Shown in pieces: positions 1 through 64,000 of a DNA stretch of 64,000 nt. The notes under the pieces are model-generated. The model saw only the letters and a program-made list of their open reading frames with translations. It did not search any database and had not been told where the DNA came from. Position 1 is the stretch's first letter; the number at the start of each line of letters is the position of its first letter. This stretch comes from an uncultured Aequorivita sp. Lineage in GTDB: Bacteria > Bacteroidota > Bacteroidia > Flavobacteriales > Flavobacteriaceae. A program made the translations under genes and the position numbers. The stretch lies in contig CAKZLK010000022.1 in assembly GCA_937125455.1 (NCBI GenBank), positions 1 through 64,000 of the forward strand. The letters are read 5' to 3'.

Positions 1-68
1 TCCGTGTGGAGTACACCGAGGACGGCAACGCAAAGGAATTTAAAGGACATTTTACCCTAAAACGATAA
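1..68 (+). CDS. C-terminal end of an unidentified protein (partial)
   Basis: An open frame enters from the left edge and stops with TAA at 66-68. Only the last 21 residues are visible, ending GHFTLKR. Too little is present to assign a family. The strong hairpin terminator about 20 bases downstream supports this as the true 3' end of a rightward gene. Function unknown. Confidence 0.6.
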   Translation, partial: RVEYTEDGNAKEFKGHFTLKR

Positions 69-87
69 ATAGAAATTTATGATTAAT

Positions 88-117
88 TAAAAACCCCGCA
101 TATGTGCGGGGTTTTTA
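88..117 (+). terminator. Rho-independent terminator
   Basis: Stem AAACCCCGCA (91-100) pairs with TGCGGGGTTT (105-114) across a TATG loop, extended by flanking A/T pairs and followed by T residues. It ends the rightward gene cut by the left edge. The A-tract on the 5' side means it could also act on leftward transcripts. Confidence 0.85.
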
Positions 118-279
118 GTTTCTAGAAATTGTTCTAAGTTAAATATCGAAGTTTACTACTTGTTGTAATTAAGTCTAATTATTTCTTCTCAATTATTTAG
201 TTCCAAAGTAATTATTTAGTAAAAGAATAACTAAACAGAAATATTTAGTATTTAATACTTCAGTTTTCAATAAAGAATA

Positions 280-1809
280 TTAAAAGTTGAATCCAAGAGA
301 CAAAACAAAATTGCTATAAATAGTATTAATCTTGGCTACATCGGTCAAGCCGACAGAATATAATTGCTGGCTGCGTTCTTGTTCTGATCTTGAATAGGCA
401 AGATCAAAAGTGTAGTGTCCAAAAATATAGCCAGCACCCACTGAAAAACCTGAAAGATCTCCTACTGTTTCAGTGTTTTGGTATGGGCTCTCTTCATAAT
501 GAAAACCTCCCCTTAGGCTCAATTGGTTAACTCGATATTCCGCACCTGCTTTAAAAAAAGAAACGCCTTTTAAGGTGTTTTCCAAGGTATTGTTTAAATC
601 ATTAAAATACATGTTGTAGGAATCATTTATATCGGTAAATTCAATGGAAGAATAGTCTTTATATGAATAATCAAAACTAATCAATCCGTTCAGCCCAAAA
701 ATATAAGCGGCGCTTGCAGTTACTTTTGCAGGAGTTCTAAGGGTGTAATCTTCGTAAACATTTATTACCCTTGGATCGATAAATTCATTAAGTGTCTGCC
801 CTTCGACAATACGACGACTTTCAAGGTATTGACTGGTTTCCTCGGAAATTTGATACCACGTTGGCGTATCTAAACTTAAGCCAAGGCGAAAATTGTTGGC
901 AATCTTTGCAATAGCACCAATTTGAGCAGAAATTCCAGCTCCAGTAACGGAAAGATTGTTTTCGAAGCCGACTCTGTTAACCATTGAACTTGGATTGTTA
1001 TTGGTTTCAAGTAGAAATGAACTTTGGTCGAAATTAATCGTATGGGTGTTTATGTTAATTCCGAAGAATAAATTATCGGTAACCTGAGTCGCTAAATTTA
1101 TTGAGAATTTACTGTTGTAACCTTGCGAGAGATAGGCGTATTCTTGATTTAAATTACCACCTATAATATTAGAGGTGAACGTATTATTTGATGGGTTGTT
1201 TGGGTCAACGGGATCAAAAAGAAAAGCTTGATAACCCAAAAATGCATTTTGCGCTTTAGTGCCTTCGGTTTCGCCTAAATATCTGTATAGACTTGAAATG
1301 GATTCACCAGACTGTAACTGCAAAAGATTCAACGGTATGCCTTGGGCTTGTTGCAAAAAGAAATTACCAATGGAATTATTTCCGGTTCCTGCTATATATA
1401 GTTCGTTTTCAAAATTTTTGGTAATATCATAATTTAATCCAATAGTAAATTTTTTAAAAGAAGAATCTTCATTCGAATTGTTTATAACAAAAATACCTCC
1501 CAGCTGATTAAGCACAACATCGTCAGCAAAACTTTTTTCACGATTGTTGAAGTAATTTGCTTTGTTTTCTATATCAAATAGAGAGGCAGAAAGAACTAAA
1601 TTGGAATTTAGGAAAACAGCGCCTCCAGCTGGATTTATGCTTAGTGCCGAAAAATCACCTCCCAACGCACCCATTGCTCCGCTAAGAGCGGTAAACCGAG
1701 CAGTGCCAATGTGATGTTGCGTGCTGTAACGTAAGCCATCTGTTGTGTTTTGGGCCTGAGAGATTGCCATAGTGAAGGCAATTATTATAAGAAATACTAT
1801 TTTTTTCAT
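280..1809 (-). CDS. OmpP1/FadL-family outer membrane transport protein
   Basis: 509 residues with a signal peptide (about 1-20, ending in SQAQ), then the family's N-terminal region with the small-residue motif SGAMGALGGDFSALSINPAGG (about 43-63), as in FadL/TodX-type barrels, and a C-terminal strand ending in F. FadL proteins are 14-strand outer-membrane barrels that let hydrophobic compounds diffuse in. Bacteroidetes members are often labelled hemin receptor without proof. The substrate cannot be told from sequence. The next gene upstream on the same strand is a Tyr-rich lipoprotein; a 114-base gap separates them, so they may share a transcript. Confidence 0.85.
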   Translation of the reverse strand: MKKIVFLIIIAFTMAISQAQNTTDGLRYSTQHHIGTARFTALSGAMGALGGDFSALSINPAGGAVFLNSNLVLSASLFDIENKANYFNNREKSFADDVVLNQLGGIFVINNSNEDSSFKKFTIGLNYDITKNFENELYIAGTGNNSIGNFFLQQAQGIPLNLLQLQSGESISSLYRYLGETEGTKAQNAFLGYQAFLFDPVDPNNPSNNTFTSNIIGGNLNQEYAYLSQGYNSKFSINLATQVTDNLFFGININTHTINFDQSSFLLETNNNPSSMVNRVGFENNLSVTGAGISAQIGAIAKIANNFRLGLSLDTPTWYQISEETSQYLESRRIVEGQTLNEFIDPRVINVYEDYTLRTPAKVTASAAYIFGLNGLISFDYSYKDYSSIEFTDINDSYNMYFNDLNNTLENTLKGVSFFKAGAEYRVNQLSLRGGFHYEESPYQNTETVGDLSGFSVGAGYIFGHYTFDLAYSRSEQERSQQLYSVGLTDVAKINTIYSNFVLSLGFNF

Positions 1810-1923
1810 TGATATATAATATTTTGAAAACTATAAAAAATAATGCCCAAGAAAACATTTCAGTTTGGTTTGAAATGATTAATGTGGGCAGTTCATTTTA
1901 TTAAACTTAAAAAGTTAAATTAT

Positions 1924-2949
1924 TTATCCACGACCTCTTCCACCACCGCCACTTCTTGTGCCTCCACTTCTAGAGCTTCCCCCAGTACTTCTAATGGACC
2001 CAGAGTTGCTACTTCGAGTAGGTGTGGAATAATTGCTGCTTCTAGTTGTATTAGTACTTCTTGTGGGCTGTGAGTAGCTACCGCTACGTGTGGTGTTAGA
2101 ACGTGTATTACGTATTGATTGGTTTGAATTGGAGCGAGTATTACGAACATTATTACTGCGTATATTACTACTTCTAGTTGTGCGTGTAGTGTTATCGTTT
2201 GCTCGTACATTATTTCTGTTTATCCGGCGTGATATTTCCGAACGGCTATAAGAAGAATTTCGGGTTGAAACATTTGTTCTTCCTCGAGATTGAGTTCTGG
2301 AATAATCGGTATTTCTTCTTCCTCGATTGTACGATACGCCATTATAATAGGAGTTATTGTAATAGTAAGGATTGTAATACCCATAAGTATAATAAGGGTT
2401 GTAATATCCATAACCATAATACGGATAGCCCCAGCCATAGCTTATTCCCCAGTAAGGTGTGTAATAGTTATAATATGGATAACCCCATCCGTCCCAGTAG
2501 CCACCGTACCAATAAGGTCTGTGGTAAAAACCATATCCATAACCACCATAATTATAAATATTTACGGTTATGTCTTCTGAATTACTACCCCAGGGCCCGT
2601 AGCCTTCTTCATCACTGTAATTTTCTTCTATAACTATATTACCATCTTCATCTAAACTTTCGGTTGTTGAATAGGCGTCAATATCAGTGAAAATAGCTCC
2701 TTCTTCAGGAAGATCGGAATATGCATTAGACTTTGATTCAAAATATTGTTTGTAATAATTTGATTTTTCATTAGAACTATCTTCATTATTATTTATTTCT
2801 TCCGTATTTGCATTATTGTTGGAAGCATAAATACCATCATTTTGATTGTAACCGTTGTTGTATGTTCCACAAGACGTTAGCATAAGGGTAATAATACCCA
2901 TAAATGCAAGAGGAATGAAACGTTTTATATGAAAATTTTGAGTGAACAT
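1924..2949 (-). CDS. Tyr/Gly-rich then Arg/Ser/Thr-rich low-complexity lipoprotein
   Basis: I place the start at ATG 2947-2949 (about 341 residues) because the lipoprotein signal MFTQNFHIKRFIPLAFMGII...LMLTSC then begins at residue 1; an in-frame start at 3003 would put 18 extra residues before it. After the lipobox Cys come an Asn/Glu-rich acidic stretch, a core of YGY, PYY and WGY repeats with very high Tyr, and a tail rich in Arg, Ser, Thr and Asn ending in Gly/Arg (SGGGGRGRG). There is no enzyme motif. It is probably a disordered outer-membrane-anchored protein. It is divergent from proS. Function unknown. Confidence 0.75.
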   Translation of the reverse strand: MFTQNFHIKRFIPLAFMGIITLMLTSCGTYNNGYNQNDGIYASNNNANTEEINNNEDSSNEKSNYYKQYFESKSNAYSDLPEEGAIFTDIDAYSTTESLDEDGNIVIEENYSDEEGYGPWGSNSEDITVNIYNYGGYGYGFYHRPYWYGGYWDGWGYPYYNYYTPYWGISYGWGYPYYGYGYYNPYYTYGYYNPYYYNNSYYNGVSYNRGRRNTDYSRTQSRGRTNVSTRNSSYSRSEISRRINRNNVRANDNTTRTTRSSNIRSNNVRNTRSNSNQSIRNTRSNTTRSGSYSQPTRSTNTTRSSNYSTPTRSSNSGSIRSTGGSSRSGGTRSGGGGRGRG

Positions 2950-3051
2950 ATCTGTGGTAATTTTATTGTTGAACATCATAAAAATAAGTAGTTTTGCGGA
3001 CAATAACTAATCATTTAACATAGACACAACATTTGTGCCAAAAACAGGGCT

Positions 3052-4527
3052 ATGGCAAAGAATTTAACAACAAGAGAGGAAGATTACTCCAAATGGTATA
3101 ACGAACTGGTTATCAAAGCAGACCTTGCTGAAAATTCAGGTGTTCGTGGATGTATGGTTATTAAGCCTTATGGATATGCAATTTGGGAACGTATGCAGGC
3201 AGAATTAGATAGAATGTTTAAAGAAACCGGGCATCAAAACGCTTACTTCCCGCTTTTTATTCCAAAATCTTATTTCAGTAAGGAAGCAAGCCACGTAGAT
3301 GGTTTTGCAAAGGAATGTGCTGTAGTTACACATTACAGGTTGAAAAATGCCGAAGACGGAAGTGGGATTATTGTAGATCCGGACGCAAAACTGGAAGAGG
3401 AATTGATCGTACGACCAACTTCCGAAACCATTATTTGGGACACTTATAGAAAATGGATTCAGTCCTATCGCGATCTACCACTTTTAATAAACCAATGGGC
3501 CAATGTGGTGCGTTGGGAAATGCGCACACGTTTGTTTTTGCGTACTGCTGAATTTCTCTGGCAAGAAGGGCATACGGCCCACGCCACCAAGGATGAAGCC
3601 GTTGCAGAAGCAGAACAAATGATGAATGTATATTCTGATTTTGCAGAAAATTATATGGCCATGCCGGTTATTAAGGGAACAAAAACCGAAAGTGAGCGTT
3701 TCGCCGGAGCTTTGGAAACTTATTGTATAGAGGCTTTAATGCAGGACGGGAAAGCGCTCCAGGCAGGAACTTCACACTTTTTGGGACAGAATTTCGCAAA
3801 GGCATTTGACGTAAAATTCACATCCAAGGAAGGTGTTCTTGACTATGTTTGGGCAACTTCTTGGGGGGTTTCAACACGATTAATGGGTGCTTTGGTTATG
3901 ACCCACAGCGATGACAATGGCTTAGTTTTGCCTCCAAATTTAGCGCCAGATCAAGTGGTTATTGTTCCAATATATCGAAAAGATGAAGAGTTTGAAGCAG
4001 TAGATGAAGTAGCGAAGGATCTAATGAAAAAACTGCGCTCTAAAGGAATTCGAGTTAAGTATGACAATCGGGATACTCACAAGCCAGGTTGGAAATTCAA
4101 CGAATATGAATTGAAAGGGGTTCCTGTGCGTATTGCCATCGGTCCAAAGGATGTAGAAAAGGGGACTGTTGAGTTGGCAAGGCGTGATACGCTTCAAAAA
4201 GAATTTATCAGCAATGAAAATGTGGTAGAAACAGTAGTTTCACTGATGGATGAAATTCAGGATAATTTGTACAAGAAAGCTGTTATACATAGATCTGAGA
4301 ATACGACTGAAGTTTCTTCCTATGAAGAATTCAAAAAAGTTTTGGATACTAAGGGTGGATTTATTTTAGCCCATTGGGACGGAACAACAGAAACTGAAGA
4401 AAAAATTAAAAATGAAACCAAGGCTACGATTAGATGTATTCCTTTAGATGAAAATTTTGAAGCGGGAGTATGCATGGTTACAGGAAAACCATCGCCTAGA
4501 AAAGTGCTATTTGCAAGAGCGTATTAA
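3052..4527 (+). CDS. proS: Prolyl-tRNA synthetase (archaeal/eukaryal type)
   Basis: 491 residues. Charges tRNA-Pro with proline in the cytoplasm. Class II signatures are visible: motif 2 around [20 protein letters not shown], motif 3 in [18 protein letters not shown], then an anticodon-binding domain beginning near [13 protein letters not shown]. There is no INS editing insertion, and the C-terminal extension ends in ARAY. Length and layout fit the short archaeal/eukaryal-like ProS used by Bacteroidetes rather than the roughly 570-residue bacterial type. The start [15 protein letters not shown] is typical. No terminator is evident before the tRNA-Glu promoter. Confidence 0.97.
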
Positions 4528-4553
4528 TTTTTTTCGAAAAAAGTAATTTAGGA

Positions 4554-4584
4554 TTTGCGCCATTCAAAAATAGTTGTATTTTTG
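4554..4584 (+). promoter_or_regulatory. Bacteroidetes-type promoter for tRNA-Glu (and rpsT)
   Basis: TTTG at 4554-4557 (-33 element) and TATTTTTG at 4577-4584 (-7 element, consensus TAnnTTTG) are separated by exactly 19 bases, the textbook arrangement for the Bacteroidetes primary sigma factor. The tRNA starts 23 bases after the -7 element. Confidence 0.8.
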
Positions 4585-4607
4585 CATCCGCATTAAAAAA
4601 TAAAAAT

Positions 4608-4679
4608 GGTCCGTTCGTCTAGGGGTTAGGACGCCAGGTTTTCATCCTGGTAACAGGGGTTCGATTCCCCTACGGACTA
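4608..4679 (+). tRNA. tRNA-Glu (anticodon TTC)
   Basis: The full cloverleaf folds by eye: acceptor GGTCCGT (4608-4614) with ACGGACT (4672-4678), anticodon stem CCAGG/CCTGG around the loop TTTTCAT with anticodon TTC, and T-arm AGGGG-TTCGATT-CCCCT. The discriminator base is A (4679). CCA is not encoded. The 3' end is only 26 bases from the rpsT start, with no terminator or second promoter visible between them. Confidence 0.97.
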
Positions 4680-4705
4680 CAAAATTAGAATTTAACAAAA
4701 ATAAA

Positions 4706-4957
4706 ATGGCAAATCACAAGTCAGCATTAAAGAGAATAAGAAGCAACGAGGCAAAGCGCTTGCGTAACCGTTACCAGCATAAAACTGCCCGTAACGTTAT
4801 GAAGAAGTTCCAAGAGCTTACCGATAAGAAAGAGGCTGAAGCTATGTTTCCAACGGTTGTTTCTATGATTGACAAATTGGCGAAGAAAAACATTATTCAC
4901 TCGAATAAAGCTTCCAATTTAAAATCGAATATGGCTAAGCACATAGCTGCGCTATAA
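4706..4957 (+). CDS. rpsT: 30S ribosomal protein S20
   Basis: 83 residues, basic, with the S20 opening [21 protein letters not shown] and a helical Lys/Arg/Ala-rich body, normal for the family. Binds 16S rRNA early in small-subunit assembly. It lies 26 bases after tRNA-Glu and appears to depend on that tRNA's promoter. A hairpin terminator follows at once. Confidence 0.97.
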
Positions 4958-4980
4958 TTCTTTTTATTTAAAATTATTGG

Positions 4981-5012
4981 AAACCCTTTCAGGAGACTGA
5001 AGGGGTTTTTTT
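4981..5012 (+). terminator. Rho-independent terminator after rpsT
   Basis: ACCCTTTCAG (4983-4992) pairs with CTGAAGGGGT (4997-5006), one wobble, loop GAGA, followed by a run of seven T. Confidence 0.85.
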
Positions 5013-5032
5013 GTTGAATTTTTTTAAACTTC

Positions 5033-5485
5033 TTATTTTTTAATTGAATCTGGAACCAAGTTAGAATAATCACCATTATTCCGAATTATATCCCGAACAA
5101 TTGTGGAAGATATATTTGAAACTTCTGGCGAACAAATTAGAAAAACACTTTCAACCTTTGCCATTTTAAAATTGGTTTGGGCGATGGGCTGCTCATAATT
5201 TAAATCTGTAGTATTTCGCAAGCCGCGAACTATAAATTGTGCTTTTTCGGAAATACAAAATTTAGCGGTGAGTCCTGAATAACTTTTCACCTTAATTTTG
5301 GTTTCGTCCTTAAAAGTGTTTTTTATAAAATGAATTCTTTCTTCTAATGAAAACATCGTCTTTTTGTCGGCGTTTACACCAATGGCTATGATCAATTCAT
5401 CAAATAGAGGTAGCGCACGTTTTATAATATCTACGTGCCCAAGTGTAATGGGGTCAAAAGTTCCGGGAAAAACTGCGCGTCTCAT
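5033..5485 (-). CDS. coaD: Phosphopantetheine adenylyltransferase
   Basis: 150 residues. Transfers AMP from ATP to 4'-phosphopantetheine, the penultimate step of coenzyme A synthesis, in the cytosol. The nucleotidyltransferase signature is at the N terminus: FPGTFDPITLGHVDII (residues about 6-21, TxGH motif). The second motif ISSTIVRD (about 127-134) is near the C terminus. Length is normal. The following leftward-read genes (small membrane protein, surE) lie upstream on the same strand and may be co-transcribed. Confidence 0.96.
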   Translation of the reverse strand: MRRAVFPGTFDPITLGHVDIIKRALPLFDELIIAIGVNADKKTMFSLEERIHFIKNTFKDETKIKVKSYSGLTAKFCISEKAQFIVRGLRNTTDLNYEQPIAQTNFKMAKVESVFLICSPEVSNISSTIVRDIIRNNGDYSNLVPDSIKK

Positions 5486-5541
5486 TTTTTAAGTTTTCTG
5501 TTCACTAAGTTAATGAGTTTAAAATAAAACCTTTTTTCTTT

Positions 5542-5838
5542 TCAGAAAAATTTCGAAATCAAAATAACCAAAGCGGCAATAACTGTTGCTAAAACTACCC
5601 CGCGTGCCCTGTAATATTGATTTTTTTTTAAAAAAATAAAAAAAACAATCAGGTTCAAAATTGCACCCAAGGCAATCAAGCTTCCTAGAAAATCATTTTC
5701 TAAAGCTGCCTTTATGGTTGATTCTAAGCTAAGTTTTGAGAAAAAGAATATATATAAATAGGTGCCAGCCATATTTGCAATCAAACCTATCACTAAGCCA
5801 ATCAATATCTCTTTTATATGTGGTTTCATACTGGTCAT
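5542..5838 (-). CDS. Small three-helix membrane protein, unknown function
   Basis: 98 residues with three hydrophobic segments (about 10-33, 50-70 and 80-97). The loop between the first two holds a short polar stretch, ESTIKAALENDF. The start could also be the Met at residue 4 (5829). I do not recognise a named family. It lies between surE (20-base gap) and coaD on the same strand and is probably in that operon. No catalytic motif is seen. Confidence 0.7.
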   Translation of the reverse strand: MTSMKPHIKEILIGLVIGLIANMAGTYLYIFFFSKLSLESTIKAALENDFLGSLIALGAILNLIVFFIFLKKNQYYRARGVVLATVIAALVILISKFF

Positions 5839-5858
5839 TTAAAATTGAAACTAAACGA

Positions 5859-6635
5859 TTAAAAGTCCCAACTATTAAGTTCTTTCATTGCGTGGTGTGC
5901 CGTAAGGTCAAATTGCACGGGAACTACAGAAACAAAACCGTTGTGCAATGCCCATTCATCAGTATCCTCACCTTTGTCTTCATTTACAAATTCACCAGTA
6001 AGCCAATAGTAATCGCGACCTAAAGGATTGGTGCGTTTGTCAAATTTTTCTTCCCAATGTGCATTTGCTTGCCGGCAAACTTTTATTCCCTTTATTTCGG
6101 AAGCATTAAGTTTTGGGATATTCACATTTAGAACGACACCTTTTGGCAAACCGTTTTTAATAACTTGCTCCGCAATGGATTTAACAAACTTTTTTGAAGG
6201 TATAAAATCGGCTTCCAATGAATAGTCCAAAAGCGAAAACCCGATGGAGGGAATGCCCAATGTGCCGGCTTCAACTGCAGCGCTCATTGTTCCGCTATAA
6301 ATTACATTAATAGATGAGTTACTTCCGTGGTTAATGCCACTAACGCAAAGATCTGGTTTGCGTTTTAATATTTCGTTCACGGCTATCTTTACGCAATCCA
6401 CGGGCGTGCCACTACAACTGTACTCTTTATGGGGGGTGTCGTTTGCTACTTTTATACTATTGCAGTATAAAGTATCGTTAATGGTTATGGCGTGGCCCAT
6501 TCCGCTTTGCGGAGAGTCTGGAGCAACCACGCAAACGTCGCCAAGAGTATTCATTACTTCAATTAAGGTTCTAATGCCGGGGGCGTTAATGCCATCGTCA
6601 TTGGTAACTAAAATGAGCGGTTTTTTTTTGGACAT
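5859..6635 (-). CDS. surE: 5'/3'-nucleotidase SurE
   Basis: 258 residues. Metal-dependent phosphatase acting on nucleoside monophosphates, linked to stationary-phase survival. The N-terminal metal site LVTNDDGINAPGI (about 9-21, Asp-Asp pair) is intact, as are the SGTPVDCVK loop (about 75-83) and the Asn-containing SGINHGSN (about 98-105) that complete the site. Length is usual. First gene of a possible surE - small membrane protein - coaD unit; a -7-like TATTTTTG lies about 25 bases upstream. Confidence 0.96.
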   Translation of the reverse strand: MSKKKPLILVTNDDGINAPGIRTLIEVMNTLGDVCVVAPDSPQSGMGHAITINDTLYCNSIKVANDTPHKEYSCSGTPVDCVKIAVNEILKRKPDLCVSGINHGSNSSINVIYSGTMSAAVEAGTLGIPSIGFSLLDYSLEADFIPSKKFVKSIAEQVIKNGLPKGVVLNVNIPKLNASEIKGIKVCRQANAHWEEKFDKRTNPLGRDYYWLTGEFVNEDKGEDTDEWALHNGFVSVVPVQFDLTAHHAMKELNSWDF

Positions 6636-6658
6636 GGTTTTTTAAAATTTTAAGGAAA

Positions 6659-6666
6659 CAAAAATA
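6659..6666 (-). promoter_or_regulatory. Candidate -7 element for surE
   Basis: On the minus strand the bases read TATTTTTG, an exact TAnnTTTG match, about 23 bases before the surE ATG. No TTG was found at the proper -33 distance, so this is only half of a promoter. Confidence 0.4.
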
Positions 6667-6788
6667 CATTTAATAATCTTGAATTGAGAATGCAGAACCC
6701 AAGAAACTGTTTAACAAAAAATTAGTATCAAAATCCTTAAATGGCACAGTTTTTTATATAATTTAGGCACTCTTAAAATATTACTACT

Positions 6789-9011
6789 ATGCGCATAATG
6801 AAAAAGAATTTTAAAGTTTTATTTCTCGCTGTTTTTGTTTCTGTGGCTTCTTGCAGTTTTACCACCAAGGAATTTAACGATCCAGATAAAGATAAACTAC
6901 TTTTAGACTTAATATCCTACGTACTTCAAAAAGGGCATTATGACCCAAAAGAAATAAACGATCAATTTTCTGCAGATGTTTATGAAAACTTCATAAACGG
7001 ACTTGATCCCTTAAAAAGGTATTTCTTAGCTTCTGATATTGCTGAATTCAGCAAATACAAAACTGAAATTGACGACCAAATAAAGAATAAAGACCTTTCA
7101 TTTTTTGATTTGGTTTACGGCCGTTTTCAGGAGCGTATGGAAGATGTGAAAAAGATATATCCTGAGGTCCTAAGTAAGCCTTTTGACTTTAATGAAAAAG
7201 AGAGTATAAATGTAGATTATGATAACCTTGCCTATGCTAGTTCTATTAACAACTTAAAGGCACGCTGGAAGCAACAGTTGAAATTCACAACTCTTTCTGG
7301 TTACTATGATTTAGTTGAAGACCAAAAGAGCAAAGAAAAAGGATTAACAACTACAGAAAAAAATGCATCCAACGAAGGTGATCTAGATTCTTCCGATGCA
7401 GAAAAAGAAATGTCCAAAAAGACTCCTAAAGAACCTTTTGAGCCCAAATCATTAGCAGAATTGGAAAAGAAAGCTCGAGAAACCACAAAGACTTCTTTGG
7501 ATGAATATTTTGACTTTACAAAAGATTTAGAGCGCAAAGACTATTTTGCAATCTACTTAAACACTATAGTTGAAGAATATGATCCACACAGTAACTATTT
7601 TGCGCCACCAGAAAAAGACCGTTTTGACTTGCAAATGTCTGGAAAATTGGAAGGAATAGGGGCAAGGCTTCAAAAGAAAAATGATTATATAACCGTAATC
7701 GAAATTATAAGCGGTGGGCCAGCGTGGAGAAGTGAAAAAATTGAAGTGGGTGATGCCATATTGAAAGTGAAACAAGAAGATGAAAAGGATCCGGTAAGTA
7801 TCGTTGGAATGCGAATTGACGATGCCGTCAAATTAATTAAAGGTCCAAAAGGTACTAAAGTTACTTTAACCATTAAAAATGTAGACGGAACCATCTCAGA
7901 CAAAACCCTTACGAGAGATGTTGTGGAGCTTGAAGAAACATACGCAAAATCATCTTTTATCGAAAAAGATGGTCGCAAATTTGGTCTAATAAACCTTCCA
8001 CAGTTTTATTTCGATATGGACAATTACAAAGAGCGAAATGCAGCCACAGATGTTAAAAAAGAAATCATACGTCTGAAAGATGAAGGAATGGAAGGCCTTG
8101 TTTTGGATCTTCGTGATAATGGCGGTGGATCTTTGCGAACTGCTGTGGATATTGCAGGACTTTTCATTAAAAAAGGTCCTGTTGTACAAGTTGCATCCGC
8201 GGGAAATAAAGAAGTTTTAGAAGATAAAAACAGCGAAATAGTTTGGGACGGCCCGTTGGTTATTTTAGTGAATGAACTTTCTGCTTCCGCATCCGAAATT
8301 TTGGCGGCGGCAATGCAGGATTACAAACGTGCCATTATTATAGGTAGCAAACAAACATATGGAAAAGGTACAGTTCAAAATGTTATTGATTTAAACCAAT
8401 GGCTGCGTAAAAACGATTTAGGTGATATGGGAGCACTAAAAATAACTTCCCAAAAATTCTATCGGGTTAATGGCGGCTCTACCCAGTTGGAAGGCGTTAA
8501 GAGTGATGTGGTGATGCCAGATCGTTATAGCTATATAGATATAGGTGAAAGAGATTATCCAAATCCTTTGCCTTATGATAAAATTGATGCTGCAAAATAT
8601 GACGTTTGGGATGGTTATATAGATTATGACGAAACTATCCAAAAAAGCAAAGCCAGAATGGCTCAAAATGAACAGTTGAAACTAATTGACGATAATGCAA
8701 AATGGATAAAAGTTCGCAGGGACGAAAAAGAAGTAAACCTCAATTTTAAAGATTACAGTGAAGAAATTGAAAAGCGCAAACAGGAAACTAAGCGTTTTGA
8801 TGCAATAGACAATTATGATAATCACTTAACGTTTGAATCATTGCCTTATGAAACCGCTTTGATGAAGCAGGATACAACTTTATCTGAAAAGCGCAAAAGA
8901 TGGCACAAAAATTTAAGCAAGGATATGTATGTTGAAGAGGCCGTTCATGTGCTTGAAGATTTAAAACTCAACAATATCAAAGCTGGAAAAGTAGCTGATA
9001 TTAAAAACTGA
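6789..9011 (+). CDS. C-terminal-processing peptidase (Prc/Tsp-type), lipoprotein
   Basis: 740 residues. Cuts proteins near their C termini in the periplasm. A lipoprotein signal ends at VASCS (about Cys 22). An N-terminal helical domain holds a charged, low-complexity insert (about 180-215), followed by a PDZ domain (about 275-370) starting at GIGARLQKKNDYITV. The S41 serine protease domain follows, with catalytic Ser in ELSASASEIL and Lys in TYGKGTVQ. A C-terminal DUF3340-like tail (about 600-720) is typical of long Tsp proteins. The start could be the first ATG or the one at 6798 (MKKNFK). Confidence 0.92.
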   Translation: MRIMKKNFKVLFLAVFVSVASCSFTTKEFNDPDKDKLLLDLISYVLQKGHYDPKEINDQFSADVYENFINGLDPLKRYFLASDIAEFSKYKTEIDDQIKNKDLSFFDLVYGRFQERMEDVKKIYPEVLSKPFDFNEKESINVDYDNLAYASSINNLKARWKQQLKFTTLSGYYDLVEDQKSKEKGLTTTEKNASNEGDLDSSDAEKEMSKKTPKEPFEPKSLAELEKKARETTKTSLDEYFDFTKDLERKDYFAIYLNTIVEEYDPHSNYFAPPEKDRFDLQMSGKLEGIGARLQKKNDYITVIEIISGGPAWRSEKIEVGDAILKVKQEDEKDPVSIVGMRIDDAVKLIKGPKGTKVTLTIKNVDGTISDKTLTRDVVELEETYAKSSFIEKDGRKFGLINLPQFYFDMDNYKERNAATDVKKEIIRLKDEGMEGLVLDLRDNGGGSLRTAVDIAGLFIKKGPVVQVASAGNKEVLEDKNSEIVWDGPLVILVNELSASASEILAAAMQDYKRAIIIGSKQTYGKGTVQNVIDLNQWLRKNDLGDMGALKITSQKFYRVNGGSTQLEGVKSDVVMPDRYSYIDIGERDYPNPLPYDKIDAAKYDVWDGYIDYDETIQKSKARMAQNEQLKLIDDNAKWIKVRRDEKEVNLNFKDYSEEIEKRKQETKRFDAIDNYDNHLTFESLPYETALMKQDTTLSEKRKRWHKNLSKDMYVEEAVHVLEDLKLNNIKAGKVADIKN

Positions 9012-9028
9012 TATTTGGTTAAACCCAT

Positions 9029-9060
9029 AGCTCGTTTCTTAATGAAACAAGCTAATTTTT
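9029..9060 (+). terminator. Probable terminator after the Prc-type protease
   Basis: AGCT-C-GTTTC (9029-9038) pairs with GAAAC-A-AGCT (9044-9053), with one internal mismatch, followed by AATTTTT. It is weaker than the other terminators in the window. Confidence 0.5.
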
Positions 9061-9074
9061 ACTAAATTTGAGGT

Positions 9075-10181
9075 GTGAAAAACTCCTCTTCATTAACCAA
9101 AATAGCGCTCCAAAAGTTCAAAAAAAACTTTTGGGGCGTTTTTAGTTTGGGATTTTTAACACTTTGTATACTGATAGCCATTTTTGCCTATGCCTTGGCG
9201 CCAGATAATTCGCAGAATGCAAACCAAATGCATCTTTCTATTCACTCCAAAAATCCGGGGTTTTCAGTTAAAATGCTCACTATTCCCATGGCGGTTGAAG
9301 ATCAAAACCCAGTGTCGGTTTTCTTCTTCGGAAAAAAGAATACAGATACAGAAATTCCGGTTTCAAAATATTCATTGCAGAAAAATTCCATTGAAATAAC
9401 TGAATATACCACTGATGGAACTGACGGACTTCAAAAAGAATACGCCCTTTCTCTTTTTCCCGAGGCAGCTTCTGTAAAGGAAATTCCGAACAAATACATT
9501 TCAGAAAAAAAATTTATACTTGGAACCGATAAATACGGTCGAGATCTGTTGAGCAGAATGTTGATTGGCATCAGGATTTCTTTGGCAATTGGTTTTGTGG
9601 CGGTTTTTATTTCATTGGTCATAGGAATTACCATGGGGGCTATTGCAGGTTATTTTGGCGGAAAAGTTGATGCTGCAATAATGTGGCTAATCAACGTTAC
9701 GTGGTCCATTCCAACGCTGCTTTTGGTAATTGCTATTACATTAGCGCTTGGCAAAGGTTTTTGGCAGGTTTTTATAGCCGTTGGATTGACAATGTGGGTA
9801 GAAGTTGCCCGTGTGGTAAGAGGGCAGGTTATGGGCGTAAAACAGATGCAATATGTAACTGCTGCAAGAGCTTTGGGTTTTAATGATTTCAGAATAATTG
9901 TAAAACATATTTTGCCAAATAGCATGGCGCCTGTAATTATTATTTCCGCAGCCAATTTTGCGGGAGCAATTCTTATTGAAAGTGGTTTAAGTTTTTTGGG
10001 AATAGGGGCTCAGCCACCAATGCCTAGCTGGGGTGGAATTATAAAAGATCATTATGCTTATATTATTTTAGGGAAACCATTCCTTGCTTTAATACCTGGC
10101 TTAGCGATTATGAGTCTTGTGACAGCATTTATGTTAATAGGAAATGCGCTCCGCGATGCGATGGATGTCCGGAATACTTAA
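9075..10181 (+). CDS. ABC transporter permease, OppC/DppC type
   Basis: 368 residues, starting with GTG at 9075. An N-terminal OppC-type segment carries TM1 (about 20-42), then a periplasmic stretch of about 100 residues, longer than usual. The binding-protein-dependent permease domain follows, with about five helices and the EAA loop around ARALGFNDFRIIVKHILPN. TDKYGRDLLSRM before TM2 is the DppC signature. It would form the inner-membrane channel of a peptide or nickel importer. No partner permease, ATPase or binding protein is adjacent, so partners must lie elsewhere and the substrate is unknown. Confidence 0.9.
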   Translation: MKNSSSLTKIALQKFKKNFWGVFSLGFLTLCILIAIFAYALAPDNSQNANQMHLSIHSKNPGFSVKMLTIPMAVEDQNPVSVFFFGKKNTDTEIPVSKYSLQKNSIEITEYTTDGTDGLQKEYALSLFPEAASVKEIPNKYISEKKFILGTDKYGRDLLSRMLIGIRISLAIGFVAVFISLVIGITMGAIAGYFGGKVDAAIMWLINVTWSIPTLLLVIAITLALGKGFWQVFIAVGLTMWVEVARVVRGQVMGVKQMQYVTAARALGFNDFRIIVKHILPNSMAPVIIISAANFAGAILIESGLSFLGIGAQPPMPSWGGIIKDHYAYIILGKPFLALIPGLAIMSLVTAFMLIGNALRDAMDVRNT

Positions 10182-10191
10182 TTGAATTTTA

Positions 10192-11016
10192 ATGAATAGA
10201 AAATACATATACCCTCTAGTAATTATAATCGTAACCGTTGCATTGTATTATGCTGACGATTTTATAAATACGGAGAGCGATGCGCCAATTTCAAAAGCTT
10301 TGCCTAAAAATACTAAAGGAAATTCTTCCCCTGAATTTGATGATTCATTTTTACCAAGCTCAACTACGGGAGCAATCGTAAAACACGACTTTTTTACCCT
10401 TTCCTATTCTGAAAAGGATGAACAGGCAGAGTGGGTTGCTTATGAACTGGCTAAAAACGATCTTTCAAAAAATGAATTTGAAAGACCTTATTTTATTGTG
10501 GATAAAAAAGTGAAAACAAAGTCAGCAGATTGGCGAAACTATAGAAACTCTGGTTACGATCGCGGTCATCTTTGCCCCGCTGGCGACCGAAGATTTTCTT
10601 TCGAGGCCTATAACGAAACTTTTTTAACGAGCAACATCAGTCCGCAAGATCACGATTTTAATGCAGGTATTTGGAATAGATTGGAACAGAAAACCCGTTA
10701 TTGGGCCAAAAAGTACGAAGGCGTTTACATAGTGACTGGAGGTGTTTTGAATGGGAATATGAAAAGTATTGGTGATGAAAATGTTTCTGTCCCCAATGAA
10801 TTTTATAAAATAGTTGTAGACATTACAAATGGAAACTATAAGGCCATTTCATTTTTGATTCCTAACAAGCCTTCAAGTGAAAGTTTTTATAAATACGCCG
10901 TTTCCATTGATGAAATCGAAACGAGAACAGGAATTGATTTTTTTCCGAATTTGCCAGATTCCATTGAAAATAAAATGGAGCGAATGGTTAACCTAAAAGC
11001 TTGGGGGAGGAAGTAA
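10192..11016 (+). CDS. DNA/RNA non-specific endonuclease (NUC1/EndA family)
   Basis: 274 residues with an N-terminal hydrophobic anchor or signal (about 5-20). The nuclease signature is intact: YDRGHLCPAGDRR, catalytic His 126 in DRGH, and the Mg-binding Asn in DFNAGIWNRLE, followed by YIVTGG. It should cut DNA and RNA without sequence preference outside the inner membrane, for nutrient scavenging or competition. It lies 10 bases after the ABC permease and is probably in the same transcript. Confidence 0.93.
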   Translation: MNRKYIYPLVIIIVTVALYYADDFINTESDAPISKALPKNTKGNSSPEFDDSFLPSSTTGAIVKHDFFTLSYSEKDEQAEWVAYELAKNDLSKNEFERPYFIVDKKVKTKSADWRNYRNSGYDRGHLCPAGDRRFSFEAYNETFLTSNISPQDHDFNAGIWNRLEQKTRYWAKKYEGVYIVTGGVLNGNMKSIGDENVSVPNEFYKIVVDITNGNYKAISFLIPNKPSSESFYKYAVSIDEIETRTGIDFFPNLPDSIENKMERMVNLKAWGRK

Positions 11017-11104
11017 GTTTGCAGTGTTCAGTCGCAGATTGCAAGAAAAATATTGAATCAACGCATCGTCTTTAATTCAACTTCAAATTTGTTTACGGTT
11101 TTTT

Positions 11105-12361
11105 TTAGGAATAGTGATAATTGGAGCCGTCCAATTTCACAAAAATAAAAAGTAAAATAGTGAATCCCCAAAGTGCTGAACCTCCGTAACTAAAGAAGGG
11201 GAGCGGAATCCCTACCGTTGGAAAAATACCTGTTACCATTCCGATATTCACAAAAAAATGGAAAAAAAGAATTGCTGCAACGCTATATCCATAAACCCTT
11301 CCGAACTGTGACTTCTGTTTTTCTGCCTTAAAAATGATTCGGATAATAAGTCCAACAAAAAGTAAAACTACAAGCATGCTTCCTAAAAATCCCCATTCTT
11401 CGCCTACGGTACTGAAAATATAGTCGGTATGCTGTTCGGGTACAAAATTACCTTTGGTTTGTGTTCCTTGAGTCCATCCTTTTCCAAACCATCCCCCGTT
11501 GCTTATGGCAATTTCACTTTGGTGTGTGTTGTATCCAATACCACGGGCATCAACTTCTTTTCCCAAAACAATATTGAAACGGTCACGGTGTCTTTGTTCA
11601 AAAACATTATTAAATATATAGCTTACTGAAAGAGCAAAGACAATACTTGTTGCTGCAATAAGTATATATTTTATAATATTTGGACGTTTTTTTCTATTTC
11701 TATAAAAAATGATTCCTCCAATAATAATTACCGCGGTTGCAACCCAAAGAGCGCCAAGGGCTAGTGTGGAAACAAAAAGAATAGTTGCAAAAAGACCAAA
11801 TAGTAAATAAACACCGTGAAGCCCTTCACGATAAAGCGGAAATACGAAAGCGGCATAAATCATTGCACTTCCAGGATCTGGCTGCGGAACAATAAATAGT
11901 GCTGGGAGCGCAAGAATAATAAACGCACCAATTTGATTCTTAAAATCCTTCATGTCCGTTTGGATGTCGCTTACGTATTTCGCAAGTGCGAGTGCTGTAG
12001 CGGCTTTTGCAAACTCACTGGGCTGAATGCTAAAACTTCCAAAGGAATACCAAGATGTTGCACCGGAGATGTTTTTCCCAAAAACAAATAGTCCCAAAAG
12101 GGAAAGTAAAGAAATGATGTAAACTAGACTAGCATACTTTTCGTAAAACTTTGACTCAATTGCCAATACAAAAATGATGAGGATAACACTCAATCCTATC
12201 CAAATCATCTGTTTGCCGTAAATTTGACTGAAATCAAAAAAGCCTTTTGCAGTATCGTTGAGCGATGCCGAATAAATATTTAGCCATCCCATCGTAACCA
12301 AAGCGATGTACATAAAAATGATAAGCCAATCGAAACGGACGTAACTTTTAGTAGCTGTCAT
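11105..12361 (-). CDS. rodA: Rod-shape SEDS glycosyltransferase RodA
   Basis: 418 residues, about ten membrane helices. SEDS-family peptidoglycan polymerase that works with PBP2 in side-wall growth. Family features: the segment ATSWYSFGSFSIQPSEFAK, with the conserved QPSE before a helix; PEQHTDYIFSTVGEEWGF; and FPTVGIPLPFFSYGGSA near the C terminus. It shares one base with mrdA and closes the mreB-mreC-mreD-mrdA-rodA operon. It is convergent with the endonuclease gene; only a weak hairpin lies between them. Confidence 0.95.
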   Translation of the reverse strand: MTATKSYVRFDWLIIFMYIALVTMGWLNIYSASLNDTAKGFFDFSQIYGKQMIWIGLSVILIIFVLAIESKFYEKYASLVYIISLLSLLGLFVFGKNISGATSWYSFGSFSIQPSEFAKAATALALAKYVSDIQTDMKDFKNQIGAFIILALPALFIVPQPDPGSAMIYAAFVFPLYREGLHGVYLLFGLFATILFVSTLALGALWVATAVIIIGGIIFYRNRKKRPNIIKYILIAATSIVFALSVSYIFNNVFEQRHRDRFNIVLGKEVDARGIGYNTHQSEIAISNGGWFGKGWTQGTQTKGNFVPEQHTDYIFSTVGEEWGFLGSMLVVLLFVGLIIRIIFKAEKQKSQFGRVYGYSVAAILFFHFFVNIGMVTGIFPTVGIPLPFFSYGGSALWGFTILLFIFVKLDGSNYHYS

Positions 12362-14223
12362 TAATGGTTTATTGTAAAAGGTTTTCCGCTGTATGGCTTG
12401 GCGTATTCTGCTTCCAAACTTCCATCCAGTACATATTTTTCCATATCAGTTCGGGTTATTTCACCTTTCAGATATTTTTCAATCATTAGTCCGGCTATGC
12501 GCCCTGCCCAACGCGAACCCCAATAACCGTTTTCAACAAAAACAGCGATGGCTATTTTAGGATTGTCTTTTGGAGCAAATGCAACAAATATGGAATGATC
12601 AGTAAGTTGAACACGTTTGCCACCGATTTTTGTATAGTTTTCTGCGGTTCCGGTTTTTCCACAAACTTCAATTCCCGGAACTTTAATTGAGGCAGCTGTA
12701 CCGCGTTCATAAACTTGATACATCCCTTCAATCACTGGTTCAAAATATTTGGGTTCTACAGTGGTATAGTGTTTTTCTGTGAATTTCTTCGGAATGGTGT
12801 CAGGCCCAATAATGTTTTTAATGACATGGGGTGTGTAATAATAACCGCGATTGGCAATTGCGGCAGTAAAATTGGCCATTTGCATTGGAGTTAACAATAC
12901 TTCGCCCTGCCCAATAGCATTTGAAATTGTGGCCAAAGAAGACCAATTGTGCACTGGAAAATCGTGTATTTTATTATAATATTTTGATGTGGGGATATTA
13001 CCTCTTTTCCCACTAGGAAGATCATAGCCTAAAAAGTCGCCAAGGCCAAAACTCAATAAATCTTTTCGCCAAGCATCAATACCTTCCTGAGGTGTTGGGT
13101 ACGTATCCATAATTTTTTTATAAACAGTACAAAAGTATGTATTGCAGGAATTAGCAATGCCAGAAACCATGGCAACCGGTCCTCTGTGGTGACATTTAAG
13201 AACTCTTCTGCCAAAATGATACCCGCCGGTGCAAGTAATAACATCATCAACATTTATTGCATTTTCTTGAAGTGCTACCAATGCGGTTAGGGTTTTGAAT
13301 GGTGAGCCGGGCGGGTATTCGCCCATCAAAACTCGATCATAAAGTGGTTTTCCAATAGTGTCATACCATAATTTTGTGAAATTTTTGGAACGATCGCGCC
13401 CCACCAAAAGCGAGGGGTCATAACTGGGCGCCGTAATCAATGCTAGGATTTCGCCCGTAGCGGGTTCAATAGCTACAATACCACCTCTTTTATGGATCAT
13501 CAGCTCCTGTCCGTATTTTTGAAGAGTGGCATCAATAGTCAATTGAATATCATTGCCTCGTTCTGGAAGTGTATCAAAAACACCATCTTTATAGGGTCCA
13601 ATGCTTCTGTTGAAACGATCTTTTTGAACGTATTTTACGCCTTTCACCCCACGTAGTACATCTTCATATTCCTTTTCAACACCAGCTGTACCAATAAGTT
13701 CGCCCATTTGGTAATAGGGATTTTGTTCAATTGTAGCGTTGTTCACTTCAGCAATATAGCCCATTACATTTGCCGAATGGTCTACTTGATATTCACGAAG
13801 GGAACGACGTTGAATATAAAACCCTTCATACTTGTACATTTTTTCAGAAAGTGAAGCGTAATCAGCTTTGTTTAATTGTGGGAGCACCACTGAAGGAAGT
13901 CGGGGTGAATATACCCGTGCTTTGTGCAAAATTTCCTTGAATTCCTCCTTGGTTATTTTTAGCAGTCCGCAAAACTCCAATGTGTCTAAAGGTTTAACAT
14001 CTCGCGGAATAACCATCACGTCATATGACGGTTGGTTTGAAACCAAAAGCTTATTGTTTCTATCGAACATATATCCACGCTGTGGATAATCATACATTAC
14101 TTTAATGGCGCTATTTTGCGAAAGTGAATCTGGAGAGGCATCATAAACTTGTAAATAGAAAAGCCGGACGGCAAACAAAAGGCCACTTAACAAAACCAAA
14201 GCTATAAGTACAATTTTTCTCAT
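12361..14223 (-). CDS. mrdA: Penicillin-binding protein 2 (elongasome transpeptidase)
   Basis: 620 residues. Cross-links peptidoglycan in the periplasm as the partner of RodA. One N-terminal membrane anchor (about 1-22), then a dimerisation/pedestal domain with RGYMFDRNNKLLVSN (about 49-63). In the transpeptidase domain, catalytic SPFK is at 307-310 (YPPGSPFKTL), SCN lies in GIANSCNTYF, and KTG in VCGKTGTAENY. All three active-site motifs are intact. It overlaps mreD by 4 bases and rodA by 1, so translation is probably coupled. Confidence 0.95.
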   Translation of the reverse strand: MRKIVLIALVLLSGLLFAVRLFYLQVYDASPDSLSQNSAIKVMYDYPQRGYMFDRNNKLLVSNQPSYDVMVIPRDVKPLDTLEFCGLLKITKEEFKEILHKARVYSPRLPSVVLPQLNKADYASLSEKMYKYEGFYIQRRSLREYQVDHSANVMGYIAEVNNATIEQNPYYQMGELIGTAGVEKEYEDVLRGVKGVKYVQKDRFNRSIGPYKDGVFDTLPERGNDIQLTIDATLQKYGQELMIHKRGGIVAIEPATGEILALITAPSYDPSLLVGRDRSKNFTKLWYDTIGKPLYDRVLMGEYPPGSPFKTLTALVALQENAINVDDVITCTGGYHFGRRVLKCHHRGPVAMVSGIANSCNTYFCTVYKKIMDTYPTPQEGIDAWRKDLLSFGLGDFLGYDLPSGKRGNIPTSKYYNKIHDFPVHNWSSLATISNAIGQGEVLLTPMQMANFTAAIANRGYYYTPHVIKNIIGPDTIPKKFTEKHYTTVEPKYFEPVIEGMYQVYERGTAASIKVPGIEVCGKTGTAENYTKIGGKRVQLTDHSIFVAFAPKDNPKIAIAVFVENGYWGSRWAGRIAGLMIEKYLKGEITRTDMEKYVLDGSLEAEYAKPYSGKPFTINH

Positions 14224-14729
14224 GAAGATTTTCTGTTAAACAATATCATGGTACAGACAATCAAAACTATAGTAAATATCCCTGAAAACAACGTCGATTT
14301 TAAAAGCAACAGTATATGTTTAGCGCTAAATATTTCCAAAGAAAACATAACAAAATGATGCATAAACACCAAAGAGGCAATATAGGTAAGCCTTTCCATT
14401 GGGTTGGCTTTTTTGATTTTCACGCTGTTGTATTCATAACTTACACCAAAAGAGTATTTCAATACCACGGGTCGGATGTACGCTATAAAGGTGCAAGCCG
14501 CTGCGTGCACGCCTCCTGAATCTTGAAAAATATCTATGAAAAGTCCCAAAAGGAAACTGAGAAAAATCAAAAGTCCTTTGTTGCCATCTAATGGATAAAG
14601 AATTATAAAAAGAATATAAAGATAAGGGTTGATGTACCCGGCCAGATTAACATTATTAAGCAATAGCACCTGGAGGAATACCAACAGTATAAAACGAACG
14701 ATATTTATTAATATATCACTGTTCGACAT
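14220..14729 (-). CDS. mreD: Rod-shape-determining protein MreD
   Basis: 169 residues, about five or six membrane helices and little else, as is normal for MreD. The early segment NVNLAGYINPYLYILFIILYP resembles the start of Bacteroidetes MreD proteins. It is an inner-membrane elongasome component of unclear biochemical role. It overlaps mreC by 14 bases and mrdA by 4. The assignment rests on topology plus position. Confidence 0.88.
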   Translation of the reverse strand: MSNSDILINIVRFILLVFLQVLLLNNVNLAGYINPYLYILFIILYPLDGNKGLLIFLSFLLGLFIDIFQDSGGVHAAACTFIAYIRPVVLKYSFGVSYEYNSVKIKKANPMERLTYIASLVFMHHFVMFSLEIFSAKHILLLLKSTLFSGIFTIVLIVCTMILFNRKSS

Positions 14730-15546
14730 CTTCCACTGCTTTTTCCAGTTCCAAAATTTCTTGTGCTTCTTTGTTTTCTATTATGTAAACATGCTCAAGA
14801 CTTGTCATATCATTGAAAAGATCAATGTTCACATAGTAATAATTTTCATCGTTGTCAAGCTGAAAATCTTTTATGGTACCAATTAAAATGCCTTCAGGAA
14901 AAATTGTAGACCTTCCTCCGGTTACAATTGTATCACCTACTTTAATTTTAGCGATACGAGGAATATCTATTAACTGAACTACGTTTGGATTTTTTGTATC
15001 CCATTTAAGAGAACCAAAATCTCCAGAATTTTTTAGCTTAGCATTTATTCTACTTTGGGTATTTAGAATTGATTGCACGGTTGCGTAGTTTTCAGAAACT
15101 TGGCTCACAATACCTACTATTCCTTTGGAAGAAATTACGCCCAAGTCATTTTTTATACTGTCATTTTGGCCTTTGTCCAGCGTTAACTGGTTTTTGGTTT
15201 TTGAATAGTTATTATTGATTACCCGTGCTGTAAAATATGTAAATTTATTGGGAAGAACCGTACTGTCCAGTTTTTCAATATTTATCACTTCCTTAAATTG
15301 GTCAAGTTTCTTCCGAAGCATTAAGTTTTCCTGAAGCAATTGCTCATTTTCCTTTCCAAGATTCAAGTAATCGGTAATGTTATTTCTAAAAGTAAATATG
15401 CCGCCAGTTATAAAATTGGCCGAACTGATAAATTTATCGTTATGGTAGTTGTGCGATTGAACCGTAAGAGCAACCGAAATTGTAAAAAGCACGGCAAACA
15501 ACAGGGAATTTTTATTCCGAATGAAGAAAAATATAATCTGCTGCAT
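14716..15546 (-). CDS. mreC: Rod-shape-determining protein MreC
   Basis: 276 residues. N-terminal membrane helix (about 13-30), then a coiled coil (about 62-90, GKENEQLLQENLMLRKKL) and a two-barrel periplasmic core with the family stretch DLGVISSKGIVGIVSQVSENYATVQSILN. It links MreB inside the cell to PBP2 and RodA outside. A short Glu-rich tail ends the protein. It follows mreB after about 100 bases and overlaps mreD. Confidence 0.93.
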   Translation of the reverse strand: MQQIIFFFIRNKNSLLFAVLFTISVALTVQSHNYHNDKFISSANFITGGIFTFRNNITDYLNLGKENEQLLQENLMLRKKLDQFKEVINIEKLDSTVLPNKFTYFTARVINNNYSKTKNQLTLDKGQNDSIKNDLGVISSKGIVGIVSQVSENYATVQSILNTQSRINAKLKNSGDFGSLKWDTKNPNVVQLIDIPRIAKIKVGDTIVTGGRSTIFPEGILIGTIKDFQLDNDENYYYVNIDLFNDMTSLEHVYIIENKEAQEILELEKAVEDVEQ

Positions 15547-15648
15547 TGCTTTGTAGGGTTAAAATATTCTGCTTTCTAATGGGAGCAACGCCATAAATGG
15601 GCAACTATTCTATTAAAGGTTTTCAGTGAAATTGAATTCTTCAGAAAA

Positions 15649-16677
15649 CTATTTAATCAATACGCTTTTATACTTGTTAAGGTTTTTTAAGCAAATTCCA
15701 GTTCCTCGAACCACGGCGCGCAAAGGATCTTCAGCAATATATACAGGAAGGTCGGTTTTTTGCGAAAGCCTTTTATCCAACCCGCGAAGCATAGAGCCCC
15801 CACCGGCAAGATAAATTCCAGTATTGTAAATATCTGCAGCCAGTTCTGGAGGTGTTTGTGATAGTGTTTCCATAACAGCATCTTCAATTCGAAGAATGGA
15901 TTTGTCCAATGCTTTTGCAATTTCTCTATAAGAAGTTTGAACTTGCTTTGGTTTTCCAGTAAGCAAATCGCGTCCCTGCACGTCCATTTCATCTGGTGGA
16001 AGTTCAAGATCTTCAGTAGCTGCACCTATTTGAATTTTAATTTTTTCGGCAGTGCGTTCCCCAACATAAAGGTTGTGTTGCGTGCGCATATAATAAACGA
16101 TATCATTTGTAAAAACGTCTCCTGCAATTTTTATGGATTTGTCGCAAACAATTCCTCCAAGTGCGATTACGGCTATTTCAGTAGTTCCACCTCCTATGTC
16201 CACAACCATATTTCCTTTGGGTTGCATAATATCAACACCAATACCAATTGCAGCTGCCATTGGCTCGTGAATTAAATAAACTTCTTTTCCGTTAACACGT
16301 TCTGCACTTTCTTTTACCGCACGCATTTCCACTTCGGTAATACCGCTGGGAATGCATATTACCATGCGCAAGGAAGGTTTTAACCATTTCTTTTTTAGCG
16401 CAGGAATATCGCTAATGAACATATTAATCATCTTTTCGCTTGCGTCAAAATCTGCAATTACACCGTCTTTTAACGGACGAATAGTCTTAATGTTTTCATG
16501 GGTCTTTCCCTGCATCATCGCGGCTTCACGGCCCACGGCGATTATTTTTCCGGTGGTTCGGTCGCGTGCAACAATTGAAGGCGCGTCCACAACAACCTTA
16601 TCATTGTGGATTATAAGGGTATTTGCGGTACCCAAGTCAATAGCTATTTCTTCAGTCAGGAAGTCAAAAAATCCCAT
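15649..16677 (-). CDS. mreB: Rod-shape-determining actin homologue MreB
   Basis: 342 residues. Forms membrane-bound filaments that position wall synthesis. Actin-fold ATP-binding motifs are visible: EIAIDLGTANTLI (phosphate 1), MVVDIGGGTTEIAVI (phosphate 2) and GIYLAGGGSMLRGLD (adenosine). Length and start (MGFFDFLTEEIAIDLG) are standard. First gene of the shape operon, 63 bases after purH on the same strand, with its own candidate -7 element. Confidence 0.97.
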   Translation of the reverse strand: MGFFDFLTEEIAIDLGTANTLIIHNDKVVVDAPSIVARDRTTGKIIAVGREAAMMQGKTHENIKTIRPLKDGVIADFDASEKMINMFISDIPALKKKWLKPSLRMVICIPSGITEVEMRAVKESAERVNGKEVYLIHEPMAAAIGIGVDIMQPKGNMVVDIGGGTTEIAVIALGGIVCDKSIKIAGDVFTNDIVYYMRTQHNLYVGERTAEKIKIQIGAATEDLELPPDEMDVQGRDLLTGKPKQVQTSYREIAKALDKSILRIEDAVMETLSQTPPELAADIYNTGIYLAGGGSMLRGLDKRLSQKTDLPVYIAEDPLRAVVRGTGICLKNLNKYKSVLIK

Positions 16678-16725
16678 AATTTAAATTGGTGGTATTGAGG
16701 GTTAACGTGTTAGGTTTGTTTTTAA

Positions 16726-16733
16726 CAAATGTA
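16726..16733 (-). promoter_or_regulatory. Candidate -7 element for the mre operon
   Basis: The minus strand reads TACATTTG, an exact TAnnTTTG match, about 50 bases before the mreB ATG. No TTG sits at the right -33 distance, so read-through from purH is equally possible. Confidence 0.35.
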
Positions 16734-16740
16734 ATAAAAT

Positions 16741-18273
16741 TTAATGCTTAAAATGGCGTGTTCCAGTAAATACCATTGCCATTTCGTGCGCGTTGCAATA
16801 ATCTATGCTCAGTTCGTCTTTTATAGAGCCTCCGGGCTGGATTACAGCAGTTATTCCTGCGTTGTCCGCAATTTCCACACAATCGGGAAACGGAAAAAAA
16901 GCGTCACTTGCCATTACGGCACCTTCAAGATTAAAATTAAAGGCTTTTGCTTTATCTATTGCTTGGCGTAATGCATCAACACGGCTGGTTTGGCCTGTTC
17001 CGCTAGCGCAAAGTTGTTTTCCTTTTGCCAAAACAATGGTGTTTGACTTTGTGTGCTTGCAAATTTTGGAAGCGAACAACAAGTCTTCTAACTCTTGCGG
17101 GTTCGGTTTATTGTTCGTTGCGTGCGTTAAAATTTGGGCACTGTCAGTAATATTATCTTTTTCTTGCACCAATACGCCATTCAAACAAGTGCGTACGGTT
17201 GTTGAAGGTAATGTAATTTCTTTCTGAATCAATAAAATTCGATTCTTTTTTCCTTCTAAAATTTCCTGTGCTTTTGATGAAAATGAAGGTGCTATTACCA
17301 CTTCGCAGAAAAGGTCATGAATTTCAGCTGCTGTTGCTTCGTCAATTTCAACATTACTGATTAAAATCCCACCGAATGCTGAAACGGGATCACCTGCCAA
17401 TGCGGCCATATAGGCTTGTTGCGCGGTTTCGCGTTGTGCAATTCCGCAGGCGTTGTTGTGTTTTAAAATTGCAAATGTTGGCGCTTCACCTTTAAATTCG
17501 TTCATCAAATTTACCGCGGCATCAACATCCAAAAGATTGTTGTAGCTCAGTTCCTTGCCGTGAATTTTGGTGAATATCTCATCAAAATCTCCAAAGAAAA
17601 ATCCTTTTTGGTGTGGGTTTTCGCCATAGCGAAGTTCCTGCCCGTTTGTTTCGCTCAGTTTGAAAGCTGGCAATTTTTCTTCCTTGTTGAAATAATTAAA
17701 AATTGCGGTATCGTAATTTGAAGAAACATTGAAGGATTTTGCGGCAAAACGCTTGCGGTCTTTTAGTGAAATTTCGCCGTTGTTTGTGGAAATCAATTCC
17801 AAAAACTCAGCATAATCGTCAACCGAGGAAACGCAGATGGTGTCTTTGAAATTTTTTGCAGCTGCGCGAATCAAGGAAATTCCGCCAATGTCTATTTTTT
17901 CAATAATATCAGCCTCCGAAGCACCCGAAGCAACAGTTTTTTCAAATGGATACAAATCCACGATAACAGCATCAATTTGAGGAATGTTGTATTGTTCCAT
18001 TTCGGCAACATCGCCTTCATGGTCTTGTCTATTCAAAATTCCTCCAAAAACTTTTGGGTGAAGGGTTTTCACGCGACCGCCTAAAATGGATGGGTAATCG
18101 GTTAAATCTTCAACAGCAATTACTTTGATGCCTAGGTCATTAATAAATTTTTCGGTACCTCCGGTAGAGTAGATTTTTACGTTCTGTTCGTTAAGTTTTT
18201 TGACAATGGGAGCAAGCCCTTCTTTACTAAAAACGGAAATTAATGCGGATGTGATTTTTTTGGAACTGTTCAT
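16741..18273 (-). CDS. purH: Bifunctional AICAR formyltransferase/IMP cyclohydrolase
   Basis: 510 residues. Performs the last two steps of purine synthesis, AICAR to FAICAR to IMP. The N-terminal MGS-like cyclohydrolase domain (about 5-145) includes YSTGGTEKFI and GGRVKTLHPKVFGGIL. The C-terminal formyltransferase domain contains the catalytic KHNNACGIA (Lys-His pair) and ends with GTRHFKH. Full length. It lies just upstream of mreB, a gene order seen in many Flavobacteriia. Confidence 0.97.
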   Translation of the reverse strand: MNSSKKITSALISVFSKEGLAPIVKKLNEQNVKIYSTGGTEKFINDLGIKVIAVEDLTDYPSILGGRVKTLHPKVFGGILNRQDHEGDVAEMEQYNIPQIDAVIVDLYPFEKTVASGASEADIIEKIDIGGISLIRAAAKNFKDTICVSSVDDYAEFLELISTNNGEISLKDRKRFAAKSFNVSSNYDTAIFNYFNKEEKLPAFKLSETNGQELRYGENPHQKGFFFGDFDEIFTKIHGKELSYNNLLDVDAAVNLMNEFKGEAPTFAILKHNNACGIAQRETAQQAYMAALAGDPVSAFGGILISNVEIDEATAAEIHDLFCEVVIAPSFSSKAQEILEGKKNRILLIQKEITLPSTTVRTCLNGVLVQEKDNITDSAQILTHATNNKPNPQELEDLLFASKICKHTKSNTIVLAKGKQLCASGTGQTSRVDALRQAIDKAKAFNFNLEGAVMASDAFFPFPDCVEIADNAGITAVIQPGGSIKDELSIDYCNAHEMAMVFTGTRHFKH

Positions 18274-18290
18274 TATTGAAAATTAAGGTG

Positions 18291-18298
18291 CAAAAGTA
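18291..18298 (-). promoter_or_regulatory. Candidate -7 element for purH
   Basis: The minus strand reads TACTTTTG followed by CA, the same TAnnTTTGCA form as at tRNA-Glu, about 18 bases before the purH ATG. The -33 element is not clear. Confidence 0.45.
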
Positions 18299-18431
18299 CA
18301 TAATTGCATAGTAAATTTGTAACATAACTAAAGAGAAAACGTCTTACTTTTTATAATTTTATCAACCTCTGGAAAGCTCAAAGTTGAAAACCTTAAATCG
18401 TCAATCTAAAATTGTTAATCTGAAATCATAA

Positions 18432-19688
18432 ATGCTAATCTATCTTCGTGTTTTAAAGGAAAGTTTCAATTTTGCGCTCAATGCGTTACGTAACAATAAA
18501 TTGCGAACCTTTCTTTCCTTGGTTGGCGTAACCATAGGGATTTTTTCAATCATTGCTGTTTTGGCGGCGGTTGATTCTTTAAAGCGTGAAATTGAAGGAA
18601 GCATCAGTGGTTTGGACAATAGCACAATCATTATAATGCGCTTCAATTTTGGACCAACTGATATTCCACGTTGGAAATGGCAGCAGTTTCCAGATGTTAC
18701 TTTTGATGAATATCAATACCTTGAACGAAATACCCCAAATATTGAAGCCGCAACCTTTACGCTTAACGTTCCCGATGAAAATATCAAATATGAGGATAGA
18801 CAAGTTGACAATGTGCCAATTGGCGCAGTAACCGATAGCTATTATAATATAGAATCATTAAAACTTTCTGAGGGACGCTTTTTTAATGGATCCGAATCCA
18901 ATAGTGGCTCTATGGTTGTGGTTTTGGGTGATGAGATTGCCAAGCAATTATTTGGTGATGCAGCAAATGCTATTGGAAAGGAAGTCCGGATATACGGAAG
19001 AAAATTTAATGTAATTGGTGTATTGGAAAAAGAAGGTGCGGGATTATTTGGAAATTCTAAGGACACTTCTGTATGGATGCCTGTGAATGTGGTACGACGC
19101 ATTTATGGGGATAATAACAAAAATACCTTTCCGCAAATCGTAGTGAAGCCTAAAAAGGGTGTGGACGAAGCTGAATTTAAAGCCGTGATAGAGCAAAAGC
19201 TACGCCTGAAACGCGGCTTAAAACCAGATGAAATAAGTACCTTTTTTGTGAATCAGTTGCAGGGTTTTGCAGATTTTATAGACAATATAACAGGGAGCAT
19301 GAATGTGATTGGGCTTATTATCAGCGGATTTTCACTTCTCGTGGGTGGTTTCGGAATTGCCAATATTATGTTCGTGAGTGTGAAGGAGCGAACCAATTTA
19401 ATAGGAATTCAAAAATCGTTGGGTGCAAAAAACAAATTCATCCTTTTTCAATTTCTGTTTGAAGCAGTAATTCTTGCAGTTATTGGTGGATTGATTGGGT
19501 TGGTTTTGGTGTTTATAGTTTCAATAATTGCCTCTCAATTTACAGGTGATTTTGAATTTGTACTCTCCCCATGGAATATGTTTCTTGGTACAGCAATTTC
19601 AGCAATAATTGGTTTAATTTCTGGAATACTTCCAGCGATTTCAGCTTCAAAATTAGATCCAGTAGAAGCTATTAGAACTGGAATGTAA
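18432..19688 (+). CDS. ABC transporter permease, MacB/FtsX type
   Basis: 418 residues: TM1 (about 20-45) after FNFALNALRNNKLRTFLSLVGVTIG, a large MacB-type periplasmic core domain (about 50-250), then three C-terminal helices in the FtsX domain, ending PAISASKLDPVEAIR. Such proteins use ATP hydrolysis by a separate subunit to move lipoproteins, drugs or peptides, or to drive periplasmic mechanics. No ATPase gene is adjacent. The substrate is unknown. Confidence 0.9.
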   Translation: MLIYLRVLKESFNFALNALRNNKLRTFLSLVGVTIGIFSIIAVLAAVDSLKREIEGSISGLDNSTIIIMRFNFGPTDIPRWKWQQFPDVTFDEYQYLERNTPNIEAATFTLNVPDENIKYEDRQVDNVPIGAVTDSYYNIESLKLSEGRFFNGSESNSGSMVVVLGDEIAKQLFGDAANAIGKEVRIYGRKFNVIGVLEKEGAGLFGNSKDTSVWMPVNVVRRIYGDNNKNTFPQIVVKPKKGVDEAEFKAVIEQKLRLKRGLKPDEISTFFVNQLQGFADFIDNITGSMNVIGLIISGFSLLVGGFGIANIMFVSVKERTNLIGIQKSLGAKNKFILFQFLFEAVILAVIGGLIGLVLVFIVSIIASQFTGDFEFVLSPWNMFLGTAISAIIGLISGILPAISASKLDPVEAIRTGM

Positions 19689-19689
19689 T

Positions 19690-20145
19690 TTAAAGAATTT
19701 GTGAAACTTCTTGATTTACCCATTCTAAAAAAAGTTCGTCTTCCATAGAAAATGGGTCTTCAATGTGTGAATCGATATCTATTTGACCAATGTTCTTCCC
19801 TTCTTTAAAAAGTGGAATTACAATTTCAGCCTTCACATACATACTGCAAGCAATATAATTGTTTTGTGCTTTTACATCTGGTACCACGAAGTTTGAATTG
19901 GAAACAGCCACTTGTCCGCAAATGCCTTTTCCGAAAGGAATAATGGTGTGGTCAGTAGGTTCGCCGGCAAAAGCTTTTAGGTGAAGTGTTTTTTCAACAT
20001 CGTTTGCAAAATAAAATCCGACCCAATCATAATAACCAATGCTCGTTTGTAGAAGCTCACAGACTTCTTTTAAGCGCTGATCAGTGCTTTCACCTGCATT
20101 GGCTAAAATGGTTTTTATTTTCGGTTTTAAATGTGTGAAAGGCAT
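19690..20145 (-). CDS. GAF-domain protein, free methionine-(R)-sulfoxide reductase-like
   Basis: 151 residues, a single GAF domain. The fRMsr signature is mostly present: GKGICG with Cys 76, IACSMY with Cys 100, then AEIVIPL and IGQIDIDS. In Escherichia coli fRMsr three cysteines (84, 94, 118) take part in catalysis and recycling. Here the two equivalent to 94 and 118 remain, but the first position reads TDHTIIP, without Cys. It may reduce free Met-R-O through a two-Cys cycle. Convergent with the MacB-type gene, with one base between them, and divergent from xrtF. Confidence 0.8.
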   Translation of the reverse strand: MPFTHLKPKIKTILANAGESTDQRLKEVCELLQTSIGYYDWVGFYFANDVEKTLHLKAFAGEPTDHTIIPFGKGICGQVAVSNSNFVVPDVKAQNNYIACSMYVKAEIVIPLFKEGKNIGQIDIDSHIEDPFSMEDELFLEWVNQEVSQIL

Positions 20146-20218
20146 AGCTTGTTTTTAATTATTTATTAATCCGGTAAAAGTATTTTAAAACGCTTACATA
20201 CACCAACAACAAATACTG

Positions 20219-20226
20219 TATTTTTG
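20219..20226 (+). promoter_or_regulatory. Candidate -7 element for the exosortase pair
   Basis: TATTTTTG matches TAnnTTTG exactly and lies 20 bases before the TTG start of xrtF. This placement supports that unusual start codon. No good -33 TTG was found. Confidence 0.45.
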
Positions 20227-20246
20227 TTAAAAAGGAACCTAAGCCG

Positions 20247-20792
20247 TTGAGAAAACTCTTTATTAAATATAAAACCGTCATTCGTTTCGTATCGCTATTT
20301 CTAGGCACTTATTTGTTTCTCGGTATTATTTACTCCACTTATTTGAAAGTTTCTGAAAACGGTTCGTATTATCCAGATTATATTACAAATCTTGTAGCAA
20401 AACAAAGTGCTGCGGTGCTAGATGGTTTTGGCTATAGCCCCATTTTAAGAATGGATGAAATAGGAAAAAGTATGTTGTTGACCATTGATAACAAATACAC
20501 GGTAAGTATTGTAGAAGGATGCAATTCCGTCAGTGTTATTATTTTATTTGTGGCTTTTGTAATCGCTTTCGCGGAAAAATTTAAAAAAACAGTATTGTTC
20601 CTTTTTGCAGGAGCAGTTTTGATTTACGTTGTAAATATATTGCGAATTGCTATTTTGGCTGTTGCTTTATACAAGCATCCAGATTACGAAAACATACTTC
20701 ATTCGGTCATTTTTCCTGGTATAATATACAGCATGGTTTTTGTTTTATGGATGATATGGGTGCGAATGCTGAAACCAAACTCGGCAAAATGA
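20247..20792 (+). CDS. xrtF: Exosortase family protein XrtF
   Basis: 181 residues, beginning with TTG at 20247 (no in-frame ATG until about residue 69, inside the conserved part). Integral membrane protein with four or five helices. The exosortase active-site residues can be placed: Cys 92 in VEGCNSVSV, Arg 133 in VNILRIAI, His 152 in ILHSVIFPG. Exosortases cut and transfer proteins bearing C-terminal PEP-CTERM-like tails. The F type is restricted to Bacteroidetes and its substrates are poorly known. The next gene overlaps by 4 bases and encodes its usual partner. Confidence 0.9.
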   Translation: MRKLFIKYKTVIRFVSLFLGTYLFLGIIYSTYLKVSENGSYYPDYITNLVAKQSAAVLDGFGYSPILRMDEIGKSMLLTIDNKYTVSIVEGCNSVSVIILFVAFVIAFAEKFKKTVLFLFAGAVLIYVVNILRIAILAVALYKHPDYENILHSVIFPGIIYSMVFVLWMIWVRMLKPNSAK

Positions 20793-21223
20793 AAAACACC
20801 TTAAAAACACTGGTTATCATACTGTTGGCTAGTCTATTGGTGCTTATCAGGGCTTTTGAAAACACATTGTTTTACGATCCCCTTTTAGAGTTTTTCAAAA
20901 TGGGTTACAAAACTATGCCACTTCCCGAAATGAATGTCTTTTTACTACAAGCCAATATTGCACTTCGGTTTTTATTAAATACGCTTATTTCACTTGCAAT
21001 TCTGTGGTTGGTTTTTCGGGATAAGGAAATAATTAAAATCTCAGTGATTCTTTATGTTTTGTTATTTATATTCCTATTTACGACTTTCATTGTCATTGTT
21101 TTAACTTCCGAAGGAACTGGCGGTCACCTGGTTTTGTTCTATGTGCGTAGATTTCTGATTCAACCTTTATTCCTGCTTATTTTGCTTCCCGCTTTTTATT
21201 TTCAGAGATATAAAACCCGATGA
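20789..21223 (+). CDS. Exosortase F system-associated membrane protein
   Basis: I start it at ATG 20789, which overlaps the xrtF stop as ATGA and gives 144 residues beginning MKNTLKTLVIILLAS. A start at 20747 would overlap by 46 bases. Four membrane helices with the conserved FENTLFYDPLLEFFK and GGHLVLFYVRRFLIQPLF segments, matching the small protein that accompanies XrtF in flavobacteria. Role unknown; its fixed position suggests a partner or chaperone of the exosortase. Confidence 0.82.
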   Translation: MKNTLKTLVIILLASLLVLIRAFENTLFYDPLLEFFKMGYKTMPLPEMNVFLLQANIALRFLLNTLISLAILWLVFRDKEIIKISVILYVLLFIFLFTTFIVIVLTSEGTGGHLVLFYVRRFLIQPLFLLILLPAFYFQRYKTR

Positions 21224-21255
21224 ATTTTTGATACCTTTACAACTTTAAATTTAAT

Positions 21256-21810
21256 ATGATTATGAAAAATTTATACTTGGTTTTTTTCGGAATTGTTTCA
21301 TTGACAATTTTTTCCTGTAAAAACAACTCAAAGGAAAGTAAACTTGAAGATGCAACAGTTGAAAATATAGCATCTGAAACAAAAACCTATGAAATAGCAA
21401 AAGCTGAAGCAGAGTTTAACGACCCAAAAGTGGAGGCTATTTTTGAAGTATATCTTCAAGTTGAAGCTGCTTTAGTTAATACTGACGCTTCCAAAACTGC
21501 CGCAGAATCTGCAAAGCTTGAAGCCCTTCTTAAAGAAGTAAATGCCAGCGGGGTAACCCAAAGCGTGGTTTCTGTAATGGCTTCTTCAGATGATATTAAC
21601 GTTCAGCGCGAAAATTTTGAAGATTTGAGTAACGGTATTGAAACTATTCTAAAAGGTGCACTTAAATCGGGAACTCTATACAAACAATATTGTCCAATGG
21701 CTTTCAACAACAAAGGAGCTTACTGGATTAGCAGTAGCGAAGAAATCCTAAACCCTTATTTTGGTGATAAAATGCTGAAATGCGGAAGAGTAGATTCTGA
21801 AGTGAAATAA
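21256..21810 (+). CDS. DUF3347-domain lipoprotein, copper-locus associated
   Basis: 184 residues (or 182 from ATG 21262). Lipoprotein signal with Cys in IFSCKNNS. Residues about 55-180 match DUF3347: helices containing IFEVYLQVEAALVNTDASK and the closing segment YKQYCPMAFNNKGAYWISSSEEILNPYFG, with a Cys-Pro-Met that could bind Cu(I). DUF3347 proteins and domains are commonly found beside CusB-type efflux proteins and copper ATPases. It opens the copper locus. Role inferred as periplasmic metal binding. Confidence 0.8.
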   Translation: MIMKNLYLVFFGIVSLTIFSCKNNSKESKLEDATVENIASETKTYEIAKAEAEFNDPKVEAIFEVYLQVEAALVNTDASKTAAESAKLEALLKEVNASGVTQSVVSVMASSDDINVQRENFEDLSNGIETILKGALKSGTLYKQYCPMAFNNKGAYWISSSEEILNPYFGDKMLKCGRVDSEVK

Positions 21811-21823
21811 TATAATTTTTAAC

Positions 21824-22213
21824 ATGCTGAAAAAGCTATTTGCCATTAGCTTCTTTTTAATAATTGCCGCTCGCCCGGGATATACGGTTGGTTATTTACT
21901 TTATTTTCAGCTTAATGTTGATTCGATTGTCCAAAAATACTGTGTCAACAAGGATAAGCCGCAAATGCACTGTAACGGGAAGTGCCATTTAGCGCAACAA
22001 CTAAATCTTGATAAGGAAAACAACACGGCGCCAAACCGTGCAGTGGAATCTTTTTTGGAAGCTTTTTTTCCACTTTTCTGTCAATCAAATGAATCTAGTT
22101 TACCAAAACCTTTTGTTGCATTTCAAGCACTTTTAAATTTTGATTTAATTTCCTCAAAACCATCAAGTTTTATTGGTGAAATAGACCATCCCCCGCAAGT
22201 TTTTATTTCATAA
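21824..22213 (+). CDS. Small exported Cys-rich protein of the copper locus
   Basis: 129 residues. An N-terminal hydrophobic segment (about 4-29) is followed by a conserved-looking Cys/His motif: Cys 40 in VQKYC, then MHCNGKCHL with Cys 50 and Cys 54 flanked by His 49 and His 55. I have seen similar small proteins near metal-related TonB receptor genes in Bacteroidetes but know no assigned function. It starts 13 bases after the DUF3347 gene. The motif could bind Cu(I) or form a disulfide. Confidence 0.7.
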   Translation: MLKKLFAISFFLIIAARPGYTVGYLLYFQLNVDSIVQKYCVNKDKPQMHCNGKCHLAQQLNLDKENNTAPNRAVESFLEAFFPLFCQSNESSLPKPFVAFQALLNFDLISSKPSSFIGEIDHPPQVFIS

Positions 22214-22424
22214 ATATTTAATTTAAAACTAGCTATAACAGGTTTGCACTTTTGCTTTATCTGTTTTACATCACGCAGCTATATGCTATAATGATGGGCA
22301 GTCAATAATTATTTTTAACTAAAATCATAATTTTAAAATTTTAAAAGTGTTCTGTTTAAGATTGATTAAACTTTTACGACTGAGCAGAATATTCAATTTA
22401 ATAAAACTCAAAACAACATTTAGT

Positions 22425-22853
22425 ATGAAAAATTTAATTTGGTTAGGACTCGTAATAGTATTTATGAGCTCTTGTAATGATAAAGAAAAAAGTGAGGTAG
22501 CACCTCAAACTAATGAAATTACTCAGATGCAAAAGGTTGTAGCTGTTCACGATGCGCTAATGCCTAAAATGAGTACAATTGGTCAATTGAGCGGAAAAAT
22601 CCAAGCCAGTATGAATGTGGAAAATCCTGATAGCACAAAAGTTAGAGTCGTGGATGAATTAAAAACAGCAAATTCAGCTATGATGGACTGGATGAAGAGC
22701 TTTGGAGAAAATTTCACTTTTGAAGAAATCAATAAAGGCGCGCCACTTTCTGAAGAAAAACAAGAATTACTAAAAAGTTATGAAAATAGCGTCAACGAAT
22801 TGCAAAAGCAAATGAATACAGCTATTGAAAACGGAAAGAAGGTAATGGAGTAA
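22425..22853 (+). CDS. Small helical lipoprotein, unknown function
   Basis: I start it at ATG 22425 (142 residues), because the lipoprotein signal MKNLIWLGLVIVFMSSC begins there; 26 extra residues from an upstream start would spoil it. After the Cys, the protein is polar and helical, with Met-rich stretches (DALMPKMSTIGQLSGKIQ) and a long amphipathic C-terminal helix. No enzyme motif. It lies within the copper locus, ahead of a strong terminator, and is probably periplasmic-facing. Confidence 0.72.
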   Translation: MKNLIWLGLVIVFMSSCNDKEKSEVAPQTNEITQMQKVVAVHDALMPKMSTIGQLSGKIQASMNVENPDSTKVRVVDELKTANSAMMDWMKSFGENFTFEEINKGAPLSEEKQELLKSYENSVNELQKQMNTAIENGKKVME

Positions 22854-22889
22854 AAAGAACTAACGTTTTATAGACAAATCTTTAATTTG

Positions 22890-22920
22890 GCCTCCCCATA
22901 AGTGGGGAGGCTTTTTTTTT
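22890..22920 (+). terminator. Rho-independent terminator
   Basis: GCCTCCCC (22890-22897) pairs perfectly with GGGGAGGC (22904-22911), followed by a long T-run. It splits the copper locus into two transcripts; the promoter of the next gene follows directly. Confidence 0.9.
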
Positions 22921-22921
22921 G

Positions 22922-22929
22922 TATTTTTG
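22922..22929 (+). promoter_or_regulatory. Candidate -7 element for the HYC_CC_PP gene and copper operon
   Basis: TATTTTTG matches TAnnTTTG exactly and ends only 7 bases before the ATG at 22937. Transcription would begin a few bases before, or at, the start codon. No clear -33 element; that position falls in the preceding terminator. Confidence 0.45.
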
Positions 22930-22936
22930 TGCTTAA

Positions 22937-23356
22937 ATGAAAAAAGCTATTTCCATATTTCTTTCCATATTGATGCTAGCCAGTAGCTCAGGTATTGCCT
23001 ATGCGCAGCACTTCTGCAATGGGATGGAAATGATGGCTGAAGTTACCTTGGGAGAAAAACATCTTTCCTGTGGAATGGAGATCAGTTTCTCAGATTCAAA
23101 TTGCAGTGAAGAAACTGTTGTAGCTGAAACTCACGATTGTTGTAAAAACCATATTACGAAAGTAAAAACAGACAATAGTTTTGCAAAGGCTTCATTTGAT
23201 GTAAAACTTGACAAAACCTTTCTAGCTACGTTTGTTTCAGTTTTTGTTCTACATGAGTTTGAAATAGCTTCTTCTCAAAAAATCTTCTTCACGGATTACG
23301 GTCCGCCGCCACTCGAACGGGATTTGAATATTCTGTACGAGACATTCCTGATTTGA
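22937..23356 (+). CDS. HYC_CC_PP family exported protein
   Basis: 139 residues, signal peptide to about residue 23 (SGIAYA-Q). The three marks of the family are present: HFC (25-27) right after the cleavage site, vicinal Cys 68-Cys 69 in HDCCKN, and GPPPLER near the C terminus, with further Cys 45 and Cys 56. Function is not established. The Cys/His/Met content and position next to a multicopper oxidase suggest a periplasmic Cu(I)-binding protein. Confidence 0.85.
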   Translation: MKKAISIFLSILMLASSSGIAYAQHFCNGMEMMAEVTLGEKHLSCGMEISFSDSNCSEETVVAETHDCCKNHITKVKTDNSFAKASFDVKLDKTFLATFVSVFVLHEFEIASSQKIFFTDYGPPPLERDLNILYETFLI

Positions 23357-23360
23357 TAAC

Positions 23361-23378
23361 TACCTGCGAAGGCAGGTA
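23361..23378. repeat. Perfect palindromic hairpin between copper genes
   Basis: TACCTGC (23361-23367) and GCAGGTA (23372-23378) flank a GAAG loop. It lies in the 84-base gap before the oxidase gene. The CCTGCGAAGGCAGG core resembles palindromes I recall as dispersed in flavobacterial genomes. No T-run follows, so it is not a standard terminator; it may be a repeat element or an RNA-stabilising hairpin. Confidence 0.6.
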
Positions 23379-23440
23379 TCTCATGATTAAAACTCCACTT
23401 TTGTTTGGGGTAATTTCTCATATTCAATCAAATCTAAAAA

Positions 23441-25720
23441 ATGAAATACAAATTAATAATAACCTTATTCTTGAATTTGGTTTTTCTGAACTATTCCTAT
23501 TCACAGGAAAAAGAGGAAGAAAAACCCATTCGGGAATATACTTTAACTATAGAAAAACAAACCGTAAACTTCACGGGAAAAGATGTGATGGGTATGACCG
23601 TAAATGGAAGTATTCCTGGACCAACCCTTGCATTTACTGAAGGCGAACAAGCCGTAATACACGTAATCAATAAAATGGACGTGGAGACTTCCGTTCATTG
23701 GCACGGATTATTATTGCCAAACTTTCAGGATGGAGTACCGTATTTAACTACACCGCCCATACAACCGGGCACCACTTTTACGTATAATTTTCCCATAAAA
23801 CAATCTGGAACCTATTGGTACCATTCGCATACTATGTTACAAGAACAGAGTGGTGTGTTTGGTTCTATCGTAATTCAACCGAAAAAGAAAACCTTAGATT
23901 ATGATAAGGAATTGGTTTTAATGCTTTCCGATTGGACCAATGAAAAACCAAAGGAAGTAATGCGCACCTTAAAGCGAGGTAGCGAATGGTATGGCATTAA
24001 AAAAGGAACTTCTACGCCGCTTAACCAAGTAATTGGCCGCGGTGCATTTGGTGCCCAACTTGATTTCTGGCGCCAACGAATGGAGGGTGCCGACATTGCA
24101 GATATTTACTATCCAGCATTTTTAATAAACGGTAAACAAGTAGCAGAATATCCAGATTTTAAACCGGGTGAAAAAGTTCGGTTGCGAATCATTGATGGTT
24201 CCTCTTCAACTCAATTCTGGATGACTTTTGGAGGTGAAACACCGTTGTTGGTTTCAGCAGACGGACTTGATGTTGCGCCTGTTAAAAGAAAAAAAACGTT
24301 CATCGCCATTGCTGAAGCTTATGATTTTATCGTGACTATTCCAGAAAGAGGAAAACTGGAGTTTAGGGCAATGGCACAAGATGGTTCCGGTACTGCTTTT
24401 GCTTATTTGGGTAGTGGAGAAACTCTGCCAGCACCAATTATCGAAAAACCTGATAAAATTGCGATGATGCAGAAAATGGCAAAAATGAAGATGAAAATGG
24501 GGGCGCATGCCATAAAGTTTCAGCCAAAAAAGGATGAACGTTTTGAAATGAAGGAAGAATATGGGATGAAAATGAAACATTCAATGGGAATGCCTAGTGA
24601 TTCTTTGAAAATGGATCATTCTAAAATGAAGATGCCGATGGATTCTATGAAAAAGCAGCATTCAAAAATGAAAATGGATGCCAAACCCATGCAAATGGAC
24701 GGTATGGGTATGAATTCAGAATATAATTATGATTATCTGAAATCACCCGAAAAAACTAGTTATTCCAAAGAAGTTCCCGTTACAGAAATTCTTTTGAATC
24801 TAACCGGAAATATGAACCGATACATTTGGAGTATGAACGGTGTGCCGCTTTCGGAGACCGATAATATCAAAATAAAGGGAAACGAAGTAACCCGTATTAC
24901 CTTAAATAACCTGACCATGATGCACCACCCGATGCACCTTCACGGTCATTTTTTTAGGGTAATTAATGAAAATGGTGATTATTCGCCTTTAAAACACACC
25001 GTGAATGTTCCACCAATGAAACAAATTACCATTGAGTTTTATGGGGATGCCTATGGTGATTGGTTTTTTCATTGCCATGTACTATATCATATGATGGGGG
25101 GAATGGCTCGTGTCTTTAGCTACGATACTCCTCGTGATGAAAGATTAAAAGAGTATCCAATTTCAAAATTGATGAATGAGGCCAATCACTTTTATTCTTG
25201 GGGTTCAGTAGATGTGGCTTCACATATGGCGGGATTAAATTTTACAACGTCCAATTTAAGAAACCAATTCAACGTAATGGCTGAATATGGATGGAATCAA
25301 AATTTAGAAGCTGAGGTTAGCTATGAACGCTATTTACATGATTATTTACGTGTTTTTGGAGGAATAAATGTCGAAAATGGAATGGAGGACAGCCTTGATG
25401 AAATTGAAACTACTGCTATAGTTGGAGTTCGTTATTTAACACCTTATTTGTTTAACTTAGATGTTAGAGTAGATAATAAACTGCGTCCACAAATTGGATT
25501 AGAACGTGATATAATGATTTTCGCTCGAACAATTGCCTTTGGAATGGTAGAGTATCAAGCTGATTTTGGTTTGGTAGATAAGTTGCCCACAGGAATTATT
25601 TACGGTGACGATTTAACTTGGAAAGCTGGCCTCAGGTATTTCCTTTCCAAAAATTTTTCCCTTATGGGAAGTTATGACAGCCGTTTTGGAGCCGGGGGTG
25701 GAATAACAATGAGATTTTAG
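23441..25720 (+). CDS. Multicopper oxidase (CopA-like) fused to a CopB-like barrel
   Basis: 759 residues with a signal peptide (about 1-21). Cupredoxin domains carry all four copper motifs: HWH 86-88, HSH 128-130, HHPMHLHGH 495-503, and HCHVLYHMMGGM from His 544 with type-1 ligands Cys 545, His 550 and a Met about 5 later. A Met/His/Lys-rich insert (about 340-425) is typical of cuprous oxidases. After about residue 575 comes a CopB-like outer-membrane segment: ASHMAGLNFTTSNLRNQ, then barrel strands ending GAGGGITMRF. Likely oxidises Cu(I) at the outer membrane. Usual CopA and CopB are separate proteins. Confidence 0.9.
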   Translation: MKYKLIITLFLNLVFLNYSYSQEKEEEKPIREYTLTIEKQTVNFTGKDVMGMTVNGSIPGPTLAFTEGEQAVIHVINKMDVETSVHWHGLLLPNFQDGVPYLTTPPIQPGTTFTYNFPIKQSGTYWYHSHTMLQEQSGVFGSIVIQPKKKTLDYDKELVLMLSDWTNEKPKEVMRTLKRGSEWYGIKKGTSTPLNQVIGRGAFGAQLDFWRQRMEGADIADIYYPAFLINGKQVAEYPDFKPGEKVRLRIIDGSSSTQFWMTFGGETPLLVSADGLDVAPVKRKKTFIAIAEAYDFIVTIPERGKLEFRAMAQDGSGTAFAYLGSGETLPAPIIEKPDKIAMMQKMAKMKMKMGAHAIKFQPKKDERFEMKEEYGMKMKHSMGMPSDSLKMDHSKMKMPMDSMKKQHSKMKMDAKPMQMDGMGMNSEYNYDYLKSPEKTSYSKEVPVTEILLNLTGNMNRYIWSMNGVPLSETDNIKIKGNEVTRITLNNLTMMHHPMHLHGHFFRVINENGDYSPLKHTVNVPPMKQITIEFYGDAYGDWFFHCHVLYHMMGGMARVFSYDTPRDERLKEYPISKLMNEANHFYSWGSVDVASHMAGLNFTTSNLRNQFNVMAEYGWNQNLEAEVSYERYLHDYLRVFGGINVENGMEDSLDEIETTAIVGVRYLTPYLFNLDVRVDNKLRPQIGLERDIMIFARTIAFGMVEYQADFGLVDKLPTGIIYGDDLTWKAGLRYFLSKNFSLMGSYDSRFGAGGGITMRF

Positions 25721-25722
25721 TT

Positions 25723-26949
25723 ATGGAGGAGTTTCTAAAAAAATGGGGAGAAGCCGCATACACAACAACCGGATTTTTCTGGATGGCACTTTGGGCTTTC
25801 GTTTTGGGCTATATTATTAGCAGTATGATACAGGTTTTTGTAACCGAAAAGCGGATGCAAAAAACAATGGGGGAAGACGAAAACAAAAGTGTGCTTTTGG
25901 GTACATTTTTTGGCTTTATCAGTAGCTCGTGCAGCTTTGCCGCGTTGGCCAGCACCAAATCACTTTTTAAGAAAGGAGCGAGCTTTATTTCATCGATTGC
26001 ATTTTTATTGGCTTCTACTAATCTTGTAATTGAACTGGGGATAATAATTTCTATTTTTCTGGGCTGGCAGTTTGTAGTTGGTGAATATGTTGGTGGAATT
26101 ATTCTGATTTTGATCGGTTGGTTGTTGATTCGAATAATAAACCCAAAAAAACTCATTGAAAAAGCCCGAAAAAACTTGAAAGACAATGAAGCTGAGGAAG
26201 AACAAGTTGATAGCGATTGGAAACAAAAAATAACATCTGAAAAAGGCTGGGCAAAAGTTGGTAAAAAGTATAAAATGGAGTGGGGAATGGTTTGGAAAGA
26301 CGTAACCGTAGGTTTTACCATTGCAGGAATTGTTGCTGTTTTTATTCCAGACTCCTTCTTTCAGGCATTATTTATAAATAGCGGAAATGGAAATACGGAT
26401 TTCAGTTTTTTTGAAATTTTGGAACACATCATCATTGGTCCTGTAGCTGCGTTTCTAACCTTTATCGGCTCAATGGGAAATATTCCCTTAGCAGCATTAC
26501 TTTTTGGAAAAGGTGTAAGTTTTGCAGGTGTAATGGCCTTTATTTTTAGTGACTTGGTGGTTTTTCCAATTTTGCGGATCAACGCGAAATACTACGGTTG
26601 GAAAATGAGTTTATTTATTCTTTTTCTGTTATTTACGTCATTGATTGGTGCTTCGTTGACATTACATTACGCTTTTGACATTTTCGGCGTATTGCCGGAT
26701 CCTTCGCAGGTTAAAATAACCGATAGTGAATATTTCAAACTCAATTATACCTTCTATCTAAACATTGCTTTTTTAATCGTTTCCGGACTTTTAATTTATC
26801 TCGGTTTCTTCAGAAATAAAGGTGTTAAGTACAAAATGTCTGAAATGGCACCCAAAAGCAAATTGCTCGAAAATATTTTGAAATATACCGCCTTTGTCTG
26901 CTATTTATGGATAGCTGGTGGATTAATAGTTAAATTCTTCATCAATTAA
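25723..26949 (+). CDS. Predicted permease, ArsP_1/DUF318 family
   Basis: 408 residues, eight to ten membrane helices. Two repeat-like halves: the first with [40 protein letters not shown] (Cys 70 in the loop, split here for length), the second with [32 protein letters not shown] charged cytoplasmic loop (about 145-195) lies between. ArsP_1 members export organoarsenicals or are of unknown specificity. It is 2 bases after the oxidase gene and 4 before the copper ATPase, so transport of copper or a copper complex is a fair inference, not shown. Confidence 0.82.
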
Positions 26950-26953
26950 AATT

Positions 26954-29473
26954 ATGAAACACACATATAAAATATACGGAATGACTTGCAACGGCTGCAG
27001 AGGCCACGTAGAAAAAACCTTGAGTGAAGTTGAAGGTGTTTCCAAAGCATCGGTAAATCTTGAAAGAGCCGAAGCAAGTATCGAAATGGAAAAACATATT
27101 CCATTAAAAGTTTTCCAAAAAGCTTTGGAAGACGATGGGGGGAGGTATAGCATTTCCCTTCTTAATGATTTAGAAGCTGCACAAAATCATCAAAAGAAAA
27201 AGGAAGAGAAACGAGCAAAGCAAAGCAGTTCTGGCACCTTCTACTGCCCGATGCACTGTGAGGGCGAAAAAACCTATAATAAGCCAGGTGATTGCCCGGT
27301 TTGCGGAATGGATTTGGTGGAAGAAGCCAAAACTTCAGCCAATAATGTTGCCGAATTTACCTGCCCAATGCATTCTGAAGTAGTTCGGGACGAACCAGGT
27401 TCCTGTCCCATTTGTGGAATGGATTTGGTTCCCAAAGAAGTGGACGATTCTGCCGAAAATAAGACGTATAAAACCTTACTGAATAAATTTTGGATTGCTG
27501 TGGCTTTCACGGTTCCTATCTTTTTGATTGCTATGTCGGAAATGATTCCAAATAACCCATTGTACGATTTGATGTCAATGGAATATTGGAACTGGGTTCA
27601 ATTTGCCTTGTCGCTACCAGTAGTTTTCTACGCTACATGGATATTTTTTGAGCGCGCCTATCGTTCCATAAAAACGTGGAATTTAAATATGTTTACCCTC
27701 ATCGGGATTGGAGCAGGAGTGGCTTGGGTGTTTAGTGTTTTTGGGATGATGTTTCCAGATTTTTTCCCCGCTCAATTTAAAACTGAATCTGGGTCTGTGC
27801 ATGTGTATTTTGAAGCTGCAACAGTAATACTCACATTGGTTTTAATGGGACAGGTTCTGGAAGCCCGTGCACACAATCGAACAAATTCAGCAGTAAAGGA
27901 GTTATTGAAATTGGCTCCAAACCAAGCAGTGCGAATTATTAACGGAAAAGAAGAAACGATTGCAATTGACAAGATACAAGTAAGCGACAAACTCCGCGTT
28001 AAACCTGGGGATAAAATTCCCGTAGACGGAAGTATTCTCGATGGTGAAAGCTCCATAGACGAGTCGATGATTACTGGTGAGCCCGTTCCCGTTTCAAAAG
28101 CGGAGGGCGATAAAGTGAGTTCCGGAACCATCAATGGCAAACAAACGTTTGTGATGACAGCCGAAAAAGTGGGGAGTGATACCTTGCTTTCTCAGATTAT
28201 CGAAATGGTAAACAAGGCAAGCCGCAGCCGTGCGCCTATTCAAAAACTGGCAGATAAAATATCAGGATGGTTTGTTCCGATCGTGGTTTTGATTTCAATT
28301 ATAACTTTTATTGTTTGGGCGGTTTTTGGGCCTGATCCAAAATACGTTTATGCTTTGGTGAATGCCATTGCAGTTTTGATAATTGCCTGTCCCTGCGCAC
28401 TCGGTCTTGCCACACCAATGTCCGTGATGGTGGGAGTAGGGAAGGGAGCCCAAAATGGGGTTCTTATCAAAAATGCTGAAGCCCTTGAAACTTTGAACAA
28501 AATCGATGTTTTAATTATTGACAAAACGGGAACTATTACCGAAGGAAAACCTTCAGTTGAAAAAGTGGGTGCTTCGGAAATTTTTTCAGAGGAAGAGGTG
28601 CTTCAATACATAGTTTCGCTCAATCAAAACAGTGAACATCCTTTGGCAGACGCTACTATAGAATATGGAAAGGCGCAGCATTCTGATCCCGAAGGTTCGG
28701 GATTAAAAACAACAAATTTTAATTCGGTTACTGGAAAAGGTGTCACCGGAATTATTGATGGAAAGAAAATAGCGCTTGGAAATAAAAAAATGATGGAAGA
28801 AGTTGGTGCAACAATTTCCGAAGTTATCCAAAAGAAAGTTTCTGAAGAACAGCAAAAGGGAAAAACTGTACCGATGCTTTCCGTGGACGGAAAAGTTGAA
28901 GGTTATATTGTTATTGCTGATAAAATTAAAGAAACCAGTAAAAAAGCAATTGCCGAGTTTCAGAAGAAAGGTGTTGAGGTTATTATGCTAACTGGCGATA
29001 ATCACGACACCGCAAAAGCAGTTGCTTTTGAATTAAACCTCGCTGATTTTAAAGCTGAAATGCTTCCTCAAAATAAGCTGGAAGTAGTTGAAAAACTTCA
29101 AGCCGACGGCAAAATGGTAGCGATGGCAGGCGACGGTATAAACGATGCGCCTGCTTTAGCAAAAAGCGATGTTGGAATTGCAATGGGAACTGGCACGGAC
29201 GTAGCCATTGAAAGTGCTAGTGTAACCTTGGTAAAAGGTGATCTTCACGGCATTGTAAAGGCTTTTCACTTAAGTGAAAAAGTAATGCGCAACATTAAAC
29301 AAAACCTATTTTTCGCTTTGATTTACAACACACTCGGAGTGCCTATTGCTGCTGGGGTTCTTTTTCCTGTTTTCGGAATTCTATTATCACCGATGATTGC
29401 TGCACTCGCTATGAGTTTCAGCTCGGTTTCGGTAATTACTAATGCATTGCGGTTGCGTGGTGCAAAAATTTAA
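26954..29473 (+). CDS. copA: Copper-exporting P1B-type ATPase
   Basis: 839 residues. An N-terminal HMA domain with GMTCNGC is followed by two heavy-metal-binding zinc-ribbon-like domains, YCPMHCEG...CPVCGMDL and FTCPMHSE...CPICGMDL (about 98-160). The ATPase core has CPC at 479-481, phosphorylated Asp 523 in [16 protein letters not shown] and [10 protein letters not shown]-terminal helices show YNTLGVP and [15 protein letters not shown], the YN and MxxSS signatures of the Cu+ (P1B-1) group. It pumps Cu+ out of the cytoplasm. It is tightly packed between the permease and the TonB receptor. Confidence 0.95.
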
Positions 29474-29476
29474 AAG

Positions 29477-31711
29477 ATGAAAAATCTATTATATATACTT
29501 TTTATACTTCCGCTCTGCGTTTTTTCACAGGAGAGAATATCGGGAACTATTACCGAAAATATTAATAATGAAGAAATACCGCTTAGTGGTGCAAACGTTT
29601 ATTGGTTAAATACTTCCGTAGGATCTGTAACCGATTTTGATGGGAATTTTGAAATTCCATATCAGCCTGAATACAAAAGCTTAGTCATCAGTTTTGTGGG
29701 ATATAAAACGGATACTATTTCGATAGGTTCCCCTAAAAGAATTACACATTCGTTGAAATCTAAAGCCAATTTGGATGAAGTAACTGTTACCGCGAGACAA
29801 AAAGCTTCCTCACGGTCATTTATACAATCTACTAATGTTTTGAATGTGAGTAGCGCCGAACTTTTGAAAGCAGCTTGCTGCAACTTAGCAGAAAGTTTTG
29901 AAACGAATCCATCCATTGACGTAAATTTTGCTGATGCTATTTCGGGAACGCGACAAATTAAAATGCTTGGACTGACCAGTCCCTATATTTTAATTACGAC
30001 TGAAAATGTCCCCAGTATCCGCGGAGCTTCACAAACGTATGGTTTAAGTTTTATCCCAGGAACTTGGGTGGAGAGTATTCAAATTACAAAAGGTGCAGGT
30101 AGTGTTGTAAATGGTTATGAAAGCATTACAGGGCAAATTAATGCTGAATTACAGAAACCATTGACAGATGATAAACTTTTTGTGAATGCATATGGTTCTG
30201 GTAATGGCCGTTTTGAGCTGAATACACATTTAAATACAAAGGTTAGCAAACGTTGGAGTACAGGGCTATATATCCATGGGAATATGCGCGAAACTGAATT
30301 TGATAAAAATAACGATTCATTTTTGGATGCGCCACTAATGCAGCAAGTAAATGTAATGAATCGCTGGCAGTATACCGATCAGGAAAATGGTTATGTCGGT
30401 TTTTTCAATTTTAGATATTTGAACGATGAAAAGCAGACGGGCCAAATATTCTACGATCCAGATAAAGATCGCGGCACCACAAATGCGTGGGGAAGCGAAA
30501 TAAAAACACAACGATTTGATCTATCAGGAAAATTTGGTTTTGTAAACCCCGATATTCCTTGGCGTACTGGTGGATTGCAACTTGCGTATAGCCACCATAA
30601 CCAAGAATCTTACTTCGGATTTAACGATTATAATATTCAGCATAACAGTTTGTATGCCAATCTGCTTTATAATTCAATCATTGCAGATTCGCGACATAAA
30701 ATAAAAACTGGATTGAGCGCAACCTATGATGGTTACGACGAATTAGTTTTGACCGAAAACTTTAGTAGGGTTGAAAACTCCGTGGGAGCATTTTTTGAAT
30801 ACAATTTTGACAATTTGGGTAATTTGAACTTTACTGCAGGAATCCGTGCCGATGTCCACAATAGGTTGGGAACTTTTATAACGCCTCGTTTCCATTTGCG
30901 CTATACTCCGTGGGATAAATCTGCTTTTAGGATTTCAGCAGGAAGAGGGAAACGGAGTGCGAATATTTTTACAGAAAACCAGCAGCTCTTTGCTACTTCA
31001 AGAAGCATAAATATTTTAAACTCTGGTGGTAGTATTTATGGATTAGACCCAGAAATTGCTTGGAATTATGGCGTTTCCTATTTGCAAGGGTTTAATATAT
31101 TCGGTAGAAAAGCTGATGTGACTTTTGATTTTTACAGAACCGATTTTGTGAACCAAATTGTGGTGGATTGGGAAAGCCCTTCGGAAGTCAGTTTTTATAA
31201 TCTGGATGGCGAAAGTTATTCTAACAATTTTCAGGTAGAGTTCAATTATAATGCTTTTGAACATTTTGACCTGAGATTAGCTTATAAATATTATGATGTG
31301 GAAACAACTTATTTCAGTGGAAAAAAACAAACACCATTAACACCGAACCATCGTTTTTTTGCAAATGCCTCCTATGAAACCCTTCAAAGCGCGAAAGGCG
31401 GAAATTGGAAGTTTGATGCAACTTTCAATTATATGGGTAAGCAACGATTTGCTTCTACAGAAAGTTATTTAAATACCATTGGGCTTTCTGAATTTTCTCC
31501 AAGTGTTTCGACTTTGAATGCTCAGGTTACAAAAGTTTTTTCATCTAATTTTGAAATCTATGTTGGTGGAGAAAACCTAACCAATGTGAAGCAGCAAAAC
31601 CCAATTGTTGGAAGTAGTAATCCATTTGGAACAACTTTTGACACTACCTATGTTTACGGACCAATTTTCGGAAGTTCTTATTATGCAGGCTTGCGATACA
31701 GTATTAATTAA
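29477..31711 (+). CDS. TonB-dependent outer-membrane receptor of the copper operon
   Basis: 744 residues: signal peptide (about 1-17), carboxypeptidase-regulatory-like domain (about 20-95), plug domain with vicinal Cys 134-Cys 135 in LLKAACCNLAESF, then a 22-strand-type barrel ending in an aromatic-rich strand (YYAGLRYSIN). It needs the proton force through TonB to move a ligand across the outer membrane. It is 3 bases after copA, so the ligand is probably copper or a copper chelate. The plug Cys pair is unusual in general but seems characteristic of this Bacteroidetes subgroup. Confidence 0.9.
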   Translation: MKNLLYILFILPLCVFSQERISGTITENINNEEIPLSGANVYWLNTSVGSVTDFDGNFEIPYQPEYKSLVISFVGYKTDTISIGSPKRITHSLKSKANLDEVTVTARQKASSRSFIQSTNVLNVSSAELLKAACCNLAESFETNPSIDVNFADAISGTRQIKMLGLTSPYILITTENVPSIRGASQTYGLSFIPGTWVESIQITKGAGSVVNGYESITGQINAELQKPLTDDKLFVNAYGSGNGRFELNTHLNTKVSKRWSTGLYIHGNMRETEFDKNNDSFLDAPLMQQVNVMNRWQYTDQENGYVGFFNFRYLNDEKQTGQIFYDPDKDRGTTNAWGSEIKTQRFDLSGKFGFVNPDIPWRTGGLQLAYSHHNQESYFGFNDYNIQHNSLYANLLYNSIIADSRHKIKTGLSATYDGYDELVLTENFSRVENSVGAFFEYNFDNLGNLNFTAGIRADVHNRLGTFITPRFHLRYTPWDKSAFRISAGRGKRSANIFTENQQLFATSRSINILNSGGSIYGLDPEIAWNYGVSYLQGFNIFGRKADVTFDFYRTDFVNQIVVDWESPSEVSFYNLDGESYSNNFQVEFNYNAFEHFDLRLAYKYYDVETTYFSGKKQTPLTPNHRFFANASYETLQSAKGGNWKFDATFNYMGKQRFASTESYLNTIGLSEFSPSVSTLNAQVTKVFSSNFEIYVGGENLTNVKQQNPIVGSSNPFGTTFDTTYVYGPIFGSSYYAGLRYSIN

Positions 31712-31735
31712 TTCAAATTCAAAACAATAAAAAAA

Positions 31736-32095
31736 ATGAAGAAAATAATTGCAATTTTAGGAATACTCTTTATGGGAGTTACGGGTTTTGCCCAAAACAA
31801 AAATGCAAAAGCCACTATAGAAGTAGATGGCATTTGCGGCATGTGTAAACAGCGAATTGAAAAAGCATCTATTCAGGCCAAAGGAGTGAAATCTGCTATT
31901 TGGGATGTGGAATCCCACGAACTGAAGCTTATTTACAACGATGGGAAAACTGATTTAACAAAAATTCAACAAAGCATTGCGGACAGTGGTCACGACACTC
32001 AAGATATAAAAGCCAAAGATGAAGTGTATGAAAATATTGATCCTTGTTGTAGGTATCGTGATCAACAAGTTATTGATGATCATAAAGACGATTGA
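31736..32095 (+). CDS. Exported heavy-metal-associated (HMA) domain protein
   Basis: 119 residues with a signal peptide (about 1-20). HMA fold (about 25-92) with the metal site GICGMCKQRIEK, Cys 34 and Cys 37 (CxxC, where most HMA domains have MxCxxC). A tail adds Cys 104-Cys 105 and a His (DPCCRYRD). It is a likely periplasmic Cu(I) carrier between the TonB receptor and the oxidase or ATPase. Last gene of the packed operon, 24 bases after the receptor. Confidence 0.88.
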   Translation: MKKIIAILGILFMGVTGFAQNKNAKATIEVDGICGMCKQRIEKASIQAKGVKSAIWDVESHELKLIYNDGKTDLTKIQQSIADSGHDTQDIKAKDEVYENIDPCCRYRDQQVIDDHKDD

Positions 32096-32197
32096 ATTTT
32101 CATTAAAAAAAGCTATTGTTAAACTTTAGCTAACAAGTGAATAATTTAACAGTGGCACATTTTACCTTTATGGTGTTAATCAATAAAAATAATTGTT

Positions 32198-32302
32198 ATG
32201 CCACAACAACAGCAAAACAAAAAGCCGCAACCTGCAAAAGGCCCACAAGCCAAAAAACAGGATCCAAAGAAGGCTTCGCCAGCTGCTCCTAAGAAGAAGT
32301 AG
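32198..32302 (+). CDS. 34-residue Lys/Pro/Gln-rich microprotein
   Basis: ATG at 32198, stop TAG at 32300-32302. Opens MPQQQQNKKPQPAKG and ends PAAPKKK. It has no hydrophobic residue to speak of and is strongly basic. It has its own intergenic space, a -7-like TACCTTTA about 27 bases upstream and a strong terminator 30 bases after the stop, so it looks like a real single-gene unit. Probably disordered and nucleic-acid-binding. No family recognised. Confidence 0.6.
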   Translation: MPQQQQNKKPQPAKGPQAKKQDPKKASPAAPKKK

Positions 32303-32332
32303 TTTTTGGCCGGTCTGTTAAATTAGACTTAG

Positions 32333-32367
32333 AAAACCATCCAGGTTTAAAATTTGGATGGTTTTTT
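32333..32367 (+). terminator. Rho-independent terminator
   Basis: AAAACCATCCA (32333-32343) pairs perfectly with TGGATGGTTTT (32355-32365), followed by T residues. It ends the microprotein transcript. Confidence 0.88.
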
Positions 32368-32444
32368 ATTTTTAGAAATTCGACGTTTAGGTTTTAAGGG
32401 ATAAAATCATTTTATTTATTTTTACTTGCTAAATCAGAAATTAA

Positions 32445-32978
32445 ATGACACAAATTTTAGGAATAGGTTCGCGTATAAATCATCCCAAATACGGAAAAGG
32501 AGTAGTTACTAATGTTACAGCAAAAATGTATTGGGTAACATTTATTGAAAATGGCTTAGAGACTATTGCCACCGATGACGATTTTGAAATTATTGAAGCC
32601 GCCGAGGATGAAGTGGATACCGTAAGTTTTTATGAAGTTGAAAAGAGCCTTCGCGATATTCTTAAAAAATGGAATGGTTTCAGTGAAATTGTTCCTATAG
32701 CAGACAAATGGAAGGGCGGTACGATTGTTTTACAACCGGCAGACAAGAGTTTGACTACAAAAGAAATTCCTATTGACACATTTTTTCATAAGATAGTTAT
32801 GCTTCGCGACCGATTGCGGGTGATGGAGCAAAAGATAAACTCTAGCAAAGAGTTGACAGACCAAGATAAAGTAGATCTGCAACAGTATATAACCCGTTGC
32901 TACGGTAGCTTGACCACTTTTAATGTTCTTTTTAAAAGTAATTCACAACAATTTAAAGGGGATAGCGCCTCTAAATAA
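32445..32978 (+). CDS. Conserved hypothetical protein with Tudor/SH3-like N terminus
   Basis: 177 residues, soluble. The first 45 residues (GIGSRINHPKYGKGVVTNVTAKMYWVTF) look like the small SH3/Tudor-like barrel found at the ends of UvrD/PcrA helicases and in CarD-like proteins. The rest is helical, with GTIVLQPADKSLTTKEIPIDTFFHKIVMLRDRLRVMEQKI (split by function: a flexible segment then a helix). Common in Flavobacteriia without known role. Stand-alone gene with its own terminator. Confidence 0.75.
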   Translation: MTQILGIGSRINHPKYGKGVVTNVTAKMYWVTFIENGLETIATDDDFEIIEAAEDEVDTVSFYEVEKSLRDILKKWNGFSEIVPIADKWKGGTIVLQPADKSLTTKEIPIDTFFHKIVMLRDRLRVMEQKINSSKELTDQDKVDLQQYITRCYGSLTTFNVLFKSNSQQFKGDSASK

Positions 32979-33007
32979 TCGTTTTAACTATAAGATTATT
33001 GAAGATT

Positions 33008-33048
33008 GACTGACCACTCTTTTTTTAGAGTCCAGTCGCCTTTTTTTT
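33008..33048 (+). terminator. Rho-independent terminator after the conserved hypothetical
   Basis: GACTG/CAGTC and ACTCT/AGAGT form a stem (33008-33037) with a small internal bulge and a T loop, then GCC and eight T. Confidence 0.78.
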
Positions 33049-33328
33049 AAAAAATTACTGCTTTTTAACAAGAAATTTCTTTCTACTCATTTATTTGTCT
33101 TTCAGTCCAAAAACGGCATTATTTGTGAAGTTAGGGGAATTGTTCATAAAGTGTTTGAATTTTTTTTGTTTTAAAATACCCTTCCTTTTTTTTACGGCAT
33201 GTTTCTTGATGCTTCCGAAAACATAAGAAAACCAAGGCTTTGCAAAATTTTAACCTAAATTTTCCGTCGAAAGGTGAGTTTTAAAATAACTTTTTGATAA
33301 AAATTTCATAATCTACTTTCATTAAAAG
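33049..33328. other. AT-rich intergenic leader before susC, no gene seen
   Basis: Together with its flanks this is the only gap over 300 bases without a gene. It has no open frame with coding character, no tRNA fold and no long inverted repeat. Several T-runs and two ACGGCAT copies (about 33113 and 33195) are visible. It may hold regulatory sites for the SusC/D pair. Confidence 0.5.
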
Positions 33329-33359
33329 TTGGAATTGTAAGATTTTATTGGCACTTTTG
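33329..33359 (+). promoter_or_regulatory. Candidate susC promoter
   Basis: TTG (33329-33331) and CACTTTTG (33352-33359, one mismatch to TAnnTTTG) are 20 bases apart, inside the 17-23 range reported for flavobacterial promoters. The susC ATG is 26 bases downstream. Confidence 0.4.
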
Positions 33360-33385
33360 GGGTGCTAATTCAAACAAACAAAAAA

Positions 33386-36300
33386 ATGAAAACAAAGTTT
33401 AGTGGAATTTTAACACTCTTGTTAGTGTTGATTGTGCAGCTCGCTTTTGCACAGGAGAAAACAATTTCCGGAACGGTGGCCGATGACACAGGTTTACCTC
33501 TTCCAGGAGTTAACATAATTATAAAAGGTACTAGTACCGGAACGCAGTCTGACTTTGATGGTAATTATACTATTGATGCTGCTATGGGACAAACACTTGT
33601 TTATAGCTATGTAGGTTTTGAGACCCAAGAGATTGCTGTTGGGGCCTCAAATAAAATGAATGTAACCATGAAAGCCGGTTCAGCATTGGACGAGGTTGTG
33701 GTAACTGCACTTGGAATTTCCCGTGAGAAACAATCTTTGGGTTATTCTACACAGCAGGTAGAAGGCGAGGACATCGCTACTGTTAAGAGTAACAACTTTA
33801 CAAATGCTCTTTCTGGTAAGGTTTCTGGACTTCAAATTAGAAGAAACAACAACATGGGTGGTTCTACTAACGTAGTTATTAGGGGTAACACTTCTTTAAC
33901 TGGGGACAACCAAGCATTGTTCGTTATTGATGGTGTGCCTATCAGTAACAGGAATACTAACGATGCGGCTCAAACTCAGGCAAGAGGTAATTACTATGAT
34001 TATGGTAATGCTGCTTCTGATATTAATCCAGACGACATTGAATCTATTAACGTTCTTAAGGGTGCTGCTGCATCTGCGCTATACGGTTCACGTGCTGCCA
34101 ACGGGGTTATTATCATTACTACTAAAAAAGGTAAGAAAGCTAAAGGTCTTGGAGTTACACTTAACTCTAATGCAACTGTAGGTTTTATAGACAAAAGTAC
34201 TTTTGCTGAATACCAAAATCAATATGGTCCAGGTTACGGCGATTACTTTACTTTTGAAGATATTAATGGTGATGGTTCGGATGATCAAGTTGCAAACTAT
34301 GTTGATGATGCTTCTTATGGTCCTGCTCTTAATCCAAATTTATATTTGTACCAATGGGATTCTTTTGATCCAGCTTCTGCAAATTACTTGAAAAGAACTC
34401 CTTATGTTGCAGCTAAAAATGGTCCAATCACCTTTTTTGAAACACCAATAACACTTACTAACTCTATTTCGATTTCTAATGGATTGGAAAATGGTTCATA
34501 CCGTTTGTCTTATACCAAATTAAGTCAATCAGGGTTGTTGCCAAATAGTTCATTGGACAGACATAACTTTATATTCAGTGGAACCTATGATGTTAATGAT
34601 AAATTAACTGTTAGTGGCTTTGCAAACTACATTAAGTCTGATGCATTGGGTCGTAACTCTACTGGTTATAATGATAACGTTGTAGGTAACATGAAACAAT
34701 GGTGGGCTGTAACTACAGATATTAAAGCACAAAGAGATATATACTTTGCAACAAAAAGAAACGTAACCTGGAATCCAGGAAGTGCTGAGCCAGGTGCTGC
34801 TCCACTTTATTGGGATAACCCTTACTGGACTCGTTATGAAAACTACCAAGATGATGGAAGAAGTCGTTTCATTGGTAATTTTGAATTGAACTACGAACTT
34901 GCCAAATGGGTAAGTGTTACAGGTAGAGTATCTACTGATACATATAATGAATACCAAGAAGAGCGAAGAGCTGTTGGTTCTGTTGCTACTTCATTCGGTG
35001 TTGCTCGTGGAAATGTTGATTCAGGTTACTTAAGAAGAGATATTACTGCTACTGAAACAAACTATGACTTGATGCTTAACTTTAATACAGATTTTTCTGA
35101 AAGCATAAGTTTTGCCGGTATATTAGGTACTAACATACGAAGAAATGAGTTTAACTCTTTAACAAATTCTACTGCTGGTGGATTGGTAATTCCTGGGCTT
35201 TATTCACTACAGAATAGTGCTTCACCATTACCTAATCCAGTTGAAAAAGCTGAAAAAATTGGAGTGGATGGTATCTATGCAAGTGCATCTTTTGGATTTG
35301 CAAACACTGTTTTCCTAGACGGTACTATACGAAGAGATCATTTCTCTACATTACCTGTAGATGATAGTTCTTTCTATTATCCTTCTATTTCTACAAGTTT
35401 TGTGTTTAGCAAATTGCTAAATGTAAATGCTATTTCTTTCGGTAAATTGCGTTTAAACTATGCTGTAGTAAGTAACGGAGCTCCTTTTGATAGACTTTAT
35501 GATACTTATATTATCAACAATGATATAGGAACTTCTATTCCTAATGTATCAAATAATCCAAATCTAAAACAAGAAACAACTAAGAGTTATGAAGCTGGTC
35601 TTGAAATGAGATTTATTGATAACAGACTTGGTTTTGATGTATCTTACTACAAATCAAACTCTACTGACCAAATTGTTACTGTGCCAATTTCAGCAGCTAC
35701 TGGTTATACCGGAAAATTGTTAAACGCTGGTGAGATTGAAAACACAGGTATTGAAGTATCTTTAAATGCAATGCCAGTGAAAACAGATAACTTTAGCTGG
35801 GGCTTTAATGTAAACTGGTCTCAAAACAAAAACGAAGTTATTGCATTGCCTGATGGAATTGAAACTTTACAGTTAGGTAGCTTCCAAGGAGGTGTTACAA
35901 TCAACGCTGTAGTTGGTGAGCCTTATGGTGTTATTTACGGTCAAGATTTTGTTTACCTGAATGGTGAAAAAGTTGTAAACCCAGATAACGGAAGATATCT
36001 TAAAACTCCTACTTCAAACAATGTTCTTGGAGATACTAACCCAGATTGGTTAGCAGGTATTACAAACACCTTGACTTATAAAAATCTTGCGTTTAGTTTT
36101 CTTATTGATATCCAACAAGGAGGAAGCCTTTTCTCTCTTGACCAATATTACGGACAAGCAACAGGTATTTATGCAAATACTGTGTTTACAAATGATTTAG
36201 GAAATCCTGTAAGAAACACATTGGAAGATGGTGGTGGATATATCAACCCAGGTGTTAATCCTGATGGATCTGTTAACACTACTAGAACTGATGCAAATGG

Positions 36301-36595
36301 CTTTAGTGGTTTTGGTTATGCTGCACTTCCAGCTGCTGAATTTGTATACGATGCTAGTTATATAAAACTGCGTCAAGTTTCACTTACTTATACACTGCCA
36401 TCAAAATTTTTGGATAACACATTTTTGACAGGCTTGTCATTCAGTGCTACAGGATCTAACTTGTGGATTATTGACAAAAACTTGCCTTATGCTGATCCAG
36501 AAGCAGGTTTAAGTTCTGGTAACCTTCAAGGATATGTTACAGGTTCATTGCCAACTACCCAAGATTACGGGTTTAACATTAAAGCACAATTTTAA
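33386..36595 (+). CDS. susC: SusC/RagA family TonB-linked outer membrane protein
   Basis: I start it at ATG 33386 (1069 residues, MKTKFSGILTLLLVL), which puts the signal peptide first; a GTG 24 bases earlier is less likely. Carboxypeptidase-like domain (about 22-105, GTVADDTGLPLPGVNI), then the SusC plug with ALGISREKQSLGYSTQQV and the hallmark IRGNTSLTGDNQALFVIDGVP, LYGSRAANGVIIITTKKGK, and a large barrel ending in F. Imports glycans or peptides with its SusD partner. No glycosidase, peptidase or regulator is next to it, so the substrate is unknown. Codon choice (GGT, GCT, AAC) suggests strong expression. Confidence 0.96.
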   Translation: MKTKFSGILTLLLVLIVQLAFAQEKTISGTVADDTGLPLPGVNIIIKGTSTGTQSDFDGNYTIDAAMGQTLVYSYVGFETQEIAVGASNKMNVTMKAGSALDEVVVTALGISREKQSLGYSTQQVEGEDIATVKSNNFTNALSGKVSGLQIRRNNNMGGSTNVVIRGNTSLTGDNQALFVIDGVPISNRNTNDAAQTQARGNYYDYGNAASDINPDDIESINVLKGAAASALYGSRAANGVIIITTKKGKKAKGLGVTLNSNATVGFIDKSTFAEYQNQYGPGYGDYFTFEDINGDGSDDQVANYVDDASYGPALNPNLYLYQWDSFDPASANYLKRTPYVAAKNGPITFFETPITLTNSISISNGLENGSYRLSYTKLSQSGLLPNSSLDRHNFIFSGTYDVNDKLTVSGFANYIKSDALGRNSTGYNDNVVGNMKQWWAVTTDIKAQRDIYFATKRNVTWNPGSAEPGAAPLYWDNPYWTRYENYQDDGRSRFIGNFELNYELAKWVSVTGRVSTDTYNEYQEERRAVGSVATSFGVARGNVDSGYLRRDITATETNYDLMLNFNTDFSESISFAGILGTNIRRNEFNSLTNSTAGGLVIPGLYSLQNSASPLPNPVEKAEKIGVDGIYASASFGFANTVFLDGTIRRDHFSTLPVDDSSFYYPSISTSFVFSKLLNVNAISFGKLRLNYAVVSNGAPFDRLYDTYIINNDIGTSIPNVSNNPNLKQETTKSYEAGLEMRFIDNRLGFDVSYYKSNSTDQIVTVPISAATGYTGKLLNAGEIENTGIEVSLNAMPVKTDNFSWGFNVNWSQNKNEVIALPDGIETLQLGSFQGGVTINAVVGEPYGVIYGQDFVYLNGEKVVNPDNGRYLKTPTSNNVLGDTNPDWLAGITNTLTYKNLAFSFLIDIQQGGSLFSLDQYYGQATGIYANTVFTNDLGNPVRNTLEDGGGYINPGVNPDGSVNTTRTDANGFSGFGYAALPAAEFVYDASYIKLRQVSLTYTLPSKFLDNTFLTGLSFSATGSNLWIIDKNLPYADPEAGLSSGNLQGYVTGSLPTTQDYGFNIKAQF

Positions 36596-36606
36596 AACAT
36601 AGAAAA

Positions 36607-38061
36607 ATGAAGAAACTGATATTAATTTTAACAGCAGCAATATTTGCTGTATCGTGTTCAGATAATCTTGAGGACCTGAACCAGAATATAAAAGACCCTA
36701 CTTCGGTAAGTGGTGAAAGTTTGTTCGCTTCTGCTCAAAAGCAACTTGCCGATCAAATTGTAACTCCAAACGTGAACCTTAATAACTTAAGATTATGGAC
36801 ACAACAATTACAGGAGACTACTTATACAGATGAAAGTCAATACGATCAAATAACCCGTTCAATTCCAGATAATCACTGGAGAGAAATCTACAGAGATGTA
36901 TTAAAAGATCTTAATGAATCTGCACGCGTTATTTCAGAAACGGATAATGACCTTACTAATGCGCTTAAGCCTAATAAATTGGCTATTATAGAAGTACTTA
37001 ATGCTTATGCATATAGTAATTTAGTTGAAACTTACGGTGATGTTCCTTATAGCGAGGCGTTGGATATTGATAACCTATTGCCAGTTTATGATGATGGTTT
37101 AACCATTTACAAAGATTTAATCACTCGTTTAAATGCTGCTATAAGTAGTATGAATACAAGTGTCGGTAGCTTTAGTAGCGCTGAAGATCTTATGTATGGT
37201 GGTGATGTTGCAAGTTGGAAAAAATTTGCAAACTCTTTGAAACTTAGAATGGGTATCATGCTTGCTGATGTTGATGCAGGTTTGTCTAAATCAACTGTTG
37301 AATCAGCATACGCTAGTGGCGTTTTTGCTAGCAACGCTGACAATGGTAGCTATCAGTATTCAGGTGCTGCACCGAACAATAACCCAATGAATGATAACTT
37401 GGTGCTTAGTGGTCGTAATGACTATGTTGCTGCCGTTACAATTATTGATTTAATGAACGGTCTAGAAGACCCAAGGAGAGCTTCTTATTTTACTGATGTT
37501 GATGGAGAATATATTGGTGGTGAAATTGGAGAAATTTCTGCTTACCCAGATTATTCTCACGTAGCTGACGCTATTGTTGCCCCTTCAGCTCCAGGTGTTC
37601 TTCTTTCTTACGTAGAAGTTAGATTCTTATTGGCTGAAGCTGCTGCAAGAGGTTATTCTGTTGGCGGTGACGCTGCAACTCATTATACTGCTGCTATTAC
37701 TGCTTCTTTTGATTATTGGGGTGCAGATATGGGTGATTACCTTACAAGACCTGACGTTGATTACACCAGTGCTTTAGCAAGTAGTACTTCTACTCCAGCT
37801 TGGAAGCAAGTTATCGGTACGCAAGCATATTTAGGTCTGTACAATAGAACATTTGCTAACTATTTGTCTGTACGTCGTTTGGATTATCCAATTTTGGCTC
37901 AACCAACTGATGCTCAGTCTGGTTTCCCAACACGTTACACATATCCAGTAGGTGAGCAAACTCTAAACGGAACTAACTATGATGCTGCTTCTAGCGCCAT
38001 TGGTGGTGATGCTCCTGAAACAAGATTGTTCTGGGATAAGTTTTACACCTTTGATTTCTAA
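36607..38061 (+). CDS. susD: SusD/RagB family nutrient-binding lipoprotein
   Basis: 484 residues. Lipoprotein signal ending VSCSDN. TPR-like helices follow: GESLFASAQKQLADQI, ALKPNKLAIIEVLNAYAYSNLVETYGDVPYSEAL, LRMGIMLADVD and VRFLLAEAAARGY, typical of the SusD_like/DUF3823-neighbour group. The C terminus lists YTYPVGEQTLNG, as in binding-site loops. It caps the SusC barrel and binds the ligand at the cell surface. It starts 11 bases after susC and ends at a strong terminator. Confidence 0.95.
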   Translation: MKKLILILTAAIFAVSCSDNLEDLNQNIKDPTSVSGESLFASAQKQLADQIVTPNVNLNNLRLWTQQLQETTYTDESQYDQITRSIPDNHWREIYRDVLKDLNESARVISETDNDLTNALKPNKLAIIEVLNAYAYSNLVETYGDVPYSEALDIDNLLPVYDDGLTIYKDLITRLNAAISSMNTSVGSFSSAEDLMYGGDVASWKKFANSLKLRMGIMLADVDAGLSKSTVESAYASGVFASNADNGSYQYSGAAPNNNPMNDNLVLSGRNDYVAAVTIIDLMNGLEDPRRASYFTDVDGEYIGGEIGEISAYPDYSHVADAIVAPSAPGVLLSYVEVRFLLAEAAARGYSVGGDAATHYTAAITASFDYWGADMGDYLTRPDVDYTSALASSTSTPAWKQVIGTQAYLGLYNRTFANYLSVRRLDYPILAQPTDAQSGFPTRYTYPVGEQTLNGTNYDAASSAIGGDAPETRLFWDKFYTFDF

Positions 38062-38085
38062 AAAATAGATTAGATATTTTTACTG

Positions 38086-38120
38086 AAAATCCTCGACAGA
38101 AATGTCGAGGATTTTTTTTT
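38086..38120 (+). terminator. Rho-independent terminator after susD
   Basis: AAAATCCTCGACA (38086-38098) pairs perfectly with TGTCGAGGATTTT (38103-38115), GAAA tetraloop, T-run. Confidence 0.92.
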
Positions 38121-38216
38121 ATAATACCTTTTTGCCAATAGATTATAGGAAATAAAGTATCGTGCAAAACGTTATATTTATTAAGGTAATAATAGGCTTT
38201 ACAGCCCTTTAGGAAT

Positions 38217-39053
38217 ATGAACTTACTACTAAAACCCGAAACATATGCTCCTTGGCTTGCACCGTATGCTTACGGTATAGTTTTACTGGGTTTTGCTTTC
38301 TTTTTGTTCAGAGTCTTTGAAGATTTATACGCAACAAGTTTTAATAAACCTGTTTTTAGACATTACTTTATATATAAAAAATTATCGCCTTCACAAATAG
38401 CAGTGCTTAAACGCGATTTTTTATTTTATAATAAACTTTCAGAAAGACATCAAAGGCAATTTAATCATAGAGTTTCACAATTTCTTTCAGAAAAAGAATT
38501 TATTGGAAGGGGAGAAATACTCGTAACGGAAAAAATGCAGGTTTTAATCGCTGCAGTTGCATGTATGCTCAGTTTTGGGAGAAAAAACTACACGTACACC
38601 TTGGTAAAATTTATTCTTATATATCCTGCTGAATTTTATAGCAGTGTGAATGATAATTTTCACAAAGGTGAATTTAACCCCAAAGAAAAGGCGTTGGTGC
38701 TTTCCTGGAATCATTTTGAAGAAGGTTTTAAAATAAGCAACGATAATCTTAACGTAGGGATTCATGAATTTATGCACGCAATGCATTTGGAGGCAAAAAG
38801 TAACAGGGATTTGGACTCAATTCGTTTTACCAAGCAATTTCAAAAGGTATTGAAATTATTGACAGAACAGGAAATGAAAGATCAATTAAACCAGACTAAA
38901 TTCTTTAGAGCCTATGCCTATAAAAATCAATATGAGTTTATGGCAGTTTTGGCCGAATACTTTTTTGAATCGCCTCAAGACTTTAAAGCAGTTTTTCCGA
39001 AGCTGTATGACTATACAAAAAAACTACTAAATTTTAATTTTGCAGGATATTGA
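38217..39053 (+). CDS. MtfA-type zinc-dependent peptidase
   Basis: 278 residues. One N-terminal hydrophobic segment (about 16-34), then the MtfA/DgsA_MtfA domain with the zinc motif HEFMH at 183-187 and a downstream Glu in YEFMAVLAEYFFE (about 237-249). In Escherichia coli MtfA is a cytosolic aminopeptidase that binds the glucose repressor Mlc. There is no Mlc system here, so the role is open. The membrane anchor differs from E. coli MtfA. Its last 20 bases overlap the convergent YpdA-type gene. Confidence 0.85.
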   Translation: MNLLLKPETYAPWLAPYAYGIVLLGFAFFLFRVFEDLYATSFNKPVFRHYFIYKKLSPSQIAVLKRDFLFYNKLSERHQRQFNHRVSQFLSEKEFIGRGEILVTEKMQVLIAAVACMLSFGRKNYTYTLVKFILIYPAEFYSSVNDNFHKGEFNPKEKALVLSWNHFEEGFKISNDNLNVGIHEFMHAMHLEAKSNRDLDSIRFTKQFQKVLKLLTEQEMKDQLNQTKFFRAYAYKNQYEFMAVLAEYFFESPQDFKAVFPKLYDYTKKLLNFNFAGY

Positions 39054-40035
39054 TTTTTTGTGATATACTCTCAATAATAATTTTGGAATGAATTCGGGAG
39101 TTTTCAATAAACCATTTATGGGTTTCCATACCTCCACAAATTACACCTGCTAAATAAAGCCCATCCACATTTGTTTCCATAGTTTCAGCATTGTATTGTG
39201 GAAAGTAATTTCCATCTTTAGAAAACTGAACACCCAGTTTTTTGAGAAAATCAAAATCTGGTTTATACCCAGTAAGAGCAATTACAAAATCGTTTTCAAG
39301 GTTTTTTCTGTCTTCTTTAGTTTTTATTATGACTTCAGTATCCTTTATTTCAATAATTTCGGAATTAAAATAAGCCTTTATGCTTCCTTCCTTAATTCTG
39401 TTTTCAATATCAGGCTTTACCCAATATTTAACCCGTTCCCCGATTTCTGGACCGCGAACTACCATGGTTACTGCTCCTCCTTTTCTCCAAATTTCTAATG
39501 CTGCATCTACAGAAGAATTACTGGCACCTACCACTATAACCTTTTGCATCACAAACGGATGCGCTTCCTTGTAGTAATGCATCACTTTTGACAATGATTC
39601 TCCTGGGACATGTAGCAATTTTGGGATATCATAAAACCCGGTGCTAACAATGATATTTTTGGATTTATAAGTATTCTTATCTGAAGTTATGTTGAAGTGA
39701 TTCTCTACCTTTTCAACTGAAAGTATGCGTTCATATAAATTAATATTCAGCTTATTTGAAGTGGCTACACGGCGGTAATATTCCAGAGCTTCATTTCGTG
39801 TGGGTTTTGGATTATTGCTTATAAACGGAATATCGTCAAGTTCAAGTTTTTCCGAAGTGGAAAAAAAAGTCATATTGAGTGGATAGTTATAAATTGAATT
39901 GGTCAATGTACCTTTTTCAACAACTACATATTTTAGACCTTTCTTTTTACATTCTAAGGCACAGGCTATCCCTATCGGGCCTGCGCCAATAATTAGAACA
40001 TCAAATAAATTTTTAGAAGAGGAAAGAGGGGACAT
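39034..40035 (-). CDS. ypdA: YpdA-family putative bacillithiol disulfide reductase
   Basis: 333 residues. Two dinucleotide-binding folds: DVLIIGAGPIGIACALE (FAD, about 13-29) and KVIVVGASNSSVDAALE (NADPH, about 162-178). The YpdA-specific region YNYPLNMTFFSTSEKLELDDIPF (about 49-71, broken here by family-wide aromatic residues) is present, and the CxxC of thioredoxin reductases is absent. It should reduce oxidised bacillithiol with NADPH. It is separated from rpe by 8 bases on the same strand. Confidence 0.87.
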   Translation of the reverse strand: MSPLSSSKNLFDVLIIGAGPIGIACALECKKKGLKYVVVEKGTLTNSIYNYPLNMTFFSTSEKLELDDIPFISNNPKPTRNEALEYYRRVATSNKLNINLYERILSVEKVENHFNITSDKNTYKSKNIIVSTGFYDIPKLLHVPGESLSKVMHYYKEAHPFVMQKVIVVGASNSSVDAALEIWRKGGAVTMVVRGPEIGERVKYWVKPDIENRIKEGSIKAYFNSEIIEIKDTEVIIKTKEDRKNLENDFVIALTGYKPDFDFLKKLGVQFSKDGNYFPQYNAETMETNVDGLYLAGVICGGMETHKWFIENSRIHSKIIIESISQKINILQN

Positions 40036-40043
40036 TTATAATA

Positions 40044-40703
40044 CTATTGTACAAGTTTTTTGAGATCTTGAATTGTTTGCATTGGGTTGCTTGCACCAAA
40101 AACATAACTACCGGCAACCAAAACATCAGCACCAGCATCTACAAGTTGTTTTGCGTTTTTATTGGTCACGCCACCGTCTATTTCAATTTTGGTGGAAGCT
40201 CCGTTTGTTTCAATAATCTTTTTGAGCTGTTTTACTTTTTTATAGGTGTTTTCTATAAAACTTTGTCCGCCAAAACCCGGGTTAACACTCATCATACATA
40301 CCAGATCAATATCATTGATAGTGTCTTCCAGCAAAGAAACATTCGTGTGCGGGTTAATTGCAACACCTGCTTGCATTCCTTCTGCTTTTATTCCTTGTAG
40401 GGTGCGGTGAAGATGTGTACAAGCTTCAAAATGAACCGAAAGTATGTTAGCTCCCAAATCAGCAAAAGTTTTAATATAGCGATCGGGATCAATAATCATT
40501 AAATGAACATCCAAAGGTTTTTTGGCGTAGGCTGCAATGCTTTTGATCACTGGCATACCGAAAGAAATGTTTGGAACAAAAACACCGTCCATTACATCTA
40601 AATGAAACCAATCGGCTTCACTGTTATTGACCATTTCAATATCACGCTGCAGGTTTGCGAAATCAGCTGCGAGGATGGATGGAGCTATAATTGTATTTTT
40701 CAT
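40044..40703 (-). CDS. rpe: Ribulose-phosphate 3-epimerase
   Basis: 219 residues, TIM barrel. Interconverts ribulose-5-phosphate and xylulose-5-phosphate in the pentose phosphate pathway. Signatures: IAPSILAADFANL (N terminus), HLDVMDGVFVPNISFG, LDVHLMI, MSVNPGFGGQSF and IEIDGGVTNKNA. All metal ligands (His, Asp, His, Asp) appear. Start and length are standard. Confidence 0.97.
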   Translation of the reverse strand: MKNTIIAPSILAADFANLQRDIEMVNNSEADWFHLDVMDGVFVPNISFGMPVIKSIAAYAKKPLDVHLMIIDPDRYIKTFADLGANILSVHFEACTHLHRTLQGIKAEGMQAGVAINPHTNVSLLEDTINDIDLVCMMSVNPGFGGQSFIENTYKKVKQLKKIIETNGASTKIEIDGGVTNKNAKQLVDAGADVLVAGSYVFGASNPMQTIQDLKKLVQ

Positions 40704-40708
40704 GTAGC

Positions 40709-41107
40709 TTAAAGTAAGAAGGGTTCAATTAATGTTTTGATATTTTTGGGATATTTGTTTTCAAACTCATAACGTGAAAGGTATGTATTCAATCTTTCAA
40801 TATCCTCCTTGGTTTTCATAATGCTGAAATTTGCATCGTAATTCTGAAAAATGCGGTTTTCTATTTTTTGGTCCAAGATCATTAAAATATTCTTATGTCT
40901 TTTGTCTTTTCGAATATTTAAGAAGAGCTCTTTTAGGGTTTCTTTTTTGCCTTCAAGAACTTGAAGAAAAAAAGTATTGTTATGAAGCAGCGCACCAGTA
41001 ATATTGAGCAATGGATTTGTAGCTAGGATGTATTTAAACAAATTTTCCAGCTCTGAATCTTTCAGTGCGTCGGTTTGTTTGCTTAAATAACAGATAGTGT
41101 GTTCCAT
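40709..41107 (-). CDS. Stand-alone BLUF-domain blue-light sensor
   Basis: I start it at ATG 41105-41107 (132 residues, MEHTICYLSK), because the BLUF fold begins there; 18 further upstream residues would run through the rpoD terminator. Key flavin-pocket residues line up with AppA: Tyr 7, Asn 31 and Gln 49 in FFLQVLEG. About 90 residues of BLUF domain plus a short helical tail; no output domain is attached. Senses blue light through FAD and must act by binding a partner, unknown here. It ends 5 bases before rpe begins. Confidence 0.88.
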   Translation of the reverse strand: MEHTICYLSKQTDALKDSELENLFKYILATNPLLNITGALLHNNTFFLQVLEGKKETLKELFLNIRKDKRHKNILMILDQKIENRIFQNYDANFSIMKTKEDIERLNTYLSRYEFENKYPKNIKTLIEPFLL

Positions 41108-41123
41108 ATTTTTGTAAAGATAG

Positions 41124-41151
41124 AAAAAACCTCCGGTAATCAGCCGGAGGT
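41124..41151 (-). terminator. Rho-independent terminator after rpoD
   Basis: On the minus strand ACCTCCGG pairs with CCGGAGGT (plus-strand 41129-41136 and 41144-41151), followed by TTTTTT. A second imperfect hairpin lies between it and the rpoD stop, joining ACAGTAT (41173-41179) to ATACTGT (41205-41211). Confidence 0.85.
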
Positions 41152-41228
41152 CATTCATCAATCAAAAAACGAACAGTATTTTTCCCAGACAAGCCGGGAA
41201 ACTGATACTGTAAGTTATCTTTATGGGA

Positions 41229-42092
41229 TTATCCCAAATATGTCATTAATATTTTGCTTCGGGAAGTGTGCTTCAATCTTCGAATTGCTTTTTCCTTAAT
41301 TTGGCGAACTCTTTCACGGGTAAGATCAAAAGTTTCACCGATTTCCTCCAAAGTCATTGGGTGTTGATCGCCTAGACCAAAATACAAACGGATAACGTCT
41401 GCTTCACGTGGCGTCAAGGTTTCCAATGCACGCTCAATTTCTGTACGTAATGACTCGTGCAACAATGATCGATCTGGATTTGGGCTTTCACCACTGCGCA
41501 AAACGTCGTAAAGGTTACTGTCCTCTCCTTCAACAAGCGGTGCGTCCATCGATACGTGACGGCCAGAGTTCTTCATTGACTCTTTTACATCGTTGATAGT
41601 CATGTCCAGCTCCTTTGCGATTTCCTCTGCAGAAGGTGGGCGCTCATTGGCTTGTTCTAGATAAGCGTACATCTTGTTTATCTTGTTGATGCTTCCAATC
41701 TTGTTCAGCGGCAAACGAACAATACGAGATTGTTCGGCCAAAGCCTGAAGAATAGACTGGCGAATCCACCAAACGGCATATGAAATGAATTTAAAACCAC
41801 GTGTTTCGTCAAAACGTTGTGCGGCTTTAATAAGACCAAGATTTCCTTCGTTAATAAGGTCTGGAAGGGTAAGCCCTTGGTTTTGGTATTGCTTTGCCAC
41901 CGAAACAACGAAACGAAGATTGGCTTTGGTCAATTTTTCCAAAGCACGTTGGTCACCGGCTTTTATGCGCTGTGCCAATTCTACTTCTTCGTCTGCGGTG
42001 ATTAAGTCAACTTTTCCAATTTCTTGAAGGTACTTGTCTAATGAAGCAGTTTCCCTGTTGGTTACCTGCTTGGTAATTTTAAGTTGTCTCAT
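41229..42092 (-). CDS. rpoD: Primary RNA polymerase sigma factor (RpoD/SigA)
   Basis: 287 residues. Region 1.2 ([16 protein letters not shown]), region 2 ([49 protein letters not shown]), region 3 ([18 protein letters not shown]) and region 4 ([42 protein letters not shown]) are all intact. It lacks region 1.1 and the non-conserved insert, as Bacteroidetes housekeeping sigma factors do. It should recognise the TAnnTTTG promoters noted in this window. Confidence 0.96.
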
Positions 42093-42219
42093 TTAAGGTT
42101 TGTCCTGTAGATTAAGGTTTAACTTGTGTATAGTGTTATACGTAAGAAACCTATAAAAGGTTACAAAAGTTTTAGATTTTTTTAAACTTGTAGCCTTTTC
42201 AAACCGCAGAAACTAAAAT

Positions 42220-42882
42220 CTATTGTTCAAGACTGTCATTTTTCTTGGAGGTTATAGTGTCCAAAGATTTATATTGTTTTGAAATTAAACTGTCAATTTC
42301 TTTTTTGCTTTCAGTTATCAGTTGTTTTCCGTCACGACTGTTGTAGTAATAATACTTTTCGGAAACCGTGAAGGTTTCTTCTATGGGATTTTTATTTGAA
42401 GAAGTTTTTTTCATTTTAGTTTCAGAGTTAGTTTCTGGAGAATTTACGACTTCACTTTGTTTCAAATTTTTAGTTGATGTATTTATTTTTGAAAGTGTTT
42501 CTTCACTATCCTGTGCGTCTATTCTTGAAAATGTTTCTTCATCATTCTTTCTTGTAATCAATGAATCTTCTTTTGAAATTTTAAAGAGCGTTTCGCCTCG
42601 TTCCTTTGTTGAATTTGTGTTTAAATCTTCAACTACATTGGTGTTCCCTTCTTGTGAGAAAGATTCTTTATTTTGAAAAAAAACATTTTCGAAGAGTATA
42701 ACCGATCCCAATAAAACAGATATTCCACCACCCATAAGCCAATAAAATATAACTCTTCTTTTTCTTCGCTTTTCTTCGTCAAGTGAAATATTTATTTTAT
42801 CCCAAACACTTATGTTGGGAGTTTTTTTTCCGTCGTTCAGCTTCTTTTCAAAAAGCGTTCCTATGTCTTTTTTTTGTCCCAT
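42220..42882 (-). CDS. Putative membrane anti-sigma factor
   Basis: 220 residues with a single membrane helix (about 43-65, VIFYWLMGGGISVLLGSVIL) after a short charged cytoplasmic part, VWDKINISLDEEKRRKRR, followed by a long Ser/Thr/Glu/Lys-rich outer segment. It starts 2 bases after the ECF sigma gene. Size, topology and position match the small anti-sigma factors paired with flavobacterial ECF sigmas. There is no zinc-binding anti-sigma motif. Function is inferred from context. Confidence 0.65.
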   Translation of the reverse strand: MGQKKDIGTLFEKKLNDGKKTPNISVWDKINISLDEEKRRKRRVIFYWLMGGGISVLLGSVILFENVFFQNKESFSQEGNTNVVEDLNTNSTKERGETLFKISKEDSLITRKNDEETFSRIDAQDSEETLSKINTSTKNLKQSEVVNSPETNSETKMKKTSSNKNPIEETFTVSEKYYYYNSRDGKQLITESKKEIDSLISKQYKSLDTITSKKNDSLEQ

Positions 42883-42884
42883 TC

Positions 42885-43430
42885 TTAGTGTGCTTTTAGG
42901 TTAAGGGATTTGTTGATCTCCATGATTTTTTCACGTAAAATTAGTTTTGCGCGGTGATAGTTGGACTTTGATGTTCCTTCGGAAATATTTAAAACCGAAG
43001 CAATTTCCTTATGTGAAAAACCATCCATTTGGTAAAGGTTAAAAACTAATCTGTATTGATCAGGAAGATTTTGAATGAGGTTTAAAAGTTGATCCAAATT
43101 AAAATTTTCGGCTTCTTCTACTGCAATTGTTTCTTCCAGAATATCATCTTTAATTTCAATGTTTATCGGTTTGAAAGCCTTGTACTTATCGATGGCTTTA
43201 TATATCGTTATCCGCTTCATCCATCCTTCAAAAGAACCTTTTTTTTTGTAGGTTTTTATTTTCTGAAAAATGGTTATAAAGGCATCATGAAGATTGTCTT
43301 CTGCATCGGCTTCATTTCTGCAATATTTCAAAGAAGTAAAATACAGGGTGTCTTTATACTTCCGGAACAGTTCGTTTTGAGCTGTCCGGTTGTTTTTTAT
43401 GCACTGTTTTATAAGTTCGTTTTCGTTCAA
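42885..43430 (-). CDS. ECF-type sigma-70 family sigma factor
   Basis: 181 residues. Region 2 includes YCRNEADAEDNLHDAFITIFQKI and GSFEGWMKRITIYKAIDKYK; region 4 includes YRLVFNLYQMDGFSHKEIASVLNISEGTSKSNYHRAKLIL. Regions 1 and 3 are missing, as in all ECF factors. It should direct polymerase to a small regulon, held in check by the next gene's product. Downstream of it on the same strand lie only the anti-sigma candidate and, after a gap, rpoD. Confidence 0.93.
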   Translation of the reverse strand: MNENELIKQCIKNNRTAQNELFRKYKDTLYFTSLKYCRNEADAEDNLHDAFITIFQKIKTYKKKGSFEGWMKRITIYKAIDKYKAFKPINIEIKDDILEETIAVEEAENFNLDQLLNLIQNLPDQYRLVFNLYQMDGFSHKEIASVLNISEGTSKSNYHRAKLILREKIMEINKSLNLKAH

Positions 43431-43449
43431 AAAGATTAAAAGGGTTTTA

Positions 43450-44484
43450 TCAACATTGAATGGCTTTTAAAATTATAGGTAAAAAATTAACCATTTCTCC
43501 CGTATTTATATTATCAAATCTAACATAAATAACTTGAGGATTTAGACTGTTTTCAAATAGTAAATTTGCAATTTGATTAGTGCCAGCTATCATATCTTCA
43601 TACGTTTCATAATAGCTTACTTCAACGTTTTCGGGATCAGGAATTCCAGTTAGTGGAAAAAAGCAATCAAAATAACTCTCCAAATCAAAAACCGCTCTTT
43701 GAGAACCAAACTCAATTTCACATTCCTCAAAAAGAAATTTTCTGCAGGGCTCGAAACAGTTTTTAATTAAACGATAACTGTCCACTCCATTTGTTATTTC
43801 CATCTGTGCGTCGTCAAAGCTGAGTACTTTCCAATCGAAATTCCAGTCTTCGCCAACATTTTCGTCTCCAGTTAAAAAAATATTCAAGTGCAATTCATCC
43901 TCAATAAAATAAGTAACCCAAGTTCCGCCGAAGGAGTGATCCTGAAAATACAAACCTGCGTTTCCTAAATTGCTCACTTCAAAATAAGAACCTTCGTATT
44001 CAATATTTGGACCGTCTAGATGATTTACTTTCCAAATGCACGAGTTTTCAGTTAAAATATTGTTGCAAGTTGTTATTGTATCTGCCTTTAAACATTTGTC
44101 TATGGCTTCTTTCAATTCATCATTATTGTTGATAGTGTAAGGCTGTCCATTTTCCAAAACACTGTTTATTGGATAGCTCAGGCTAATAGATTTTCCTTCT
44201 TCCAAAGTTTCCAAAAATTCACTAAATTCTATGTCGCTCTGTAAAACTTGGTACCCATAAATATCTATGTTTTCATCATAGATTACCAAAGTGAAAGGGT
44301 AATTAAAATCAATACAGGTAATTTCATTTTCAAAATCATTTCCTGCTGCCCGCTCAATAAGATTATAAAGTTCAGAATTCACCTGAATAACCTTTGAAGG
44401 ATCAGCTTTATTTATAGGCTCGTCTTCACAGGAATTGAAAAAAGTGATGAGAAGGAAAAGGGGGAAATAAAAAAAGTTTTTCAT
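43450..44484 (-). CDS. Large lipoprotein of unknown function
   Basis: 344 residues. Lipoprotein signal MKNFFYFPLFLLITFFNSC. Two similar halves seem present: an N-terminal region with FNYPFTLVIYDEN and LSYPINSVLENGQPY, and a C-terminal region with NCFEPCRKFLFEECEIEFGSQ and a further YFDCFFPLTG, each with Cys pairs that may form disulfides. No enzyme motif. It ends 19 bases before the ECF sigma gene begins on the same strand, so the three may form one unit. Confidence 0.7.
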   Translation of the reverse strand: MKNFFYFPLFLLITFFNSCEDEPINKADPSKVIQVNSELYNLIERAAGNDFENEITCIDFNYPFTLVIYDENIDIYGYQVLQSDIEFSEFLETLEEGKSISLSYPINSVLENGQPYTINNNDELKEAIDKCLKADTITTCNNILTENSCIWKVNHLDGPNIEYEGSYFEVSNLGNAGLYFQDHSFGGTWVTYFIEDELHLNIFLTGDENVGEDWNFDWKVLSFDDAQMEITNGVDSYRLIKNCFEPCRKFLFEECEIEFGSQRAVFDLESYFDCFFPLTGIPDPENVEVSYYETYEDMIAGTNQIANLLFENSLNPQVIYVRFDNINTGEMVNFLPIILKAIQC

Positions 44485-44545
44485 AATAGTATCATTACGT
44501 TGTAATCATATAGTCTGAAACTTTTTAAAAGGTTGCGTGAAGATT

Positions 44546-44586
44546 AAAAAAAACGCCTTCAGTACCGTGTATTTGGTACTGAAGGC
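44546..44586 (-). terminator. Rho-independent terminator after proA
   Basis: On the minus strand GCCTTCAGTACC pairs perfectly with GGTACTGAAGGC (plus-strand 44555-44566 and 44575-44586), followed by a run of T. Confidence 0.92.
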
Positions 44587-44611
44587 ATTTTATATAAAAA
44601 TTCTCTTTTTT

Positions 44612-45811
44612 TTAGACTCTTACATGTCCATCACCAAAGACATAGTATTTATTGGTAACAAGTTGCTTTAAGCCTAAGGGTCCACGGTGGTGAAGCTTGT
44701 CTGTGCTTATGGCGAGTTCTGCGCCAACTCCCATTTGGCCACCATCTGTAAAACGGGTAGAGGCATTGTGATATACGGCTGCACTATCCACATTTTCCAT
44801 AAACTGTTTTGCTTTTTCATCCTCTTCGGTAAGAATCACGCTTGAATGACCACCACTATAGGTGTTTATTTTTGAAATTGCCTGGTCTATTCCATCGACA
44901 CTTCCCACTGCGATTTTTAGCGCTAAAAACTCTTCGCTCCAAGTAGCTTCATTAGGCACCGGTTTATTTTCTGAGAGCACTTTCTTTATTTCATCATCTA
45001 CCAAAATTTCTACTTTGGCTTTTTCCAAAACAGTTTTTAATTCCTGAAGGCGCGTTTCATAATGGGGAATTTTTTTATCAATTAACACTTTATCCAAGGC
45101 ATTACAACCTGATATTTTATCAGTCTTTGCATTTAAAATTACTTGAAGTGTTTTAATCCAATCGGCATCTTCAGCTACATATAAAAAATTGTTTCCTCTT
45201 CCGCTAACCAAAACAGCACATTTTGCATTCTCTTTTACAAAATTGATTAATCGTTCGCCCCCTCTTGGAACAATAAGGTCCAAAGGCTCATCCGGATTTT
45301 TAAGAAAGGCTTGGGTTTCTTCACGATTTAATTCCAGCATTTTAATCCAGTCGTTTTCCAACCCATTTTCAGCGAGTGATTTGTGCCAACAAGCTACCAA
45401 TTCTTTATTGCTGTTGTAGGCTTCTTTGCCACCTTTTAATAAAATTTTGTTATTCGCTTTAAAAGCTAAAACAGCAGCTTCCACAGTTACGTCTGGTCTG
45501 GATTCGTAAATAATCATGATAGTACCGAAGGGTGCGGTACGATTTATAATGTTAAGCCCATTGTCTAGGGTTGTATTTGAAATTTCCTGGTTTACGGGAT
45601 CTTCTTGTGAACGCACTTCAGAAATAGCTTTTATCATTCCGTCAATTTTGGAATCGTCAACCACCAAACGATCGTATAATGCTTGATCATCTTTTTTAAA
45701 AGCTTCTAAATCTTTTTTATTGGCTTCTAAAATGGCGGTTCGGTTTTGATCTATGTTCTTCATCATAGAATCAAGTACATTGTTTTTTATTTTGGTGTCT
45801 ATCAATTTCAT
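44612..45811 (-). CDS. proA: Gamma-glutamyl phosphate reductase
   Basis: 399 residues. Reduces glutamyl-5-phosphate to the semialdehyde, second step of proline synthesis. Aldehyde-dehydrogenase fold; catalytic Cys in DKISGCNALD, PFGTIMIIYESRPDVTVEA for cofactor binding, and RFTDGGQMGVGAELAISTDKLHHRGP near the end (split by domain). It follows proB by 28 bases and closes the proC-proB-proA operon. Full length. Confidence 0.95.
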   Translation of the reverse strand: MKLIDTKIKNNVLDSMMKNIDQNRTAILEANKKDLEAFKKDDQALYDRLVVDDSKIDGMIKAISEVRSQEDPVNQEISNTTLDNGLNIINRTAPFGTIMIIYESRPDVTVEAAVLAFKANNKILLKGGKEAYNSNKELVACWHKSLAENGLENDWIKMLELNREETQAFLKNPDEPLDLIVPRGGERLINFVKENAKCAVLVSGRGNNFLYVAEDADWIKTLQVILNAKTDKISGCNALDKVLIDKKIPHYETRLQELKTVLEKAKVEILVDDEIKKVLSENKPVPNEATWSEEFLALKIAVGSVDGIDQAISKINTYSGGHSSVILTEEDEKAKQFMENVDSAAVYHNASTRFTDGGQMGVGAELAISTDKLHHRGPLGLKQLVTNKYYVFGDGHVRV

Positions 45812-45839
45812 ATTATCTCTCTTCGTTTTTAATTAGTAT

Positions 45840-46610
45840 TTATGCGTAAAATTTTGTTCCGATTTTTTCTCCGTTCAAAATATCTACAATTACATTTTTT
45901 TGTTTTCCGTTTGCGATATAGGTAGGTATGTTTTTACGGGCTGTTTCCTTGGCGATTTTCAATTTAGATTGCATTCCGCCGCGACCTTCACCTTCACCTT
46001 TTCGGTTTTTCTGAACGTATTGTTCTACTTTTTCTTGATGGTGTACTTCATTAATTTTTTGGGAATCCTTATCGTCCGGATGACCAGTATAAAGACCATC
46101 GGTGTCTGTCAAAATAATCAATGCATCTGCATTAATTAATTCAGCAACTAAACTTGCCAATTCATCGTTATCGCTGAACATAGACATTGTTAACGATACT
46201 GCATCGTCTTCGTTTGCTATCGGTACAATCCCTTCAGCAATAAGACCTTCATAACAATTAATCATATTTTCTCGATGCTTGCCTGGCGTAAAATCGCGTT
46301 TTGTTGCCAAAATCTGTGCACAACGCATGCCGTAATCGTGAAAAAGACTGTAATAATGACGCATCATTCTAGGCTGTCCCACAGAAGAATATATCTGCCT
46401 TCTAGTGGCATCATCTTTTGCGATACACTCACCCAAGACCTCCATTCCCGCAATTGCAGATCCAGAAGAGACTAATACTGGTGCATAGCCATCTTCGTAC
46501 AAATCTGCAATTTGCCGAACCAGTTCATTGAGAATTGGACCTACAATACGATTGTCTTTATTTGTCATAACGTTGGTTCCTACTTTTATAACCACTCGTT
46601 TTTTGTTCAT
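45840..46610 (-). CDS. proB: Glutamate 5-kinase (short form without PUA domain)
   Basis: 256 residues, amino-acid-kinase fold only. Phosphorylates glutamate as the first step of proline synthesis. Signatures: VVIKVGTNVMT, LVSSGSAIAGM, IVPIANEDDAVS and ILTDTDGLYTGHPD. Enterobacterial ProB is about 110 residues longer owing to a C-terminal PUA domain; that domain is missing here, as in several other phyla, and it matters for feedback control. Confidence 0.94.
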   Translation of the reverse strand: MNKKRVVIKVGTNVMTNKDNRIVGPILNELVRQIADLYEDGYAPVLVSSGSAIAGMEVLGECIAKDDATRRQIYSSVGQPRMMRHYYSLFHDYGMRCAQILATKRDFTPGKHRENMINCYEGLIAEGIVPIANEDDAVSLTMSMFSDNDELASLVAELINADALIILTDTDGLYTGHPDDKDSQKINEVHHQEKVEQYVQKNRKGEGEGRGGMQSKLKIAKETARKNIPTYIANGKQKNVIVDILNGEKIGTKFYA

Positions 46611-46631
46611 AATTTTTATTTTGGTTTTAAT

Positions 46632-47432
46632 TTATTTTCCGAGCTCTGTTGCTCTATCAAAAGCTGCGTATGCCGCTTCTTTAATTAATTCTTTAACGTT
46701 ATTGTCTTCCATGGAATCCAATGCTGCACGGGTTGTGCCTCCTTTTGAGGCGACCATATCCATCCACGCATTTGGGGAAAGATCCGAGTCATTGAACAAT
46801 GCCACCGCACCTTCAAAGGTTTGGGTGACCAAAATTTTGGAATCGTTTGCAGAAAAGCCCATCTTTAGAGCAGCCTCCATCATGGATTGCATAAAGTAAA
46901 AAACGTATGCAGGACCACTTCCAGAAATACCGGTAGAGGCATTTATGAAGTTTTCATTCTGTACATGAATAGCTTCTCCAGTAGTATCTAAAAGGTTTCG
47001 AACCATTATCAATTCAATGCGGCTCACTTCTTTTGATTCCGTAAAGGAAGTCATCCCCAAGCCTACTTTTGCCGGAAGATTGGGCATTGCACGAACTACT
47101 TTTTTAACACCCAATCCTTTTTGAATGGAATTGATTGTAATACCTGCCATCAGTGAAATAAAAAGCTGGTTTTCGTTTACGTGTTTTTTTACCGAATTAA
47201 ATAATTCTTCACTGTGATAAGGTTTCACGGCTATAAAAATTACATCCGCCTTTGGTAGGCAATCGTCAATTTTATCATAAGCATCAAAATGTGGAATTTC
47301 TTTTAATTCTAATGTTTTTTCTGGTGAAACATCATAGATCATTAAATTTCTGCGATTTAAATAGGGCGATTTTGCCATACCTTCCGCATAGGTCAATCCC
47401 ATATTTCCTGCTCCAATTACTAGTACTTTCAT
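46632..47432 (-). CDS. proC: Pyrroline-5-carboxylate reductase
   Basis: 266 residues. NAD(P)H-dependent last step of proline synthesis. N-terminal Rossmann motif VLVIGAGNMGLTYAEGM, conserved AVKPYH and the C-terminal family signature SGSGPAYVFYFMQSMMEAA with TFEGAVALF. First gene of the proline operon, 21 bases before proB. Confidence 0.96.
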   Translation of the reverse strand: MKVLVIGAGNMGLTYAEGMAKSPYLNRRNLMIYDVSPEKTLELKEIPHFDAYDKIDDCLPKADVIFIAVKPYHSEELFNSVKKHVNENQLFISLMAGITINSIQKGLGVKKVVRAMPNLPAKVGLGMTSFTESKEVSRIELIMVRNLLDTTGEAIHVQNENFINASTGISGSGPAYVFYFMQSMMEAALKMGFSANDSKILVTQTFEGAVALFNDSDLSPNAWMDMVASKGGTTRAALDSMEDNNVKELIKEAAYAAFDRATELGK

Positions 47433-47644
47433 AGTTAGTTTTATTATTTAGCTTATGTAGGTGCAAGGACTGTACTAGAAAGTGCCTTTATTTTTATTTA
47501 GCCTATATATTGAAAATAAAGAGTTGTAAGCTTAGTGGCTAATGCAAGGGAAGACGAATTGCTAAAGGTTTGTTAAAATTTTAACCTACTATGCTATAAT
47601 GTCGGTAAATAGAGCTTCTGTGCATAATACTGCTATTGTGGCAT

Positions 47645-47675
47645 AAAAAAACGCCCTTCATTGCTGAAAGGCGTT
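47645..47675 (-). terminator. Rho-independent terminator after pnp
   Basis: The minus strand AAACGCCTTTCA pairs with TGAAGGGCGTTT with one mismatch (plus-strand 47649-47660 and 47664-47675), followed by T residues. Confidence 0.8.
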
Positions 47676-47694
47676 TGGTTTATTTGAAAAGAAA

Positions 47695-49938
47695 TTAATC
47701 TCTTTTTCTATCTCTATCACGACTGTTACGGTCGTCACGGCCACGGTTGTCGCGTCCACGATTATCTCTTCCGCCACTTCTGTTATCATCGCGTGGTGGA
47801 CGTTCCTTATAACCTTCTGGTTTTGGCAGCAAAGCTTTTCTTGAAACTTTATCTTTTTTCGTTCTAGGATCAAAACCAATGAATTTCACATCAAAAACAT
47901 CACCCATATTTACTACGTCGGTTACATTCTCGGTTCTTTCCCAAGCAAGTTCGCTAACGTGTAATAAGGTTTCATTTCCGGGAGCATCCAAATATTCAAC
48001 AACGGCGCCAAAATCAAGCATTTTAATAACCTTAACCTTGTATGTACCGCCCACTTCCGGTTTGAAGGTAAGCGAATCAATTTTTGCTAATACTGCATCA
48101 ATTCCCTCCTGATTCGTTCCAAGAATTTCCACGATACCTTCTTCGGTTACTGGATCTTCATTAATAACGATAGTGGTTTTGGTAGTTTTTTGAAGTTCTT
48201 GAATCACTTTTCCACCTGGCCCAATTAAAGCACCAATATATTCGTTTGGAATAGTAACGGTAACCATTTTTGGTGCGTGTGGCTTCACATCAGCATTTGG
48301 TGTTGCAATAGTCTCGATTAATTTATCAAGGATGTGCAAACGACCTGCGGAAGCTTGTTTTAAAGCATTCACCAAAATTTCATAGGAAAGTCCTTTCACT
48401 TTGATGTCCATTTGGCAAGCGGTAATTCCGTCAGCCGTTCCAGTTACTTTAAAGTCCATATCACCCAAGTGATCTTCATCACCTAAAATATCAGAAAGAA
48501 CTGCGTATTTTCCACTTTCGCCATCAGAAATTAATCCCATTGCAATACCGGAAACAGGTTTCTTTAATTGAACCCCAGCATCCATCAACGCCATTGTTCC
48601 ACTACAAACGGTAGCCATAGAAGAAGAACCGTTAGATTCCAATACTTCTGAAACAACACGTACTGTGTAAGGACAATCCTTTGGGATCATTCCTTTTAAA
48701 GCGCGTTGTGCCAAGTTACCGTGACCAACTTCTCTACGTGATGTTCCGCGAATAGGGCGGGCTTCACCAGTTGAGAAAGGAGGGAAATTATAGTGAAGGT
48801 AGAAAGTTTCTTCGCCTTCAAAAGATGGCATGTCAATTTGGTTTGCTTCACGTGAAGTTCCCAAAGTAACGGTTGCTAAAGCCTGAGTTTCACCTCGAGT
48901 GAAAATTGCCGAACCGTGTGTTGAAGGCAAATAATCAATCTCACACCAAATTGGGCGGATTTCATCTGTTTTTCTTCCGTCCAGACGCAAACCTTCGTTT
49001 AAGGTGAGGTCGCGAACAGCTGCTTTTTCAGCTTTGCTGTAATATTTTGAGACCAAATCTCCAAAATCTGCCATTTCCTCTTCAGAAAAAGTAGCTTTTA
49101 TTTCTTCTTTAATTTCAGCGAAGGAAGCGCTTCTTTCGTGTTTAGCTGATCCAGCTTTTGCAACGGCATATACTTTATCGTATGCCATATCGTGAATCTT
49201 TTTCTTTAAATCTTCATCCTCACGTTCTGAATCGTATTCACGTACTTCTTTTCTGCCAACAGCTTCAGCCAATCTAAGTTGTGCCTCGCATTGTTTTTTA
49301 ATATGTTCGTGGGCGAATTTAATGGCCTCAACCATTTCTTCTTCTGAAATCTCTTTCATTTCACCTTCAACCATCATTACAGAATCTGCAGAAGCTCCAA
49401 TCACCATATCGATGTCAGATTCTTCCAATTGCGCTCTTGAAGGATTAATAACGAATTCGCCATTAACTCTTCCTACACGCGCTTCAGAAATAGCGCATTC
49501 AAAAGGAAAATCTGAAAGCTGAATAGCTGCAGAAGCCGCCAAACCTGCCATTGCATCTGGCATCACGTCATCATCGTGGCTCATTAACTGGATCATTACT
49601 TGTGTTTCCGCGTGATAATCCTTTGGGAAAAGTGGGCGAAGTACACGATCTACTAAACGCATTGTCAATACTTCACCATCGCTTGGTCTAGCTTCTCTTT
49701 TAAAGAAACCGCCTGGGTAACGTCCCGAAGCAGCAAATTTTTCGCGATAGTCTACTGTTAATGGTAGAAAGTCAACATCGCTTTGTTTGTAGTTTGAAAC
49801 TACAGTACAAAGTAGCATACATTTTCCGGATTGCACAACGACAGAACCATGGGCCTGTTTTGCCAATTTTCCGGTTTCGATGGAGATTTCCCTTCCATCA
49901 CCTAGGTCTATGACCTCTCTAAATACTTTAGGTATCAT
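47695..49938 (-). CDS. pnp: Polyribonucleotide nucleotidyltransferase
   Basis: I start it at ATG 49936-49938 (747 residues, [18 protein letters not shown]), the usual start; an ATG 21 bases earlier adds MCKNEKQ. Two RNase PH domains (about 10-140 and 325-540) flank an alpha-helical linker, followed by KH ([17 protein letters not shown]) and S1 ([21 protein letters not shown]). It degrades RNA phosphorolytically from the 3' end. The last 35 residues form an Arg/Asp/Gly-rich tail ([15 protein letters not shown]), beyond the S1 domain. It lies after rpsO in the classic order. Confidence 0.97.
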
Positions 49939-50084
49939 TTGTTTTTCATTTTTGCACACACAGTAGTGTGCAGTTAATTTTGGTCAAAACCTGATTTTCA
50001 GGCTTAGTGTTGTTGTGTTGTTGTGGTTGACCAATGAAAAACCTAAGGGTAGCTTTTCTATGTGTTTCAGAAATAAGTTCTGAA

Positions 50085-50121
50085 AAAAAATATAAAAATA
50101 AAGGGCTCGTAAGAGCCCTTT
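50085..50121 (-). terminator. Rho-independent terminator after rpsO
   Basis: AAAGGGCTC (50100-50108) and GAGCCCTTT (50113-50121) form a perfect stem with a GTAA loop; on the minus strand it is followed by an AT/T-rich tract. It separates rpsO from pnp. Confidence 0.82.
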
Positions 50122-50128
50122 TAAAATA

Positions 50129-50398
50129 TTACTTACGTAATCCTAATTCTTTAACGATTGCACGGTAGCGAAGGATGTCTTTTTTCATAAGATAATCCAA
50201 CAATGATCTACGTTTTCCAACCAACATTACCAAAGAACGCTCCGTATTATAATCCTTGTGGTTTGCTTTAAGGTGTTTTGTTAAATGCGCGATGCGATAA
50301 GTGAATAAAGCAATCTGTCCTTCAGCTGAACCAGTGTCAGACTTGGACTTTCCGTGTTTAGCGAAAATTTTTTCTTTTTCTTCTTGGGATAAATACAT
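50129..50398 (-). CDS. rpsO: 30S ribosomal protein S15
   Basis: 89 residues, standard length. S15 features: GSAEGQIALFTYRIAHLTKHLKANHKDYNTERSLVMLVGKRR (split across the rRNA-binding helices) and LLDYLMKKDILRYRAIVKELGLRK at the end. Binds the 16S central domain. The rpsO-pnp gene order is kept, but a terminator sits between them. Confidence 0.97.
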   Translation of the reverse strand: MYLSQEEKEKIFAKHGKSKSDTGSAEGQIALFTYRIAHLTKHLKANHKDYNTERSLVMLVGKRRSLLDYLMKKDILRYRAIVKELGLRK

Positions 50399-50455
50399 GC
50401 CAATATTGTTAAAATGATTTTTATGTACTGACTACCGTTTTGATAATCAAGGCTG

Positions 50456-50463
50456 CAAAAGTA
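50456..50463 (-). promoter_or_regulatory. Candidate -7 element for rpsO
   Basis: The minus strand reads TACTTTTG followed by CA, an exact TAnnTTTG match, about 58 bases before the rpsO ATG. A TTG is present but 24 bases away, just outside the usual range. The leader would be about 50 bases, room for S15 autoregulation. Confidence 0.45.
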
Positions 50464-50568
50464 CAAAATTGAATTGAAAATTCATGGCAATAAAATAAAA
50501 TTAATTTAAAATATATCGAATTTACTATTTTCTGCGTTATAAATGTCTAAACCCCTAAACCTCAATTT

Positions 50569-51402
50569 ATGAAAAACAACCTTTTTAAATTTTTTGCTAC
50601 TTTATTTTTCGGCGGAATGTTTCTTTTTACCAGTTGTAACAAAGAAGCTAACGAATCTACAGAAGAAGTAAACTTTACTTCAGATAATTCGGCTAGAGCT
50701 GCAAAAATGGATAATGTTGCCGAAGGAAGCTTTAATATTATGGAGCAGGCTTTTGTGGAAAATGAAACTGCCGGCCGTGGGATTAACCAGCTGTCTTTAT
50801 TTCCTGATTGTACACAAATCTCTGTAAGTACCCAAGGTAATAGTGTTTTGGTTTTGATAGATTTTGGTGACTCCTGTACGCTCAACAATGGGAATGTTGT
50901 TTCGGGGAGTATTCTTTTGGATTATGGTCCATTGGTTGCCGGTACCTATACAGTCAATTACCTTTATAATGACTTTACTTTTAATAATAATGGCGTTAGC
51001 GGAGGAGGTGATTTTTTATATGAAATAGCCAATCAAAATGGAAATCCACAATCTACATTAAATGAAAGTATAACAGTTAGTTTCCCTAACACAAGCGTAA
51101 CAGGAACACGTAATGGCCTAAGAGTATCCGAATGGGTGGAGGGAGTAGGTTCTGGCACTTGGCTGGATAATGTTTACTACGTGACCGGAAATTGGCAAAC
51201 CGAATTTACAAATGGTTTTGATAGAAGTGGCGAAGTGACTGATGTCTTGGTTCGAAAACTATCCTGCCCCTTTTTGGTTAGTGGTATTCTTCAAGTAACA
51301 CAAGACGGTGTAACCGCAGCAATTGATTTTGGTGATGGTGAATGTGACAACCAGGCTGTGTTTATATACAATGGACAAGAATATCCTTTTACAATGAATT
51401 AA
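50569..51402 (+). CDS. Lipoprotein of unknown function
   Basis: 277 residues. Lipoprotein signal MKNNLFKFFATLFFGGMFLFTSC. The rest is beta-rich and polar, with repeated IDFGD...C elements (VLIDFGDSCTLNNGNVVSGSI and AAIDFGDGECDNQAVFIYNG), which suggests a duplicated beta domain. No catalytic motif. Stand-alone gene between rpsO and accD. Function unknown. Confidence 0.72.
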   Translation: MKNNLFKFFATLFFGGMFLFTSCNKEANESTEEVNFTSDNSARAAKMDNVAEGSFNIMEQAFVENETAGRGINQLSLFPDCTQISVSTQGNSVLVLIDFGDSCTLNNGNVVSGSILLDYGPLVAGTYTVNYLYNDFTFNNNGVSGGGDFLYEIANQNGNPQSTLNESITVSFPNTSVTGTRNGLRVSEWVEGVGSGTWLDNVYYVTGNWQTEFTNGFDRSGEVTDVLVRKLSCPFLVSGILQVTQDGVTAAIDFGDGECDNQAVFIYNGQEYPFTMN

Positions 51403-51420
51403 TTGAATTTTATAAAAAAG

Positions 51421-51450
51421 AAAAAGCTGCTCGTTTTGAGCAGCTTTTTT
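51421..51450. terminator. Bidirectional terminator between a lipoprotein gene and accD
   Basis: AAAAAGCTGCTC (51421-51432) pairs perfectly with GAGCAGCTTTTT (51438-51449). A-run and T-run on opposite sides let it stop both convergent genes. Confidence 0.9.
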
Positions 51451-52316
51451 TATGCGGTTTTTTCACGAAGTGGTCTGTTTAAAACCAGATCAAGATATAG
51501 ATTGATTTTTCGTTTTAGATCACGGCGGTGGGTAATGAAATCCAAGAACCCATGCTCCAAAACAAATTCAGCAGTTTGAAAGCCTTCGGGAAGTTCCTTT
51601 CCTGTGGTGTCGCGAACAACACGTGGTCCTGCAAAACCAATTAAAGCACCGGGCTCGCTAATGTTTATATCACCTAGCATTGCAAAAGAGGCTGTAGTTC
51701 CTCCTGTGGTTGGGTCTGTACATAAGGAAATGTAAGGTATTCCAGCGTCACTAAGTTGTGCGAGTTTTACACTTGTTTTTGCAAGTTGCATCAACGATAG
51801 CGCGGCCTCCATCATTCGGGCACCACCACTTTTTGATATTATTAATAGGGGGATTTTCTTTTTAAGGGAATAATCTGCTGCACGGGCAATTTTTTCACCT
51901 ACAACACTTCCCATTGAACCGCCAATAAAACTGAAATCCATACAGGCAATTACCAAATCGGCACCCATGGATTTTCCAACAGCACAACGAACGGCATCTT
52001 TAAGTCCTGTCTTTTCCTGTGCTTCTTTCAGTCTGTCGGTATATTTCTTTTTATCCTCGAACTTTAAAGTGTCTTGAGAAGTAAGGTTTTTATCGAGCTC
52101 TTTAAATTTATTATTGTCAAAGAGAATTTCAAAATACTCTTTGCTTCCAATTCGAACATGATAGCCGTCTTCTGGACTTACATAAAAATTCTTTTCAAGC
52201 TCTTCGCTATCAACAATTTTTCCAGTGGGCGATTTGTACCAAAGTCCTTTTGGTACATCTTTTTTTTCTTCAGTTGGGGTTTGTATCCCTTTTTTTGTTC
52301 TTTTAAACCAAGGCAT
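51450..52316 (-). CDS. accD: Acetyl-CoA carboxylase carboxyltransferase beta subunit, zinc-ribbon residues lost
   Basis: 288 residues. With AccA it moves the carboxyl group from biotin to acetyl-CoA, giving malonyl-CoA. Crotonase-fold motifs are intact: [46 protein letters not shown] and IGFAGPRVV. The N-terminal domain that carries a CxxC...CxxC zinc ribbon in Escherichia coli reads YKSPTGK (27-33) and YVSPEDGY (45-52), so all four cysteines are gone. I recall the same in other flavobacterial AccD proteins. It follows fbaA by 12 bases. Confidence 0.95.
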
Positions 52317-52328
52317 AGGAGGAGTTTT

Positions 52329-53396
52329 TTATAACGTATTAACGTTGTTTAGGTCTTTAAAAGCCTGTTCAAGTCTTTTTTTGAAAGTGATTTCGCCTTC
52401 GCGAAGCCACTTCCTTGGATCGTAATATTTTTTATTTGGAAGGTCATCTCCTTCTGGATTACCTATTTGGGTTTTTAAATACTCCAGATTGCTTATTATA
52501 TAATCGCGGACTCCTTCCGTAAAGGCAAATTGCATATCTGTGTCAATATTCATTTTTATAACGCCGTAGCTTATTGCTTCACGTATTTCTTCTATGGTGG
52601 AACCACTTCCGCCGTGAAAAACAAAATCTACTGGATTGTGACCTGTATTGAATTTTTTCTGAACATATTCCTGCGAATTTTTCAGGATGATAGGGGTTAA
52701 TTTTACATTGCCAGGTTTATAAACACCGTGTACATTTCCAAAAGCAGCAGCAATTGTAAACTGATCGCTAATTTTGGATAGTTCTTCATATGCATAAGCA
52801 ACTTCTTCTGGCTGTGTGTATAATTTTGAAGAATCGACATCGGTATTGTCCACGCCATCTTCTTCACCACCAGTTATACCCAATTCAATTTCAAGGGTCA
52901 TTCCTATTTTGCTCATACGCTCAAGGTAGCGTTTGCATATTTCAATGTTTTCATTGATAGGCTCTTCAGAAAGATCAATCATATGTGAGCTATAAAGCGG
53001 TTTTCCGGTTTCTTTATAGAATTTTTCACCTGCATCTAATAAACCGTCAATCCAAGGAAGTAACTTTTTTGCACAATGGTCCGTGTGAAGAATAACAGTA
53101 GCTCCATAAGCTTTAGCAAGTTCGTGAACATGTTTTGCGCCAGCAACTCCACCAGCAATTGCGGCTTTTTCGTTTTCGTTTGAAAGTCCTTTTCCGGCGT
53201 TAAAATGTGCTCCACCATTAGAAAATTGAATGATTACAGGAGCGTTCAGCGCAGAAGCTGTTTCAAGAACGGCATTAACGCTATCGGAACCCACTACATT
53301 TACGGCAGGCATTGCAAAACCTTTGTCTTTTGCATATTGATGAATTTTTTGAATTTCTTTTCCCGAAGCTACTCCAGGTTTAATTCCGTGGCTCAT
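52329..53396 (-). CDS. fbaA: Class II fructose-bisphosphate aldolase
   Basis: 355 residues. Zinc-dependent cleavage or formation of fructose-1,6-bisphosphate in glycolysis and gluconeogenesis. Zinc and substrate motifs: VILHTDHCAKKLLPWID, HMIDLSEEPI, ELGITGGEEDGVDNT, FGNVHGVYKPG and FVFHGGSGST. Length fits the E. coli FbaA (type A) group. Confidence 0.96.
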   Translation of the reverse strand: MSHGIKPGVASGKEIQKIHQYAKDKGFAMPAVNVVGSDSVNAVLETASALNAPVIIQFSNGGAHFNAGKGLSNENEKAAIAGGVAGAKHVHELAKAYGATVILHTDHCAKKLLPWIDGLLDAGEKFYKETGKPLYSSHMIDLSEEPINENIEICKRYLERMSKIGMTLEIELGITGGEEDGVDNTDVDSSKLYTQPEEVAYAYEELSKISDQFTIAAAFGNVHGVYKPGNVKLTPIILKNSQEYVQKKFNTGHNPVDFVFHGGSGSTIEEIREAISYGVIKMNIDTDMQFAFTEGVRDYIISNLEYLKTQIGNPEGDDLPNKKYYDPRKWLREGEITFKKRLEQAFKDLNNVNTL

Positions 53397-53439
53397 ATTG
53401 AAATGTGTTTAGCAAGCAAAAATAACAAATTTATATGGT

Positions 53440-55998
53440 TTAAAAGGGATAGTTTATACCGATGTTGTAAACAGCCTTACGGAAACTATAGTCTGTAAAC
53501 CACCTTTCGCCGATAGGGTTTCCGGGATTGTGGGTTTTAAATCCTATATCAAACCGGAATACAAAAAAGCCGAAATCATATCGTAAGCCGATTCCCGTTG
53601 CAACCGCAATTTCCTTTAAATCTGCAATGCCGTTAAATACGGAGGCATCATCTTCAATATTGTCCAAAACATTCCAAATATTACCGGCATCTACAAAAAA
53701 AGCTCCTTTAAAATCGCCGAGGATGGTATATCTATATTCAGCATTGAAAGCGAGTTTAAAATTTGCATCGTTAAAATCCAGAACACTACCGCTGCTTCCC
53801 GGGCCAAGCGCATAAGCTCTCCATCCGCGGTTATCATTGGTGCCGCCAGCAAAATAACTTCGGGTAAAGGGAATGCTGTTGCTGTTTCCGTAAGGAATGG
53901 CAATACCTCCAAAAGCGCGTACTGCAATTATATTATTACTATTTATTTCCCAATGCTTTATATATTCTGCTTCTACTTTTGCATATTGCGAATAGACAAT
54001 ACCTAGCGTTTCATAGTTTCCGTTAGCGTTCTTTTTAAGTCCGGCAAGACCCGATATTCCAGAAAGAAAATTTCCAGCAGATTCTAATTTTAAACGTGTC
54101 CGGGAAAAATTATTGTCATTTATGTTTTCACGTGTATCTCGGGTCAGCGTCACGTTTGAGGCAAAAATAAGGTTGTTCTCACTAAGACGTAATTGCCGTT
54201 CATAGATGCTTAAAACTTCCTGATAGATTTCAGAATCAGTACTTATTGTATTGTTTAAAACATTATTAATAAAAGTGCTGGTCTCATCTGGAATTTCCAG
54301 TGTGGGATCAGATGATGGATTGTTAAAATCATAATTAAGCCCATTAGCTATTTCGTTGAGTCTATTGTATGAGCTTTTATATACATTGTAATAATTTTCC
54401 GTATTCAGATTTCTCACAAACTGAAGATTCAGTAAATCTAATTGGTATGTAAGTATTTTTGAAGGTTTCCATTTGTAGTTATAAACAGCATTGGCAGTCT
54501 GTCTATCAAGCCCGATATTGTTCTGAACGCTAGAACCGAAGCTTGCACTAGTTGATGGAGACATATACTTCGGTATAAGTTTATTAGTATTTAAAGGAAA
54601 AATAATCCGTGGAAAAGTTAGTTTTATATCGCCCCCAAATTCTGAAATATTAAAAAAGCCATTGCCACTTTCTCCTGCATCCTTTGAAGAACCCAAACTT
54701 CCCCTGCCAGAAATTTCAAGAATTTCTGCACCGCGAAATATATTCCTGAAAATCATATTTCCACTAAAACTAATACCGAATTGTTGAATAGTTGAAGTAA
54801 AAGCGTCAAAATCAACCCCAAGTGTAAAACGATCACGCGGACTCAACAAAATAGTTGAATTTAAAAGATTTCCCGTGGTGTCTGATGCGATTGCTGCATA
54901 ACTAATGTTAGGATATTTAAAAATCCGTAGGTCACTTATTTGGTTATAGGTCAATGTGCGGTCTATGTCCTTATAGATATTACCAGGTGTAATTGAAACG
55001 GCATCTATAATTGCCTTTGGGCGAAAACGCATTTTACCATAGCTAAAAAGTTTATAACCATTATAGCTTATCGAATCCTGAAATTTTTTATCACGGTTTT
55101 CATATGAAAAATCCGTAACGATTCTCACTTCTTTAATTTTATGAACCTTAAAAGGAACCGTATATGTACTATCGCCTTCAGTAATTTTTCTGTTTGGGAT
55201 GATATAGGTTATATCCGCTTTGTGGTTTGTATTTACAGTGTCTGCCTCAAAACCTACATATTCCTGTTCAAAATAATAAAGTCCTGAATTTCGAAACTGA
55301 ATGGTTAATCGGTCACGTTCGTTCACAAAATCAGTTGCTGCATATTGTTTTCCAGGAACAATAAATGATCTGTTTTTTGTAATTTGAAAAAGTGAGTCAA
55401 CCACAGGCGAACTTATATTTTCGCCAATGGAGTCACCTACAAAATAAGGCTGATGCCTTTTTACGGAATATGTGATTGCGGCTCTTTTTTTTCTTTTTTC
55501 GCTTGGCTCTATCTTGTAATCCACTTCGTCATTAAAATAACCATAGCTTGCATACCAGCGTTTTAATCTTTCCATGGATTTTTTTATTTTATCCTCGGTT
55601 ATTATTACGGGTGCATCGCCAGATTTTTGTAACCACTTATTGAGCCCCACATAACTGCTATCTAATTGGTCAACCTGTTTTTTTGATAGCAGGCGAATAA
55701 GCCGTTCTTCGCGTTTTGGATTTTTGTGAAGCCATTTATAATACGTAGAATCTGGTTGCGGATCAGCAAGATTATATACGTGAAGTCCAAATGGAATACC
55801 CACAAGCGGAATAGAAAGGTTTGGTTTTTGTGCCAACTGCGTATAGACTCCAGATTCTTTTGTTTTTACGCTATCAACAAGAATTGTATTCTCTGTGAGT
55901 AAAAACTTTCCGTCAGGAACCCGCTTTACTGCATTACAGGAAAAAAACAGACTGATTAATACTATAAATAGTGATATTTTTGTGTGGGTGCGCTTCAA
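53440..55998 (-). CDS. tamL: TamL: BamA/TamA-family outer-membrane lipoprotein
   Basis: I favour TTG at 55996-55998 as the start (852 residues), giving the lipoprotein signal KRTHTKISLFIVLISLFFSC; a longer frame from TTG 56052 would start upstream of the candidate promoter. After the Cys come POTRA-like domains (about 30-400) and a C-terminal Omp85 barrel (about 420-850) with SYFAGGTNDNRGWRAYALGPG. It is the Bacteroidetes TamA relative, anchored as a lipoprotein, and works with TamB in outer-membrane assembly. No tamB is nearby. Confidence 0.88.
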   Translation of the reverse strand: MKRTHTKISLFIVLISLFFSCNAVKRVPDGKFLLTENTILVDSVKTKESGVYTQLAQKPNLSIPLVGIPFGLHVYNLADPQPDSTYYKWLHKNPKREERLIRLLSKKQVDQLDSSYVGLNKWLQKSGDAPVIITEDKIKKSMERLKRWYASYGYFNDEVDYKIEPSEKRKKRAAITYSVKRHQPYFVGDSIGENISSPVVDSLFQITKNRSFIVPGKQYAATDFVNERDRLTIQFRNSGLYYFEQEYVGFEADTVNTNHKADITYIIPNRKITEGDSTYTVPFKVHKIKEVRIVTDFSYENRDKKFQDSISYNGYKLFSYGKMRFRPKAIIDAVSITPGNIYKDIDRTLTYNQISDLRIFKYPNISYAAIASDTTGNLLNSTILLSPRDRFTLGVDFDAFTSTIQQFGISFSGNMIFRNIFRGAEILEISGRGSLGSSKDAGESGNGFFNISEFGGDIKLTFPRIIFPLNTNKLIPKYMSPSTSASFGSSVQNNIGLDRQTANAVYNYKWKPSKILTYQLDLLNLQFVRNLNTENYYNVYKSSYNRLNEIANGLNYDFNNPSSDPTLEIPDETSTFINNVLNNTISTDSEIYQEVLSIYERQLRLSENNLIFASNVTLTRDTRENINDNNFSRTRLKLESAGNFLSGISGLAGLKKNANGNYETLGIVYSQYAKVEAEYIKHWEINSNNIIAVRAFGGIAIPYGNSNSIPFTRSYFAGGTNDNRGWRAYALGPGSSGSVLDFNDANFKLAFNAEYRYTILGDFKGAFFVDAGNIWNVLDNIEDDASVFNGIADLKEIAVATGIGLRYDFGFFVFRFDIGFKTHNPGNPIGERWFTDYSFRKAVYNIGINYPF

Positions 55999-56019
55999 GT
56001 GTACTTTTTTATTCAAATT

Positions 56020-56053
56020 CAAAAATACTATATTTTGGTCAGCAAAAGTCAAA
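56020..56053 (-). promoter_or_regulatory. Candidate tamL promoter
   Basis: On the minus strand TTTG (plus 56050-56053) and TATTTTTG (plus 56020-56027) are 22 bases apart. The -7 element lies about 22 bases before the TTG at 55998. It falls inside the beginning of the divergent methyltransferase gene. Confidence 0.5.
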
Positions 56054-56763
56054 CAAAATTAATAACGAGCCTTCAACAAAAAAAGTACCGTGACCAGACA
56101 GGTCTTTTTGTAGGCGAAGGACCAAAAGTTATTGCAGAATTAATAAACGAAGGTATTAAGTTAAAATGGCTTTTTACAACTGATACTTCCAAAAATAACG
56201 CTGAAAATCATTTTCACATTACCGAAGCCGAACTCAAAAAAATAAGCTTTCTTAAAACAGCAAACACTTCTTTGGCAGTTTTTGAAATCCCCAAACCAGC
56301 GTTTTTGCAAGATTCAGGGTTGATCGTTGCTTTGGATGCCATTCGTGATCCAGGAAATTTAGGAACAATTATTCGGCTTTGTGATTGGTTTGGTGTACAG
56401 CAATTACTTTGTTCCGAAGACACTACAGATTGTTTTAATCCAAAAGTGGTACAAGCAACAATGGGTTCATTGGCACGCGTGCAGATTCATTATTTGTCGC
56501 TTTCGGAATATTTAAGTGATACAAAATTACCTATTTATGGAGGCTTTATGGATGGAAATAACGTTTATTCCGAAAAACTTCCAAAAGATGGCATAATAGT
56601 TATGGGCAATGAAGCCAATGGCATTTCAAAAGCACTAATCCAGGAAATAACACATAAAATAGCTATTCCTCGATTCGGGAAAACTCAAAAAACAGAAAGC
56701 CTTAACGTGGCAACGGCAACGGCTATTCTTTTAAGTGAATTTAGAAGGTTTACTGAAAAGTGA
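56035..56763 (+). CDS. SpoU/TrmH-family RNA 2'-O-methyltransferase
   Basis: Start chosen at TTG 56035 (243 residues, beginning VSKSQTKLITSLQQKKYR after the initiator); a GTG at 55984 would run into tamL. N-terminal SpoU substrate-binding domain (LFVGEGPKVIAELI), then the SPOUT knot: LDAIRDPGNLGTIIRLCDWFG, GNEANGISKALI and KTESLNVATATAILLSEF, with motifs 1-3 complete. Methylates a ribose in 23S rRNA or tRNA. Its last bases overlap porT by 14 in convergent fashion. Confidence 0.9.
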   Translation: MVSKSQTKLITSLQQKKYRDQTGLFVGEGPKVIAELINEGIKLKWLFTTDTSKNNAENHFHITEAELKKISFLKTANTSLAVFEIPKPAFLQDSGLIVALDAIRDPGNLGTIIRLCDWFGVQQLLCSEDTTDCFNPKVVQATMGSLARVQIHYLSLSEYLSDTKLPIYGGFMDGNNVYSEKLPKDGIIVMGNEANGISKALIQEITHKIAIPRFGKTQKTESLNVATATAILLSEFRRFTEK

Positions 56764-57460
56764 AATTCACGAATATGCCTCGACTTGATAATTTATCAAT
56801 GTTTCCAGTCCATGGGCTATTTGGGTCGTCGTCGGGCACTAGTTCATCGCTCAGGGCAAAAACGCCACGAATGGAAGGAGTGAATTTAAAATAATACAAA
56901 TAGAAATCTATCCCAAAACCAAGCTCGTAATAATTGGTGCTTTTTGTCATTCGGAATTTTCCCTGTTCGTTATCTTCCGGATTTTTCTCGTTGCTTGATA
57001 GGTTTAGTGATGTGGAAATACCGCCAATAATAAACGGTTTTATATTATTTAAACGTTTGGTTGAAACTTTTAGTAACAGCGGAACGTGAATGTATGTAGA
57101 TTTTACTTCCCTTAAATAATCTTTCGGTTCTTCAAATCCTGGAAAAGTAAGGTTCCGTTGTGTAAAATAGAGGCCTGGTTCCAAACGCAGGTTGAAATAT
57201 TGGTTGATACGCATATCACCAACAAGCCCAACGTTAAAGCCCGTGGAGCGCTCCACTTGAATATCGGTGTTGTCGTCTGCATATTGATCTTTGTAGTCAA
57301 ACTTAAAATCATAGCTGTTGAAACCCAAAAAATAGCCCCAGGAAAAACGTTTTTTATCGAAGTTTTCCAAATTGGCCAAGCGCTCTTTGTTGAAAAACCA
57401 CTGAGCATTGGCACTGTTTGCAATGAATAAAACGGCTAGTACAAAAAATAGCTTCTTCAT
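56750..57460 (-). CDS. porT: PorT-family outer-membrane protein (type IX secretion)
   Basis: 236 residues with a signal peptide (about 1-19). An eight-strand outer-membrane beta-barrel: KRFSWGYFLGFNSYDFKFDYK, FNLRLEPGLYFTQRNL, STYIHVPLLLKVSTKR, YELGFGIDFYLYYFKFTPSIRGVFAL and a final strand ending FTFQ. The pattern matches PorT/SprT, needed for type IX secretion and gliding in Bacteroidetes. It starts 3 bases after ubiE ends. The T9SS-sorted protein at the right edge supports a working system. Confidence 0.75.
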   Translation of the reverse strand: MKKLFFVLAVLFIANSANAQWFFNKERLANLENFDKKRFSWGYFLGFNSYDFKFDYKDQYADDNTDIQVERSTGFNVGLVGDMRINQYFNLRLEPGLYFTQRNLTFPGFEEPKDYLREVKSTYIHVPLLLKVSTKRLNNIKPFIIGGISTSLNLSSNEKNPEDNEQGKFRMTKSTNYYELGFGIDFYLYYFKFTPSIRGVFALSDELVPDDDPNSPWTGNIDKLSSRGIFVNFTFQ

Positions 57461-57463
57461 AAA

Positions 57464-58195
57464 TTATTTTGTAGCGTTATAAATTGTTGCCACTCCGAAA
57501 GTTTGTGGTTTATTTTTCACTTCTTTAAACCCAATTTTACGCAAAATATTGTTGAGCTTTTCACCATGTGGAAATACCGAAGCACTTTCGCTTAAATATT
57601 TGTATGCCACTTTATCTTTGGAAAACACTTTGCCTACAAGTGGTAAAATGGTTCTTGAATAAAAATGATATCCCTGTTTAAACGGAAATTTTGTGGGCAC
57701 TGAAGTCTCCAAAATCACAAAAATGCCTTCTTTTTTCAAAACTCGGAGGATTTCTGAAAGTCCTTTTTCAAGATTTTCAAAATTGCGAATGCCAAAAGAA
57801 ACGGTTATTGCATCAAATGTATTATCTTCAAAAGGTAACGCCTCAGAATCTGCTTGTACAAATTCTATTTTTTCTAAACTTTTCTTTCCCAAAATCTTTT
57901 TGCGTGCCATTGAAAGCATTCCTTCGGAAATGTCTAAGCCAATAATTTTTACAGCTTCAGTTTTTTCAGCAAACTGAATAGCAAGGTCGCCAGTGCCTGT
58001 GGCTATGTCAAGTATGGTTTTTGGTTTTTTTTCCGCGACAAGGTTGATGACTTTTTTTCGCCATTTAATATCTGAACCAAGTGAAATTATTCGGTTTAGA
58101 TCGTCGTAATTTTCAGAAATAGTATCGAACATCTGTTCAACCTGTTTCTTTTTTCCATCTGAGGAATCTTTATAAGGTGTTATTTTCTTTTCCAT
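57464..58195 (-). CDS. menG: Demethylmenaquinone methyltransferase
   Basis: 243 residues, UbiE/MenG family. SAM-binding motif I ILDIATGTGDLAIQFAE, then IGLDISEGMLSMARKKI, DSEALPFEDNTFDAITVSFGIRN and the C-terminal YHFYSRTILPLVGKVFSKDKVAYKYLSESASVFP (shown by its ends). Makes menaquinone by C-methylation, the only quinone route expected in Bacteroidetes. First gene of a menG-porT unit. Confidence 0.94.
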   Translation of the reverse strand: MEKKITPYKDSSDGKKKQVEQMFDTISENYDDLNRIISLGSDIKWRKKVINLVAEKKPKTILDIATGTGDLAIQFAEKTEAVKIIGLDISEGMLSMARKKILGKKSLEKIEFVQADSEALPFEDNTFDAITVSFGIRNFENLEKGLSEILRVLKKEGIFVILETSVPTKFPFKQGYHFYSRTILPLVGKVFSKDKVAYKYLSESASVFPHGEKLNNILRKIGFKEVKNKPQTFGVATIYNATK

Positions 58196-58208
58196 AAAAT
58201 TGCGCTTG

Positions 58209-58242
58209 CAAAACTACATATTTTTTAAGAGGTGATACCAAA
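58209..58242 (-). promoter_or_regulatory. Candidate menG-porT promoter
   Basis: On the minus strand TTTG (plus 58239-58242) and TAGTTTTG followed by CA (plus 58209-58216) are 22 bases apart, within the reported range. The -7 element lies about 14 bases before the ATG. Confidence 0.5.
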
Positions 58243-58317
58243 CATTATCCAAGTTTCAAATTTTGGAAACATTTATTCCAAAGAACACTATTTCTCAATC
58301 AATGCCTTTTATTTCTA

Positions 58318-58325
58318 TATATTTG
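58318..58325 (+). promoter_or_regulatory. Candidate -7 element for trkA-trkH
   Basis: TATATTTG matches TAnnTTTG, about 78 bases before the trkA ATG. No TTG is present at the -33 spacing. Confidence 0.35.
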
Positions 58326-58402
58326 CCAACATACATTGCTTTTATAGAAATACTTGGAGTAAAATTCTTGAAATATATTGCTAAAAACTAAACTGAATCT
58401 CG

Positions 58403-59752
58403 ATGAAGATTATCATTGCCGGCGCCGGCGAAGTAGGGTTTCACCTCGCAAAACTCTTATCCTTTGAATCGCAGGATATCACACTTATTGATACCAACCG
58501 AGAATCTTTGGCAAATGCCGATACACATTTAGATATTCGTGTAGTGCGCGGTGATGCCACTTCCATTTCGGTTTTGCAGGACTCGCGGGTAAAAGACACT
58601 GATCTTGTAGTTGCCGTCACTTCTAGTGAAACCACGAATATTACGGTTTGTGTTCTCGCGAAACAATTAGGTGCCAAACGTACCATTGCTCGTATCTCAA
58701 ACACCGAATTTATTGATCGAAAAGATGAAGTTGGGTTTACGAAATTTGGAATTGATGAATTGATTTCACCAGAATCTTTGGCCGCAAATGAAATTGAACT
58801 ATTACTTAGTCAAAGTGCTTTCAATGATACTTATGAATTCGAAAATGGCGCCTTGACCATGATTGGACTTAGTTTGTCCCGAACTTCTGCTTTTGTGGGT
58901 AAATCTGTGAAAGAAGTTGCAAAAATGAATCCAGAATTGAGATACGTTCCAATTGCATTGCAACGTTACGGCACGCAATATACTATAATTCCCCGTGGTG
59001 ATACGCAGTTTAAGGAAGGAGATCAGGTCTATTTCACCACCTGTAAAAATGGGTTGGAACAAATTTTTAAACTTACTGGGAAAGTACGTCAGGAAATTAA
59101 AAATGTAATGATTCTCGGTGGAAGCAAAATAGGTTATAAAACGGCAAAAGATCTTTGCAAAAGCAGCTTCAATGTAAAGCTTATTGAAAGTAGTAAAGAA
59201 AAAGCTTTTGAAATTGCCGATGATATTCCGGGATGTCTTGTGATAAACGGTGATGGTAGAAATGTAGATTTGTTATCAGAAGAATCTATTGAAGATATGG
59301 ATGCTTTTATCTCAGTTACTGGGAACAGTGAAACTAATATTATGTCCTGTTTGGTAGCAAAATCAAAGGGGGTGAAAAAGGCCATAGCTTTGGTAGAAAA
59401 TATGGATTATTTTCAGCTTTCACATTCCATTGGGATTGATACGCTCATCAATAAAAAATTACTGGCTGCCAATAATATTTTTCGCTATGTAAGGAAAGGT
59501 GAGGTTGTAGCGATGACAAAGCTCAATAATATGAATGCTGAGTTGTTGGAATTTGTTGTTTCTTCAAATTCCAAAGTATGTAATAAAAAAATAAAAGATC
59601 TCAACTTTCCAGTTTCGGCCATTATTGGGGGGGTTATTAGAAATGGTGAAGGTATAATTGCCTTAGGTGATTTCGGAATAAAAGACGGTGATAGGGTAGT
59701 AGTTTGCTGTCTGCCACAATCCATCGGTAAAGTTGAAAAACTTTTCATATAA
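58403..59752 (+). CDS. trkA: Trk potassium uptake regulator TrkA
   Basis: 449 residues. Two RCK units, each a Rossmann NAD-binding domain plus RCK_C: first with KIIIAGAGEVGFHLAKLL (about 1-18), second with NVMILGGSKIGYKTAKDL (about 233-250). It is the cytosolic gating ring of the Trk K+ channel, controlled by NAD(H) or ATP. Its stop overlaps the trkH start (TAATG, sharing 59752), so the subunits are probably translationally coupled. Confidence 0.96.
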   Translation: MKIIIAGAGEVGFHLAKLLSFESQDITLIDTNRESLANADTHLDIRVVRGDATSISVLQDSRVKDTDLVVAVTSSETTNITVCVLAKQLGAKRTIARISNTEFIDRKDEVGFTKFGIDELISPESLAANEIELLLSQSAFNDTYEFENGALTMIGLSLSRTSAFVGKSVKEVAKMNPELRYVPIALQRYGTQYTIIPRGDTQFKEGDQVYFTTCKNGLEQIFKLTGKVRQEIKNVMILGGSKIGYKTAKDLCKSSFNVKLIESSKEKAFEIADDIPGCLVINGDGRNVDLLSEESIEDMDAFISVTGNSETNIMSCLVAKSKGVKKAIALVENMDYFQLSHSIGIDTLINKKLLAANNIFRYVRKGEVVAMTKLNNMNAELLEFVVSSNSKVCNKKIKDLNFPVSAIIGGVIRNGEGIIALGDFGIKDGDRVVVCCLPQSIGKVEKLFI

Positions 59753-61257
59753 TGAATTCAATCACCAAGCTTAATTATAAAATAATTTTCCATTTGATGG
59801 GCCTTCTTCTAATTGTGAATGGCGGCTTTATGCTGCTGTCATCCATTGTTAGTTGGTATTACAAAGATGGCGTCCTCAAGGAAATGCTTATGGCTGGAAC
59901 TGTAGCAGTGGGTGTTGGCGCTATTATTATGTTTTTAACCAAAAAACACCGAAAGGAAATCCAAAAACGAGAAGGATATATTATAGTCACCTTTGGTTGG
60001 ATTTTTATGGCACTTATTGGAACACTGCCCTATATTTTCACAAACGCCATTCCCGATTTCACCAATGCATTCTTTGAAACGATGAGCGGCTATACAACTA
60101 CTGGCGCCTCCATTTTAACAGATATTGAAAGTATTCCACGAGGCGTTTTGTTTTGGCGAAGTATTACTCATTGGATTGGGGGAATGGGAATCATTGTTTT
60201 GGCAATTGCTATTTTACCCTTACTTGGAATTGGAGGTATGCAGCTTTTTGCAGCCGAAGCCCCCGGCCCGGGTGGCGACAAGCTTCATCCACGAATTACC
60301 GATACCGCCAAAAGACTATGGCTTATTTATGTTGGTTATACTTTAGCCGAAACCGTTTTGTTGAAAATTGCTGGAATGAGTTTTTTTGATGCTATCAATC
60401 ATTCTTTAGCAACGCTCAGTACTGGCGGATTTTCAACCAAAAATGCGAGTGTGGCTTATTGGAACAACAATCCAATGGTGCAATATATCATCATTGTTTT
60501 CATGTTTTTGGCGGGTAGTAATTTTGTGTTAAGCTATTTCGCTTTCAAAGGAAAATTTCAGAAAATTCTTCAGGACGAAGAATTTAAATTGTACACGGTG
60601 TTTATTCTTGGATTAACCATTGTTGCAGCTTTATTGATTTATTTTGAAGCTGATGTAACTCTTTCCAGTATTGCGCACCCAATGGTTTGGGGGCCGTTTG
60701 AAAGTGCCTTTCGTCACAGCTTGTTCCAAGTGCTTACTATTATAACCACTACAGGCTTTGTAAGTGCAGATTACACACTATGGACACCTTTTTTAACTAT
60801 TTTCTTTTTCGGGATGATGTTTTTAGGCGGTTGTGCTGGTTCCACCGCGGGTGGTATTAAAATAATGCGGCACCTTATTATGATAAAAAACGGTGTGCTG
60901 GAATTTAAACGAACTTTGCATCCTCATGCTATTTTGCCTGTTCGCTATAATAGAAAAGCTGTACCGCAGCCTATTGTTTTCAATATTCTTGGCTTCTTTA
61001 TTCTTTATATGCTTTCCTTTATTATTGGAACGTTGGTTTTTTCCTGGCTTGGCTTGGATTTTAAAACAGCTCTTGGTGGTGCAGCTTCAACATTAGGAAA
61101 TGTTGGACCTGCACTAGGTGATCTTGGCCCAGTAGATAATTACGCATACCTTCCTGATGCTGCAAAATGGTGGTCTAGTTTCTTGATGCTTATTGGTAGA
61201 TTGGAATTGTTTACTGTGCTAATTCTGCTGACTCCTTTTTTCTGGAGGAATCGATAA
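59752..61257 (+). CDS. trkH: Trk potassium uptake channel TrkH
   Basis: 501 residues, about ten or more helices with four pore loops. Selectivity-filter loops are visible as TTTGASILTD, STGGFSTKN, TTTGFVS and TLGNVGPALG; GCAGSTAGGIKIMRHL is the gating-loop region. It moves K+ into the cell. It ends before a strong bidirectional terminator. Confidence 0.96.
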   Translation: MNSITKLNYKIIFHLMGLLLIVNGGFMLLSSIVSWYYKDGVLKEMLMAGTVAVGVGAIIMFLTKKHRKEIQKREGYIIVTFGWIFMALIGTLPYIFTNAIPDFTNAFFETMSGYTTTGASILTDIESIPRGVLFWRSITHWIGGMGIIVLAIAILPLLGIGGMQLFAAEAPGPGGDKLHPRITDTAKRLWLIYVGYTLAETVLLKIAGMSFFDAINHSLATLSTGGFSTKNASVAYWNNNPMVQYIIIVFMFLAGSNFVLSYFAFKGKFQKILQDEEFKLYTVFILGLTIVAALLIYFEADVTLSSIAHPMVWGPFESAFRHSLFQVLTIITTTGFVSADYTLWTPFLTIFFFGMMFLGGCAGSTAGGIKIMRHLIMIKNGVLEFKRTLHPHAILPVRYNRKAVPQPIVFNILGFFILYMLSFIIGTLVFSWLGLDFKTALGGAASTLGNVGPALGDLGPVDNYAYLPDAAKWWSSFLMLIGRLELFTVLILLTPFFWRNR

Positions 61258-61350
61258 TTTTCAAAGTTCCGGATTCATTATTTTTCCCTTTAGGTTACTT
61301 TTAAACAATCATTAAGTTTTATTGCAGTAAAACAGCAATAGATTATATAA

Positions 61351-61386
61351 AAAATCCCAAAGTACAACTTGTACTTTGGGATTTTT
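61351..61386. terminator. Bidirectional terminator between trkH and the T9SS protein
   Basis: AAAATCCCAAAGTAC (61351-61365) pairs perfectly with GTACTTTGGGATTTT (61371-61385), loop AACTT. The A and T flanks serve both convergent genes. Confidence 0.93.
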
Positions 61387-61406
61387 AAATTAAAATTATT
61401 TCTTGA

Positions 61407-64000
61407 TTATTTCACAATAACCCTTTTTACTCTTCCATCTTTCTTGTTTCCAACGCGAACCAAATACACCCCTTTGGCTACATAACTCATGTCCAATTTG
61501 TAGTGGTATTCGTTACCGTCGTTTTCAAGTTTTTTAAACAATAATCTTTGTCCAAGAGTATTGTATACTGAAAGATTCATAGCTTCTGTATATGTTTCAG
61601 TTTTTAAGGTTACATCGAATTTGTTATTGTCGAGAGTTAAAACTGTTAAACCGTTTTCATCGAAAATATTGTTACCAACACCTAAAGTTCCAATTTGTGC
61701 GGTGTAGTCTTCAGTTTCTCCAAAATTTGTTTCTTCACAGGCGTCATCTGGAACGGGACCGTCCCAGTTGCTTTTGGCACGCATCAAGTGCTGACCAAGT
61801 GCAGCTCCTGCAGGTATAACCAAATCTGTGGTTATGGTATAACTTCCACTTCCTTGTCCAGCAGCGACTACTACATTGTTTACAACAGTTTCGTCATTTG
61901 TGAAAACGAAATCATCATTAAAGTCGATCCAAACACGAATATATTGATCGCCGTAACCTGTTGTTATTGTTAAGTCATTAGTTGAATCTGGCTCCATTCC
62001 TGCAACAAGATTTGTAAAATCTCCATATCCTTCACAGGCTGATGGATTATTTATATCTGTTACGCTGAATAGTTGAAAACCATCTCCTAATGAACAATCA
62101 CCAGTTGGTTGACAGTTTTGTTTGGTAATAATTACAGAGGTTTCATCGTTCGAAGTATCACTATCTCCAGGCAATGAAGTGTATGCACTCAAGTTGTATG
62201 TGCCTAAGGCAGAAAAATCTCCAGTTTGTGTGAAGGTGTAAGAGGTTGATGAATTTGGTGCCAAAGGCCCAACAACTACTTCGGTAACTACCGTTCCATC
62301 CAAATCGTAAGAAACGTCAAAATTTGATTGGGGTTCACCTCCAAAATTATTAATAGTAATCACGATATCTTCAGCACCCGTAAGATCCGTTCCTGAAACA
62401 GGAGCTGTAATGGCACTAACCCCTATGTCGTTTGGTTCTAAATAAGTAACTGATTTAGTTCGGGCGTCATTAGTTGGATCCTCATCACCAGCTAAATTGG
62501 TTTCAGCAGTGATGGAGTACGTTTGTCCTACTGTACCCAAGTTAGCAGTTGCAGTAAAAGTGTATTGTGCAGTTGCGGCAGAGGCAATTGTTCCTGTAAA
62601 AGTTTCTGAAATAACTGGTCCACCATCTACTTGGAATGTTACGGGAATGTTTGAGACGCTGTTTTGACCATAATTAAAAATGGTGACAGTAACAGTTTCG
62701 CTATTTGAAAGAGTTCCGGTTACAGGTGCGTCAATACTAACCACTCCAACATCGTCATTAAAGTTCGGAGCTATTTGGAACACACCAACAACATCTTTTC
62801 TTCCACTATTCATATATTCATTAATGAACCAGAATTCTTTATCGTTAGATGGGTCTAGGTCTATTTTACTATAATCTCCATAACGTAAGCCAGGAATATT
62901 TTGATTTCCGGCTGCAATTAATTCTTCTGCAATGGTCATTGTGTTTAATGGATCGCTTGCATAACGACCAGTATAGTATGAACTTACTCTTTTGGTTGTA
63001 GGGTCGGGAGTAGTTGGTCCTGCCATTGAGGTATATCCCATTCCAATATTTCCTTGAACGTCCATCATCATACTTGCGTGCCAAGCGTGTTTTCCATCAG
63101 GAGCGGTATAGGTTCCTTCTTGGTAAATAGACCAAGGTTGGCCATCACTTGGTTGACGAAGTTCAAACCAACGAACTCCTGCAAGTTCACCTCCTGACGC
63201 ATCGGTATCTACCACAAAATTGAATAGTGCAGAGTTGTGATCACCAAACTTTCTGAACTGAGCTTGGTTCATTATTGTAGCTTGAAGTGCGTCAATATCT
63301 GCGCCTCCACCTGGTTGTGATAAATTTGAAAAGCTTCCACCGTCAAATACTGAAATAAATGGAGTGGTTGTCAATTCAACTGGGGCCGAAATTGTAGAAC
63401 TACCTGGAGATGCCCAATTTACATCTACGGTCCATATTTTTATATGATCCTGAGAAACACCTGACCAAGCATCATCTTGTAAATAGATTACTGGTAATCC
63501 TCCTGGAGCCGGTAAGTCATCATTTGTTACATTCAAAGCTTGAGGGCTGTAAAAACCGCTTGTTACAATTCCAGGCAGTGGAAATCCTATTACTTGTGCA
63601 GAAGGATCGCCCAAAAGCATCTTATCTCTTTCCATTGCATAGATTTTATTGGTATCCCCAGAGTTTTGAGTAATATAATACCCATCACTCCAAATAGAAA
63701 GTTTTTGATAATCATCTATTTGCGGAATAGTGTAGACATACCATCCGTCATTCACCGGGTCTGGACCGTCTGAAACAGCTATTTGAGCACCAGAGCCCAA
63801 AAAGGTCATTACAAACCTATCTGCAGCGTTGTCATAAGAAATTGTAAGGTCACAACATCCTCCGTTTGGAAAAATTGTTGGGTTTGGACTGATTTGACCA
63901 GTTAGTGGATTTCCACTTTTGTCAAAAATTCTAAATCCAGTATTGAATACAACTACTGCGTGGTTTGGTCCGACACCAATGGAAGGATCAGTTGGTTGGG
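61407..64000 (-). CDS. Large T9SS-sorted surface protein (5' end outside the window)
   Basis: The open frame continues past Met 63809 to the right edge, reading PNHAVVVFNTGFRIFDKSG and LTISYDNAADRF, so the gene is cut there; at least 863 residues are visible. An N-terminal repeat/propeller-like region is followed by two CARDB-like domains (NDVGVVSIDAPVTGT, NDIGVSAITAPVSGT), a GEVED domain (YIRVWIDFNDDFVFTNDE) and a C-terminal type A sorting domain (LSVYNTLGQRLLFKKL...GVYLVRVGNK, ending VIVK). The CTD directs export and surface attachment by type IX secretion. Its specific role is unknown; it is probably an adhesin or secreted enzyme. Confidence 0.9.
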   Translation of the reverse strand, partial: QPTDPSIGVGPNHAVVVFNTGFRIFDKSGNPLTGQISPNPTIFPNGGCCDLTISYDNAADRFVMTFLGSGAQIAVSDGPDPVNDGWYVYTIPQIDDYQKLSIWSDGYYITQNSGDTNKIYAMERDKMLLGDPSAQVIGFPLPGIVTSGFYSPQALNVTNDDLPAPGGLPVIYLQDDAWSGVSQDHIKIWTVDVNWASPGSSTISAPVELTTTPFISVFDGGSFSNLSQPGGGADIDALQATIMNQAQFRKFGDHNSALFNFVVDTDASGGELAGVRWFELRQPSDGQPWSIYQEGTYTAPDGKHAWHASMMMDVQGNIGMGYTSMAGPTTPDPTTKRVSSYYTGRYASDPLNTMTIAEELIAAGNQNIPGLRYGDYSKIDLDPSNDKEFWFINEYMNSGRKDVVGVFQIAPNFNDDVGVVSIDAPVTGTLSNSETVTVTIFNYGQNSVSNIPVTFQVDGGPVISETFTGTIASAATAQYTFTATANLGTVGQTYSITAETNLAGDEDPTNDARTKSVTYLEPNDIGVSAITAPVSGTDLTGAEDIVITINNFGGEPQSNFDVSYDLDGTVVTEVVVGPLAPNSSTSYTFTQTGDFSALGTYNLSAYTSLPGDSDTSNDETSVIITKQNCQPTGDCSLGDGFQLFSVTDINNPSACEGYGDFTNLVAGMEPDSTNDLTITTGYGDQYIRVWIDFNDDFVFTNDETVVNNVVVAAGQGSGSYTITTDLVIPAGAALGQHLMRAKSNWDGPVPDDACEETNFGETEDYTAQIGTLGVGNNIFDENGLTVLTLDNNKFDVTLKTETYTEAMNLSVYNTLGQRLLFKKLENDGNEYHYKLDMSYVAKGVYLVRVGNKKDGRVKRVIVK

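Follow-up and report, generated by a model that had tools for sequence, protein, structure and literature searches.

In those parts of the literature that were available to us, the uptake of copper across the Gram-negative outer membrane is called unclear or poorly characterised. OprC of Pseudomonas aeruginosa, as presented in the available sections of its report, is a TonB-dependent importer of ionic copper with a CxxxM-HxM site (PMC8610252). CrtA (BfrG) of Bordetella pertussis is a TonB-dependent copper importer encoded in a small operon; according to the accessible part of the source, neither Cys nor Met is conserved in it, and a PepSY_TM gene follows in over 75% of loci (PMC12914433). For Bizionia argentinensis, a species of the Flavobacteriaceae, an OprC-like receptor (G2EC70) and a PcoA-PcoB-like oxidase with a porin-like C-terminus (G2EDV6) have been reported, in a copper inventory whose available text sets aside receptors without OprC similarity and does not propose the receptor family considered below (PMC11213822).

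We analysed a locus at positions 21256 to 32095 of the window, that is, the whole 64,000-nucleotide stretch of Aequorivita DNA under study. Its TonB-dependent receptor resembles OprC in receptor type, in the presence of a plug cysteine and, as a proposal only, in having copper as its cargo; with CrtA it shares the location in a small operon and, again as a proposal, copper import. As far as the available text on CrtA goes (PMC12914433), the window receptor family differs from it by a CC pair (C134/C135) that was invariant in the alignment (159/159 sequences) and by the HMA gene that follows. An HMA partner or fusion, present in this family, is not mentioned for OprC in the available text (PMC8610252). 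The OprC motif was also missing, CxxxM occurring in the plug region of 0/159 receptors and HxM beyond residue 200 in 3/105, with neither in the window receptor. This receptor is not among the six TIGR01778 (OprC family) matches of its own genome at E 0.001; the best TIGR01778 match of that genome is another receptor (G000:C15:20990), which lies below the cut-off. In the available description of Bizionia, G2EC70 has the OprC motif that the window receptor lacks, and the layout of G2EDV6 matches that of the oxidase-barrel fusion in the window (PMC11213822). The window HMA protein shares the HMA domain and CxxC with chaperones of the MerP/CopZ type but is exported, carries an additional invariant C-terminal CC and is paired with, or in relatives fused to, a TonB receptor. 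The open-licence literature (subscription papers and preprints lay outside the scope of the search) yielded neither a description of the receptor-HMA-HYC unit nor the family name HYC_CC_PP.

Organisation of the locus

The initial annotation had described nine rightward genes concerned with copper. All nine plus-strand open reading frames are present, with the families that had been assigned to them (ORF list and profile searches):

21256..21810, + strand: DUF3347 lipoprotein, lineage layer, unit 1 (Pfam, 38.9 bits against a cut-off of 25.5)
21824..22213, + strand: Cys-rich small exported protein of 129 aa, accessory, family-less
22425..22853, + strand: small lipoprotein with re-set ATG start, accessory (family matches below cut-off only)
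22889..22912, + strand: intrinsic-terminator-like hairpin at the end of unit 1, 10 pairs (7 G-C) followed by a T-run
22922..22929, + strand: TATTTTTG, element TAnnTTTG, presumably a Bacteroidota-type -7 promoter element, 7 bases 5' of the HYC start codon
22937..23356, + strand: HYC_CC_PP small exported Cys protein (HYC), core (NCBIfam, 91.3 bits against a cut-off of 28)
23441..25720, + strand: multicopper oxidase with C-terminal beta-barrel fusion, accessory (three Cu-oxidase domains)
25723..26949, + strand: ArsP_1 permease, accessory (Pfam, 193.5 bits against a cut-off of 32.3)
26954..29473, + strand: CopA, Cu+ P1B-1 ATPase, in the variable core slot (TIGR01511, 587.2 bits against a cut-off of 397)
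29477..31711, + strand: TonB-dependent receptor with plug CC pair C134-C135, core (Plug and CarbopepD_reg_2)
31736..32095, + strand: exported HMA protein with CxxC and C-terminal CC, core (HMA, 26.3 bits against a cut-off of 24.8)

The gaps within the last five genes are indeed short (2, 4, 3 and 24 bases from the ORF coordinates), and CopA is composed of HMA, HMBD (two stretches) and E1-E2 ATPase domains (Pfam). No Pfam or NCBIfam match was obtained for the Cys-rich protein, and the small lipoprotein reached no family cut-off in these two collections. For the latter, ATG 22425 is a more probable start than GTG 22347, because a lipobox (MKNLIW...SSC) can be read there by eye. Among solved structures no relatives of HYC were found and DUF3347 gave chance-level matches only. 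AlphaFold2 models of HYC (42 sequences, mean pLDDT 51.4) and of the receptor (5 sequences, mean pLDDT 33.9) were too low in confidence to use.

A shared core and genes added in the lineage

The locus was compared with those of 26 of the 27 other genomes of the genus (G016 has no ortholog) and with 80 loci from the 188 matching genomes of the Flavobacteriaceae, which were taken among the matches listed, mainly one per genus, so that weak matches are under-represented. From a phylum sample of 296 genomes, 77 of them positive, came ten hand-picked genus-g127 loci and all 54 matches outside Flavobacteriaceae (outside loci). A set of 80 loci carrying the oxidase-barrel fusion, among the matches listed, overlaps with genus loci L115, L117 and L125 (as L007, L001 and L002, respectively). 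L114 and L137 were excluded from the receptor alignment and L272 was represented by its best-scoring piece; a search of viral contigs for further receptor sequences found none.

The locus consists of two stacked layers, an old shared core and copper-defence genes added in the lineage. The core comprises HYC_CC_PP, a membrane-protein slot, the TonB receptor and the exported HMA protein. By script, the exported HMA gene follows the receptor in 80/80 family, 10/10 genus-g127 and 24/26 genus loci; in the remaining two genus loci (L114 and L137) the receptor frame is interrupted and the HMA gene comes after the second piece. HYC lies upstream of the receptor in 79/80 family loci (77 with the narrower profile, 79 with the broader one), in 10/10 genus-g127 loci and in 22/26 genus loci, and was not found there in the other four. 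In the phylum sample 54 genomes have both genes; in 43 of these HYC precedes the receptor by no more than 1.2 kb, with both on one strand, as against about 0.01 expected, and HYC_CC_PP thereby gains a concrete partner. The HYC profile gave no match in 22 of the 54 outside loci, HYC-like ORFs being visible by eye in several, and 37 of the 91 HYC-bearing genomes of the phylum sample have no receptor, so HYC also works elsewhere.

The pairing of receptor and exported HMA protein suggested by the initial annotation was borne out by gene fusion in relatives: in 9/54 outside loci an HMA module is fused to the receptor N-terminus, with two modules in six of the nine. Judged by this fusion, the receptor family comes with a likely periplasmic acceptor. 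A separate HMA protein is absent by profile from 28 of the outside loci, eight of which have the fused form and 20 neither; in two of these 20 a YHS protein adjoins the receptor. When ten genes adjoining the module in relatives were scanned with Pfam, the only clear additional metal genes were those for YHS proteins, in L243 and L256. In family loci, the slot between HYC and receptor is empty in 33/80, holds only HMA-MauE in 38/80 and holds CopA in 6/80.

copA is optional at the locus: it stands between HYC and the receptor in 17/26 genus loci, and in 20/26 it is found in the 3.2 kb that precede the receptor. Patchier still are the additions formed by the oxidase-barrel fusion (4/26 genus loci, once in two pieces), the ArsP permease (4/26 genus, 1/80 family), the small lipoprotein (4/26 genus, 4/80 family) and the Cys-rich protein (2/26 genus, 1/80 family). 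The DUF3347 lipoprotein gene occurs in 22/26 genus and 9/80 family loci. All nine genes were found together in 0/26 other genus loci, and the idea of one conserved nine-gene system has to be given up. The expectation that the small genes are conserved beside copA held for DUF3347 and HYC and failed for the Cys-rich protein and the small lipoprotein.

Copper as the proposed cargo

We consider it somewhat probable that the core is a receptor-chaperone importer for copper, as ion or small chelate, in which the plug CC pair serves a dedicated periplasmic HMA protein and to which copper defence was added in the lineage. Copper had been named from the ATPase signatures, and CopA does carry C479 and C481 of the CPC motif together with YN and MxxSS, a combination that we take to denote Cu+. 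CPC and MxxSS were found in 28/28 module CopA copies examined, as was YN, on a CopA tree with five label changes needed and at least four forced. The copper link of the locus is further supported by recurrent neighbours other than CopA, i.e. DUF3347, Cus-type proteins and a DUF326 protein (Pfam; 17/26 genus, 3/80 family loci), presumably of the four-helix copper-storage type; in L003 and L004 the DUF3347 domain is itself fused to CusB-type proteins. Against this, most family loci lack CopA, so that outside the genus the copper argument draws on a minority of loci, and 26 of the 28 module CopAs fall in one group of the tree. Heme-copper oxidases as a clue to the metal offered no contrast, since 283/296 genomes were positive; one genome, G550, lacks heme-copper oxidase at E 1e-30 but possesses the receptor and CopA and gives a weak HMA match.

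Alternatively, the cargo of the module could be zinc, silver, cobalt, nickel or some other soft metal, or else a metallophore or other general metal chelate, copper genes having been added in some lineages only. HMA domains bind several soft metals. Among solved sequences the HMA protein was closest to domains of copper ATPases and CopZ (1.7e-6 to 7.8e-6), which speaks for copper, whereas MerP, matched at 9.7e-4, fits the alternative. The slot of most family loci, being empty or holding only HMA-MauE, has no copper-specific gene, and the copper site of OprC is absent from the receptor. The repeated association with CopA, DUF326, DUF3347 and Cus-type genes nevertheless speaks for copper, as does the presence of HYC proteins in 54 of the 80 oxidase-fusion copper loci among the matches listed, and we regard import of another metal as rather unlikely.

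The locus might instead be a copper-resistance cluster whose receptor and HMA protein serve detoxification (sensing, sequestration or support of efflux) and not uptake. CopA, the oxidase fusion, DUF3347 and ArsP are resistance-type genes, and the fusion usually sits in other copper loci: in the 80 oxidase-fusion loci among the matches listed, DUF3347 accompanies it in 70 and the receptor in four. Yet it is the resistance genes that vary between loci, whereas receptor, HMA and HYC remain as a core where those genes are missing. TonB-dependent receptors are importers. The genome from which the window comes has a separate island (L273) with an RND pump, DUF3347, CopA and a second ArsP_1 copy. These observations make a detoxification role improbable when compared to copper import.

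The preference of the fusion for other loci also bears on the oxidation at the outer membrane that had been envisaged as coupled to the receptor, and which on this ground would be no more than an extra feature in part of the genus. Scoring 417.5 bits against copper_res_A (TIGR01480, cut-off 478.95, E 8.2e-125), the oxidase is by profile a predicted relative of the PcoA-type copper_res_A proteins that falls outside the family as delimited by the curated cut-off. Its barrel half gave weak profile matches (CopB, 13 bits against 27; OMP_b-brl, 18.1 against 28.7), and throughout the 80 loci among the matches listed, the match to the fusion extends as far as residue 758 or 759. In plasmids, tBLASTn recovered the oxidase at more than 80% cover in 26/3879 records, full-length relatives being found in genera such as Pontibacter, Spirosoma and Hymenobacter. 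The ArsP permease scored 52.7 bits against the SO_0444 Cu/Zn exporter equivalog, for which the cut-off is 300.

Conserved cysteines and a putative transfer route

C134 and C135 are the sole cysteines beyond residue 25 in 101/105 receptors, and H267 is kept in 156/159. In the 54 receptors from outside Flavobacteriaceae, H251 is kept in one, M163 in 27 and H374 in 37; therefore no full ligand set emerges and only the CC pair and H267 persist. Against solved sequences the receptor gave N-terminal-domain and weak partial matches only. In the HMA protein C34, C37, C104 and C105 are conserved in 106/106 aligned sequences. Receptor C134, C135 and H267 and these four HMA cysteines are thus named residues to probe.

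In the copper-import reading, the TonB receptor would take copper, as ion or small chelate, inward across the outer membrane, and the metal would pass from it via plug C134-C135 to the CxxC of the periplasmic HMA protein. The latter has a gene of its own beside the receptor here, whereas in some relatives it forms an N-terminal domain of the receptor. HYC_CC_PP would add another exported cysteine protein to the unit, perhaps as an envelope scavenger or buffer, and the inner-membrane partner with an HMA domain, which is CopA in the window and HMA-MauE in many relatives, might act from the cytosolic side. With the genes added in the lineage (DUF3347, CopA, oxidase-barrel fusion, ArsP and the two small proteins), the locus could both acquire and detoxify copper. 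Only tentatively do we extend this to the suggestion that Bacteroidota own a separate class of TonB copper importer, characterised by a lone plug CC, its own periplasmic HMA chaperone and HYC_CC_PP, in which the metal would be handed over from cysteine to cysteine and never be free.

Transcription units and the exosortase F neighbourhood

The proposed division into two rightward units by a terminator is supported by the hairpin at 22889-22912, the strongest in G-C pairs in a scan that returned 14 terminator-like sites as against 10.9 expected. The core begins after this terminator with its own promoter-like element. TAnnTTTG, which we take to be the Bacteroidota-type -7 promoter consensus, was found in the 110 bases before or the first 20 bases of HYC in 86/111 loci, compared to a mean of 14.9 and a maximum of 22 in 50 rounds of mononucleotide shuffling.

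This element is relevant to a third explanation, according to which the adjacency results from genome architecture, the unit merely keeping a constant place beside the exosortase F pair and sharing a surface or biofilm function with it. XrtF and XrtF-associated genes are indeed present in the 3.5 kb preceding HYC in 22/26 genus, 58/80 family and 10/10 genus-g127 loci, and deletion of xrtF reduces biofilm in F. johnsoniae, as stated in the available part of the report (PMC10936215). However, HYC has its own promoter-like element in most loci, the HYC-receptor pair is widespread in the phylum sample, and no XrtF match was detected in the 54 outside loci, where the stretch reaches about 4 kb upstream at most. 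We therefore hold this explanation to be very improbable.

HYC had also been considered as a substrate of exosortase F; this candidate was dropped because HYC-receptor pairs outside the family have no XrtF match in the stretch examined. In L112, L119 and L133, visual inspection showed hairpins similar to that at 22889 upstream of HYC.

Organization of the locus

The analysis confirmed that nine genes occupy 21256-32095 on the + strand with the families named in the initial annotation (DUF3347, Cys-rich protein, small lipoprotein, the small exported cysteine protein HYC_CC_PP, termed HYC, oxidase-barrel fusion, ArsP_1, CopA, TonB receptor and exported HMA protein), and the short gaps claimed there proved to be spacings of 2, 4, 3 and 24 bases along the series oxidase-ArsP-CopA-receptor-HMA. 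The proposed split into two transcription units at a terminator also held, with two features at the boundary:

22889-22912, + strand, terminator-like hairpin found by a hairpin scan of the window
22922-22929, + strand, promoter-like element TATTTTTG, after the hairpin and 7 bases 5' of the HYC start codon

The element conforms to TAnnTTTG, the -7 consensus of Bacteroidota promoters, and elements of this type precede HYC in 86 of 111 related loci, as compared to a mean of 14.9 and a maximum of 22 in mononucleotide shuffles (50 rounds). The hairpin, the element and its recurrence thus give good support to a second unit starting at HYC. The source genome is that of an Aequorivita-like flavobacterium; the window oxidase shares 86% identity with L001, L002 and L007, the closest named (Aequorivita) loci among the best 80 of 414 relatives. 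Elsewhere in the window, an S15-Flavobacteria ribosomal protein leader lies at 50396-50463 on the - strand (65.5 bits).

An old core with patchy additions

Receptor-centred loci were collected from 26 other genomes of the window's genus. The receptor ortholog is present in 27 of 28 genus genomes, the window's own included, two copies (G014, G015) having interrupted frames. The nine genes had been presented as one candidate system, whose conservation the genus does not sustain: all nine occur together in 0/26 loci. HYC and DUF3347 are each found in 22, CopA in the slot between HYC and receptor in 17, the small lipoprotein, the oxidase fusion and ArsP in 4 each, and the Cys-rich protein in 2, while a DUF326 protein accompanies 17. 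The window locus is therefore layered, an old core plus additions. The two interrupted receptor frames are those of genus loci L114 and L137, the latter with an interrupted oxidase frame too, which may reflect decay or assembly error. The sole genus genome without the receptor (L138, G016:C10) retains a CopA gene near the homologue of a 177-aa gene that lies downstream in the window.

The receptor-HMA-HYC core is old. Among 80 Flavobacteriaceae loci, picked by us from 188 positives among 299 genomes, HMA lies downstream of the receptor in all 80 and HYC upstream in 79. The slot is empty in 33 loci; in 38 its sole occupant is an HMA-MauE membrane protein, and 6 have CopA there, accompanied in two by HMA-MauE. 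In a phylum sample of 296 genomes, the receptor profile matched 77 and the HYC family profile 91; 54 carried both, with HYC at most 1.2 kb upstream on the receptor's strand in 43 of them (chance expectation about 0.01), and 37 of the 91 HYC-positive genomes lacked the receptor. Of 54 loci beyond Flavobacteriaceae, 26 have a separate HMA near the receptor by profile search, and 32 have HYC.

Immediately before the nine genes, 20247-21223 encodes exosortase F (XrtF; Exosortase_EpsH, 31.8 bits) and its associated membrane protein (TIGR04127). In 58/80 family loci these genes are found no more than 3.5 kb from HYC. In genus g127, probably Flavobacterium, XrtF, the XrtF-associated gene, HYC, receptor and HMA occur in 10/10 loci, two other genes separating the XrtF pair from HYC in five. 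The available part of an F. johnsoniae paper leaves XrtF substrates for future work (PMC10936215).

Receptor-HMA fusion and conserved residues

An HMA module is fused to the receptor N-terminus in 9 of the 54 outside loci, as two tandem modules in 6/6 loci of another family of the window's order (L219-L224) and singly in L226, L231 and L232. Pfam HMA matched 5/5 fused receptors scanned, three below the curated cut-off, and gave no match in the unfused receptor L257. Fused modules inspected by eye carry CxxC and a C-terminal CC as in the window HMA protein. The N-terminus of TonB receptors is periplasmic, so that the fused site is located where metal would exit the plug. L243 and L256 instead have a YHS-domain protein adjoining the receptor. 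By eye, small Cys proteins with WQPP-type tails replace HYC upstream of a divergent receptor subgroup (L257, L262) and are present in L219-L224 as well.

The receptor C134-C135 pair is conserved in 159/159 sequences and H267 in 156/159; of the 105 receptors from genus and family, 101 have no cysteine past residue 25 other than this pair. The outside receptors (n=54) keep H374 in 37, M163 in 27 and H251 in 1. Window-type HMA proteins retain C34, C37, C104 and C105 (106/106), and HYC retains C27, C45, C68 and C69 (100/100) and H25 (99/100). Low-similarity receptors L109 and L111 are without the CC motif; in L111 (G024:C28; 30% identity to the window receptor) the plug region reads CNVC in place of CC, and L111 possibly belongs to another soft-metal receptor class.

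Gene order, fusion and cysteine conservation are observed directly; cargo, direction and hand-over are deduced. Most likely, the receptor would bring copper or a copper chelate inward across the outer membrane and its own HMA protein would take over the metal; HYC would take part as another exported cysteine protein, and CopA or HMA-MauE would act at the inner membrane. The route suggested initially was right in outline as to uptake and carriers, with oxidation and ArsP transport being accessory at the window locus.

Copper as the probable metal

Several observations favour copper: CPC and MxxSS in the slot P1B-1 ATPase of 28/28 module (HYC-receptor-HMA) copies examined, DUF326 genes beside the module (the 17 genus loci and 3/80 family loci), fusion of DUF3347 to CusB-type proteins, and HYC in copper loci with the oxidase fusion (54 of the best 80 of 414 relatives). 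Against certainty stand the slot lacking a copper ATPase in most family loci and the absence of the OprC copper site from the receptor sequences. Heme-copper oxidase occurrence across the phylum-sample genomes did not discriminate the metal. In the CopA tree, 26/28 module copies form one group together with two island copies; five changes between module and island are needed, at least four forced by starred branches, and a single joining event therefore does not fit.

The components of the locus are of known kinds. The published copper receptors OprC (PMC8610252) and CrtA (PMC12914433), as described in the accessible text, differ from the window receptor in site or partners. The accessible part of a Bizionia copper survey (PMC11213822) names an OprC-like receptor and describes an oxidase with a PcoB-like end. 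Given these known components, the OprC and CrtA differences and open-licence literature searches that returned no description of the receptor-HMA-HYC unit, we file it as a new form of TonB-dependent metal uptake.

Oxidase fusion and other copper islands

Loci selected through the oxidase fusion (the best 80 of 414 relatives) include 4 with the receptor, 70 with DUF3347, the 54 with HYC already counted, 51 with a DUF305-type protein and 48 with CopA. These counts suggest that the fusion belongs mostly to other copper loci and joined the receptor locus in part of the window's genus. Both L003 and L004 have confirmed CusB-type proteins with DUF3347, and L004 also has a confirmed RND pump. The window's own genome holds a second copper island (L273) with its own HYC, RND pump, DUF3347, ArsP and CopA. 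In the copper islands L012, L013, L017 and L028, HYC genes occur in divergent pairs some 5-6 kb upstream of the oxidase fusion. Short AraC-type HTH proteins in copper islands with copA (L273:17052-17609 and L004:9362-9931) have an N-terminus that is HMA-like by eye (MVCDRC) and gave no Pfam HMA match; they are candidate copper-sensing regulators.
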